DNA of 37,487 nucleotides, taken from positions 1 through 37,487 of the forward strand of contig RDXE01000063.1 in the NCBI GenBank assembly GCA_004292755.1, written 5' to 3'. Shown here one piece after another: positions 1 through 37,487 of this stretch. The translations under genes and the position numbers were made by a program. The notes beneath the pieces were generated by a model that was given only the letters and a program-made list of their open reading frames with translations, searched no databases and had not been told where the DNA came from. The DNA comes from Alphaproteobacteria bacterium. GTDB lineage: Bacteria > Pseudomonadota > Alphaproteobacteria > Elsterales > Elsteraceae. The first letter of the stretch is position 1. Each line of letters opens with the position of its first letter.

Positions 1-445
1 CTACGATCAAGCTCGGATACCCCCGAGACTAAACCGCCAGCCACGCATCCCTTCCTAAACGCGCTCTGTCTCTCAACCTTGCTCACTTGTTCAATAGCGT
101 CCCGCCAGCCCCTCCTTTCGAGAGAAGCCGCTGTTCAATCCTTGGTGAGGACTGATCTGCGGGGCCGGAAGACTTGCGCTTTTCAGTGACCGGTGTCAAG
201 CACCTTTTTCTGTAGCACCGCGGCGCTTGCCGCTTCGTCTTCCGTTCCTTGGCGCCACCAGCGCCGCGGAGCCGTGTTTCTATGGATCGGACCCCGGCCT
301 GTCAAACGCTTTTTCTCCCGCGCCGTCGATTTTTTTGGGCCGCTGCTCAAGTGCTTGAGATTCTGAGGTGATTCGGATTGACAGCGCCTACCAGCCTCCG
401 CACCCTGACTGGGCACAGCGACAGATGCGCAGCGGAGGACGGTGA
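1..445. other. Intergenic region upstream of the M23 peptidase; no gene seen
   Basis: I find no convincing coding sequence here. An open frame on the minus strand runs from the peptidase gene into this region, but it has no family resemblance and looks like a GC-driven shadow. Structural elements: a 10-base inverted repeat at 218-227 and 260-269 (CCGCGGCGCT / AGCGCCGCGG); a nested hairpin at 251-265 (GGCGC-CACCA-GCGCC) that would compete with it; a small hairpin at 192-204 (GGTG-TCAAG-CACC) followed by five T, possibly a weak terminator for a gene left of the window; and the palindrome CTCAAG-TG-CTTGAG at 347-360. No promoter close to consensus was found. Confidence 0.5.
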
Positions 446-1708
446 ATGACGGGACATGGTCTGGCAGCGCGGGGGCTCGCCGCGCTGACGGTGTTTGTTT
501 GGCTGTGCCTCCACGCCCTACCGGTCTTTGCACAATCGGAGGCCGCCCCGTCGGCCTCAGCGCAAACCGAAGAACGCTTGGCACTGAAGCGCAACGAAAC
601 CCTGGTCCAGGTGCTAATGCGTGCTGGTGCCACCAGTGGCGAGGCACATGAGATCGCCGCCAGCCTGCGCCCGCTGGTTGATCTCCGCGATCTTGCCATT
701 GGGCAGGAGTTCGTAATCACCCGGCCCACGGACGCTGAGACCGAGGGCAGCCGTCTCAGCCGTGTCAGCTTTCGCCCCTCGCCCGACCGCGATGCCGTCG
801 TCGAACGGTTGGGTGCCGGTGCCTGGGCCGCCAACATCATCCCGCGCCGTCTTGAGCGCGAGACCGTCCGGGTCAGTGGCACCATCACCCACAGCCTAGC
901 CCGTGCCGCCGATCAGTCTGGCCTGCCTGCGGAGTTGCTGGTCGAAATGGTGCGCCAGTTCTCCTATGACGTGGACTTCCAGCGCGACATCCAACCCGGC
1001 GACCGCTTTGATGTGGTGTTCGAGCGCTTGCGCGACCCCGATGGCGAGGTGGTGCGCGCGGGCCCGCTGGTTGCAGCCTCCCTTACCCTCAGCGGGCAGG
1101 CCCAGCGCATCTTCCGCTTCACACCCCGCGGCGGCGAGCCCGAATACTTCGGCCCGGGGGGCGCCGCCGTGCGCAAAGCGTTGCTGAAAACCCCCATCGA
1201 CGGCGCCCGCCTGACCAGCCGCTTTGGCATGCGCAATCATCCGATCCTGGGCTTCTCCCGCATGCATGCCGGGGTGGATTTCGGTGCGCCCACTGGCACG
1301 CCGGTGCAAGCCGCGGGCGATGGCGTGGTGGAGCGGGTGTCGCACGAGCCGCGCGGCTATGGCAATCTTGTGCGAATCCGCCATTCCGGCGAGTTTGCCA
1401 CCCTCTACGCCCACCTCTCGCGCTTTGGACCAGGGATTCGGCCGGGCCAGCGCGTGCGTCAAGGCCAAGTGATCGGCTTTGTCGGCTCCACTGGCCTGTC
1501 AACGGGCCCGCACCTGCATTATGAGGTGCATCGCGCCGGGCGCCCGGTCAATCCAACCGCCCTGCGCATGCCCACAGGGCGCAGCTTGACGGGGCCAGAC
1601 TTGCGGAGTTTCCAGGCCCATGTGGCTGAGCAGAACCAGCGCTGGGAGGCCATGCCGATGGCCGTTGACCCCCGCGTTGCACGGCGCCCCGACGACGAGG
1701 CGCGGTGA
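446..1708 (+). CDS. Secreted or periplasmic M23 family metallopeptidase (LysM/OapA-like region plus LytM domain)
   Basis: Predicted zinc peptidase that cuts peptidoglycan cross-bridges or regulates amidases at the envelope. The 420-residue protein begins with a signal peptide (hydrophobic core about residues 12-27, likely cleavage after VFA at about 29). A LysM/OapA-like region follows at about 46-95 (RNETLVQVLMRAGA). The C-terminal LytM/M23 domain spans about 250-372. The zinc ligand motif HAGVD gives H274 and D278, the third ligand is H358 in HLH (356-358), and H323 in YAHL is the usual catalytic partner. All are present, so it should be active rather than a degenerate EnvC-type activator. 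Start: ATG at 446, with GGAGG seven bases upstream (434-438). Its stop overlaps the next gene by four bases (GTGA), which implies translational coupling. The exact substrate cannot be told. Confidence 0.93.
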   Translation: MTGHGLAARGLAALTVFVWLCLHALPVFAQSEAAPSASAQTEERLALKRNETLVQVLMRAGATSGEAHEIAASLRPLVDLRDLAIGQEFVITRPTDAETEGSRLSRVSFRPSPDRDAVVERLGAGAWAANIIPRRLERETVRVSGTITHSLARAADQSGLPAELLVEMVRQFSYDVDFQRDIQPGDRFDVVFERLRDPDGEVVRAGPLVAASLTLSGQAQRIFRFTPRGGEPEYFGPGGAAVRKALLKTPIDGARLTSRFGMRNHPILGFSRMHAGVDFGAPTGTPVQAAGDGVVERVSHEPRGYGNLVRIRHSGEFATLYAHLSRFGPGIRPGQRVRQGQVIGFVGSTGLSTGPHLHYEVHRAGRPVNPTALRMPTGRSLTGPDLRSFQAHVAEQNQRWEAMPMAVDPRVARRPDDEAR

Positions 1709-3603
1709 CCGCGCTGCCGTCTCCCGCTGATCTGGTCGCCCTGGCCGGTGCCGGGCGCTTGCAGGAGGCATTCGACGGCTGGGAGGCCCGCCGCCTCGCC
1801 AATCCAGAGGATGCCGAGGCCTGGAAATCCGCAGGCCTGCTGCTTGTGCGCACACGGGCCTGGCGACAAGCATTGGAGCGTCTGATCCGGGCTGAGACAT
1901 TGGGCCTTGCCACCCCGGATCTGCTGACCGCCCTCGCCATCTGTCGGCAGGCGCTGTTCGATCCAAGCCACAGTGACGCGTGGGCGCGGGCACGCGCCGC
2001 AGCGCCGGACGCACCGGATATCCTACTGCGCCAACTTCTGGCCGAAGCGATGAGTGGCGATCCGCTGCGCTGTGCGCCGCTGATCCCAGCATTGGAGAGC
2101 CACCCTGTCTTGTCGGCAGACGGCCAAACGGTGCTTGGCCTCGCGCTGTCCCTTGGCGGCGACGCCGACCGCGCCCGCGACGCACTGGTGGCGGCAACGT
2201 TGGCTGATCCCACTGTCAGCCTTGCCCGCACTGTCCTGCCGCGGGTCTTGCCCCGACTTTACCGCACGGTTGAGGAGATTCCCCTCTGGCGGCGGCGACT
2301 CGCCGATGGGTTGGCGGCGCTGGAGGCTGGGCTGGCGCTGGATCAACCTGCCATCGCCGATGCTCTGCTGCAGGCCACCCACGCGCGCCCGCTGTTCCAG
2401 TTGGCCTACCAGGGGGAAGATGATCGCCCGCTGATGGAGCGGATGGGCCGCATGACCGTCCGCGCCATGGCAGCCCGCTTCCCGCATCTCGCGGCGCCGC
2501 TGGCCGTCAGCCGCCCCGACGGTCGCATCCGCGTTGGCTTTGCCTCGGAAAGCCTGTTCAGCCACACGGTTGCGCGCTTGTTCACCGGCTGGATGTTCGG
2601 GTTGGACCGCCAGCGCTTCGCCGTGCATGCCTACCAAATTGGCGGCCTGAGTGATTCAAGCACCGAGGTGATCCGCAACCGGGTTGATCGCTTCGCCGAC
2701 CTGCGCGGTGCCATCGATCAGGCAGCCGAAACCATTCGGGCCGACCGGCTGGATGTCTTGATCTATCTGGATCATGGCATGCGCGGTCGCACCGCGCTGC
2801 TGGCGGCGCTACGCCTCGCTCAGCATCAGGCGATCGCCTGGGGGCACCCGGTCACCTCGGGTCTTGCGACCATCGACACCTTCCTGTCCTCCGCCGCGAT
2901 GGAGCCAACAGACGGCGCCAGCCACTACTCAGAACGGCTGGTGGCCTTGCCCGGCTTGTCCATCGCCTACACCCCAACGGCTGCGCGGGCACCGGGGACC
3001 CGCAGCCAGTTCGGCCTGCCAGAAGACCGGGTGCTGTGTTTCTGCGCCCAGAGCCTGTTCAAATACCACCCGGAGGATGATGACCTCTGGCCCAGGATCG
3101 CCGCAGGTGCGCCCGAGGTGTTGTTCCTGTTCCTGACCGACCCTCTGGGCGAGCACATTACCCAGCAGTTTCTGGCCCGCCTGCAACGCGCCTTCGCCCG
3201 TCACGGGCTGGACGCCACCCGGTTCTGCCATGTGCTGCCGCGGTTGGATTGGTGGCAGTATCTGGCGCTCAACACTGTCGCTGATCTGTTCCTGGACAGT
3301 TTGCGCTGGTCCGGCGGCAACACCAGCCTGGAAGCCATCGCCAATGGCTTAATCCCGATCACCAGTCCTGGACGGTTTATGCGCGGCCGCCATACCGCAG
3401 CGATGCTGTCGCTGATGGGCCTGACCGACTTGATCGCCCCGGACCGAGACAGTCTTGCCACCCTCGCCATTCACCTGATCCGCTCTCCCGATCTCCGCCA
3501 CACCCAGCGCGAGCGCTTGCGCGCTGCGGCACCGACGCTGTGGCAGGACCGGCGCTGCCTTGAGGCGTTGGAGGGGTTCTTACTTTCCGTCGCTGGCAGG
3601 TAA
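1705..3603 (+). CDS. SPINDLY/OGT-like protein O-glycosyltransferase (GT41 family) with N-terminal TPR-like helices
   Basis: The 632-residue protein has an alpha-helical, TPR-like N-terminal half (about 1-230) and a GT41-type C-terminal half (about 272-620). Recognisable GT41 landmarks: RIRVGFASES at 274-283, where the first Rossmann half begins; DVLIYLDHGM at 350-359; AIAWGHPVTSG at 377-386; CAQSLFKYHPE at 447-457, whose K453 aligns with the nucleotide-sugar-binding lysine of OGT; and RWSGGNTSLEAIANG at 534-548, the donor-binding loop. Enzymes of this family move a sugar from a UDP- or GDP-sugar to Ser/Thr of proteins; donor and target here are unknown. Start: GTG at 1705 in a GTGA overlap with the peptidase gene, so the two are one transcriptional unit. 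Bacterial members often modify flagellins or surface proteins, but none is in the window. Confidence 0.85.
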   Translation: MTALPSPADLVALAGAGRLQEAFDGWEARRLANPEDAEAWKSAGLLLVRTRAWRQALERLIRAETLGLATPDLLTALAICRQALFDPSHSDAWARARAAAPDAPDILLRQLLAEAMSGDPLRCAPLIPALESHPVLSADGQTVLGLALSLGGDADRARDALVAATLADPTVSLARTVLPRVLPRLYRTVEEIPLWRRRLADGLAALEAGLALDQPAIADALLQATHARPLFQLAYQGEDDRPLMERMGRMTVRAMAARFPHLAAPLAVSRPDGRIRVGFASESLFSHTVARLFTGWMFGLDRQRFAVHAYQIGGLSDSSTEVIRNRVDRFADLRGAIDQAAETIRADRLDVLIYLDHGMRGRTALLAALRLAQHQAIAWGHPVTSGLATIDTFLSSAAMEPTDGASHYSERLVALPGLSIAYTPTAARAPGTRSQFGLPEDRVLCFCAQSLFKYHPEDDDLWPRIAAGAPEVLFLFLTDPLGEHITQQFLARLQRAFARHGLDATRFCHVLPRLDWWQYLALNTVADLFLDSLRWSGGNTSLEAIANGLIPITSPGRFMRGRHTAAMLSLMGLTDLIAPDRDSLATLAIHLIRSPDLRHTQRERLRAAAPTLWQDRRCLEALEGFLLSVAGR

Positions 3604-3661
3604 GGTGGGAGGACGGTAGGAAAGCGATTGGGCGCAAGCCGCACCGTCACCCACGGTCCCG

Positions 3662-4270
3662 TCAAGCCTTTGCTGCCACCCGCGGACGAAGGTAGCTGTG
3701 CCAGATGCGGTAGGTTTCGAGGGCTATCAAAGGGGCAAAGTGAACCAGGGCAGGTGCGATGCCACCCCAATCGTGTAGAGCCGCCCAGTGCGCTAGCGTG
3801 AGGATGGCCGCAGCGTAGGTCCAGCGCTGCAGTTGCTTCCACCGCGCCCCCAGTGTGCGCATGAACCAGTCATTCGAGGTCACGGCAAGCGGCACGAAGA
3901 TCACGAAAGCAACCCAGCCCGTCCAGATGGCGAGGTTCGGCAGGTCCGAGAGCACTGGATCCAATCCAGCCTTGTCGATGAGGTACAACACCGTGTGCAG
4001 CGCCGCATAACCGAAGGCCGCCAGCCCAAGATACCGCCGATTGCGCTTCATCCACAGCGGTCCGCGCCAGCCACGCAGCAACAGCGCAAGCGGTGTTGCC
4101 ATCAAGGCCAGAATGAGGAACCGCGCCGCAAACTCCCCGGATGGATGGACCATCGCATGGATGATCCTGGGATCGGGCGAGGTGGCAATCGCAGCCGACA
4201 TACCAAAGGCAGGCAAAGCAAAGAGGCCCCAGAGTATATAGGGGTTAAGGGCGGCCCAAAGCTTCAGCAT
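3662..4270 (-). CDS. MsrQ/YedZ-like haem-binding ferric-reductase-like membrane protein
   Basis: A 202-residue integral membrane protein with about five to six hydrophobic segments, resembling the MsrQ subunit that passes electrons from quinol (or flavin) through haem b to a periplasmic methionine sulfoxide reductase, MsrP. Family marks are the HPSGEFAARFLILALMATP stretch (42-60), YAALHTVLYL with H92 in a helix, and RWKQLQRWTYAAAILTLAH (143-161) with H161, the expected haem ligands; H166 follows. Start: ATG at 4270 is preferred over the in-frame ATG at 4282, because GGAGG sits five bases before 4270 and the upstream ATG overlaps that site. No msrP lies next to it, so the partner is elsewhere or the role differs. 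It reads leftward, convergent with the glycosyltransferase gene and separated by 58 bases. Confidence 0.75.
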   Translation of the reverse strand: MLKLWAALNPYILWGLFALPAFGMSAAIATSPDPRIIHAMVHPSGEFAARFLILALMATPLALLLRGWRGPLWMKRNRRYLGLAAFGYAALHTVLYLIDKAGLDPVLSDLPNLAIWTGWVAFVIFVPLAVTSNDWFMRTLGARWKQLQRWTYAAAILTLAHWAALHDWGGIAPALVHFAPLIALETYRIWHSYLRPRVAAKA

Positions 4271-4453
4271 TGCGTCCTCCATAGGCCAAGCAGCGGCGCA
4301 GGTGGGTGCCGGACGGCACGCTTGACCTCACCCGGTGTGGCTCTGGCACCCGCGGACAAGCCGTCCGCGTCTCTGCCCCGGATGGTCAAGACGGTGAGAG
4401 TCTGGCACGCAGCCCAAACTGCGGGAAAGGATTAAAGCAAACCTCCCAACCCC

Positions 4454-4879
4454 TTAGCGCGGCAGGATCGGCACTTTGCGTGTCCGCCCCCAAGTCACGA
4501 ACACGGCGAGGGCGACGTAGATCGCATTGAACGGCAGCGGCTCAAACTCACCGCGCACGGCGTGGAATGGGATGGCCAGCGCCTGGATGGCCAGCAAGCC
4601 TCTGGCCGCCCAGACGGTCAGCTGCGGCTGGATGCGGGTGGCCGCAGGCAGGATCAGGCCGATCACGCCCAGCAACTCCATAACGCCAATGAATCGGACC
4701 AGGAGCAGCGGCGCCTCAGACATCCAAACCGCACCCATGGCGACGGCCTGCTGGGGGGACACGATCAGGTGCATCCACACCCCCAGCAGGTACAGCAGTG
4801 CCAGGGCGATCTGTGCTGCCCACAGGCCCAAATTCCAGCGTGGATTGATGGTTGGCTCAGACGTGGCGGTCATGGTCAT
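4454..4879 (-). CDS. DoxX family membrane protein
   Basis: A 141-residue protein with four predicted membrane helices (about 15-37, 55-78, 85-105 and 112-132) and the DoxX-like pattern of a helix, a loop with a charged RFIGVMELLGVIGLILP segment (62-78), and two closing helices. DoxX-like proteins are poorly characterised quinone- or redox-linked membrane proteins. Start: ATG at 4879, with GGAG seven bases upstream; a second in-frame ATG follows two codons later but has no better site. It is divergent from the LysR gene at 5010 with a 130-base shared upstream region, an arrangement in which the LysR protein usually controls the neighbour. The 183 bases beyond its stop, up to the MsrQ-like gene start, show no gene. 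Confidence 0.8.
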   Translation of the reverse strand: MTMTATSEPTINPRWNLGLWAAQIALALLYLLGVWMHLIVSPQQAVAMGAVWMSEAPLLLVRFIGVMELLGVIGLILPAATRIQPQLTVWAARGLLAIQALAIPFHAVRGEFEPLPFNAIYVALAVFVTWGRTRKVPILPR

Positions 4880-4981
4880 GGCTGTTCTCCAAGCGCGTCG
4901 CTTCCCAATGGAAGGCCCGCGCGGTTGCGACCAGACAGAGCCTATTGCTTTCGCTCTGGTTGATCATGGCTGGTTTACTTG

Positions 4982-5000
4982 ATACTCAGTTTCTTAGTAT
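4982..5000. promoter_or_regulatory. Candidate LysR operator in the doxX-lysR divergent region
   Basis: ATACT-N9-AGTAT is an interrupted palindrome in the AT-rich part of the 130-base region between the divergent doxX-like and lysR-family genes. LysR proteins commonly bind short dyads of the T-N11-A type near their own promoter. The site lies ten bases before the lysR start, a position that fits autorepression. Inference only. Confidence 0.4.
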
Positions 5001-5009
5001 GATAGGAAG

Positions 5010-5921
5010 ATGGATGGCTTGGTCGGTCTTCGTGTCTTTGCGCTGGTCGCTGACCTGCGCAGCTTTTCCGCCGCGGCAGAGCGGCTTGGGCTGTCGCCTG
5101 CGATGGTCAGCAAGCATGTTCAAGCCGTGGAGCAGCGCGTCGGCGCCCGGCTGTTGAATCGAACCAGCCGCAGCGTCAGCCTGACTGAGGCGGGCACACT
5201 TTATCTAACCACAGTGCGCGGGCTGCTCGATGGCCTCGACCAGACCGAGGCGCAACTCTCGCAGACGACCCTGTCTCCCAGGGGTGTTTTGAAGGTGAGC
5301 TTGCCGGTCTGGATGGCGAACCCGGCCTTCGCGCGCCTGTTGGCCGGGTATCATGCGCGTCATCCGGAGGTCACGCTGGACCTCGACCTCTCCGGTCGCA
5401 TGGTCAACCTCGTCGATGAAGGCTTCGACTTGGCACTGCGGGTCACGCCCACTCTGGATGAGGCGCTGATTGCACGGCGCTTGGGGACTGTGCTGTTCAT
5501 CCTGGTGGGCTCACCCGCGCTGCTCGACCGCCTGGGGCGTCCAGACCGGGTGGAAGCTCTGGCAGGGGCGCCGTTCCTGGCCTATTCCGCGATTGCCGCC
5601 GATGGCCGGGTGCGGCTGGGTGCCGGGTCGACCGCGCGGGAGCTACAGCTGCGCCCTGTCCTGCTCTCTGGGAACGAGACGCTGCTGCACCTCGCTGTCC
5701 GCGAAGGGATCGGGCTTTGCGTCATGCCCCATTGGCTGATCCGGGACGATCTTGCCGATGGCACGCTGGAAGCCGTGCTCCCGCGTGACCTCTGGCCCGC
5801 CGTAACGGTGCACGCGGTCTATCCCAATCGCAGCTACTTGCCAGCGAAGGTGCGCAGCTTCCTGGATTTCTTGAGCGGCCCCCACGGAATCCTGGGGGCA
5901 GAAGACCTCAAAGCCGGGTAG
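5010..5921 (+). CDS. LysR family transcriptional regulator
   Basis: A 303-residue LysR-type regulator. The N-terminal winged helix-turn-helix spans about 1-60 (LRSFSAAAERLGLSPAMVSK is the recognition region), followed by a linker helix at about 60-85 and a periplasmic-binding-protein-like effector domain from about 90 to 295. Within that domain, FDLALRVTP (about 136-144) matches the common FDLAIR motif of the AaeR/DsdC-like, CrgA-type subgroup, which often senses aromatic compounds, quinones or aldehydes. Start: ATG at 5010; the AGGA at 5004-5007 is unusually close, so translation may be weak. It is divergent from the DoxX gene, which is its likely target. The effector cannot be read from sequence. 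Confidence 0.93.
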   Translation: MDGLVGLRVFALVADLRSFSAAAERLGLSPAMVSKHVQAVEQRVGARLLNRTSRSVSLTEAGTLYLTTVRGLLDGLDQTEAQLSQTTLSPRGVLKVSLPVWMANPAFARLLAGYHARHPEVTLDLDLSGRMVNLVDEGFDLALRVTPTLDEALIARRLGTVLFILVGSPALLDRLGRPDRVEALAGAPFLAYSAIAADGRVRLGAGSTARELQLRPVLLSGNETLLHLAVREGIGLCVMPHWLIRDDLADGTLEAVLPRDLWPAVTVHAVYPNRSYLPAKVRSFLDFLSGPHGILGAEDLKAG

Positions 5922-5984
5922 CCGCCGGAAGCGCAACCACACTCCACAGGACAGGACGTGCCTGCGGACGCTGCAGGCGAATGC

Positions 5985-6818
5985 CTACCGCGGCTCCACC
6001 CCACGCCTGCGCAGTTCGCGGGCGATGTCGGAACAGGGGTTGGTCATGGAGGCATAGCGGAGCTTCAGCACCCGCTTGTTGGGGTCATGGCGCACGATCT
6101 CGGCCTTGTCCGATGCGCGCAGCCCATGGTCCGGCTCCAGCAGCTCGATCGCGACGATGTTGCCACGCTTGCGCAGGAATGCCAGTTCTTCAGCCCCGAC
6201 ATTGCCGATGGCGAGGCCATTGAGCGACCAGTCCGCCACTTCAAACAACCGGTCAGCCGCGCGAACTTGCAGTTTGGGCCAAGTATAGCGCACGAACTTA
6301 CGCTGCTCGCGGCCTGAGGGCGGCGCATTGGTTTTGGCGGGCGGACCGTGATCTTCTTCGGTGCCAGCGGCGTCTTGCTGCGCCTCAACCGGCTTCGGCA
6401 GCACCTCGGCCAGTTCCTTTTCAATCCGGATCAGTACGTCTTGGTCACCTTGCAGGAACTGCCAGCGCTCAATGAAATTCTTCAGCTGGCGCACAGCTTG
6501 ACCCATCACGTCCTTGCGGCCGCGCCGGGCGCCCTCCACGGCAACGCGCAGAGTGCGATCCATATGCTTGACCAGCACCTGCTGCTCATCGGCAAAGGCG
6601 CGCATGCGGATCTGGTCTTGCAATTTCTGAGGCAGGGGTGACTGGCCCAGCATTTCATTGAGAGCGTTCACCGTGGCGCTCAGGGCTTCCAAGTCCTCAA
6701 TCGCAGCATGATTGCGGATGCGCTCCAGCATTCGACGAATGCGGCTTTTCTCCGCCTCAATATCCATTTGCTGCATTGCAGCAGCAGCGGTGGTGATGCG
6801 CGGTTGGGGCTTTTCCAT
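5985..6818 (-). CDS. PilZ domain protein with a helical N-terminal domain
   Basis: A 277-residue cytoplasmic protein. Residues about 15-140 are almost wholly helical and charged, with a possible coiled coil near 17-60. Residues 141-168 form a Pro/Ala-rich linker. The C-terminal PilZ domain (about 170-255) carries the c-di-GMP signature: the RxxxR motif at R173-KFV-R177 and the (D/N)xSxxG motif at D196-W-S-L-N-G201. Both halves are intact, so c-di-GMP binding is expected. The N-terminal domain is not one I recognise; it may dimerise or dock the protein to a partner. A membrane diguanylate cyclase is encoded at 11604-12758, but the two are not linked as an operon. Start: ATG at 6818, preceded by GGGACGAAG. 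Confidence 0.8.
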   Translation of the reverse strand: MEKPQPRITTAAAAMQQMDIEAEKSRIRRMLERIRNHAAIEDLEALSATVNALNEMLGQSPLPQKLQDQIRMRAFADEQQVLVKHMDRTLRVAVEGARRGRKDVMGQAVRQLKNFIERWQFLQGDQDVLIRIEKELAEVLPKPVEAQQDAAGTEEDHGPPAKTNAPPSGREQRKFVRYTWPKLQVRAADRLFEVADWSLNGLAIGNVGAEELAFLRKRGNIVAIELLEPDHGLRASDKAEIVRHDPNKRVLKLRYASMTNPCSDIARELRRRGVEPR

Positions 6819-6922
6819 CTTCGTCCCAATGTGCGGTGCCTTGGCGCCTGTCCAGGTGTTCTACCGAACCGCGGCGACCGTCTGCCGATCTTCGCGCGAA
6901 ACCACCTCAATCTCAAGCAATT

Positions 6923-6968
6923 GCGTGTTGCCGGAGGCGGGGCCGCCGCGCTGCCTCCGGCAACACGC
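6923..6968. terminator. 16-bp perfect palindrome just after clpB
   Basis: The arms GCGTGTTGCCGGAGGC (6923-6938) and its exact complement (6953-6968) enclose a 14-base loop. It begins 11 bases after the clpB stop. On the clpB (minus) strand no U-run follows, so it may be an atypical terminator or a 3'-end stabiliser. On the plus strand a TTTT occurs five bases after the stem. Confidence 0.6.
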
Positions 6969-6978
6969 ACGCTTTTGG

Positions 6979-9576
<2,598 letters not shown>

Positions 9577-9890
9577 GTGATCCCTCGTCCGTCCCGCTTG
9601 GCGACAGAGTGACGCCCCCCCGCTCCGCGGCAAGGGCACACATTCCATATGGGCGAAGCCCCCCGCGCTGCCAAGGGGGCTGCGCGGCAAGAGACCCAGC
9701 CTCAGCCCGTACCTGAGCCAGATATCGAAAGCTGTCTGTCACCCTTCTTTGCCTCGGTATTGAGTCAGAGGCAGGCAGGCACCCATCGCCGAAAGACACG
9801 TCGCCCTCAAAAAGGCGAGTGACAGTCTCAATGCGGCGCAGCAGGGGAAGCGGTTAGGCTGCGACGTCTTGATGCCCAAGGAGCGCGGTC
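9577..9890. other. Divergent intergenic region between clpB and the lipase gene
   Basis: A 314-base region with no gene. It holds the clpB leader and its probable RpoH promoter (9647-9680). A five-base hairpin TCGCC-N8-GGCGA lies at 9801-9818, and a (GGCA)-type triplet repeat at about 9769-9780. The lipase ribosome site AAGGAG lies seven bases before its ATG. I cannot point to a good promoter for the lipase. Confidence 0.6.
9647..9680 (-). promoter_or_regulatory. Candidate sigma-32 (RpoH) promoter of clpB
   Basis: Read on the minus strand, CCCCCTTGGCA (within 9669-9680) is followed by CCCATATGG at 9645-9653, with 18 bases between CTTG and CCCATAT. This resembles the RpoH consensus (CTTG, 17-18 bases, CYTATNT in alphaproteobacteria; CCCCATNT in enterics). 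It would give a leader of about 65 bases before the clpB ATG at 9576. ClpB is a classic RpoH target, so position and pattern agree. It has not been tested. Confidence 0.6.
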
Positions 9891-11402
9891 ATGGCCCTGC
9901 CCAAGTTCGGTCCCGGCTTTGATGCTGGTGAGTGCTTTGAAATCCTCCAGTTGGCCGCGGCGGTCTCCGCCTTTGTGGAGCCAACTCTTCTGGAGAAACT
10001 CGAAGGCGACGCAATGCGCGCCATCCTCGCCAAGCTGACTGGCAAGCCCGCGGGCCAACCCGCTGAGCACGCAGTGTTCAACCCCTTCGCGCCAGCCGAC
10101 AAGCCACCGATCGCCGACACGGCCGATCAAGCAACGGTGCTGTTGCCCTCCTTGACCTATCGCCGCTGGCCGCAGGGGTGGAGTGCCGGTGTTCGCCCGA
10201 CCAATGCCCTGGAGGCGGCAACCTGGGTTCACTCCGTCGCGCTGTCCAATCGCACCTACTTCTCCAATCAGGCGATGATTGCCTACAACGCGGCTGCCGA
10301 TGCCTACTGCCTCGCGTTCCGCGGCACGATGAACCTGCCCAATGCGCTGGAAGACGCGCTGGCTGTGCTCGCACCGGCTGGTCCGCTCAATTATGCCGAC
10401 CTGCTGCAGGAGATCACCCAATCCCTGTCGAAGCTGGCCCCCCACATCGCCGCAGTGTTGGACAACGGCATCCTGACTGTTCTGCGCGACCTCCTGGGGA
10501 AGATGCCTGACACCAGCACCTATCGCTTCTGCCCCGACACTTACGCAGGCATCTCAGAGCGCGCGCGCGTGCATCTGGGCTTCCGTCTCGCGGTGGAGTC
10601 GCTCACCACCTTTGCGTCCTACGTCAATCTGCCAGGACTTGGTCACGGTGTGGCTGGACTAACCGGCCACCGCAACACGCTGGTTGGCATGCTGGAAGCC
10701 GTCGTTGCTCAAGCGAAGAAGAAGCACGGTGGTGAAGACCGTCCGATCCGCATCTATGTTACCGGTCACAGCCTGGGTGCGGGCATGGCCTCGCTGGCGG
10801 CGGGCTGGTTGAAAACCCAGCCAATCGCCGGGGCGACCTTCGATGTGAAGATGTATGCCTTCGCCCAGCCGAAGCCAGGCAATGATTACTTCAGCTACGC
10901 CAGCGCCCTCAGCCTGGGCGAGACCAAAGGCTTCTGCGTGATCAATTCACTCGACACGATCCCGCAGCTTGGCTTGACCATTCAGCCGCTGGGCAGCGTG
11001 AACTATGAAGAGTCGATGGACTTCTTGACCAACCTGATCGCGAAAGTCCCGTTGGCGGGACCGGCAGCTGTGATGTTTTTCAAAGACCTGCCACCGTTTA
11101 ACTTCGTCCACATGGGCACGCCGATTGTGCTGGAGGGCGTGCCGGTGTCAGATGAGCCAGGCGCAGCGGGTCTGTACACCCTGCCGTCCACTGGTGACAG
11201 CGAACACCCCTACACCTATCCCGCCTACCTGTTCGAGCCTTGCCCCCCCGGTGCATCCTCGACGGCAACCCCACCGCCAAGCACCTGGACCGTGTCTCCC
11301 CGCGCCCCGTACGAGCGTGGCAGTCCTGCGGTGTTTGCCTCAATGTGGCAGCACATGCCCTGGGTGTACATGGAGGCGCTGCTCCGTCGCAAAGGCGCCT
11401 AA
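9891..11402 (+). CDS. Class 3 lipase family protein (alpha/beta hydrolase)
   Basis: A 503-residue predicted esterase or lipase. The nucleophile elbow is YVTGHSLGAGMASLA, with GHSLG at 292-296 and catalytic S294. The oxyanion-hole strand AFRGTMN lies at 142-148. A probable acid D355 sits in INSLDTIPQLG, where lipase_3 proteins place the Asp. The catalytic His is likely in the last 110 residues; candidates are H403 in FNFVHMGTP and the SEHPY histidine. There is no signal peptide or membrane helix at the N-terminus, so it is probably cytosolic or exported without a classical signal. About 140 residues separate the oxyanion strand from the Ser, much more than in the small fungal-type lipases. AAGGAG lies seven bases before ATG 9891. 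Substrate unknown. It stands alone, 83 bases before a tRNA gene. Confidence 0.85.
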   Translation: MALPKFGPGFDAGECFEILQLAAAVSAFVEPTLLEKLEGDAMRAILAKLTGKPAGQPAEHAVFNPFAPADKPPIADTADQATVLLPSLTYRRWPQGWSAGVRPTNALEAATWVHSVALSNRTYFSNQAMIAYNAAADAYCLAFRGTMNLPNALEDALAVLAPAGPLNYADLLQEITQSLSKLAPHIAAVLDNGILTVLRDLLGKMPDTSTYRFCPDTYAGISERARVHLGFRLAVESLTTFASYVNLPGLGHGVAGLTGHRNTLVGMLEAVVAQAKKKHGGEDRPIRIYVTGHSLGAGMASLAAGWLKTQPIAGATFDVKMYAFAQPKPGNDYFSYASALSLGETKGFCVINSLDTIPQLGLTIQPLGSVNYEESMDFLTNLIAKVPLAGPAAVMFFKDLPPFNFVHMGTPIVLEGVPVSDEPGAAGLYTLPSTGDSEHPYTYPAYLFEPCPPGASSTATPPPSTWTVSPRAPYERGSPAVFASMWQHMPWVYMEALLRRKGA

Positions 11403-11485
11403 GGGCGAAATTCCCGCTTGCCAAGGGAGCGCACTCACGGTATCTCCCTGGCCCCGGCCACGCCCCAGTGTGACCGCCAAGTTTC

Positions 11486-11561
<76 letters not shown>

Positions 11562-11569
11562 CGTGAGCA

Positions 11570-11598
11570 AACCCCAGCCCGTTGCGGCTGGGGTTTTT
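11570..11598 (+). terminator. Rho-independent terminator after tRNA-Ala
   Basis: The stem AACCCCAGCC (11570-11579) pairs with GGCTGGGGTT (11586-11595) around a six-base loop and runs into a T tract (11594-11598). It ends the tRNA transcript and lies six bases before the stop of the convergent diguanylate cyclase gene. Confidence 0.88.
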
Positions 11599-11603
11599 GT
11601 TTG

Positions 11604-12758
11604 TCAGCTCGCCAGCGCGGCCCCCACTTCCACACCGTTGCGGCCGCGACGCTTGACGACGTACAGCGCCTCGTCAGCGCGCTTCAGCAGATATTGGGGA
11701 TCGGCTGCGCGGGCAATGGCGCTGACGCCGAAGCTGCCAGCAAGGCGGACAGTGGCCCCGGCTGGCACCTCAATCGCCGTCGCGCGCATGGTGCTCAGGA
11801 TGCGCTCCGCCACGCTGCGGGCGGCGTCGGTATCGGTTTCCGGCAGCAGCACAGCGAATTCATCCCCGCCAAGACGGGCCACCGTGTCCGTCGGGCGCAC
11901 GGCTGCGCGGGCGATCTCTGCCACGCGTTGCAAGGCCAGATCCCCAACGTCGTGACCATGGGTGTCGTTGATTGATTTGAAGAAATCGATGTCGAACAGG
12001 ATGGTCGCCACTGGTCGCCCGGTGCGCTGGCTGCGCGCGATCTCCTGGGCCAGCGCTTGATCAAACGCCCGGCGGGTGGCAAGGCCGGTCAAAGCGTCAA
12101 TGCGGGCGTCGCGGCCAACCTTCGCCGCCATCCGCTCCGCCACCACGATGATCTTACCGATGGCTTTGGCAAGCGCGATCACCGTCGCAGCGATGACCAG
12201 GAACGCCGATTGCTCCACCACCACAACTTCGCCACCCAGCAGGATGCTGATCGCGTCCATCACCACGGCGACCAGGGGAATGGCCCCAGTTGCCAGAGCC
12301 ACGGGTCGGCCCAGGGCGTGGTCCTCCTTCGGCAGGCGGGTGACCAGCAGCAAGCCATAGATGGTCAAGCCAACGATAAACACCTGGAAGCTGAGGAACC
12401 GCAGCGGCAGTGATGGGATCGCATAGGTGAACACCGACACCGCAACCACCAACAGCGCCAAGCTGATCGCCCACCAGATCGGGCGAGGGGGAGCATGGAC
12501 AAACGCCCGCATGCCATCGACCAAGATGGCAGGCCCCAACCAGCCGACCACCATGCCAATCACCCGCAAACCATCATGGTCATGACGTTCCGCCAGGCCA
12601 CCGACCACCATCACCAGCGGCATCAGGAAAAAGCCCACAGCCCACTGCACGGGGAACCCCCAACCGCGCTCCAGCACGGCAATCGCAGCAAACACCAGTG
12701 CGATGGTCCACATCATCACCGTGTGCAGGAGGATCAGAGAGGTGGGATCCAAACTCAT
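11604..12758 (-). CDS. Membrane-bound diguanylate cyclase (GGDEF)
   Basis: A 384-residue enzyme that makes c-di-GMP from two GTP. The N-terminal half holds about six membrane helices (between 8 and 205) with no recognisable periplasmic sensor loop, so it probably senses a membrane state or small ligand through the helices themselves. The GGDEF domain spans about 215-380: DALTGLATRR (221-230) opens the domain, FDIDFFKSINDTHGH (255-269) is the metal/guanine-binding stretch, and the active-site loop RLGGDEF has GGDEF at 297-301. The inhibitory I-site RPTD (288-291) sits exactly five residues before the active loop, so the cyclase should show product feedback. Both catalytic and I-site residues are intact. 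It stands alone, with AGGA nine bases before ATG 12758. Confidence 0.93.
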   Translation of the reverse strand: MSLDPTSLILLHTVMMWTIALVFAAIAVLERGWGFPVQWAVGFFLMPLVMVVGGLAERHDHDGLRVIGMVVGWLGPAILVDGMRAFVHAPPRPIWWAISLALLVVAVSVFTYAIPSLPLRFLSFQVFIVGLTIYGLLLVTRLPKEDHALGRPVALATGAIPLVAVVMDAISILLGGEVVVVEQSAFLVIAATVIALAKAIGKIIVVAERMAAKVGRDARIDALTGLATRRAFDQALAQEIARSQRTGRPVATILFDIDFFKSINDTHGHDVGDLALQRVAEIARAAVRPTDTVARLGGDEFAVLLPETDTDAARSVAERILSTMRATAIEVPAGATVRLAGSFGVSAIARAADPQYLLKRADEALYVVKRRGRNGVEVGAALAS

Positions 12759-12807
12759 GGCTGGGTGTCCTGGTGCAATCGCGACAAACCGTCTCAGTAT
12801 TAGGTCG

Positions 12808-13368
12808 TTATCGCAAGCGCTTCAGCAAAACATAGAGCGCTCCGCCGCCACCATGGTGCGGGCGGGCGGGCATGATCGCCAGAATGCGTGCCCGATTGGG
12901 CGGCAGATTGAGCCAATCGGGTACGCGGTCCTTCAACACACCGGCGCCGTCCCGAAACCCCTTGCCGGTGATGACCAGCACACAGCGCCGCCCTGTTGCT
13001 TGCGAGGCGGCGAGGAACCGATCGAGGGCGGCGTGCGCCTCCTCCTGCCGCAAGCCATGCAGATCCAGGCGGCCATCAATCGAAAGTTCCCCGCGGCGCA
13101 ACCGCTCGCCCGTGCGCCGATCCACCCCGGCAATTGTACCGGGGTCCAGATGGGCCGGCGGCGGGCGATGCAGCGGTTTCGACACCGGGGCCAGTCGCTG
13201 CGGCGGGGGGGCGGGCTCCGGCGCGGCTGGTGCCGACGGCTCCACAGGCGGTGGCGGTACCGCCATTTCCTCCCGCTCGTGGCCACGGCGAGAGAGCGGG
13301 GTCACCGTCTCCGCCACTTGACGCCAGAGATTGAGGTCGGCGGGGGTGAGACGGTGCGACCGGCTCAC
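12808..13368 (-). CDS. Smr domain protein (small MutS-related endonuclease-like)
   Basis: A 186-residue protein with a variable, Pro/Ala-rich N-terminal part (about 30-75) and a C-terminal Smr domain (about 98-186). The Smr motifs are LDLHG at 101-105, VLVITGKG at 130-137, and the closing HHGGGGALYVLLK at 171-183. Smr domains bind or cut nucleic acid; stand-alone versions act on RNA in ribosome rescue in some bacteria, but the role of this type in alphaproteobacteria is not settled. Start: GTG at 13368, forming a GTGA overlap with the lutC stop, so it is co-translated at the end of the lutBC transcript. That linkage is the odd point; a functional link with lactate oxidation is not known. Confidence 0.88.
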   Translation of the reverse strand: MSRSHRLTPADLNLWRQVAETVTPLSRRGHEREEMAVPPPPVEPSAPAAPEPAPPPQRLAPVSKPLHRPPPAHLDPGTIAGVDRRTGERLRRGELSIDGRLDLHGLRQEEAHAALDRFLAASQATGRRCVLVITGKGFRDGAGVLKDRVPDWLNLPPNRARILAIMPARPHHGGGGALYVLLKRLR

Positions 13369-14060
13369 GACCCCGGCCAGTCGCCCTGTTCAACCACAAG
13401 GATCAGCAGGCGACGTGGTCCATGGGCGCCGAGCTGGATGATCTGCTCAATATCGCCAGATCGCGACGGGCCGGTGACCAGATTGACCGTGCGGGGCAGC
13501 AACCCACCCTCGCCCACCCGGTCACGCGCGCGCAACCGATCCCAGGCATCCTCATAGGGACCAACGATGCGGGCGCTGGGGAGCACAACAATGTGCGTGT
13601 CGGGTAGGAAATTGAGGGTGGAGGGAGTGCCCGCACCTGACGGCAGCATCAAGGTCCCCGTCTCGGCAATGCCCGCAAACGCAGGCGTGACCGACACCAG
13701 ATCGGCATCCCGGGCAGCATCGAAGCGTACCGAAAGCGTTGGCCGCCCTGCCCACGGCAACTCCGCCAGGGCCGGACTGGCCACCAGTTCGGCTGGCAGA
13801 TTGTGTTCGGCCAGGAACCCCTGCACGGCGTCGGGTACCGATGCGAAGTCCGGCACCCGGCGGACCACGGCAGCAGCCTCGCGCGCCATGGTCTCAAACA
13901 AGTCGACCAGTTCCGGCTGCGGGCGATCCACCCGCGCTGGCACAATCCCGCGCGGGCGGCTATCCAAACGGCTGTCCAGATCCGCCTGTTGAGACGGGTC
14001 CAAGGGGCCGCGACCAAGGCTGCGCCGGATCGCCCCCAAAATTTGCTCCCGCCCGCTCAT
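13365..14060 (-). CDS. lutC: Lactate utilisation protein LutC (LUD domain)
   Basis: A 231-residue LUD-domain protein, one subunit of the LutABC complex that oxidises L-lactate to pyruvate. LUD-type landmarks are SVTPAFAGIAETGTLML (about 143-159), the nucleotide-like GIAETGT loop found across LutB/LutC, and LPSARIVG further on. It has no Fe-S cysteines, as expected for LutC. Start: ATG at 14060, overlapping the lutB stop by four bases (ATGA). A longer in-frame opening to 14255 lies wholly inside lutB and has no family sequence. It overlaps smr downstream by GTGA. Confidence 0.9.
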   Translation of the reverse strand: MSGREQILGAIRRSLGRGPLDPSQQADLDSRLDSRPRGIVPARVDRPQPELVDLFETMAREAAAVVRRVPDFASVPDAVQGFLAEHNLPAELVASPALAELPWAGRPTLSVRFDAARDADLVSVTPAFAGIAETGTLMLPSGAGTPSTLNFLPDTHIVVLPSARIVGPYEDAWDRLRARDRVGEGGLLPRTVNLVTGPSRSGDIEQIIQLGAHGPRRLLILVVEQGDWPGS

Positions 14061-15475
14061 TGGCCGCGCCGCTCCCGCCAAAGGTCTTGGAACGTGCGTC
14101 CCGCCGGGGCTGGCATGTCTCGGGTGCGGGTCCAACCACCCGCCAGCGGCAGCGAGGTGAACCGCCCGCGCGACCGACCGAGCCGCCCGAGCACTGCGGC
14201 GCCGACGCGTGCGGCAAGCCGATACAGCCCCGGTCGTTGTGCAAAGAACGCCCACACCCCCAGGCCGCTGCGCACCGTGGCGGGCGTCAGGCCGCGATCA
14301 AACTGCCGCTCCCGCCAGTGACGCATCATCTTTGGCAGTGGGATCTTCATCGGGCATACACTCTCGCACCGCCCGCAGAAGGTGGAGGCGTTGGGCAGAT
14401 GCCCCGCTTCTTCAATCCCGATCAGCGTCGGCGTGAGCACGGCCCCCATGGGTCCCGGATACACCCAGCCATAGGCGTGCCCCCCGACCGAGTGATAGAC
14501 TGGACAGTGGTTCATACAGGCCGAGCAGCGAATGCAACGCAGCATGTCCTGGAATTCCGTGCCCAGCATCGCACTGCGGCCATTGTCCAGCAGCACCACG
14601 TGATAGGCCTCCGGCCCATCCTTATCACCTGGACGGCGCGGACCAGTGGAGATGGTGGTGTACGCCGAATACTCCTGCCCAGTGGCGGAGCGGGCCAACA
14701 GCCGCAAGATCGCCGAAGCATCCTCAAACGTCGGCACCACCTTCTCGATAGACGCCAACACAATGTGCGTGCGCGGCAGCAATTGCGTCAGGTCACCATT
14801 GCCTTCGTTGGTGACGATGATTGAGCTGCCGGTCTCCGCCACCAGAAAATTGGCGCCGGTGATGCCGACATCGGCGGCCAGGAAGCGCGCGCGCAATTCC
14901 TGGCGGGCCTCATCCATCATCGCCCGCGGCTCCACGAGGGGACGGTCAGCGGCCAAGTGGGTGTGATTGGCGCGGAAGGTGTCGGCCACCTGCTCCTTGG
15001 TCAAGTGCACGGCCGGCGCGATGATGTGAGACGGCGGCTCATTGCGCAGTTGGATGATGTACTCGCCAAGGTCAGTCTCAACCGGCTGGATGCCATTGGT
15101 TTCAAGATGATGGTTGAGTGCAATCTCCTCCGCGACCATCGACTTGCCCTTGGTCACCGTGCGGGCGCCAGCCTCGCGGCACAGCGCCAAGATGATCTCG
15201 CGCGCTTCTTGCGCCGTGCGCGCCCAGTGGACATGGCCGCCTGAGGCCTCCACGGCTGCTGCATACCGCTCTAAGTAGTAGTCCAGATGGGCCAGGGTGT
15301 GATCCTTGATCGCCCGCCCACGGTCCCGCAGGGCTTCAAACTCCGGCAGTTTGGCAACGGTGGCCCGCCGCTTGTCCTGGAAACCGGCTTTGATGTTGCC
15401 CATTGCCTTCATCAAGGTCGGGTCCGCCATCGCTTGGCGGGCATTGGCGACAAAGCTGCGGCTGGTTGCCTGCAT
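14057..15475 (-). CDS. lutB: Iron-sulfur lactate utilisation protein LutB
   Basis: A 472-residue LutB subunit. The N-terminal LUD domain (about 55-300) includes VTKGKSMVAEEIALNHHL (107-124) and the GANFLVAETGSSIIVTNEGN loop (207-226). The C-terminal ferredoxin-like part binds two 4Fe-4S clusters: CIRCSACMNHC (C314, C317, C320, C324) and CGRCESVCP (C367, C370, C374). The C-terminal tail ends at FQDLWRERRGQ, typical of LutB. Start: ATG at 15475, with GGGGAGGA nine bases upstream. It is the first gene of lutB-lutC-smr. The usual partner lutA, an Fe-S oxidoreductase with CCG motifs, is absent from the window, so it is elsewhere or replaced. Confidence 0.93.
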   Translation of the reverse strand: MQATSRSFVANARQAMADPTLMKAMGNIKAGFQDKRRATVAKLPEFEALRDRGRAIKDHTLAHLDYYLERYAAAVEASGGHVHWARTAQEAREIILALCREAGARTVTKGKSMVAEEIALNHHLETNGIQPVETDLGEYIIQLRNEPPSHIIAPAVHLTKEQVADTFRANHTHLAADRPLVEPRAMMDEARQELRARFLAADVGITGANFLVAETGSSIIVTNEGNGDLTQLLPRTHIVLASIEKVVPTFEDASAILRLLARSATGQEYSAYTTISTGPRRPGDKDGPEAYHVVLLDNGRSAMLGTEFQDMLRCIRCSACMNHCPVYHSVGGHAYGWVYPGPMGAVLTPTLIGIEEAGHLPNASTFCGRCESVCPMKIPLPKMMRHWRERQFDRGLTPATVRSGLGVWAFFAQRPGLYRLAARVGAAVLGRLGRSRGRFTSLPLAGGWTRTRDMPAPAGRTFQDLWRERRGQ

Positions 15476-15687
15476 GACGACTCAATCCTCCCCAGAGTGC
15501 GGCCCAATCTGATCCGCAGCATGAAGACCGATCCGCCGGACGGCAAGCAGCTCGCGCTTCGGTCCGTGAAGAGATTTTTCTCCTCCTACAAGCGTCTCTG
15601 CTGGTGATTTTTTCTCCCTTTCACTGCCTTCACGAACAGGTTTCTCTCCTGCTACAGTAACCAACGTTCTTGGGGGGAGATCGCACC

Positions 15688-15948
15688 ATGTCCAATCCGT
15701 TCACGGCCCATCCAACCGCCATCGGCGAGAGCTATGGTCAGCATCTGCGCTATGCCAGCGGCTTTGGCTGGCAGATGATCAAGGGGGGATTGGCCTGCCT
15801 GATCCACGGGTTGTTTCCGTTCTGGTTTGAGACGACAGGCTCCACCACCATCCGTCGCCTCCATGCCCGGCTGCACTGTACGGCCGCGCGGGCCGCTCGC
15901 ACGCAGGCGCAGGACGAGGCGGAGAAGCAGTCGGCCATCGCCGCTTAG
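15688..15948 (+). CDS. DUF6356 family small membrane protein
   Basis: An 86-residue protein resembling the DUF6356 family as I recall it: an N-terminal HPTAIGESYGQHLRYASGFG (9-28), then one hydrophobic segment (about 29-48) that includes GGLACLIHGLFPF, and a charged, helical C-terminal tail. The function is unknown. Start: ATG at 15688, with a strong GGGGGGAGA site (15672-15680). The upstream 212 bases, between this gene and lutB, hold three pyrimidine tracts (see findings). It is monocistronic as far as I can see: the next gene starts 81 bases later with its own strong ribosome site. Confidence 0.75.
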   Translation: MSNPFTAHPTAIGESYGQHLRYASGFGWQMIKGGLACLIHGLFPFWFETTGSTTIRRLHARLHCTAARAARTQAQDEAEKQSAIAA

Positions 15949-16029
15949 GGGGCGGCACGAATCATCCGTTGGTCACCCTTTCCGGTGCGACGAACTGTCC
16001 TACCTTCGTTCGTAACAGAGGAGGGGGCG

Positions 16030-16857
16030 ATGGCACGGATGCATTGGACGGGACCGGCATTGATGGTGGCTGTGGCGCTGCTGGGCGCCCGCTGGATTGA
16101 TGGCACCGCCTCTGCGTCTTTGTCAGAACCGCCGCCGGTGTCGCTGCCTCGTGTCAGCGTTGCCCCACCCTCCGCCGTGACCACGGTGAGCGACAGTGCC
16201 ACCCTGGCCGCGTGTCGGGAGGAGGCGGGGCTGCCATCCTTGCGGGACAATCGCATCACGGGCCAAACCCTGGCCGAGATGGATGCGCACAGCGCCATCC
16301 GCCTGTGCCGACGGGCGTACGAGACAAACGACCCTGCTATGGCCCGGCGCGACGCCGCCTTCCTGACCGGCCGGGGGTTTGAGGCGCTCGGCGACCGGAC
16401 GGGTGCTGCTGATTGGTATCGCCGCGCGGTCGATGCCGCCCCGGCGCAAGCGCCCGATGCTGCTTATGCTTTGGCGCGGCTGAGCCTGGGCAATGCCAAG
16501 GAGATGGTGGACTGGCTGGCCGCCGCGCGCGACAGCTTTCGCCGCTACGAGGTGCAGGTGCGCCTGGCCGGTCAGATCGAACCGCCAGAACGCACCGCCG
16601 TCGCCATGATCGACTTGGCGCTGCGCCAAACGGCAGGCTTGGCGAACACGAATTTCGTCCTGGTAGAGCGCTCATGGCTGGAGCAAGCGACCGATCGCTT
16701 GCCGCCTGCTGGCGTGCGCCATCTGGCCCTCAGCTACCTGCGCACCCCCGATGGGGAGGAGGCGCGACGGATTGGCGTGCTGCTGATGCACATCGCCGCC
16801 AAGCGCGGCGATCAGGCTGCAGCCGACCACACCACCCGGCTTGGTCACGCGATCTGA
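16030..16857 (+). CDS. Exported TPR/Sel1-like repeat protein
   Basis: A 275-residue protein with an N-terminal signal peptide or anchor (hydrophobic about 10-20) and alpha-helical repeats in the rest. The clearest repeat pair is near residues 100-150 (AAFLTGRGFEALGDRTGAADWYRRAVD, then DAAYALARLSLGNA), with the small-residue pattern of TPR or Sel1 units. Such proteins usually scaffold other envelope proteins. Start: ATG at 16030 with a strong GAGGAGGGGG site; the in-frame GTG at 15985 has none. It precedes the ABC genes by 100 bases in the same direction and could be the first gene of that operon. I do not recognise a more specific family. Confidence 0.7.
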   Translation: MARMHWTGPALMVAVALLGARWIDGTASASLSEPPPVSLPRVSVAPPSAVTTVSDSATLAACREEAGLPSLRDNRITGQTLAEMDAHSAIRLCRRAYETNDPAMARRDAAFLTGRGFEALGDRTGAADWYRRAVDAAPAQAPDAAYALARLSLGNAKEMVDWLAAARDSFRRYEVQVRLAGQIEPPERTAVAMIDLALRQTAGLANTNFVLVERSWLEQATDRLPPAGVRHLALSYLRTPDGEEARRIGVLLMHIAAKRGDQAAADHTTRLGHAI

Positions 16858-16957
16858 ACGATCCGCTGACCACAGCCCTTTACTTGGCCGCGCTGACCGC
16901 CTATCTGCCGCCCCGTCGGTTCGAGACAACCGGCACCCACCGCAAGGGGCAGGCGGT

Positions 16958-17902
16958 ATGGCATCCATGATTGTATTGAACGAGTTGTCGAAGCGCTTCG
17001 GGATCATTCGCGCCGTCGACCGGGTCAGCTTCACCGTCAATCGCGGCGAAGTGCTTGGGTTCCTTGGCCCGAACGGGGCAGGCAAATCCACGACCATGAA
17101 AATGCTGGCCGGGTTCCTGACCCCCAGCGGCGGCAGCGCCAGCATCTGTGGCCACGATGTCGTTGCGCAGCCGATCCAAGCCAAGCAAAGGCTGGGCTAT
17201 CTGCCGGAAGGTGCGCCCGCCTACCCGGATATGACCGCCCGCGGCTTTTTGATGTTCATCGCTGGCGTGCGCGGCTTGAGCGGGCGGGAGGCGACCCAGC
17301 GGATCGGTTGGGCTGTGGAACGCACGCAATTGACCCGCGTGCTGGACCAGCCGATCGACACCCTGTCCAAAGGGTTCAAGCGCCGGGTCGGCTTGGCCCA
17401 GGCGATCCTGCACGACCCAGATGTGTTGATCCTCGACGAGCCGACCGACGGTCTGGACCCGAATCAGAAGCACGAAGTGCGCGGATTGATCCGCGACATC
17501 GCTGGTGACAAGGCGATCATCATCTCCACCCACATCCTCGAAGAGGTGGAGGCGGTGTGCAGCCGGGCCATTGTGATTGCCCGTGGGCGCGTGCTGGCGG
17601 ACGACACCCCCGACGCCCTCGTGGCCCAGGACCCGGACCATGGCGCGGTCTGCCTGACCGTTGATGCCGCCGTTGCCGAAACTGCCATCCAGGCGCTGGC
17701 AACCCTGCCGGGCGTGATCGCGGCACGCATCGAGCCGCGCGGCCCGCGCGCATTGGTGTTGGTCCGCAGCGAGCCGGGAGTTCCCATCGTGGATGCTGTG
17801 CGCGAGTTCGCCACTGGTCAGCCGTGGGACTCAGCCGACCACGGCACAGTGCGCGGTCGCCTAGACCAAGTGTTCCGCACGATCACCACTGACGCCGCCT
17901 AA
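16958..17902 (+). CDS. ABC transporter ATP-binding protein, GldA-like
   Basis: A 314-residue ABC ATPase. Walker A GPNGAGKST lies at 37-45, the signature motif LSKGF at 136-140, Walker B VLILDEP at 156-162, followed by the D-loop (GLDP) and the switch H192 in STHILEE. The C-terminal 90 residues form the extra regulatory domain of the CcmA/NatA/GldA export type. Start: ATG at 16958 is preferred because the ABC fold starts at once and AAGGGGC lies upstream; the open frame extends further upstream into the previous gene without family sequence. It would energise the permease encoded next, 12 bases downstream. Confidence 0.93.
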   Translation: MASMIVLNELSKRFGIIRAVDRVSFTVNRGEVLGFLGPNGAGKSTTMKMLAGFLTPSGGSASICGHDVVAQPIQAKQRLGYLPEGAPAYPDMTARGFLMFIAGVRGLSGREATQRIGWAVERTQLTRVLDQPIDTLSKGFKRRVGLAQAILHDPDVLILDEPTDGLDPNQKHEVRGLIRDIAGDKAIIISTHILEEVEAVCSRAIVIARGRVLADDTPDALVAQDPDHGAVCLTVDAAVAETAIQALATLPGVIAARIEPRGPRALVLVRSEPGVPIVDAVREFATGQPWDSADHGTVRGRLDQVFRTITTDAA

Positions 17903-17914
17903 GGGAGACGCCCG

Positions 17915-18649
17915 ATGGGAGCGACTATCGCCATTGCGCGACGCGAGTTCGCAGCGTACTTCGCGACACCGCTGGCTTCTGTATTCCTGTGCATCTTCCT
18001 AGCCCTAGCGGGTGCCTTGACCTTCTATCTAGGCAACTTCTTCGAGCGTGGGCGGGCTGATCTGCAAGCTTTCTTCACCTTCCACCCATGGCTGTATCTG
18101 TTCCTCATCCCGGCGATTGCCATGCGCCTGTGGGCGGAGGAACGGCGCTCTGGCACCATTGAGTTGCTGTTGACCCTGCCCGTCAGCACGGCAGCCGCCG
18201 TGATTGGCAAGTTCGTGGCCGCGTGGGCTTTCTGTGGCGTGGCACTGATCCTCACCGTTCCGCTATGGATCACTGTCACTTGGCTTGGCAATCCCGACCA
18301 CGGGGTGATCCTGGCCAGTTATCTTGGCTCCTGGTTGATGGCGGGGGCGTTTTTGGCCGTCGGCCAGGCGGTGTCGGCCTTGACCAAGAACCAGGTGATC
18401 GCCTTCGTGATCGCGGCCGCTGTCTGCTTTGTCATCACCCTCGCGGGCTCGCCCCTGGTGCAGGCGCCGTTCTCTGGGTGGGCACCTGCCTCAGTGTTGG
18501 AGGCTTTGACCAACCTGTCCTTCCTCACCCGCTTCCAAGCTGTGACGCGGGGCGTGATCGATGCGACAGACCTGGTCTACTTCGCCAGTGTGATCGGCAC
18601 CTTCCTGGTCGCCACGGTCGCCATCGTTGATCATAAGAAAGCGGATTAA
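17915..18649 (+). CDS. ABC-2 type permease, GldF-like
   Basis: A 244-residue integral membrane protein with six predicted helices (about 18-40, 55-75, 97-122, 136-160, 166-187 and 218-240). The first cytoplasmic part reads IARREFAAYFATPLASVF, the typical ABC-2 elbow, and AEERRSGTIELLLTLPVS (71-88) is the coupling helix region conserved in GldF/NosY-like permeases. GGGAG-type ribosome site before ATG 17915. It pairs with the ATPase upstream and the GldG-like protein downstream; the substrate is unknown. Confidence 0.92.
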   Translation: MGATIAIARREFAAYFATPLASVFLCIFLALAGALTFYLGNFFERGRADLQAFFTFHPWLYLFLIPAIAMRLWAEERRSGTIELLLTLPVSTAAAVIGKFVAAWAFCGVALILTVPLWITVTWLGNPDHGVILASYLGSWLMAGAFLAVGQAVSALTKNQVIAFVIAAAVCFVITLAGSPLVQAPFSGWAPASVLEALTNLSFLTRFQAVTRGVIDATDLVYFASVIGTFLVATVAIVDHKKAD

Positions 18650-18653
18650 GGCG

Positions 18654-20546
18654 ATGCAAAACCGGCGCTTTCTGTTTGCTGCCACTTTGGTGTCCTTGGC
18701 TGTGCTGCTGGTCGGGGTCAATGTCATGGCATCGCGTCTGGTCAGCTCGGCCCGCATCGATTTGACAGCGGATCGGCTGTACACCCTGTCGGCAGGCACC
18801 CGTCAGGTGCTGCGCGACATCCCCGACACAGTGACCCTGCGGTTGTTCCTGTCAGAGCGGCTGGTGCGCGAAGTCCCCGCCTATGGCAGCTACGCCACCC
18901 GTGTGCGTGACCTGCTGCGCGAGTATGTCGCCGCTGCGAACGGTCGCTTGGTGCTGCAGGTCTTCGATCCGCTGCCCTACAGCGATGTCGAAGATCGCGC
19001 CACGGCGCTGGGCCTGCAGGGCGTGCCGGTCGATCAGACAGGGGAACTGGTGTATTTCGGCCTCGCCGGTGCCAACACCACCGACGATGAAGAGGTGATC
19101 ACCTTCTTCCAGCCGGAGCGCGAGCGGTTCCTGGAGATTGACCTGACCCGCATGGTCCACGCGTTGTCGCGTCCGAAGCGGCGGGTGGTCGGTGTTCTCT
19201 CCAGCCTGCCGATTGAAGGCGACGCGTTGATGGGCCGCGGTCAGCCGCAAAGCTGGGCGATCGTGGATCAACTGCGCCAAACCTTCGATCTGCGCACGCT
19301 TGGCCCCGACATCACGGCCGTGCCAGAGGGGATTGACGCCCTGATGTTGGTGCATCCAGCCGGGCTGTCGGATCGCGCCCTTTACGCCATCGATCAATAT
19401 GCCCTGAGCGGCGGACGGCTGCTTGTCTTGGCTGACCCACATTCTGAGGCCGCTGCCATGCGCGGGCAGGCGATGATGATGCGCGGCATGCCTGCCTCCC
19501 CCACGGCGTCCAGCCTGGGGCGGCTGGGCGAGGCATGGGGCGTCGATCTGGTGGGAGAGCGGGTGGTTGGCGACCGCCGCCTTGCTCGTCGCGTCCAAGC
19601 GGGCAGCGGACCACGCGCCCAGGCCGCCGACTACATCGCATGGCTGGCGGTTCCAGCGGAGTACATGACCAGGGATGACCCAGTGACTGGTCAGCTGCAA
19701 ACCCTGGCCTTGGCAAGTGCTGGTATCCTGGAGGCAAAGCCCAACGCCACCACGCGCTTTGAGCCGCTGGTGCAATCCTCGCCCGTCTCAATGCAAGTGC
19801 CTGTGGACCGGGTGCGCGCCAGCCAGCCGGACATTGTTGGGCTGCTGCGGCAATTCCAGTCCGGCGGACAAAGCCTGACGGTGGCCGCACGCGTCACGGG
19901 CCCCATCCGCACCGCCTTTCCCGACGGCCCACCGCCTGCCGAGGCTGCAGCTGGTGCGAGCGACACTGCAACTCCGCTGGCACCCCATCGGACCGAGGGC
20001 ACGCTGGCCGCAATCCTGATCGCCGACACCGATCTGCTGGAAGACCGCTTCTGGGTCCAGATGCAGAATTTCTTCGGCCAGCAGGTGGCGCAGCCGATCT
20101 CCAACAATGCCGACTTGATCGCGAATGCGCTGGACAGCTTGACCGGCAGTCAGGCGCTGCTGGGCCTGCGCGCCCGTGGCATTCAAGAGCGGCCTTTCAC
20201 CGTCGTGCGGGACATCCAGCAAGCCGCCGAAACCCGCTTCCGCGAAAAGGAACAAGGCCTGCAAGATCGTCTGCGCGAAACGGAACGTCGCCTAGCCGAA
20301 CTGCGCGGAGGTCAGGGCCAGCAGAGTGCGGCGCTGACGCCAGAACAGGCGCGGCAGATTGAGCAATTCCGCGCCGACCTCGTCCAAACCCGTGGTGAAC
20401 TGCGACAAGTCCAGCGGGACCTGCGCGAGGACATCGAAGGGCTGCGCGCCGTGGTGCAAGCACTCAACATCGCTGCCATGCCGGTGTTGGTCGCCGTGTT
20501 TGCGATTGGCGTCGGCGTCGTTCGACGCTCCCGGCGTCGGGCTTGA
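18654..20546 (+). CDS. GldG-family ABC-associated protein (ABC_transp_aux type)
   Basis: A 630-residue protein anchored by an N-terminal helix (about 8-28), with a large external part and a C-terminal helix (about 601-620) ending in RRSRRRA. The external part begins with DLTADRLYTLSAGTRQVL (37-54) and DTVTLRLFLSERL, the typical opening of GldG-like auxiliaries. A second Rossmann-like part includes RRVVGVLSSLPIEGD (about 176-190) and GIDALMLVHPAGLSD. Residues about 520-595 are a strong coiled coil (repeated RETERRLAELRG type). Start: ATG at 18654, four bases after AAGG; the frame is open upstream into the permease gene. These proteins are essential for gliding and secretion in Bacteroidota; the role in alphaproteobacteria is not known. 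Confidence 0.85.
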   Translation: MQNRRFLFAATLVSLAVLLVGVNVMASRLVSSARIDLTADRLYTLSAGTRQVLRDIPDTVTLRLFLSERLVREVPAYGSYATRVRDLLREYVAAANGRLVLQVFDPLPYSDVEDRATALGLQGVPVDQTGELVYFGLAGANTTDDEEVITFFQPERERFLEIDLTRMVHALSRPKRRVVGVLSSLPIEGDALMGRGQPQSWAIVDQLRQTFDLRTLGPDITAVPEGIDALMLVHPAGLSDRALYAIDQYALSGGRLLVLADPHSEAAAMRGQAMMMRGMPASPTASSLGRLGEAWGVDLVGERVVGDRRLARRVQAGSGPRAQAADYIAWLAVPAEYMTRDDPVTGQLQTLALASAGILEAKPNATTRFEPLVQSSPVSMQVPVDRVRASQPDIVGLLRQFQSGGQSLTVAARVTGPIRTAFPDGPPPAEAAAGASDTATPLAPHRTEGTLAAILIADTDLLEDRFWVQMQNFFGQQVAQPISNNADLIANALDSLTGSQALLGLRARGIQERPFTVVRDIQQAAETRFREKEQGLQDRLRETERRLAELRGGQGQQSAALTPEQARQIEQFRADLVQTRGELRQVQRDLREDIEGLRAVVQALNIAAMPVLVAVFAIGVGVVRRSRRRA

Positions 20547-20561
20547 GGGAGGAAGACCGTC

Positions 20562-21581
20562 ATGCGTCCGACCACAGTCCTGGTGCTTGCTGGCCTAGCC
20601 GCCGCCAGTGCCGTTGGCGCCATCGTCGTCACCAGCGGCGATGCAGCGCGCACCACCCTCACTGCCGGGGAGCGGCTGACCCCCGGCCTCAGCGATCGAT
20701 TGACACAAACTGCAGCCGTCGAGATTGCAACCGGCGGCCAGACCATCCGCCTCCGGCGGGAGGGCGAGGGGTGGGTGCTCCCCGACCTCGCCAACTATCC
20801 CGCCCGGCTGGAAACCGTGCGGCAGCTGTTAACTGGACTGACAACGCTGGAAACCATCGAGCCGCGCACCCGCAGCCCCGAGTTGCATGAGCGCCTTGGC
20901 CTCAATGACCCAGCCGAAGGCCGCCAGGGCACCCGCGTCACCCTGCGCGACCAGGGTGGTGCCATCCAGGCGGACATTGTGCTGGGCAAGCGCCGGTCAC
21001 CACCGACTGGGGCAGCGGCACCGCCCGCGGGTCAGGAGATGATCTATGTTCGCCGCCATGGCGACCCACAAAGCTTCCTCGCCCTTGGCCGCCTGGACGT
21101 GCGCCCCCAAACCATCGAATGGGCCGAACGCCAGGTGGCAGACTTCTCCCTCGACGATCTGGTGCGCATCGACCTGTCGCCCGGCCCGGACCTGCCCGGC
21201 TACAGCATGACCAAGGCGCAGGGAACCGGCGACCTCGCCATCGAGGGGTTGCCCGAGGGCAAGGAAATCCGCTCGCGCTTTGAAGCCAACGCCCAGGGCC
21301 GCACCCTGGAAGCGTTGACCTTTGAGGATGTCCGCCGTCGCCCCGCCACCCTGCCCAGCGCCCACGCCCGCGGTGTCTATCGCTATCACAGCGGCCTCGC
21401 CGTCACGGTCACGCTGTTTGACATTGATGGCGCCCACTGGGCCACACTGGAGGCCGAGGGCACTGAGGCCGCCACCCACACCACACGCTGGCAGCCCTGG
21501 ATGTTCCGACTGCCAGACTGGAAACGCGATCAAGTGACCACGCCGCTCGATAAGCTGATCCGGGACAAGGAAGGCAGCTGA
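20562..21581 (+). CDS. DUF4340 domain protein
   Basis: A 339-residue protein with an N-terminal signal anchor (about 5-24) and an external beta-rich domain of the DUF4340 type. Family-like features are the start of the domain around RLTQTAAVEIATGGQTIRL (46-64), the stretch GWVLPDLANYPARLETVRQLL (72-92) that aligns with the typical W-x-L-x-x-P...(A/D)-x-x-x-(V/L)-x-x-L pattern, and ELHERLGLNDPA. DUF4340 genes habitually follow GldG-like genes, which supports the call. GGGAGG lies nine bases before ATG 20562. It ends the ABC operon; nikR follows after 50 bases. Confidence 0.85.
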   Translation: MRPTTVLVLAGLAAASAVGAIVVTSGDAARTTLTAGERLTPGLSDRLTQTAAVEIATGGQTIRLRREGEGWVLPDLANYPARLETVRQLLTGLTTLETIEPRTRSPELHERLGLNDPAEGRQGTRVTLRDQGGAIQADIVLGKRRSPPTGAAAPPAGQEMIYVRRHGDPQSFLALGRLDVRPQTIEWAERQVADFSLDDLVRIDLSPGPDLPGYSMTKAQGTGDLAIEGLPEGKEIRSRFEANAQGRTLEALTFEDVRRRPATLPSAHARGVYRYHSGLAVTVTLFDIDGAHWATLEAEGTEAATHTTRWQPWMFRLPDWKRDQVTTPLDKLIRDKEGS

Positions 21582-21631
21582 GCCCACAATGCTGCCTCCC
21601 GGTCCTTGCCGGTTGGTGGTAGCGTCGCGCA

Positions 21632-22093
21632 ATGCAGCGCCTGACCATCACTCTGGATGACGATCTGGTCGCCCTGATCGACGGCCACATGGCCGCACGG
21701 GGCTATACCAACCGCTCCGAAGCCGTGCGCGACCTCGTCCGCGCAGGGCTTGCGGGTGAGCCGGAGGCGCTGCCAACTGGCGAGTGCGTCGCCACGCTGA
21801 GCTATGTGTACGACCACGAAGCGCGCGACCTCGCCCGGCGCTTGATGGGCACCCAGCACGACCATCATGGGCTGGTGTGGTCCACCCTTCACGTTCATCT
21901 GGATCATGACGCGTGTTTGGAAGTTGCCGTGCTGCGCGGTTCTGTCGCAGCGGTCAAGCGCTTCGCCAACAGCGTGCTGACTGAACGGGGCGTCCGCCAT
22001 GGCACCCTGCACTTGGTCCCCGTCGCGGCCGACCACCACCATAGCCACGATGACGACGTCCACCCCCATCATCACCTGCGCCCCGTCGGGTAA
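21632..22093 (+). CDS. nikR: Nickel-responsive regulator NikR
   Basis: A 153-residue ribbon-helix-helix repressor that binds DNA when loaded with Ni(II). The RHH domain covers residues 1-45 (RLTITLDDDLVALID, then YTNRSEAVRDLVR). The C-terminal ACT-like metal domain holds the full square-planar set at the same numbers as in E. coli NikR: H76, H87, H89 and C95 (the motif HVHLDHDAC spans 87-95). A histidine-rich tail (six or more His between 135 and 148) may add metal sites. No GTATGA-type operator is visible in the 50 bases upstream, and no nickel transporter, urease or hydrogenase gene lies in the window. The ribosome site is weak, so it may be translated from the ABC operon transcript. Confidence 0.95.
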   Translation: MQRLTITLDDDLVALIDGHMAARGYTNRSEAVRDLVRAGLAGEPEALPTGECVATLSYVYDHEARDLARRLMGTQHDHHGLVWSTLHVHLDHDACLEVAVLRGSVAAVKRFANSVLTERGVRHGTLHLVPVAADHHHSHDDDVHPHHHLRPVG

Positions 22094-22102
22094 GCGGGAT
22101 GC

Positions 22103-22498
22103 TCAAGCCGGGGACGGCACAACGTGATGCCCTGCCGCTTCAAGAGCGGCCAGGGCAGCGGCGCGATGTTCGGCCTTAATCAGCACATGGTCGGTGTCGA
22201 AGGTGGACAGCGCGAAGATGCCGACCCCTGCCGCCGCCAAGGGTACGGCGACCGAGGCAAGGATGCCCGTGGCCTCAAACGCAAACGGGCCCTGGAACTC
22301 AAAGCGCAGCCAGCCCGCCTCGGCCTTCAGGCCTGCGGGCACTACGCCAGCGTCCACGACAATGCTCACCTCGCGCTCAGCGCGCACCACGCACAGGAAG
22401 CCGGTGGGTGGCAGCCAGCTTGGCCAACCATCGGCGGGGTCAAGACGAACGACGGCCAGGGTACCGGGATGCTCGATCAAGGTGAGAGCAATGGTCAT
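22103..22498 (-). CDS. ACT domain-containing protein
   Basis: A 131-residue protein built almost wholly of two ACT-like repeats, resembling the ACT_7/CASTOR-type small proteins that bind amino acids. FLCVVRAEREVSIVVD (about 33-48) and GILASVAVPLAAAGVGIFALSTFDTDHVLI (about 78-107) carry the ACT pattern, including the glycine turn before helix 1 and the DTDHVL strand. Start: ATG at 22498; the open frame extends further upstream through the PAS gene without family sequence. It starts two bases after the stop of the PAS_5 gene, so the two are a unit. Ligand and target are unknown. Confidence 0.82.
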   Translation of the reverse strand: MTIALTLIEHPGTLAVVRLDPADGWPSWLPPTGFLCVVRAEREVSIVVDAGVVPAGLKAEAGWLRFEFQGPFAFEATGILASVAVPLAAAGVGIFALSTFDTDHVLIKAEHRAAALAALEAAGHHVVPSPA

Positions 22499-22500
22499 GG

Positions 22501-23175
22501 CTAAAACCACCCATCGGCGCCAAAGGCTGGGCGATCCAGCGATGGCTTGGTGATCCCTTCCTCCCGCGCATCCAGCGCCAGCACGCAGGTGAGAAACGCT
22601 TGCGGCCTGCCATCGGCGCCCGCATAGGGCAGGATCTGGCGTACCCACATGCGGTCCGACAGCCAGGGCGGGCTTTCGTGCACGGTGTAAAGCGGGCGCG
22701 CCCGGTCACGGCACGCTTCATAGGCGGCCAGGTAGAACAGGGCGACCCCACTGCGCAGTTCCCGGCCCATGTCGCGGATGGTCTGGCCGGTCCAGTCACG
22801 CGCGGCCCGCACCGCGGTTCGTGAGCCGTAGATACGATAGCGAAAATCCAGCGGCGGCCCTGCCTCCCGCTCCACCAGAAGCACATGGCCAAGGGCACCC
22901 AGAAACCGCATGGGATCATAGTGACCCGCGGGTGGGATTGCTTGACCCGCTGTCGCGCGCGCTTCCTCCCAAGCTGTTAGCAATTCGATGAACGGCGCCC
23001 GGCGCGGCGTGCCAGGACCCCAGACAACCACTGCTGCATCGCGTCCCGGTGGCAGCATGCCAACAGGAACCATCGCTTGCTCGCACTCAACCAACCACGC
23101 GCTGTAGCGTGCGATCTCGCCATCCGCAGGCAGATCGCGCCAGGATGGCTGTTCGGGTGGAATCAACTGAATCAC
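22501..23175 (-). CDS. PAS_5-type domain protein
   Basis: A 224-residue protein with a PAS domain of the PAS_5 type found in Rhodospirillales. The core runs from about residue 110: DFRYRIYGSRTAVRAARDWTG, then IRDMGRELRSG and LTCVLALD near the end. PAS_5 proteins bind small ligands or act as sensors without a fused output domain. Start: GTG at 23175 is favoured because GGAGG lies five bases before it; another GTG at 23211 has no ribosome site. No transmembrane helix is evident. It is divergent from the PHA cluster over a 91-base gap and overlaps operon-wise with the ACT gene. Confidence 0.75.
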   Translation of the reverse strand: MIQLIPPEQPSWRDLPADGEIARYSAWLVECEQAMVPVGMLPPGRDAAVVVWGPGTPRRAPFIELLTAWEEARATAGQAIPPAGHYDPMRFLGALGHVLLVEREAGPPLDFRYRIYGSRTAVRAARDWTGQTIRDMGRELRSGVALFYLAAYEACRDRARPLYTVHESPPWLSDRMWVRQILPYAGADGRPQAFLTCVLALDAREEGITKPSLDRPAFGADGWF

Positions 23176-23266
23176 GCGGTCCTCCGTCGCAGAGGATTGC
23201 GCTGTGATCACCTGCGGCGCAAGACCGGTGGCGGTGTCCGGTCTATCTGCCTATAGTCGCCTCGCC

Positions 23267-23791
23267 ATGACCAAGCCGCCGCGCAAGGACGATCCGGGTG
23301 CGTCGGACGCCGGACCGGCAGAGTCCGCGCCGTCCAGCGGGCCGTCTGCGTCCCCGTCGTCCGGCGGTGACCCGGCTGACCCGGCGGCTTTGGCCGAGGC
23401 ATTTCTCGACCTGTGGCAGGATCAATTGGCTGCCATGGTCGGCGATCCCGAACTGCCGCAGATCGTGGCGCGGTTGTGGGGGTTGTGGACACCGCCGCCG
23501 TTCGAGACCTCGGACCAGACCGATGATCCAGCAGCATCCCCAGGGTCTGGCGTCAGACCCGCCGCCCCCACCGGAGGGGACACCGCCGACCGTGAGGGGG
23601 CCGCTCGCGCCACCGACGAACCGACGGCTGGGGCCGCGCCCGCTTCCCCTGCATCTCGGGTGGCTGGCAACCACGTGGGCGACCTCCTCGCTCGCATTGG
23701 CGAGTTGGAACGCCGGATCGCTCACCTGGAAGCCCGCCCTCGGACCGCGCGCCGCCGCTTGGATCGAGGCCGCCGCCGCGGTCGATCGTGA
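23267..23791 (+). CDS. Small coiled-coil protein upstream of PHA synthase (possible PhaE-like or phasin-like partner)
   Basis: A 174-residue protein. The first 40 residues are Ser/Pro/Asp-rich and probably disordered. A short amphipathic helix follows (ALAEAFLDLWQDQLAAMVGD, 41-60), then a Pro/Ala-rich linker. At 137-156 lies a perfect heptad coiled coil with V137, L140, I144, L147, I151 and L154 at a/d positions. The C-terminus is Arg-rich ([12 protein letters not shown]). This plan recalls short proteins placed before phaC in some Rhodospirillales and, loosely, the helical PhaE subunit; the assignment to that role is inference. The coiled coil lies within the stretch that also encodes the N-terminus of PhaC in another frame. 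Start: ATG at 23267; a GTG at 23204 is also open. Confidence 0.65.
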   Translation: MTKPPRKDDPGASDAGPAESAPSSGPSASPSSGGDPADPAALAEAFLDLWQDQLAAMVGDPELPQIVARLWGLWTPPPFETSDQTDDPAASPGSGVRPAAPTGGDTADREGAARATDEPTAGAAPASPASRVAGNHVGDLLARIGELERRIAHLEARPRTARRRLDRGRRRGRS

Positions 23792-24830
23792 TCGGCTGCT
23801 GACTGCAGTGGAGCATGCCGGGCGCGCGCGCCTCGGACGGTTCATGGCGGGTGTGCTGGCCTATCGCCGCCATCCCTACCGCCGCACGGTGGGCGACGTA
23901 CCAGTGCTGTGGCGGCAAGGGGCAACTCAGCTGCTGGTGTTTGGGGATGATCTTGCCGTCACGGCACCCGTGCTGTTGCTGGTGCCGTCGCTGATCAACC
24001 GGGCCTACGTGCTCGACCTGTCGGAACGGCGCAGCTTCTGCCGCTGGCTTGCGAGCCAAGGCGTGCGGGTGCTGCTGGTGGATTGGGGCACCCCGACGGA
24101 TGTGGAGTTGGGGTTCAATCTGGCGGATGTGGTCTGCGGCCCGCTGGAAGGTGCGCTGGATGCGGCCCTGGACGCTTATGGCGGTCCCATCGGCGTCGGT
24201 GGCTATTGCATGGGTGGGCTGTTGGCGCTGGGGCTCGCCAGCAGGCGCGCGCGCGACATCGCCCACACGGTGATGCTGGCGACCCCCTATGACTTCCACG
24301 CCGACGCGGAGCAGGCGTGCCGTCTGCAAGCCGCAGTGCCGTTCCTGTTGCCGTGGATCGACCGCATCGGTTTCCTGCCGACCGATGGCCTGCAAGCCCT
24401 GTTCGCTGGTCTCGACCCCTCGCTGGTGATCACCAAGTTCGTTGCGCTTTCGCGATTGGCGGCTGACAGCGCCACGGCCGAAGCCTTTGTTGCGTTGGAG
24501 GACTGGATCAATGATGGCGTGCCCCTGGCCGGTCCTGTGGCACGCACCTGCTTGGCCGAGTGGTACGGCGCCAATGCGGTGGCGCGCGGCGGCTGGCGGA
24601 TTGCGGGGCGCCCGGTGCGGGCCGCCGCCTTGGGCCACATCCCCAGCTTGGTCATGGTGCCGGAGGGGGATCGCATCGTGCCACCCGCCTCCGCCAAAGC
24701 GCTGGCAGCGGCGTGGCCAGGGGCACAGTTGATGCCGATCCCCTTGGGGCACATCGGCATGATCACCTCGGCACGCGCACGCACCCAGGTGTGGCAGCCT
24801 GTCGCGAACTGGTGTCACGCGAGAGCGTAG
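23523..24830 (+). CDS. phaC: PhaC-type polyhydroxyalkanoate synthase (alpha/beta fold)
   Basis: A 435-residue synthase of the compact class related to class III PhaC, which polymerises 3-hydroxyacyl-CoA into storage polyester. The lipase-like box GYCMGG has Cys in place of Ser (C229). The catalytic Asp is D383 in PEGDRIV, and the His is H410 in GHIGM. The N-terminal family block starts at RPLPLHLG (residues 39-46) and contains [16 protein letters not shown] follows at 114-122. The start is uncertain: ATG 23523 has no good ribosome site, and GTG 23592, with GGAGGGG 12 bases before it, is an alternative. Either way it overlaps the previous gene by 200-269 bases in a different frame. The thiolase gene follows after 67 bases. 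Confidence 0.85.
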
Positions 24831-24897
24831 CCAGCGCCGATACAACGCACTAAGAGTCCCTCACACGCGGTCAAGAAACCACCAAGGGGAATCGACC

Positions 24898-26070
24898 ATG
24901 ACGGATATTGTGATTGCTGGCGCTGCTCGCACACCAGTTGGCTCGTTCAACGGCGCGCTCAGCAGCCTGACTGCCCATGATCTCGGCACCGTGGCGATCA
25001 AGGCCGCGCTGGAGCGGGCAAAGACCGATGCCGCGGAAGTCTCTGAGGTGGTGCTGGGCCAGATCCTGGCGGCGGGCCAGGGTCAAAACCCGGCGCGGCA
25101 GGCCGCGATGGCCGCTGGCATCCCGCAAGAGCGCACCGCCTATGGCATCAATCAGCTGTGCGGCTCTGGCTTGCGCGCAGTGGCGCTGGGCTTCCAGGGG
25201 ATCCTCGCCGGTGACAATGACGTCGTGGTGGCTGGCGGGATGGAGAGCATGAGCCTCGCCCCGCACGTCATGCACCTGCGCAATGGCACCAAGATGGGCA
25301 ATGCCCAGATGGTTGACACCATGATGCACGACGCGCTGACCGACGCGTTCCAGCACTACGCCATGGGTGTCACGGCTGAGAACATCGCCGAGCGCTGGCA
25401 GTTGACCCGCGACGAGCAAGACGCCTTCGCGATGGCGTCCCAGAACAAGGCGGAAGCCGCCCAGAAGGCCGGTCGCTTCAAGGACGAGATCGTCCCCGTC
25501 ACCGTGAAGACCCGCAAGGGCGACGTGGTGGTGGCCGATGACGAGTATCCCAAGCACGGCACCACCCTGGAGTCGCTGGCGAAGCTGCGTCCGGCCTTCT
25601 CCAAGACTGGCTCGGTCACGGCTGGCAACGCCTCTGGCATCAATGACGGTGCCGCGGCTGTTGTGCTGATGAGCGCCAGTGCTGCTGCCGCCAAGGGCGT
25701 GAGCCCGCTGGCGCGCATCGTCTCCTGGGCAACCGCGGGTGTTGACCCCGCGATCATGGGCATCGGCCCGGTTCCAGCCAGCCGCAAGGCGCTGGAGCGT
25801 GCTGGCTGGACCATCGACGATGTCGACCTGATCGAAGCCAACGAAGCCTTCGCCGCCCAGGCGCTGGCCGTCGGCAAGGACCTCGGCATTGACCCGGCCA
25901 AGCTGAACGTCAATGGCGGCGCCATCGCCCTTGGCCACCCCGTCGGCGCCTCGGGCGCCCGCGTGCTGGTGACCCTGCTGCACGAAATGCAAAAGCGCGA
26001 CGCCAAGCGTGGCCTCGTGACCCTGTGCATCGGCGGCGGCATGGGCATCGCAATGTGCGTTGAGCGCTGA
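24898..26070 (+). CDS. phaA: Acetyl-CoA C-acetyltransferase (beta-ketothiolase)
   Basis: A 390-residue thiolase that condenses two acetyl-CoA to acetoacetyl-CoA, the first step of PHB synthesis. Catalytic residues are present: nucleophile C88 in [11 protein letters not shown]347 in [16 protein letters not shown], and C377 in TLCIGGGMG. Length and ends match biosynthetic thiolases (AtoB/PhaA). AAGGGGA precedes ATG 24898. It lies 67 bases after phaC, so the two probably make one storage unit; no phaB reductase is in the window. The same enzyme could also serve acetoacetate breakdown. A hairpin at 26102-26125 follows. Confidence 0.95.
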
Positions 26071-26101
26071 TCGCACGCGTCTCTGACTGACTTACCTGCA
26101 C

Positions 26102-26125
26102 GGGCGGAGGGTGTTCCCTCCGCCC
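26102..26125. terminator. Hairpin between phaA and the hydroxyproline cluster
   Basis: The perfect 10-bp stem GGGCGGAGGG (26102-26111) pairs with CCCTCCGCCC (26116-26125) around a TGTT loop, in the 74-base gap between two convergent genes. There is no clear U-run on either strand, so it is a probable but atypical bidirectional terminator. Confidence 0.65.
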
Positions 26126-26144
26126 ATTGTGCTGTCAGTGTCTT

Positions 26145-27077
26145 CTATCCACGCAACCCATCGGCAAAGGGGTCGCCAGGGGTGCGGATCAGGGTGGCGT
26201 CAGCGACGACATAGGCGCGACCGCGGATGCGGGGGATGATCGTGCCCGAGGGACCCGGCAGGTAGCGCGCCTCGAAGCGGCTGCCAACCACACTTTCCTG
26301 CACCCAGGGGCGACCCGGTGGCAGTTTGCCATCGGCGGCAAGGCAGGCGAGCTTGGCGCTGGTGCCCGTGCCACAGGGAGAGCGGTCATAGGCACCACCG
26401 GGGCAGAGCACAAAGTTGCGGCTGTCGGCGTCGGCAGCGACCGGTGGCCCGAAGAACTCCACATGGTCGATCCGGGCACCATCGGCGCCGCGGATGCCAG
26501 CGTGCTCCAACGCAGTCGCCACGGCATCGGCTGCGCGGGTCAGGTGCGGCACGGCTGCCAGTGTCAGCGCATGGGGTGCTTCTGAGACCAAGAAGAACCA
26601 GTTACCGCCCCACGCAATGTCACCCACCACCTGGCCCAACCCCGGTACCTCCACGGCAACAGCGGCGCGGTGGCGATAGCTCGGCACGTTTTCAATCTCA
26701 GCCTCGTTCGCGCTCAACAAGTCCACGGAGACCATGCCGACCGGCGTCTCAAAGCGATGGGTCCCCAGAGCCAGCCGCCCCAGATGGTGCAGCGTGACGG
26801 CCACTCCAATGGTGCCGTGCCCACACATGCCGAGATAGCCGACATTGTTGAAGAAAATCACGCCCGCCGCGGCCGTTGGATCGACGGGGGCGCAGACCAG
26901 GGCGCCAACCACGGCATCGCTGCCGCGCGGTTCATTGACGGCAAAGCTCCGCACATGATCGAACCGCTCAGCAAACCGCTGCCGACGCTCGGCCAGGGGG
27001 CCATCGCCCAAATCGGGGCCGCCGTCGATGATGGTGCGGGTCGGTTCACCTTCAGTGTGGGAGTCGATCACACGCAT
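26145..27077 (-). CDS. 4-hydroxyproline 2-epimerase (proline racemase family)
   Basis: A 310-residue cofactor-independent epimerase that turns trans-4-hydroxy-L-proline into cis-4-hydroxy-D-proline. Both catalytic cysteines are present: C85 in GMCGHGTIG and C235 in SPCGTGTSAK. This argues against the trans-3-hydroxyproline dehydratase branch, in which the first Cys is Ser or Thr. The binding block GGNWFF is near 157-162. Start: ATG at 27077 with GAGG six bases upstream, the site overlapping the stop of the oxidase gene; a TTG at 27089 is less likely. Its neighbour oxidase and deaminase complete most of the hydroxyproline pathway, which supports epimerase over proline racemase. Confidence 0.88.
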   Translation of the reverse strand: MRVIDSHTEGEPTRTIIDGGPDLGDGPLAERRQRFAERFDHVRSFAVNEPRGSDAVVGALVCAPVDPTAAAGVIFFNNVGYLGMCGHGTIGVAVTLHHLGRLALGTHRFETPVGMVSVDLLSANEAEIENVPSYRHRAAVAVEVPGLGQVVGDIAWGGNWFFLVSEAPHALTLAAVPHLTRAADAVATALEHAGIRGADGARIDHVEFFGPPVAADADSRNFVLCPGGAYDRSPCGTGTSAKLACLAADGKLPPGRPWVQESVVGSRFEARYLPGPSGTIIPRIRGRAYVVADATLIRTPGDPFADGLRG

Positions 27078-27085
27078 GGCAGGCC

Positions 27086-28333
27086 TCAAAACCGATGGAG
27101 GTCAAAGGGCGCGAGCGGCACCGCAGGGGTGCGCCCGCAGGCAAGATCAGCCACCAGCCGACCCGTGATGGCACTCAACGTGACACCCAAGTGGTTATGA
27201 CCAAAGGCGTAAAGCAGATTGCCAGCCACGCGACTGCGGCCAATGGCAGGCAGGTAGTCTGGCAGGGTTGGTCGACAGCCGACCCACCGACGCCGCTCAG
27301 ACCCTGCCGCTAGTCCAAGCGCCGTGGCATGGGCCTCCAGCCGGGTCCATTTGCGCGGATCGGGTGCCGCACCCTCGACGGCAAACTCCGTAAAGCCTGT
27401 CATCCGGAGGGAGTGCGCAAATCGGGTGACGATGGTGGAGCGGTCAGGAAAGGCAACCGGCGGCAGATCCCGCGGCCAGTCAGCCTCACTGACCAGGGCG
27501 TCCAAGTGATAGCCGCGCTCTGCTATCAGCGGCACGGCACCGACCAGAGGCTGCAGCAAGGCTGCCGAGCCGATCCCTGCTGCCACCACCACGTGATCGG
27601 CTGAGACCTGCTCGCCGGTGTCCAGCAGCGCGGTAGCACGGCCCTCGGTGAGGGTGAGGGCCAGCACCTCCGCCCGCGTGGTGATGCCCCCGGCCTGGCT
27701 AAACGCAGCACCCAGCCGCCTCAGCCATTCGGACAGGTCCACCACCTGCCCAGTATTGGCAAATCGCACCGCTGCCGTGGGACGATTGGCGAAGCGCGCG
27801 CGCAGCAACGCCAGCTCCTCTGCCGTGGCGATACGGGCAGTGGCGTAGCCATACTCTGTCGCCACAGCAGCACGAACCGCTTCAGCAGCCGTCCCCACCC
27901 GCTCGAAGGCGGCAAAGTGCCCATCGGTGCGGAGCAGCTCTGGCGCGCCAATCTCCTGGGCCAAGTGCCCCCAGGCGGGCAAGGCGGCGGCCATCAGCGG
28001 CTTCAACGCAGCACAGCCAGCTTGAAACCGACTGGGCCTGGCTGCCGCCAGCAAGCGGAGGCCGAAGGGCAGCCAGTGCCGCAGGTGGCGAAGCGGCAGA
28101 CCAACGGGCCCACCCACTAGAAACAACTGGCGCGGCAGGCTGATCAGGGTTTCCAGCGATGCCAGCGGGTGGATTTGCTCGGTTGCGATATGGCCCGCAT
28201 TGCCGAAGGAGGCTGCCCGCTCGGGCTCCCCTCGGTCGATCCAGCGGGTTTGGACCCCGGCACGCTGCAACGCCCAGGCGCTCGCTGCACCCACACAGCC
28301 ACCACCCAGCACCACTGCCGTGGGCTGGCTCAT
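27086..28333 (-). CDS. FAD-dependent D-hydroxyproline/D-amino acid oxidase (DadA-like)
   Basis: A 415-residue flavoprotein of the DAO superfamily. The dinucleotide-binding motif is VVLGGGCVGAASAWAL (7-22; GGGCVG at 10-15), followed by the glutamate/aspartate of the second strand near 35. The C-terminal FAD block reads GCRPTLPDYLPAIGRS, then FGHNHLGVTLSAITG. In context it should oxidise cis-4-hydroxy-D-proline to 1-pyrroline-4-hydroxy-2-carboxylate and pass electrons to quinone or oxygen. Start: ATG at 28333 with no strong ribosome site. The epimerase follows directly, the oxidase stop lying inside the epimerase ribosome-site region. A plain D-amino acid dehydrogenase is the alternative. Confidence 0.87.
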   Translation of the reverse strand: MSQPTAVVLGGGCVGAASAWALQRAGVQTRWIDRGEPERAASFGNAGHIATEQIHPLASLETLISLPRQLFLVGGPVGLPLRHLRHWLPFGLRLLAAARPSRFQAGCAALKPLMAAALPAWGHLAQEIGAPELLRTDGHFAAFERVGTAAEAVRAAVATEYGYATARIATAEELALLRARFANRPTAAVRFANTGQVVDLSEWLRRLGAAFSQAGGITTRAEVLALTLTEGRATALLDTGEQVSADHVVVAAGIGSAALLQPLVGAVPLIAERGYHLDALVSEADWPRDLPPVAFPDRSTIVTRFAHSLRMTGFTEFAVEGAAPDPRKWTRLEAHATALGLAAGSERRRWVGCRPTLPDYLPAIGRSRVAGNLLYAFGHNHLGVTLSAITGRLVADLACGRTPAVPLAPFDLHRF

Positions 28334-28366
28334 GGGTGCCGACGGCGCAATGGCGCGGCGCCGAGA

Positions 28367-29311
28367 CTAGCCGTCAAGGTCGGCACTCCATCGGGCGTAC
28401 CACGCCTGGAAGCGATCCCACTGAGTGTCAGCCGCGCGGCGCTGGCTGTCGGATAGGGCATCGCTCGGGTTGAAGTGCAGGGCGTACTCTTCGTGCCCCG
28501 CGCGCACCATCAGATGCTTGTAGTACAACACCAAGTCGGGCCCTTCGTCATAGGTGGAGAGCACGTGGAGGGCGCGGTCCAACTCCATCGCGCGACGCTC
28601 CGCCAGAGGGTCACCGGTCGCAGCTGCCCGGCACAGGGCCACCAGCTGCAGCACTTCGCGCGGCAAGGCATTGCCGATGCCGGTGATCGCCCCAACAGCG
28701 CCACAGCGCACGAAGCCGTGATAAACTTGAGTATCGACCCCCACCATCAAGGTGAGGTCTGGGTCGCGGTTGGTGATGTGCTCCGCGGCATAGGTAAGGG
28801 CGGCGGCTCCCCCAAACTCCTTGAACCCGATCAGATGCGGGTGGCGCTCTCGCAACGCAAAGAACAAATCCGCCTTGGTCTCATAGCCATAATAGGGGCT
28901 GTTGTAGATGACCGAGGGCAGATCAACGGCCGCCTCCAGCACGCCCTCGAAATGGGCGCGCTGGGCGGCTGGCGAACTGCCGCGCGACAACACCCGGGGA
29001 ATGATCATCAAGCCGGCCGCGCCAACAGCCTTGGCGTGAGCCGCCAGAGCCGCTGCCCGACGCGGGTTCTGCGCCCCGGTGCCGACGATGGTGGGCACAC
29101 CGGCTGCCACCAGCCGCTCCACCCCCTCCATCCGCTCCTCATCGCTCAACAGCGGCCAGTCCCCCATCGAGCCGCAATACACCACCGCGCGCATGCCCGC
29201 CTGGACCAGCATCTTCCCCATGCGCGCCAGCGCATCGAAATCCGGCGTGCGCATCGGCGTGCAGGGTGTCATCAACGCTGGTATCGTGCCGTGAAATGGA
29301 TTGTCTACCAT
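28367..29311 (-). CDS. DapA-family 1-pyrroline-4-hydroxy-2-carboxylate deaminase-like protein
   Basis: A 314-residue class I aldolase of the dihydrodipicolinate synthase/N-acetylneuraminate lyase fold. The Schiff-base lysine is K164 in LIGFKEFGG and the partner tyrosine Y136 in VIYNSPYYGY. The phosphate/carboxylate-binding loop is around GSMGDWPLLSDEER (47-60), where classical DapA has GTTGE. This GSMGDWP variant is what I expect for the hydroxyproline deaminase branch that gives 2-oxoglutarate semialdehyde; that recall is from memory. Start: ATG at 29311 after GGGGGAG. It is 33 bases upstream of the oxidase gene, so the three form an operon. A dapA role in lysine synthesis is unlikely here. 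Confidence 0.85.
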   Translation of the reverse strand: MVDNPFHGTIPALMTPCTPMRTPDFDALARMGKMLVQAGMRAVVYCGSMGDWPLLSDEERMEGVERLVAAGVPTIVGTGAQNPRRAAALAAHAKAVGAAGLMIIPRVLSRGSSPAAQRAHFEGVLEAAVDLPSVIYNSPYYGYETKADLFFALRERHPHLIGFKEFGGAAALTYAAEHITNRDPDLTLMVGVDTQVYHGFVRCGAVGAITGIGNALPREVLQLVALCRAAATGDPLAERRAMELDRALHVLSTYDEGPDLVLYYKHLMVRAGHEEYALHFNPSDALSDSQRRAADTQWDRFQAWYARWSADLDG

Positions 29312-29382
29312 GGTGTCTCCCCCGCATCGCCGGTTTGACAACGGTAGGGACCCGCCCGGCCCTTTGGCAATCAGCCCGTCAG

Positions 29383-29417
29383 AAAAAACCCTGCCGCGGG
29401 GCTGCCGCGGCAGGGTT
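29383..29417 (-). terminator. Rho-independent terminator of the pnt operon
   Basis: A perfect 13-bp stem (29387-29399 with 29405-29417, AACCCTGCCGCGG) with a five-base loop. Read on the minus strand it runs into T tracts (29383-29388). It lies 24 bases after the pntB stop and separates the pnt operon from the hydroxyproline cluster. Confidence 0.93.
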
Positions 29418-29441
29418 CTTGGTCAACCCACAGGGCGAGGG

Positions 29442-30842
29442 TTAGCCCAGCGAATGCAGGATCGCCTCGGTCACCTTCTTCGCGTCACCGAACAGCATCA
29501 TGGTGTTGTCGCGGAAGAACAGTTCGTTCTCCACACCGGCATAGCCAGTTGCCATGGAGCGCTTGATGAACAACACGGTCTTCGCCTTTTCCACGTCCAG
29601 GATCGGCATGCCATAGATCGCTGACGTGGGGTCGGTCTTGGCAGCCGGGTTGGTCACGTCGTTGGCGCCGATCACGAAGGCGACATCGGTGCTGGCGAAG
29701 TCGCGGTTGATCTCCTCCAACTCTAGCACGTCGTCGTAGGGCACATTGGCTTCGGCCAGCAGCACATTCATGTGACCCGGCATGCGACCAGCCACAGGGT
29801 GGATCGCGTAGCGCACTTGCACGCCCTCGGCCTTCAACAGGTCGCCCATTTCGCGCAGCGCATGCTGGGCTTGGGCCACTGCCATGCCATAGCCCGGCAC
29901 AATGATGACGGAGCGGGCGTTCTTCATGATGAACGCCGCATCCTCAGCCGAGCCGGACTTGTACGGCCGATCACTGCCGCCCTTGGCACCACCGGCTGCA
30001 GCCGCAGAGCCATCCGTGCCAAAGCCGCCCAGGATGACGTTGAAGATCGACCGGTTCATCCCCTTACACATGATGTAGGAGAGGATCGCACCGGAGGAGC
30101 CAACCAACGCGCCGGTCACAATCAGCAGATTGTTCTCAAGCGTGAAGCCGATGCCCGAGGCTGCCCAGCCGGAATAGCTGTTCAGCATGGAGACCACGAC
30201 CGGCATGTCCGCGCCACCAATCGGCATGATCAGCAACACACCAATCGCCAGCGCCAGGATCAGCAGCAAGAACAGCGCGGCACTGGACTGCGTGGCGCAG
30301 AACCAGATGGTCAGCAGCAGCATCGCCACGCCAATGGCGAGGTTGATCTGGTGCTGCATCGGAAACTGAAGCGGCTTGCCCGAGACCAAGCCCTGCAACT
30401 TCCCAAACGCGACGATCGAGCCGGTGAAGGTCACCGCACCGATCGCAAGGCCGAGCGCCATTTCGATGCGGGACAGGAGTTTGATGCCATCGCCCGATGC
30501 GATGCCGAACGAGGCTGGCGCCGACCATGCCGCCAGGGCGACAAACACGGCAGCCAAACCAACCAGAGAGTGGAACGCCGCCACCAACTGTGGCAGCGCC
30601 GTCATCTCAATCTTGCGGGCAATAAAGGTACCAGCGGCACCGCCGATCAAGATGCCCAGAACGATGGTGCCAAAGCTCATCACCTGCGGGCTAGCGAGGG
30701 TGGTGACCACCGCCAAACCCATGCCGATCATGCCGTAAAGATTGCCCCGCCGGGAGGTTTCCGGGCTTGACAACCCCTTGAGCGACAAGATGAACAGCAC
30801 AGAGGCCGCAAGATAAAGCAGAGAGGCGAGATTGGGATTCAT
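29442..30842 (-). CDS. pntB: NAD(P) transhydrogenase subunit beta
   Basis: A 466-residue subunit of the proton-translocating transhydrogenase, which uses proton-motive force to reduce NADP+ with NADH in the cytoplasmic membrane. About eight helices fill residues 1-260 (FHSLVGLAAVFVAL near 90-103 carries the conserved His). A Gly/Ala-rich linker (about 278-293) leads to the NADP-binding domain III, with the motif VPGYGMAVAQAQHALREM (about 317-334) and GANDVTNPAA near 402. The tail KSMATGYAGVENELF-type block (here KRSMATGYAGVENELF) is the family signature. GGGAGG lies eight bases before ATG 30842. Last gene of the operon. Confidence 0.97.
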   Translation of the reverse strand: MNPNLASLLYLAASVLFILSLKGLSSPETSRRGNLYGMIGMGLAVVTTLASPQVMSFGTIVLGILIGGAAGTFIARKIEMTALPQLVAAFHSLVGLAAVFVALAAWSAPASFGIASGDGIKLLSRIEMALGLAIGAVTFTGSIVAFGKLQGLVSGKPLQFPMQHQINLAIGVAMLLLTIWFCATQSSAALFLLLILALAIGVLLIMPIGGADMPVVVSMLNSYSGWAASGIGFTLENNLLIVTGALVGSSGAILSYIMCKGMNRSIFNVILGGFGTDGSAAAAGGAKGGSDRPYKSGSAEDAAFIMKNARSVIIVPGYGMAVAQAQHALREMGDLLKAEGVQVRYAIHPVAGRMPGHMNVLLAEANVPYDDVLELEEINRDFASTDVAFVIGANDVTNPAAKTDPTSAIYGMPILDVEKAKTVLFIKRSMATGYAGVENELFFRDNTMMLFGDAKKVTEAILHSLG

Positions 30843-30858
30843 GTGTCAGGCCTCCCGG

Positions 30859-31266
30859 CTACTTGTTCTTTTTGAACATCGCCAGCATGCGATGGGTGAC
30901 GACGAAGCCGCCGAAGATGTTCACGGCTGCCAGGACCACGGCGAAAAAGCCGAAGACCTGCGCGCCCAACTCCCCCGCCGTGCCAGCGGCCACCAGCGCG
31001 CCGACAATGATCACCGAGGAGATGGCATTGGTCACCGCCATCAAGGGCGAGTGCAAGGCCGGGGTCACCTTCCAGACGACATAGTAGCCGACGAAGCAGG
31101 CCAGCACGAACACCGTGAGGCCAACCACTGACGGGTCAAGCCCGGCATGGGCAACGCTTTGGGCAAGGGACCCGGCGTCGCCGGCCACACGCTCCGCCTG
31201 ATCGGCAAGGTTGCGCGCCTGCTCCGCCAGGGTGCGGGCACTGGTGGCGAGGGTTTCGGCGCTCAT
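30859..31266 (-). CDS. pntAB: NAD(P) transhydrogenase membrane subunit alpha-2
   Basis: A 135-residue membrane subunit (domain II part of the alpha chain). The first 40 residues are a predicted amphipathic helix or coiled coil ([19 protein letters not shown]), and three helices follow at about 47-67, 72-97 and 100-120. The end reads [17 protein letters not shown], typical of PntAB. This split-subunit form (alpha-1, alpha-2, beta) is the alphaproteobacterial arrangement, unlike the fused PntA of E. coli. GGAGG seven bases before ATG 31266; the start overlaps the pntAA stop by ATGA. Confidence 0.95.
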
Positions 31267-32432
31267 TGGCTGGCCTCCGGAGCTGCGGACGCATCGGCAG
31301 GTTTTGGTTTGAAGGACGGGTGAACAACGGCGCCGTCTCGGGTCAACAACGAGCCCGCGATCACTTCATCGGCCGTGTCGACCGTCAAGGCGCCATCCTT
31401 CAGGATCGGCTGCAAGAAGGCGACGATGTTGCGCGCGAACAATGCTGAGGATTCGGCTGGAAGACGGCCCGGCAGATTGGCCAGACCGACGATCTTCACG
31501 CCATTCTCATCGTGGATTTCGCCCAGGCGCGACAATTCGCAATTGCCACCGGTCTCCACTGCCAAATCCACAATCACCGAGCCCGGACGCATGGCATGCA
31601 CCATACCGGCCGTGATCAGCCGGGGTGCCGGGCGACCGGGGATCAGCGCAGTGCTGATGGCAATGTCGGTTTTCTTCAAGGTTTCTGCGATTTTGGCTGT
31701 CTGGCGCTGCTTGGTGGCATCGTCCAGTTCCTTCGCGTAACCGCCTTTGGTTTCCGCATCGGCCATCCCCTCCACTTCAACGAAGGTGGCACCCAGCGAC
31801 TGCACCTGCTCCTTCGCTGCGGCTCGGACGTCAAAGGCGGAGACGATGGCGCCAAGGCGGCGGGCCGTGGCAATTGCTTGCAGGCCCGCAACACCGGCAC
31901 CCAGAACCAACACTTTGGCGGGTGCCACGGTGCCGGCGGCCGTCATCATCATCGGGAAGGACCGGCCATAGACGGCGGCGGCTTCCAGCACCGCACGGTA
32001 GCCCGCGAGGTTGGCTTGAGAGGACAGGATGTCCATGCTTTGCGCGCGGGTGATGCGGGGCACCAGTTCCAGCGCGAAGGCAGTGATGGAGCGCTCGGCA
32101 TAGCGTTCAGGCCCCGCTTGATAGGGCGCGAGGCCAGCCACCAGCGCGGCACCGGCGGGGATCAACGACAGCTCGTCAATCTCCCCCTCGCCCGCGGCGA
32201 GCGGGCGCTGAACCTTCAGCACCAGCCCGGCTCCAGTCAGAGTGGCAGCAGCGTCGGCTCCAATGCTGGCGCCAGCGGCTTCGTAGGCAGCATCGGGGAT
32301 CGAGGCGCTGAGGCCAGCCCCAGCCTCCACCATCACCGACGCACCCATCGCCAGCAGCTTTTTCACGCTTTCCGGTGTCGCCGCGACGCGGGTTTCGTAA
32401 GCGCGACGTTCCTTGAGCACGGCGACTTTCAT
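31263..32432 (-). CDS. pntAA: NAD(P) transhydrogenase subunit alpha-1 (NAD-binding)
   Basis: A 389-residue soluble domain I subunit that binds NAD(H). It begins [20 protein letters not shown], the typical family start with the R-x-x-E-x-R-V pattern. The Rossmann motif is [21 protein letters not shown] (about 165-185), with SAFDVR at the second strand. [16 protein letters not shown] is recognisable near 258-272. Start: ATG at 32432, preceded by GGAGGAGG eight bases upstream; an in-frame ATG at 32450 lies before that site. First gene of pntAA-pntAB-pntB. Confidence 0.96.
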
Positions 32433-32551
32433 GCCGCTGGCCTCCTCCATAGGACTGTGGTGGGCGCCGGCATCGAATGTCCGACGCGCAAGATTGGTGC
32501 ACGCGATTTATGCACATGCGACAACCCAGTCGGAAGGGGTTGCGACATTTG

Positions 32552-32580
32552 AGGACAGGCAGACGCGTCCTGGTTATGAT
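32552..32580 (+). promoter_or_regulatory. Candidate sigma-70 promoter for the small membrane protein gene
   Basis: AGGACA (32552-32557), a 17-base spacer and TATGAT (32575-32580) match nine of twelve consensus bases. Transcription would start about 32587, practically on the ATG at 32588, which lacks a ribosome site, so the message may be leaderless. This is inference from spacing. Confidence 0.5.
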
Positions 32581-32587
32581 TCACCCC

Positions 32588-32827
32588 ATGAAGATGCTAA
32601 TATACGCCGTTGCGATCATGGTCGGCCTGGTGGCTGCCGTTTCCTTAGGCTTTGCCTTGTCACCGTCGGGGGAAGAGGCGCCATTCAGCCTGCACGGCTG
32701 GATCGCGATTGCCCTTGGCATCGTTGGGACTGCAGTCGTGGGCATCGGCTTGATGGCCCTGGTGTTCCTGTCTCACCGCAATGGCCATGATGAGCGGGTC
32801 GGCAAAGACCCACCACCCCGGCCCTAG
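32588..32827 (+). CDS. Small two-helix membrane protein of unknown function
   Basis: A 79-residue protein (83 if ATG 32576 is used). Two hydrophobic segments: about 4-24 (YAVAIMVGLVAAVSLGFAL) and about 36-60 (GWIAIALGIVGTAVVGIGLM region), joined by a short loop SPSGEEAPFSLH, and a hydrophilic tail HRNGHDERVGKDPPPRP. I do not recognise a family. No ribosome site precedes any of the ATGs (32477, 32576, 32588). The promoter at 32552-32580 would place the transcript start on ATG 32588. It sits alone between the pnt operon (divergent) and ccmB (convergent, 11 bases away), in the place where ccmC might have been expected. Confidence 0.65.
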   Translation: MKMLIYAVAIMVGLVAAVSLGFALSPSGEEAPFSLHGWIAIALGIVGTAVVGIGLMALVFLSHRNGHDERVGKDPPPRP

Positions 32828-32838
32828 ACGCGGCACCA

Positions 32839-33507
32839 TCAGTCCAGCGAGAGCTTCAAGCCCGCTGCCGCAGCCAGCGGGGCCAGCGGCAGCGCAGCAG
32901 CCAGCAGCGCCGCCAGAATCATCAAGTGCGGACGCGCCCCAAGCCCCGTCGCCGTCGCCTCAACAGCTGCCACACCGAAAATCAGCACCGGTACCACCAG
33001 CGGCAGAATCAAAAGCGGCACCAATGCCGCTCCCCGGCGCGCACCCAAGGTCAAAGCGGCCCCAATGGCGCCAAACAAGCTAAGGCACGGCGTGCCGATC
33101 AGCATCGACACCATCAAAGTGGTGATTGCCGCTGGATCCAGGTTCAGCATGATCGCCAACACGGGCGAGACCAGCACCAACGGCAGGCCAGTGGTGATCC
33201 AATGGGCCGCCGCCTTCGCCACCGCCACGCCCGCCAGACCCGCAGGCGACAGCGCCAGTTGATCCAGCGAGCCATCGACTGCATCGGGTTGAAACATGCG
33301 ATCCAGCGACAGCAAACCGGCCAGCAGCGCCGTCACCCAGACGACTCCGGCGGCAATGCGCGCCAAGATTTGTGGCTCCGGCCCAACGCCGAAGGGGAAC
33401 AGCAGGGCTGCGACGGCGAAAAACCCAACGGCCGTGACTAAGTCGGCCGCTTGACGCAAGCCAAGCGCAAGGTCGCGGCGCAGCACGGCAAGAGTGGCCT
33501 GAATCAC
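32839..33507 (-). CDS. ccmB: Haem exporter permease CcmB
   Basis: A 222-residue membrane protein with six predicted helices, a subunit of the CcmAB(CD) complex of system I cytochrome c maturation. It opens with VLRRDLALGLRQAADLVTAVGFF (family start), and LDRMFQPDAVDGSLDQLALSPAGL (about 67-90) is the highly conserved CcmB cytoplasmic stretch. Start: GTG at 33507 in a GTGA overlap with ccmA. No ccmC follows; the next gene downstream reads in the opposite direction. CcmB with CcmA frees holo-CcmE from CcmC using ATP. Confidence 0.95.
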   Translation of the reverse strand: MIQATLAVLRRDLALGLRQAADLVTAVGFFAVAALLFPFGVGPEPQILARIAAGVVWVTALLAGLLSLDRMFQPDAVDGSLDQLALSPAGLAGVAVAKAAAHWITTGLPLVLVSPVLAIMLNLDPAAITTLMVSMLIGTPCLSLFGAIGAALTLGARRGAALVPLLILPLVVPVLIFGVAAVEATATGLGARPHLMILAALLAAALPLAPLAAAAGLKLSLD

Positions 33508-34190
33508 GCAACGGCCTCCTGATCCAGCGGATCGGCTGGTGGCTCGTCTGCCTCCTCCTCCCGGTGGGGGACAAAGTCGGCGACGGTGAGACTGTCGCCC
33601 GCGACGCCAAGGTCCAGGTGGGTGGCCGCCAAAACACGGCCGCCCGATGCCAGATGCGACTGCACCAGGTCGGCGAACAGTGCTGTGCCATCACGGTCCA
33701 ACGCTGTGGTTGGTTCATCCAGCAGCCACACGGGCTTGGGCACGGCAACCAGCCGCGCCAGCGCCAATCGGCGCCGTTGGCCTGCAGACAAGGTGCGGGC
33801 CGGCAAGCGGGCAAGACCAGCAATGCCGGTAGCGGCCAGCGCTGGCTCCACCGCCACCGACACCCCATGCAAGCGACCATGCCAGACCAGATGCTCTGCA
33901 ACACTCAAGCCCGGCTTGACCGCATCACCATGGCCCAGATACGCCAATCGAGCCAGATGCGTGCCGCGATCCACCTCCGCCCCATTCCACAGGACACGCC
34001 CCGCGGCAGGGGGTAGCAAGCCTGCCAGGACCCGCAGCAGCGTCGATTTGCCGCTCCCGTTCGGCCCGACCAGTTGCAGCACTCCACTGGGCGGAAGCAC
34101 GAAGCCAAGGCCCCGAAACACCAAACGACCGCCGCGCCAGACGGCTAGCCCCTGTCCCGCGAACTCCCCCAACGCGCGCCATTCCGTCAT
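33504..34190 (-). CDS. ccmA: Haem exporter ATP-binding protein CcmA
   Basis: A 228-residue ABC ATPase of cytochrome c maturation. Walker [10 protein letters not shown] at 42-50, signature [14 protein letters not shown] from 134, Walker B VWLLDEP at 154-160. The region [20 protein letters not shown] (82-101) is the CcmA-specific Q-loop substitute area with GH-x-x-x-x-K. The start is ambiguous: ATG 34190 gives a typical length, while a GTG at 34232 would add 14 residues; neither has a strong ribosome site. Divergent from acnA, overlapping ccmB by four bases. Confidence 0.95.
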
Positions 34191-34259
34191 CGGATGAGCT
34201 TGCCAGACCGAGACCACTGGCGACAACGCCACAACCCTGCGACCATGCGCCAGGGGGGC

Positions 34260-34287
34260 TTGACGCGGGATCGTTTGCCCTTACGCG
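34260..34287 (+). promoter_or_regulatory. Possible acnA promoter
   Basis: CTTGACG (TTGACG at 34260-34265) followed after 16 bases by TACGCG (34282-34287) is a fair -35 and a poor -10, in the short region between ccmA and acnA. Alphaproteobacterial promoters often rely on the CTTGAC element. Weak evidence. Confidence 0.3.
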
Positions 34288-34343
34288 ACATTCCGGTTAA
34301 ACACCGCCCGTTTCCCTCAAGCCTCTCCCGAGGAGACCGTCCC

Positions 34344-37031
<2,688 letters not shown>

Positions 37032-37164
37032 AACTGATCGCGGTCAGGTGGACTCAGCTGACCGCGTGACGATGCTCGCAAAAACAACGAGCGAGAGGGG
37101 GTTGGGTGAACGAATGTGAACTCAACCCCCACTAGCACCACCACGCGCTGGGCAAACCCACAGC

Positions 37165-37199
37165 CGCCCGCGGGGGAAGACCCCCTCGCGGGCGTTTTT
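37165..37199 (+). terminator. Rho-independent terminator (likely of acnA)
   Basis: The stem CGCCCGCG (37165-37172) pairs with CGCGGGCG (37187-37194), continued inward by GGGG/CCCC with one bulged T, and is followed by TTTTT (37195-37199). It lies 134 bases after the acnA stop. Confidence 0.82.
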
Positions 37200-37285
37200 G
37201 TTCGGACAACGCCTTTCTGGGCGACCTTCTCGCAATTGGTGCAGCTGATACTGCCGAAAATAGGCATTTGGAATGAGATCTGGGC

Positions 37286-37318
37286 CGGGAGGGGAAATCC
37301 CCCTCCCGTCGCCTTTTC
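37286..37318 (+). terminator. Second terminator-like hairpin
   Basis: CGGGAGGGG (37286-37294) pairs with CCCCTCCCG (37300-37308) over a five-base loop, followed by TCGCCTTTTCTT. The U-run is interrupted and starts six bases after the stem, so termination is plausible but weaker than at the preceding one. Confidence 0.55.
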
Positions 37319-37403
37319 TTCGTTGTAGGACATCTGATTTCATCTATTGCGTTCGCTGGCACCGCCTGATACGTTAATGAGCCAAGGGAGATAACTAAGA
37401 ATT

Positions 37404-37487
37404 ATGACTACCTGCAGTCTCGTCGCGAGCATCCTCAATCCGCCTACCCTCACCGATAATTTCCTGTCGTGCCTTGCCCATCTGAAG
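37404..37487 (+). CDS. Start of a protein gene cut by the window end
   Basis: An ATG at 37404 opens a frame with no stop for the remaining 28 codons (begins MTTCSLVASILNPPTL). GGGAG lies 13 bases upstream, rather far. Too little is present to assign a family; the SLVASILNP-type start is faintly like the N-terminus of alphaproteobacterial SerB phosphatases, but this is only a guess. Confidence 0.4.
   Translation, partial: MTTCSLVASILNPPTLTDNFLSCLAHLK

Follow-up and report, generated by a model that had tools for sequence, protein, structure and literature searches.

The window analysed here, a stretch of 37,487 nucleotides from an alphaproteobacterium of the family Elsteraceae, carries a small gene, phaC and a thiolase gene in succession on the forward strand (Table 1). 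The small protein is composed of a helical N-terminal domain, a disordered linker, a C-terminal coiled coil and a basic tail, and AlphaFold2 placed helices at residues 39-58, 63-74 and 136-156, the linker being of low confidence (the mean pLDDT was 71.9). The phaC frame is +1 relative to the small gene, is open from 23298 and ends at 24830. An earlier note, written from the letters of this DNA alone, had described a heptad in the small protein (V137, L140, I144, L147, I151, L154) and, in the other frame, a PhaC block running from RPLPLHLG to WKPALGP; we found the heptad at exactly these residues, and the block, the frames and the coordinates agreed with that description.

Table 1. Features of the small gene-phaC locus, in coordinates of the window
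Feature	Position	Strand	Remarks
Small gene	23267-23791	+	174 aa; ATG 23267, TGA ending at 23791
Small-protein N-terminal domain	23384-23491	+	aa 40-75, LAEAFLDLWQDQ...DP; outside the overlap; from alignment
phaC	23592-24830	+	412 aa from GTG 23592 (more likely start); class III-like PHA synthase catalytic subunit
Dual-coding overlap (at sequence level)	23592-23791	+	200 nt (269 nt only with ATG 23523)
PhaC block GPRPLPLHL	23631-23657	+	closely similar in relatives without the overlap
Small-protein coiled coil	23672-23734	+	aa 136-156; overlies PhaC residues 27-48 in the other frame
TATAGT, predicted -10 promoter element	23252-23257	+	first base 15 nt 5' of the small-gene ATG
GGAGGGG, weak Shine-Dalgarno-like stretch	23573-23579	+	12 nt 5' of GTG 23592; spacing longer than ideal
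Acetyl-CoA acetyltransferase (PhaA-like thiolase)	24898-26070	+	3' of phaC

The PhaC model had a mean pLDDT of 87.1, and a fold search revealed a resemblance to solved PHA synthases, which confirmed a PhaC-like alpha/beta hydrolase. The best NCBIfam model among those listed was the class III model TIGR01836 (E = 3e-44), whose curated cut-off this PhaC does not reach (151.4 versus 365.3 bits). Residues C206, D360 and H387, which we take to be the catalytic triad, are invariant in 20 sequences (A1). The genome holds a second, longer PhaC (G000:C67:123392-124273, in an open frame of 603 aa, 28% identity), which is probably of class I. On the 5' side of the small gene, a divergent gene (22501-23211, minus strand) gave a weak match to PAS_5 (E = 0.007, below the cut-off), and the same position is taken by the phaR repressor in seven Azospirillum records. 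The window also encodes a NikR-like nickel regulator at 21632-22093 on the plus strand (PF08753, E = 1.6e-29).

Spread of the arrangement and start of phaC

We searched for phaC in 60 relatives, 42 of which gave a match at E <= 0.001 (distant class I-like synthases included), and in 385 genomes of the class, where 159 matches were obtained at E <= 1e-40 and loci were taken from among the matches listed. A search of named contigs contributed the best 80 of 547 relatives, 73 of them named as Alphaproteobacteria and seven only as Pseudomonadota, so that this search leans to close relatives. The 236 loci were reduced to 226 that are distinct around the PhaC block (ten were identical to another) and to 219 with an alignable PhaC N-terminus, the other seven having none. 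In 202 of these 219 distinct loci, the small gene lies in frame +2 and its stop falls beyond the start region of phaC, the commonest distance being 137 nt 3' of the anchor histidine of the block (PhaC H21). The N-terminal domain was matched in the same ORF in 198 of the 202, two of the other four being cut by a contig end, and the match extended from the N-terminal domain to the coil in 184. The remaining 17 loci consist of six that end earlier (four in frame +2 and two in frame +1), two weak cases and nine without a match. Matches to the small-protein profile at E < 0.01 were found in 208 of the 219 loci; 179 of these loci had also been used to build the HMM, which makes its E-values non-independent, whereas frame and stop position are independent of it. 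The profile can also match phaC-imprinted sequence alone, as in locus L242 (E = 2.6e-5), where the match falls only inside the overlap and a coil is absent.

In a sample of 299 genomes of the phylum, 18 phaC matches were recorded at E <= 1e-60. Three matches outside the class start at profile position 94 or later and hence lack this N-terminus, which is also missing from six matches within the class. Judged from the sequences, the arrangement spans most of this alphaproteobacterial PhaC lineage and is missing from several scattered branches.

In the window, no phaC start other than GTG 23592 lies within 120 nt of the anchor histidine. In the congener (G001, locus L003), whose linker is about 80 nt shorter, the only starts in the phaC frame are a GTG at -60 and an ATG at -51 from the anchor, and this GTG lies at the same distance as GTG 23592. 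Over 151 loci, the share of ATG among phaC-frame codons was about 4% between -96 and -24, 1.9% between -132 and -96 and about 1% farther upstream. The start positions in relatives disfavour ATG 23523, which lies at -129, and suggest that phaC more likely starts at GTG 23592. As relatives favour GTG 23592, the overlap most likely measures 200 nt; the earlier note had allowed for up to 269 bases, and while the overlap itself was borne out, that length was not. Measured from the nearest possible phaC start, the overlap ranges from 110 to 335 nt with a median of 200 nt (198 loci).

An ATG, GTG or TTG start lies within 120 nt of the anchor histidine in 196 of 201 overlap loci, and ATG is about four-fold enriched in the phaC frame at this distance and nearly absent from the third frame. 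Both observations argue against a ribosomal +1 frameshift that would fuse the small protein and PhaC into one polypeptide. The frame relation would fit such a fusion, as would the five of 201 loci in which a start is absent from this range, and the three overlap loci in which the whole stretch from the in-frame stop to the block has no ATG, GTG or TTG; overall, we regard frameshifting as highly improbable. Two loci of one genus (L069 and L079, g102) have no ATG, GTG or TTG between the 5' in-frame stop at -84 and the PhaC block, and both carry an ATT at -75, a possible AUU start.

Codon-level selection and lineages without the overlap

An open second frame is weak evidence for a second gene, because GC-rich DNA keeps frames open even when it is shuffled. 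When phaC was shuffled synonymously, an average of 86 of 151 loci still had the small frame open as far as its observed stop, and antisense ORFs are also open in the GC-rich DNA of the window; the real small frame is open in all 151 loci, but the set was selected for that. What goes beyond chance is the conservation of frame, position and amino acids in relatives together with codon choice.

The codon tests were carried out with 151 loci drawn from the 201 overlap loci (one could not be used, and thinning at 75% identity removed 49). Overlap columns reused the same synonymous codon beyond expectation with a mean z of 5.0, the other phaC columns with a mean of 1.56 (Mann-Whitney p = 3e-4), and z exceeded 5 in 15 of 41 columns in the overlap versus 36 of 328 outside; since these 36 columns also pass, the z values are inflated by shared ancestry. 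At two overlap columns, TTG encodes leucine in phaC in 98 of 105 and 72 of 75 loci, whereas elsewhere in these genes CTG accounts for 52% and TTG for 13% of leucine codons. From the genetic code we deduce that TTG is the only leucine codon that gives the small frame a residue with T as second base (Leu, Ile, Val or Phe) followed by a codon with G as first base (e.g., Ala or Glu).

The small-frame positions over phaC columns 28 and 36 encode I, L, V, M or F in 97% of 149 loci versus 34% and 55% after shuffling, and the base at these coil columns is free to be C, A or G. The other heptad positions also exceeded the shuffles in hydrophobicity, if in a less extreme way, with real and shuffled values of 0.82 versus 0.71 (column 21), 0.93 versus 0.55 (column 24) and 0.80 versus 0.34 (column 31). 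A coil HMM trained on named loci was applied to 88 test loci whose PhaC was less than 60% identical to that of the training loci (the identity filter took in 68 of these 69). The real sequences scored 40.9 bits and synonymously shuffled phaC 8.6 bits, and in 78 of the 88 loci the real coil outscored every one of 100 shuffles. The hydrophobic exchange at the coil columns points to selection at the protein level, and an RNA element would fit it poorly. We consider it barely conceivable that the overlap is an artefact, open by chance in GC-rich DNA or kept by an RNA element instead of a second protein: the 86 of 151 frames that survive shuffling would agree with it, whereas the codon fingerprints, the heptad-specific hydrophobicity and the relaxation in lineages without the coil would not.

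The earlier note had proposed to compare synonymous and nonsynonymous rates in both frames. We ran this check on relatives, and both frames look selected. The Azospirillum set comprises 29 of 30 loci, L269 being left out. The genus, in which 43 genomes gave a match, was recognised as Azospirillum because two of its matches share their coordinates with named Azospirillum plasmid records. In this set, the phaC pS was 0.285 in the overlap versus 0.358 in the rest (406 non-independent pairs), with a minimum of 0.16 over the coil; in the 45 closest pairs it was 0.080 versus 0.139, and lower in the overlap in 98% of pairs. For the N-terminal domain of the small protein, which lies outside the overlap, pN/pS was 0.35 versus 1.5 and 2.1 in two shifted frames. 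As counter-evidence, the phaC pN was higher in the overlap (0.201 versus 0.107 in the rest). The claim that both frames carry selected-looking sequence was upheld by codon choice, coil hydrophobicity, the coil HMM and pN/pS, which agree. Each of the two same-strand frames is conserved as protein in relatives, and at sequence level these comparisons show 23592-23791 to be a same-strand dual-coding overlap with both frames under protein-level selection.

Azospirillum offers some further observations. In L269 (genome G425), the small ORF is disrupted by a deletion of 5 nt, with an ATG at -24 retained in phaC; the deletion is either a real loss or an assembly error. No gene is listed at the small ORF in seven of seven Azospirillum plasmid records, which is suggestive only, the gene table being incomplete, and phaC is labelled as an alpha/beta fold hydrolase in all seven. 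The phaC start listed for A. brasilense Sp7 is the internal GTG about 69 nt 5' of the anchor histidine, and five other records list this start as well. The review PMC10383645 describes a phbCAB operon on plasmid 4 of A. baldaniorum Sp245 and a chromosomal phbC, and by its gene order the window locus is likely of the type of the phbCAB operon.

Dual coding had been said to be at risk from relatives that keep PhaC with stops in the other frame. Such relatives do exist, namely a Sneathiella-like genus, L013, L128, L084/L096 and others; from their scattered places in the tree we read them as losses. The Sneathiella-like genus is represented by 24 genomes, 22 of them with a match, and by 21 loci with the PhaC N-terminus; it appears to be Sneathiella itself, as the named Sneathiella chinensis locus L214 matches its locus L243 identically around the block. 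In nine of the 21, the small ORF stops close to the phaC start or at it, and the N-terminal domain was not found in 12 of the 21. As a quantitative pS control the genus was rejected, its values being saturated and flat (0.731 versus 0.734), and it was used for codon identity only. The 24 control loci consist of its 21 loci together with L013, L128 and L214, and include one duplicate (L214 equals L243 around the block). Their codons at column 29 are CTG (five), CTT (five), TTG (five), CTC (three) and six further codons seen a single time; conservation is lost at columns 32, 35 and 37. The PhaC block GPRPLxLHLGL is closely kept in the Sneathiella-like loci. Because it is kept in lineages without the overlap, the first half of the PhaC block can be attributed to a requirement of PhaC itself, and much of the LxxGSLxW half appears, on this comparison, to be an imprint of the small frame.

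We built a quick PhaC tree of 118 rows without the trait columns. Overlap versus no overlap requires at least eight changes on this tree (seven or nine if the doubtful row L113 or L242 is relabelled), and well-supported branches alone force two. Overlap rows are found on both sides of the midpoint root, with non-overlap lineages in several places among them. Parsimony alone cannot separate repeated loss from repeated gain; repeated loss is the likelier course, because gain would need the same coil to arise in the same frame several times. In some lineages the small protein is apparently not strictly required, since these keep PhaC although the coil is missing or a small gene is not detectable. 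L113 and L128 carry sister PhaCs (SH-aLRT 100), with an early stop in the small frame of L128 and, in L113, an open frame that no longer encodes a coil. In L258 (genome G391), the match to phaC is confined to the C-terminal part (query 159-397) and contains two in-frame TGA stops, and this phaC is either a decaying or a misassembled copy.

Expression and possible role of the small protein

The promoter test covered 144 of the 151 loci, as seven have no ATG near the N-terminal motif. A TATAAT-like hexamer was located at -20 to -7 before the small-gene ATG in 89 of the 144 loci versus 2.1% expected from shuffles, with its first base at -16 to -11 and a peak at -12. There was no Shine-Dalgarno enrichment before the small gene in the 144 loci (3.03 versus 3.14). 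A -10 element placed for a start at the AUG, combined with no Shine-Dalgarno sequence, predicts leaderless expression in 89 of 144 loci, with the small-gene mRNA starting at or within about 3 nt of the ATG. The chosen phaC starts have a mean Shine-Dalgarno match of 3.86 of 6, compared with 3.32 at random in-frame sites, and these slightly better matches make internal initiation of phaC likely. Termination-reinitiation was set aside on distance. Intergenic distances of about 20 nt almost abolish such coupling according to PMC10666635, whose subject is not long overlaps; in the present locus about 200 nt would have to be bridged backwards from the small-gene stop to the phaC start, which makes this route unlikely.

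We propose that the transcript of phaC would begin with the small gene as a leaderless first cistron, and that phaC would be initiated at an internal start inside the small gene. The overlap would tie the two genes into one unit, and ribosomes on the small gene may open the phaC start region, probably with no re-initiation there after termination. The predicted leaderless start and the internal phaC start would equally suit a small ORF that is a translated leader, in which the passage of ribosomes controls phaC and the product has no further function. This alternative seems improbable to us, as purifying selection acts on the amino acids outside the overlap (the pN/pS of 0.35) and I, L and V exchange conservatively at the coil positions.

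Among 54 members of the small-protein set, no Pfam or NCBIfam family was obtained beyond generic coiled coils and scattered weak hits: PhaE (PF09712) is absent among the Pfam families shown, no PhaR family is among the 25 of 27 NCBIfam families shown, and no phasin family is among the 25 most frequent in Pfam (of 50) and NCBIfam (of 27). Comparison of the small-protein profile with the PDB gave only coil-like matches that are hard to interpret. A search of the genome of the window with PF09712 gave no match. The small protein was rejected as a PhaE homologue, since hhalign aligns only 23 coil columns with a probability of 26%; in the PhaE set these columns form a coil-like stretch near the C-terminus.

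PF09712 has matches in 46 genomes, and we examined 20 phaE loci. phaC directly follows phaE in all 20; in 18 its first ATG lies 3-13 nt past the stop of phaE, and in two it overlaps this stop by 4 nt. A partner gene directly 5' of phaC is thus common to phaE (20 of 20) and the small gene. Because the small gene holds the place of phaE in class III operons, we propose by analogy that its product is a PhaE-like accessory subunit, filed here by its way of working and not as a member of the PhaE or PhaR family. The proposal is also favoured by the short PhaC with a class III model as its best match, by the lack of a PF09712 match in the genome of the window and by the coil-like stretch of the PhaE set. 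The small protein would act on PhaC much as PhaE does in class III or PhaR in class IV, by means of the helical N-terminal domain, the coiled coil (in oligomerisation or docking) and the basic tail. From gene order and architecture, the small protein and PhaC may have a joint role at the PHA granule.

Dual coding could also be real with a small protein that is a phasin- or PhaM-like factor of granule nucleation or anchoring, sharing the operon without being a synthase subunit. Amphipathic helices, a coiled coil and a basic tail would, from general knowledge, also suit granule or DNA binding, and the small protein has no shown homology to PhaE. The lack of phasin families among the 25 most frequent shown (Pfam or NCBIfam, 54 members) and the close linkage of the small gene to this one PhaC type speak against such a factor, which we consider unlikely, although it deserves to be kept in view. 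The accessory subunit of PhaE or PhaR type, combined with the dual-coding overlap, the leaderless first cistron and the internal phaC start, makes up the explanation that we favour as a whole and hold to be rather probable.

It is tempting to go further and to suggest, if tentatively, that Alphaproteobacteria possess an undescribed two-subunit PHA synthase. The unlisted small protein would be its second subunit, with a coiled coil written in another frame over the N-terminus of the catalytic partner, and would be translated from a leaderless mRNA with phaC starting inside. Part of the conservation of PhaC, in LxxGSLxW, would then be an imprint of the small frame and not a requirement of PhaC.

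Comparison with known systems

About 200 nt look dual-coding across a large group of bacteria, with codon choice as direct evidence, and long same-strand overlaps have rarely been confirmed. The locus may serve as a natural test bed for two proteins that share bases, with lineages that are missing one of them. The small protein has apparently been skipped by annotation beside a polymer-making enzyme of biotechnological interest; conserved residues of this phaC may reflect a hidden partner, and codon-optimised versions may destroy that partner. Among the matching open-licence PubMed Central papers listed, none describes the overlap in its title or abstract opening, a statement that holds for those papers only and is no proof of absence.

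The class III phaE-phaC system (PF09712/TIGR01836) resembles the present locus in its short catalytic PhaC, in its partner gene directly upstream and in a coil-like stretch near the C-terminus of the partner. It differs in that the 174-aa partner described here has no detectable homology to PhaE, and in that phaE and phaC lie 3-13 nt apart (18 of 20) or overlap by 4 nt (two of 20), whereas the overlap here is about 200 nt. In the class IV phaR-phaC system of Bacillus, a small partner similar in size to the small protein of the window is encoded 5' of phaC; we know of no overlap in that system.

As to overlaps as such, a survey of 338 genomes (PMC2478687) accepted, among 715 co-directional overlaps, none of 60 bp or more as real, and put forward a rule that marks cases of this kind as errors. 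The longest real one in the survey is holD-rimI with up to 56 bp; like the overlap in the window it is on the same strand and conserved across species, and it is far shorter than the roughly 200 nt found here. A known long same-strand overlap is that of rnpA and rpmH in Thermus, as cited in PMC9841429. It is similar in that a long stretch of one strand is used in different frames, with both Thermus products expressed. In contrast, rpmH is nested in rnpA according to that source and the two share one initiation site, whereas in the present locus the 3' tail of one gene overlaps the 5' head of the next and the two starts lie hundreds of nucleotides apart.
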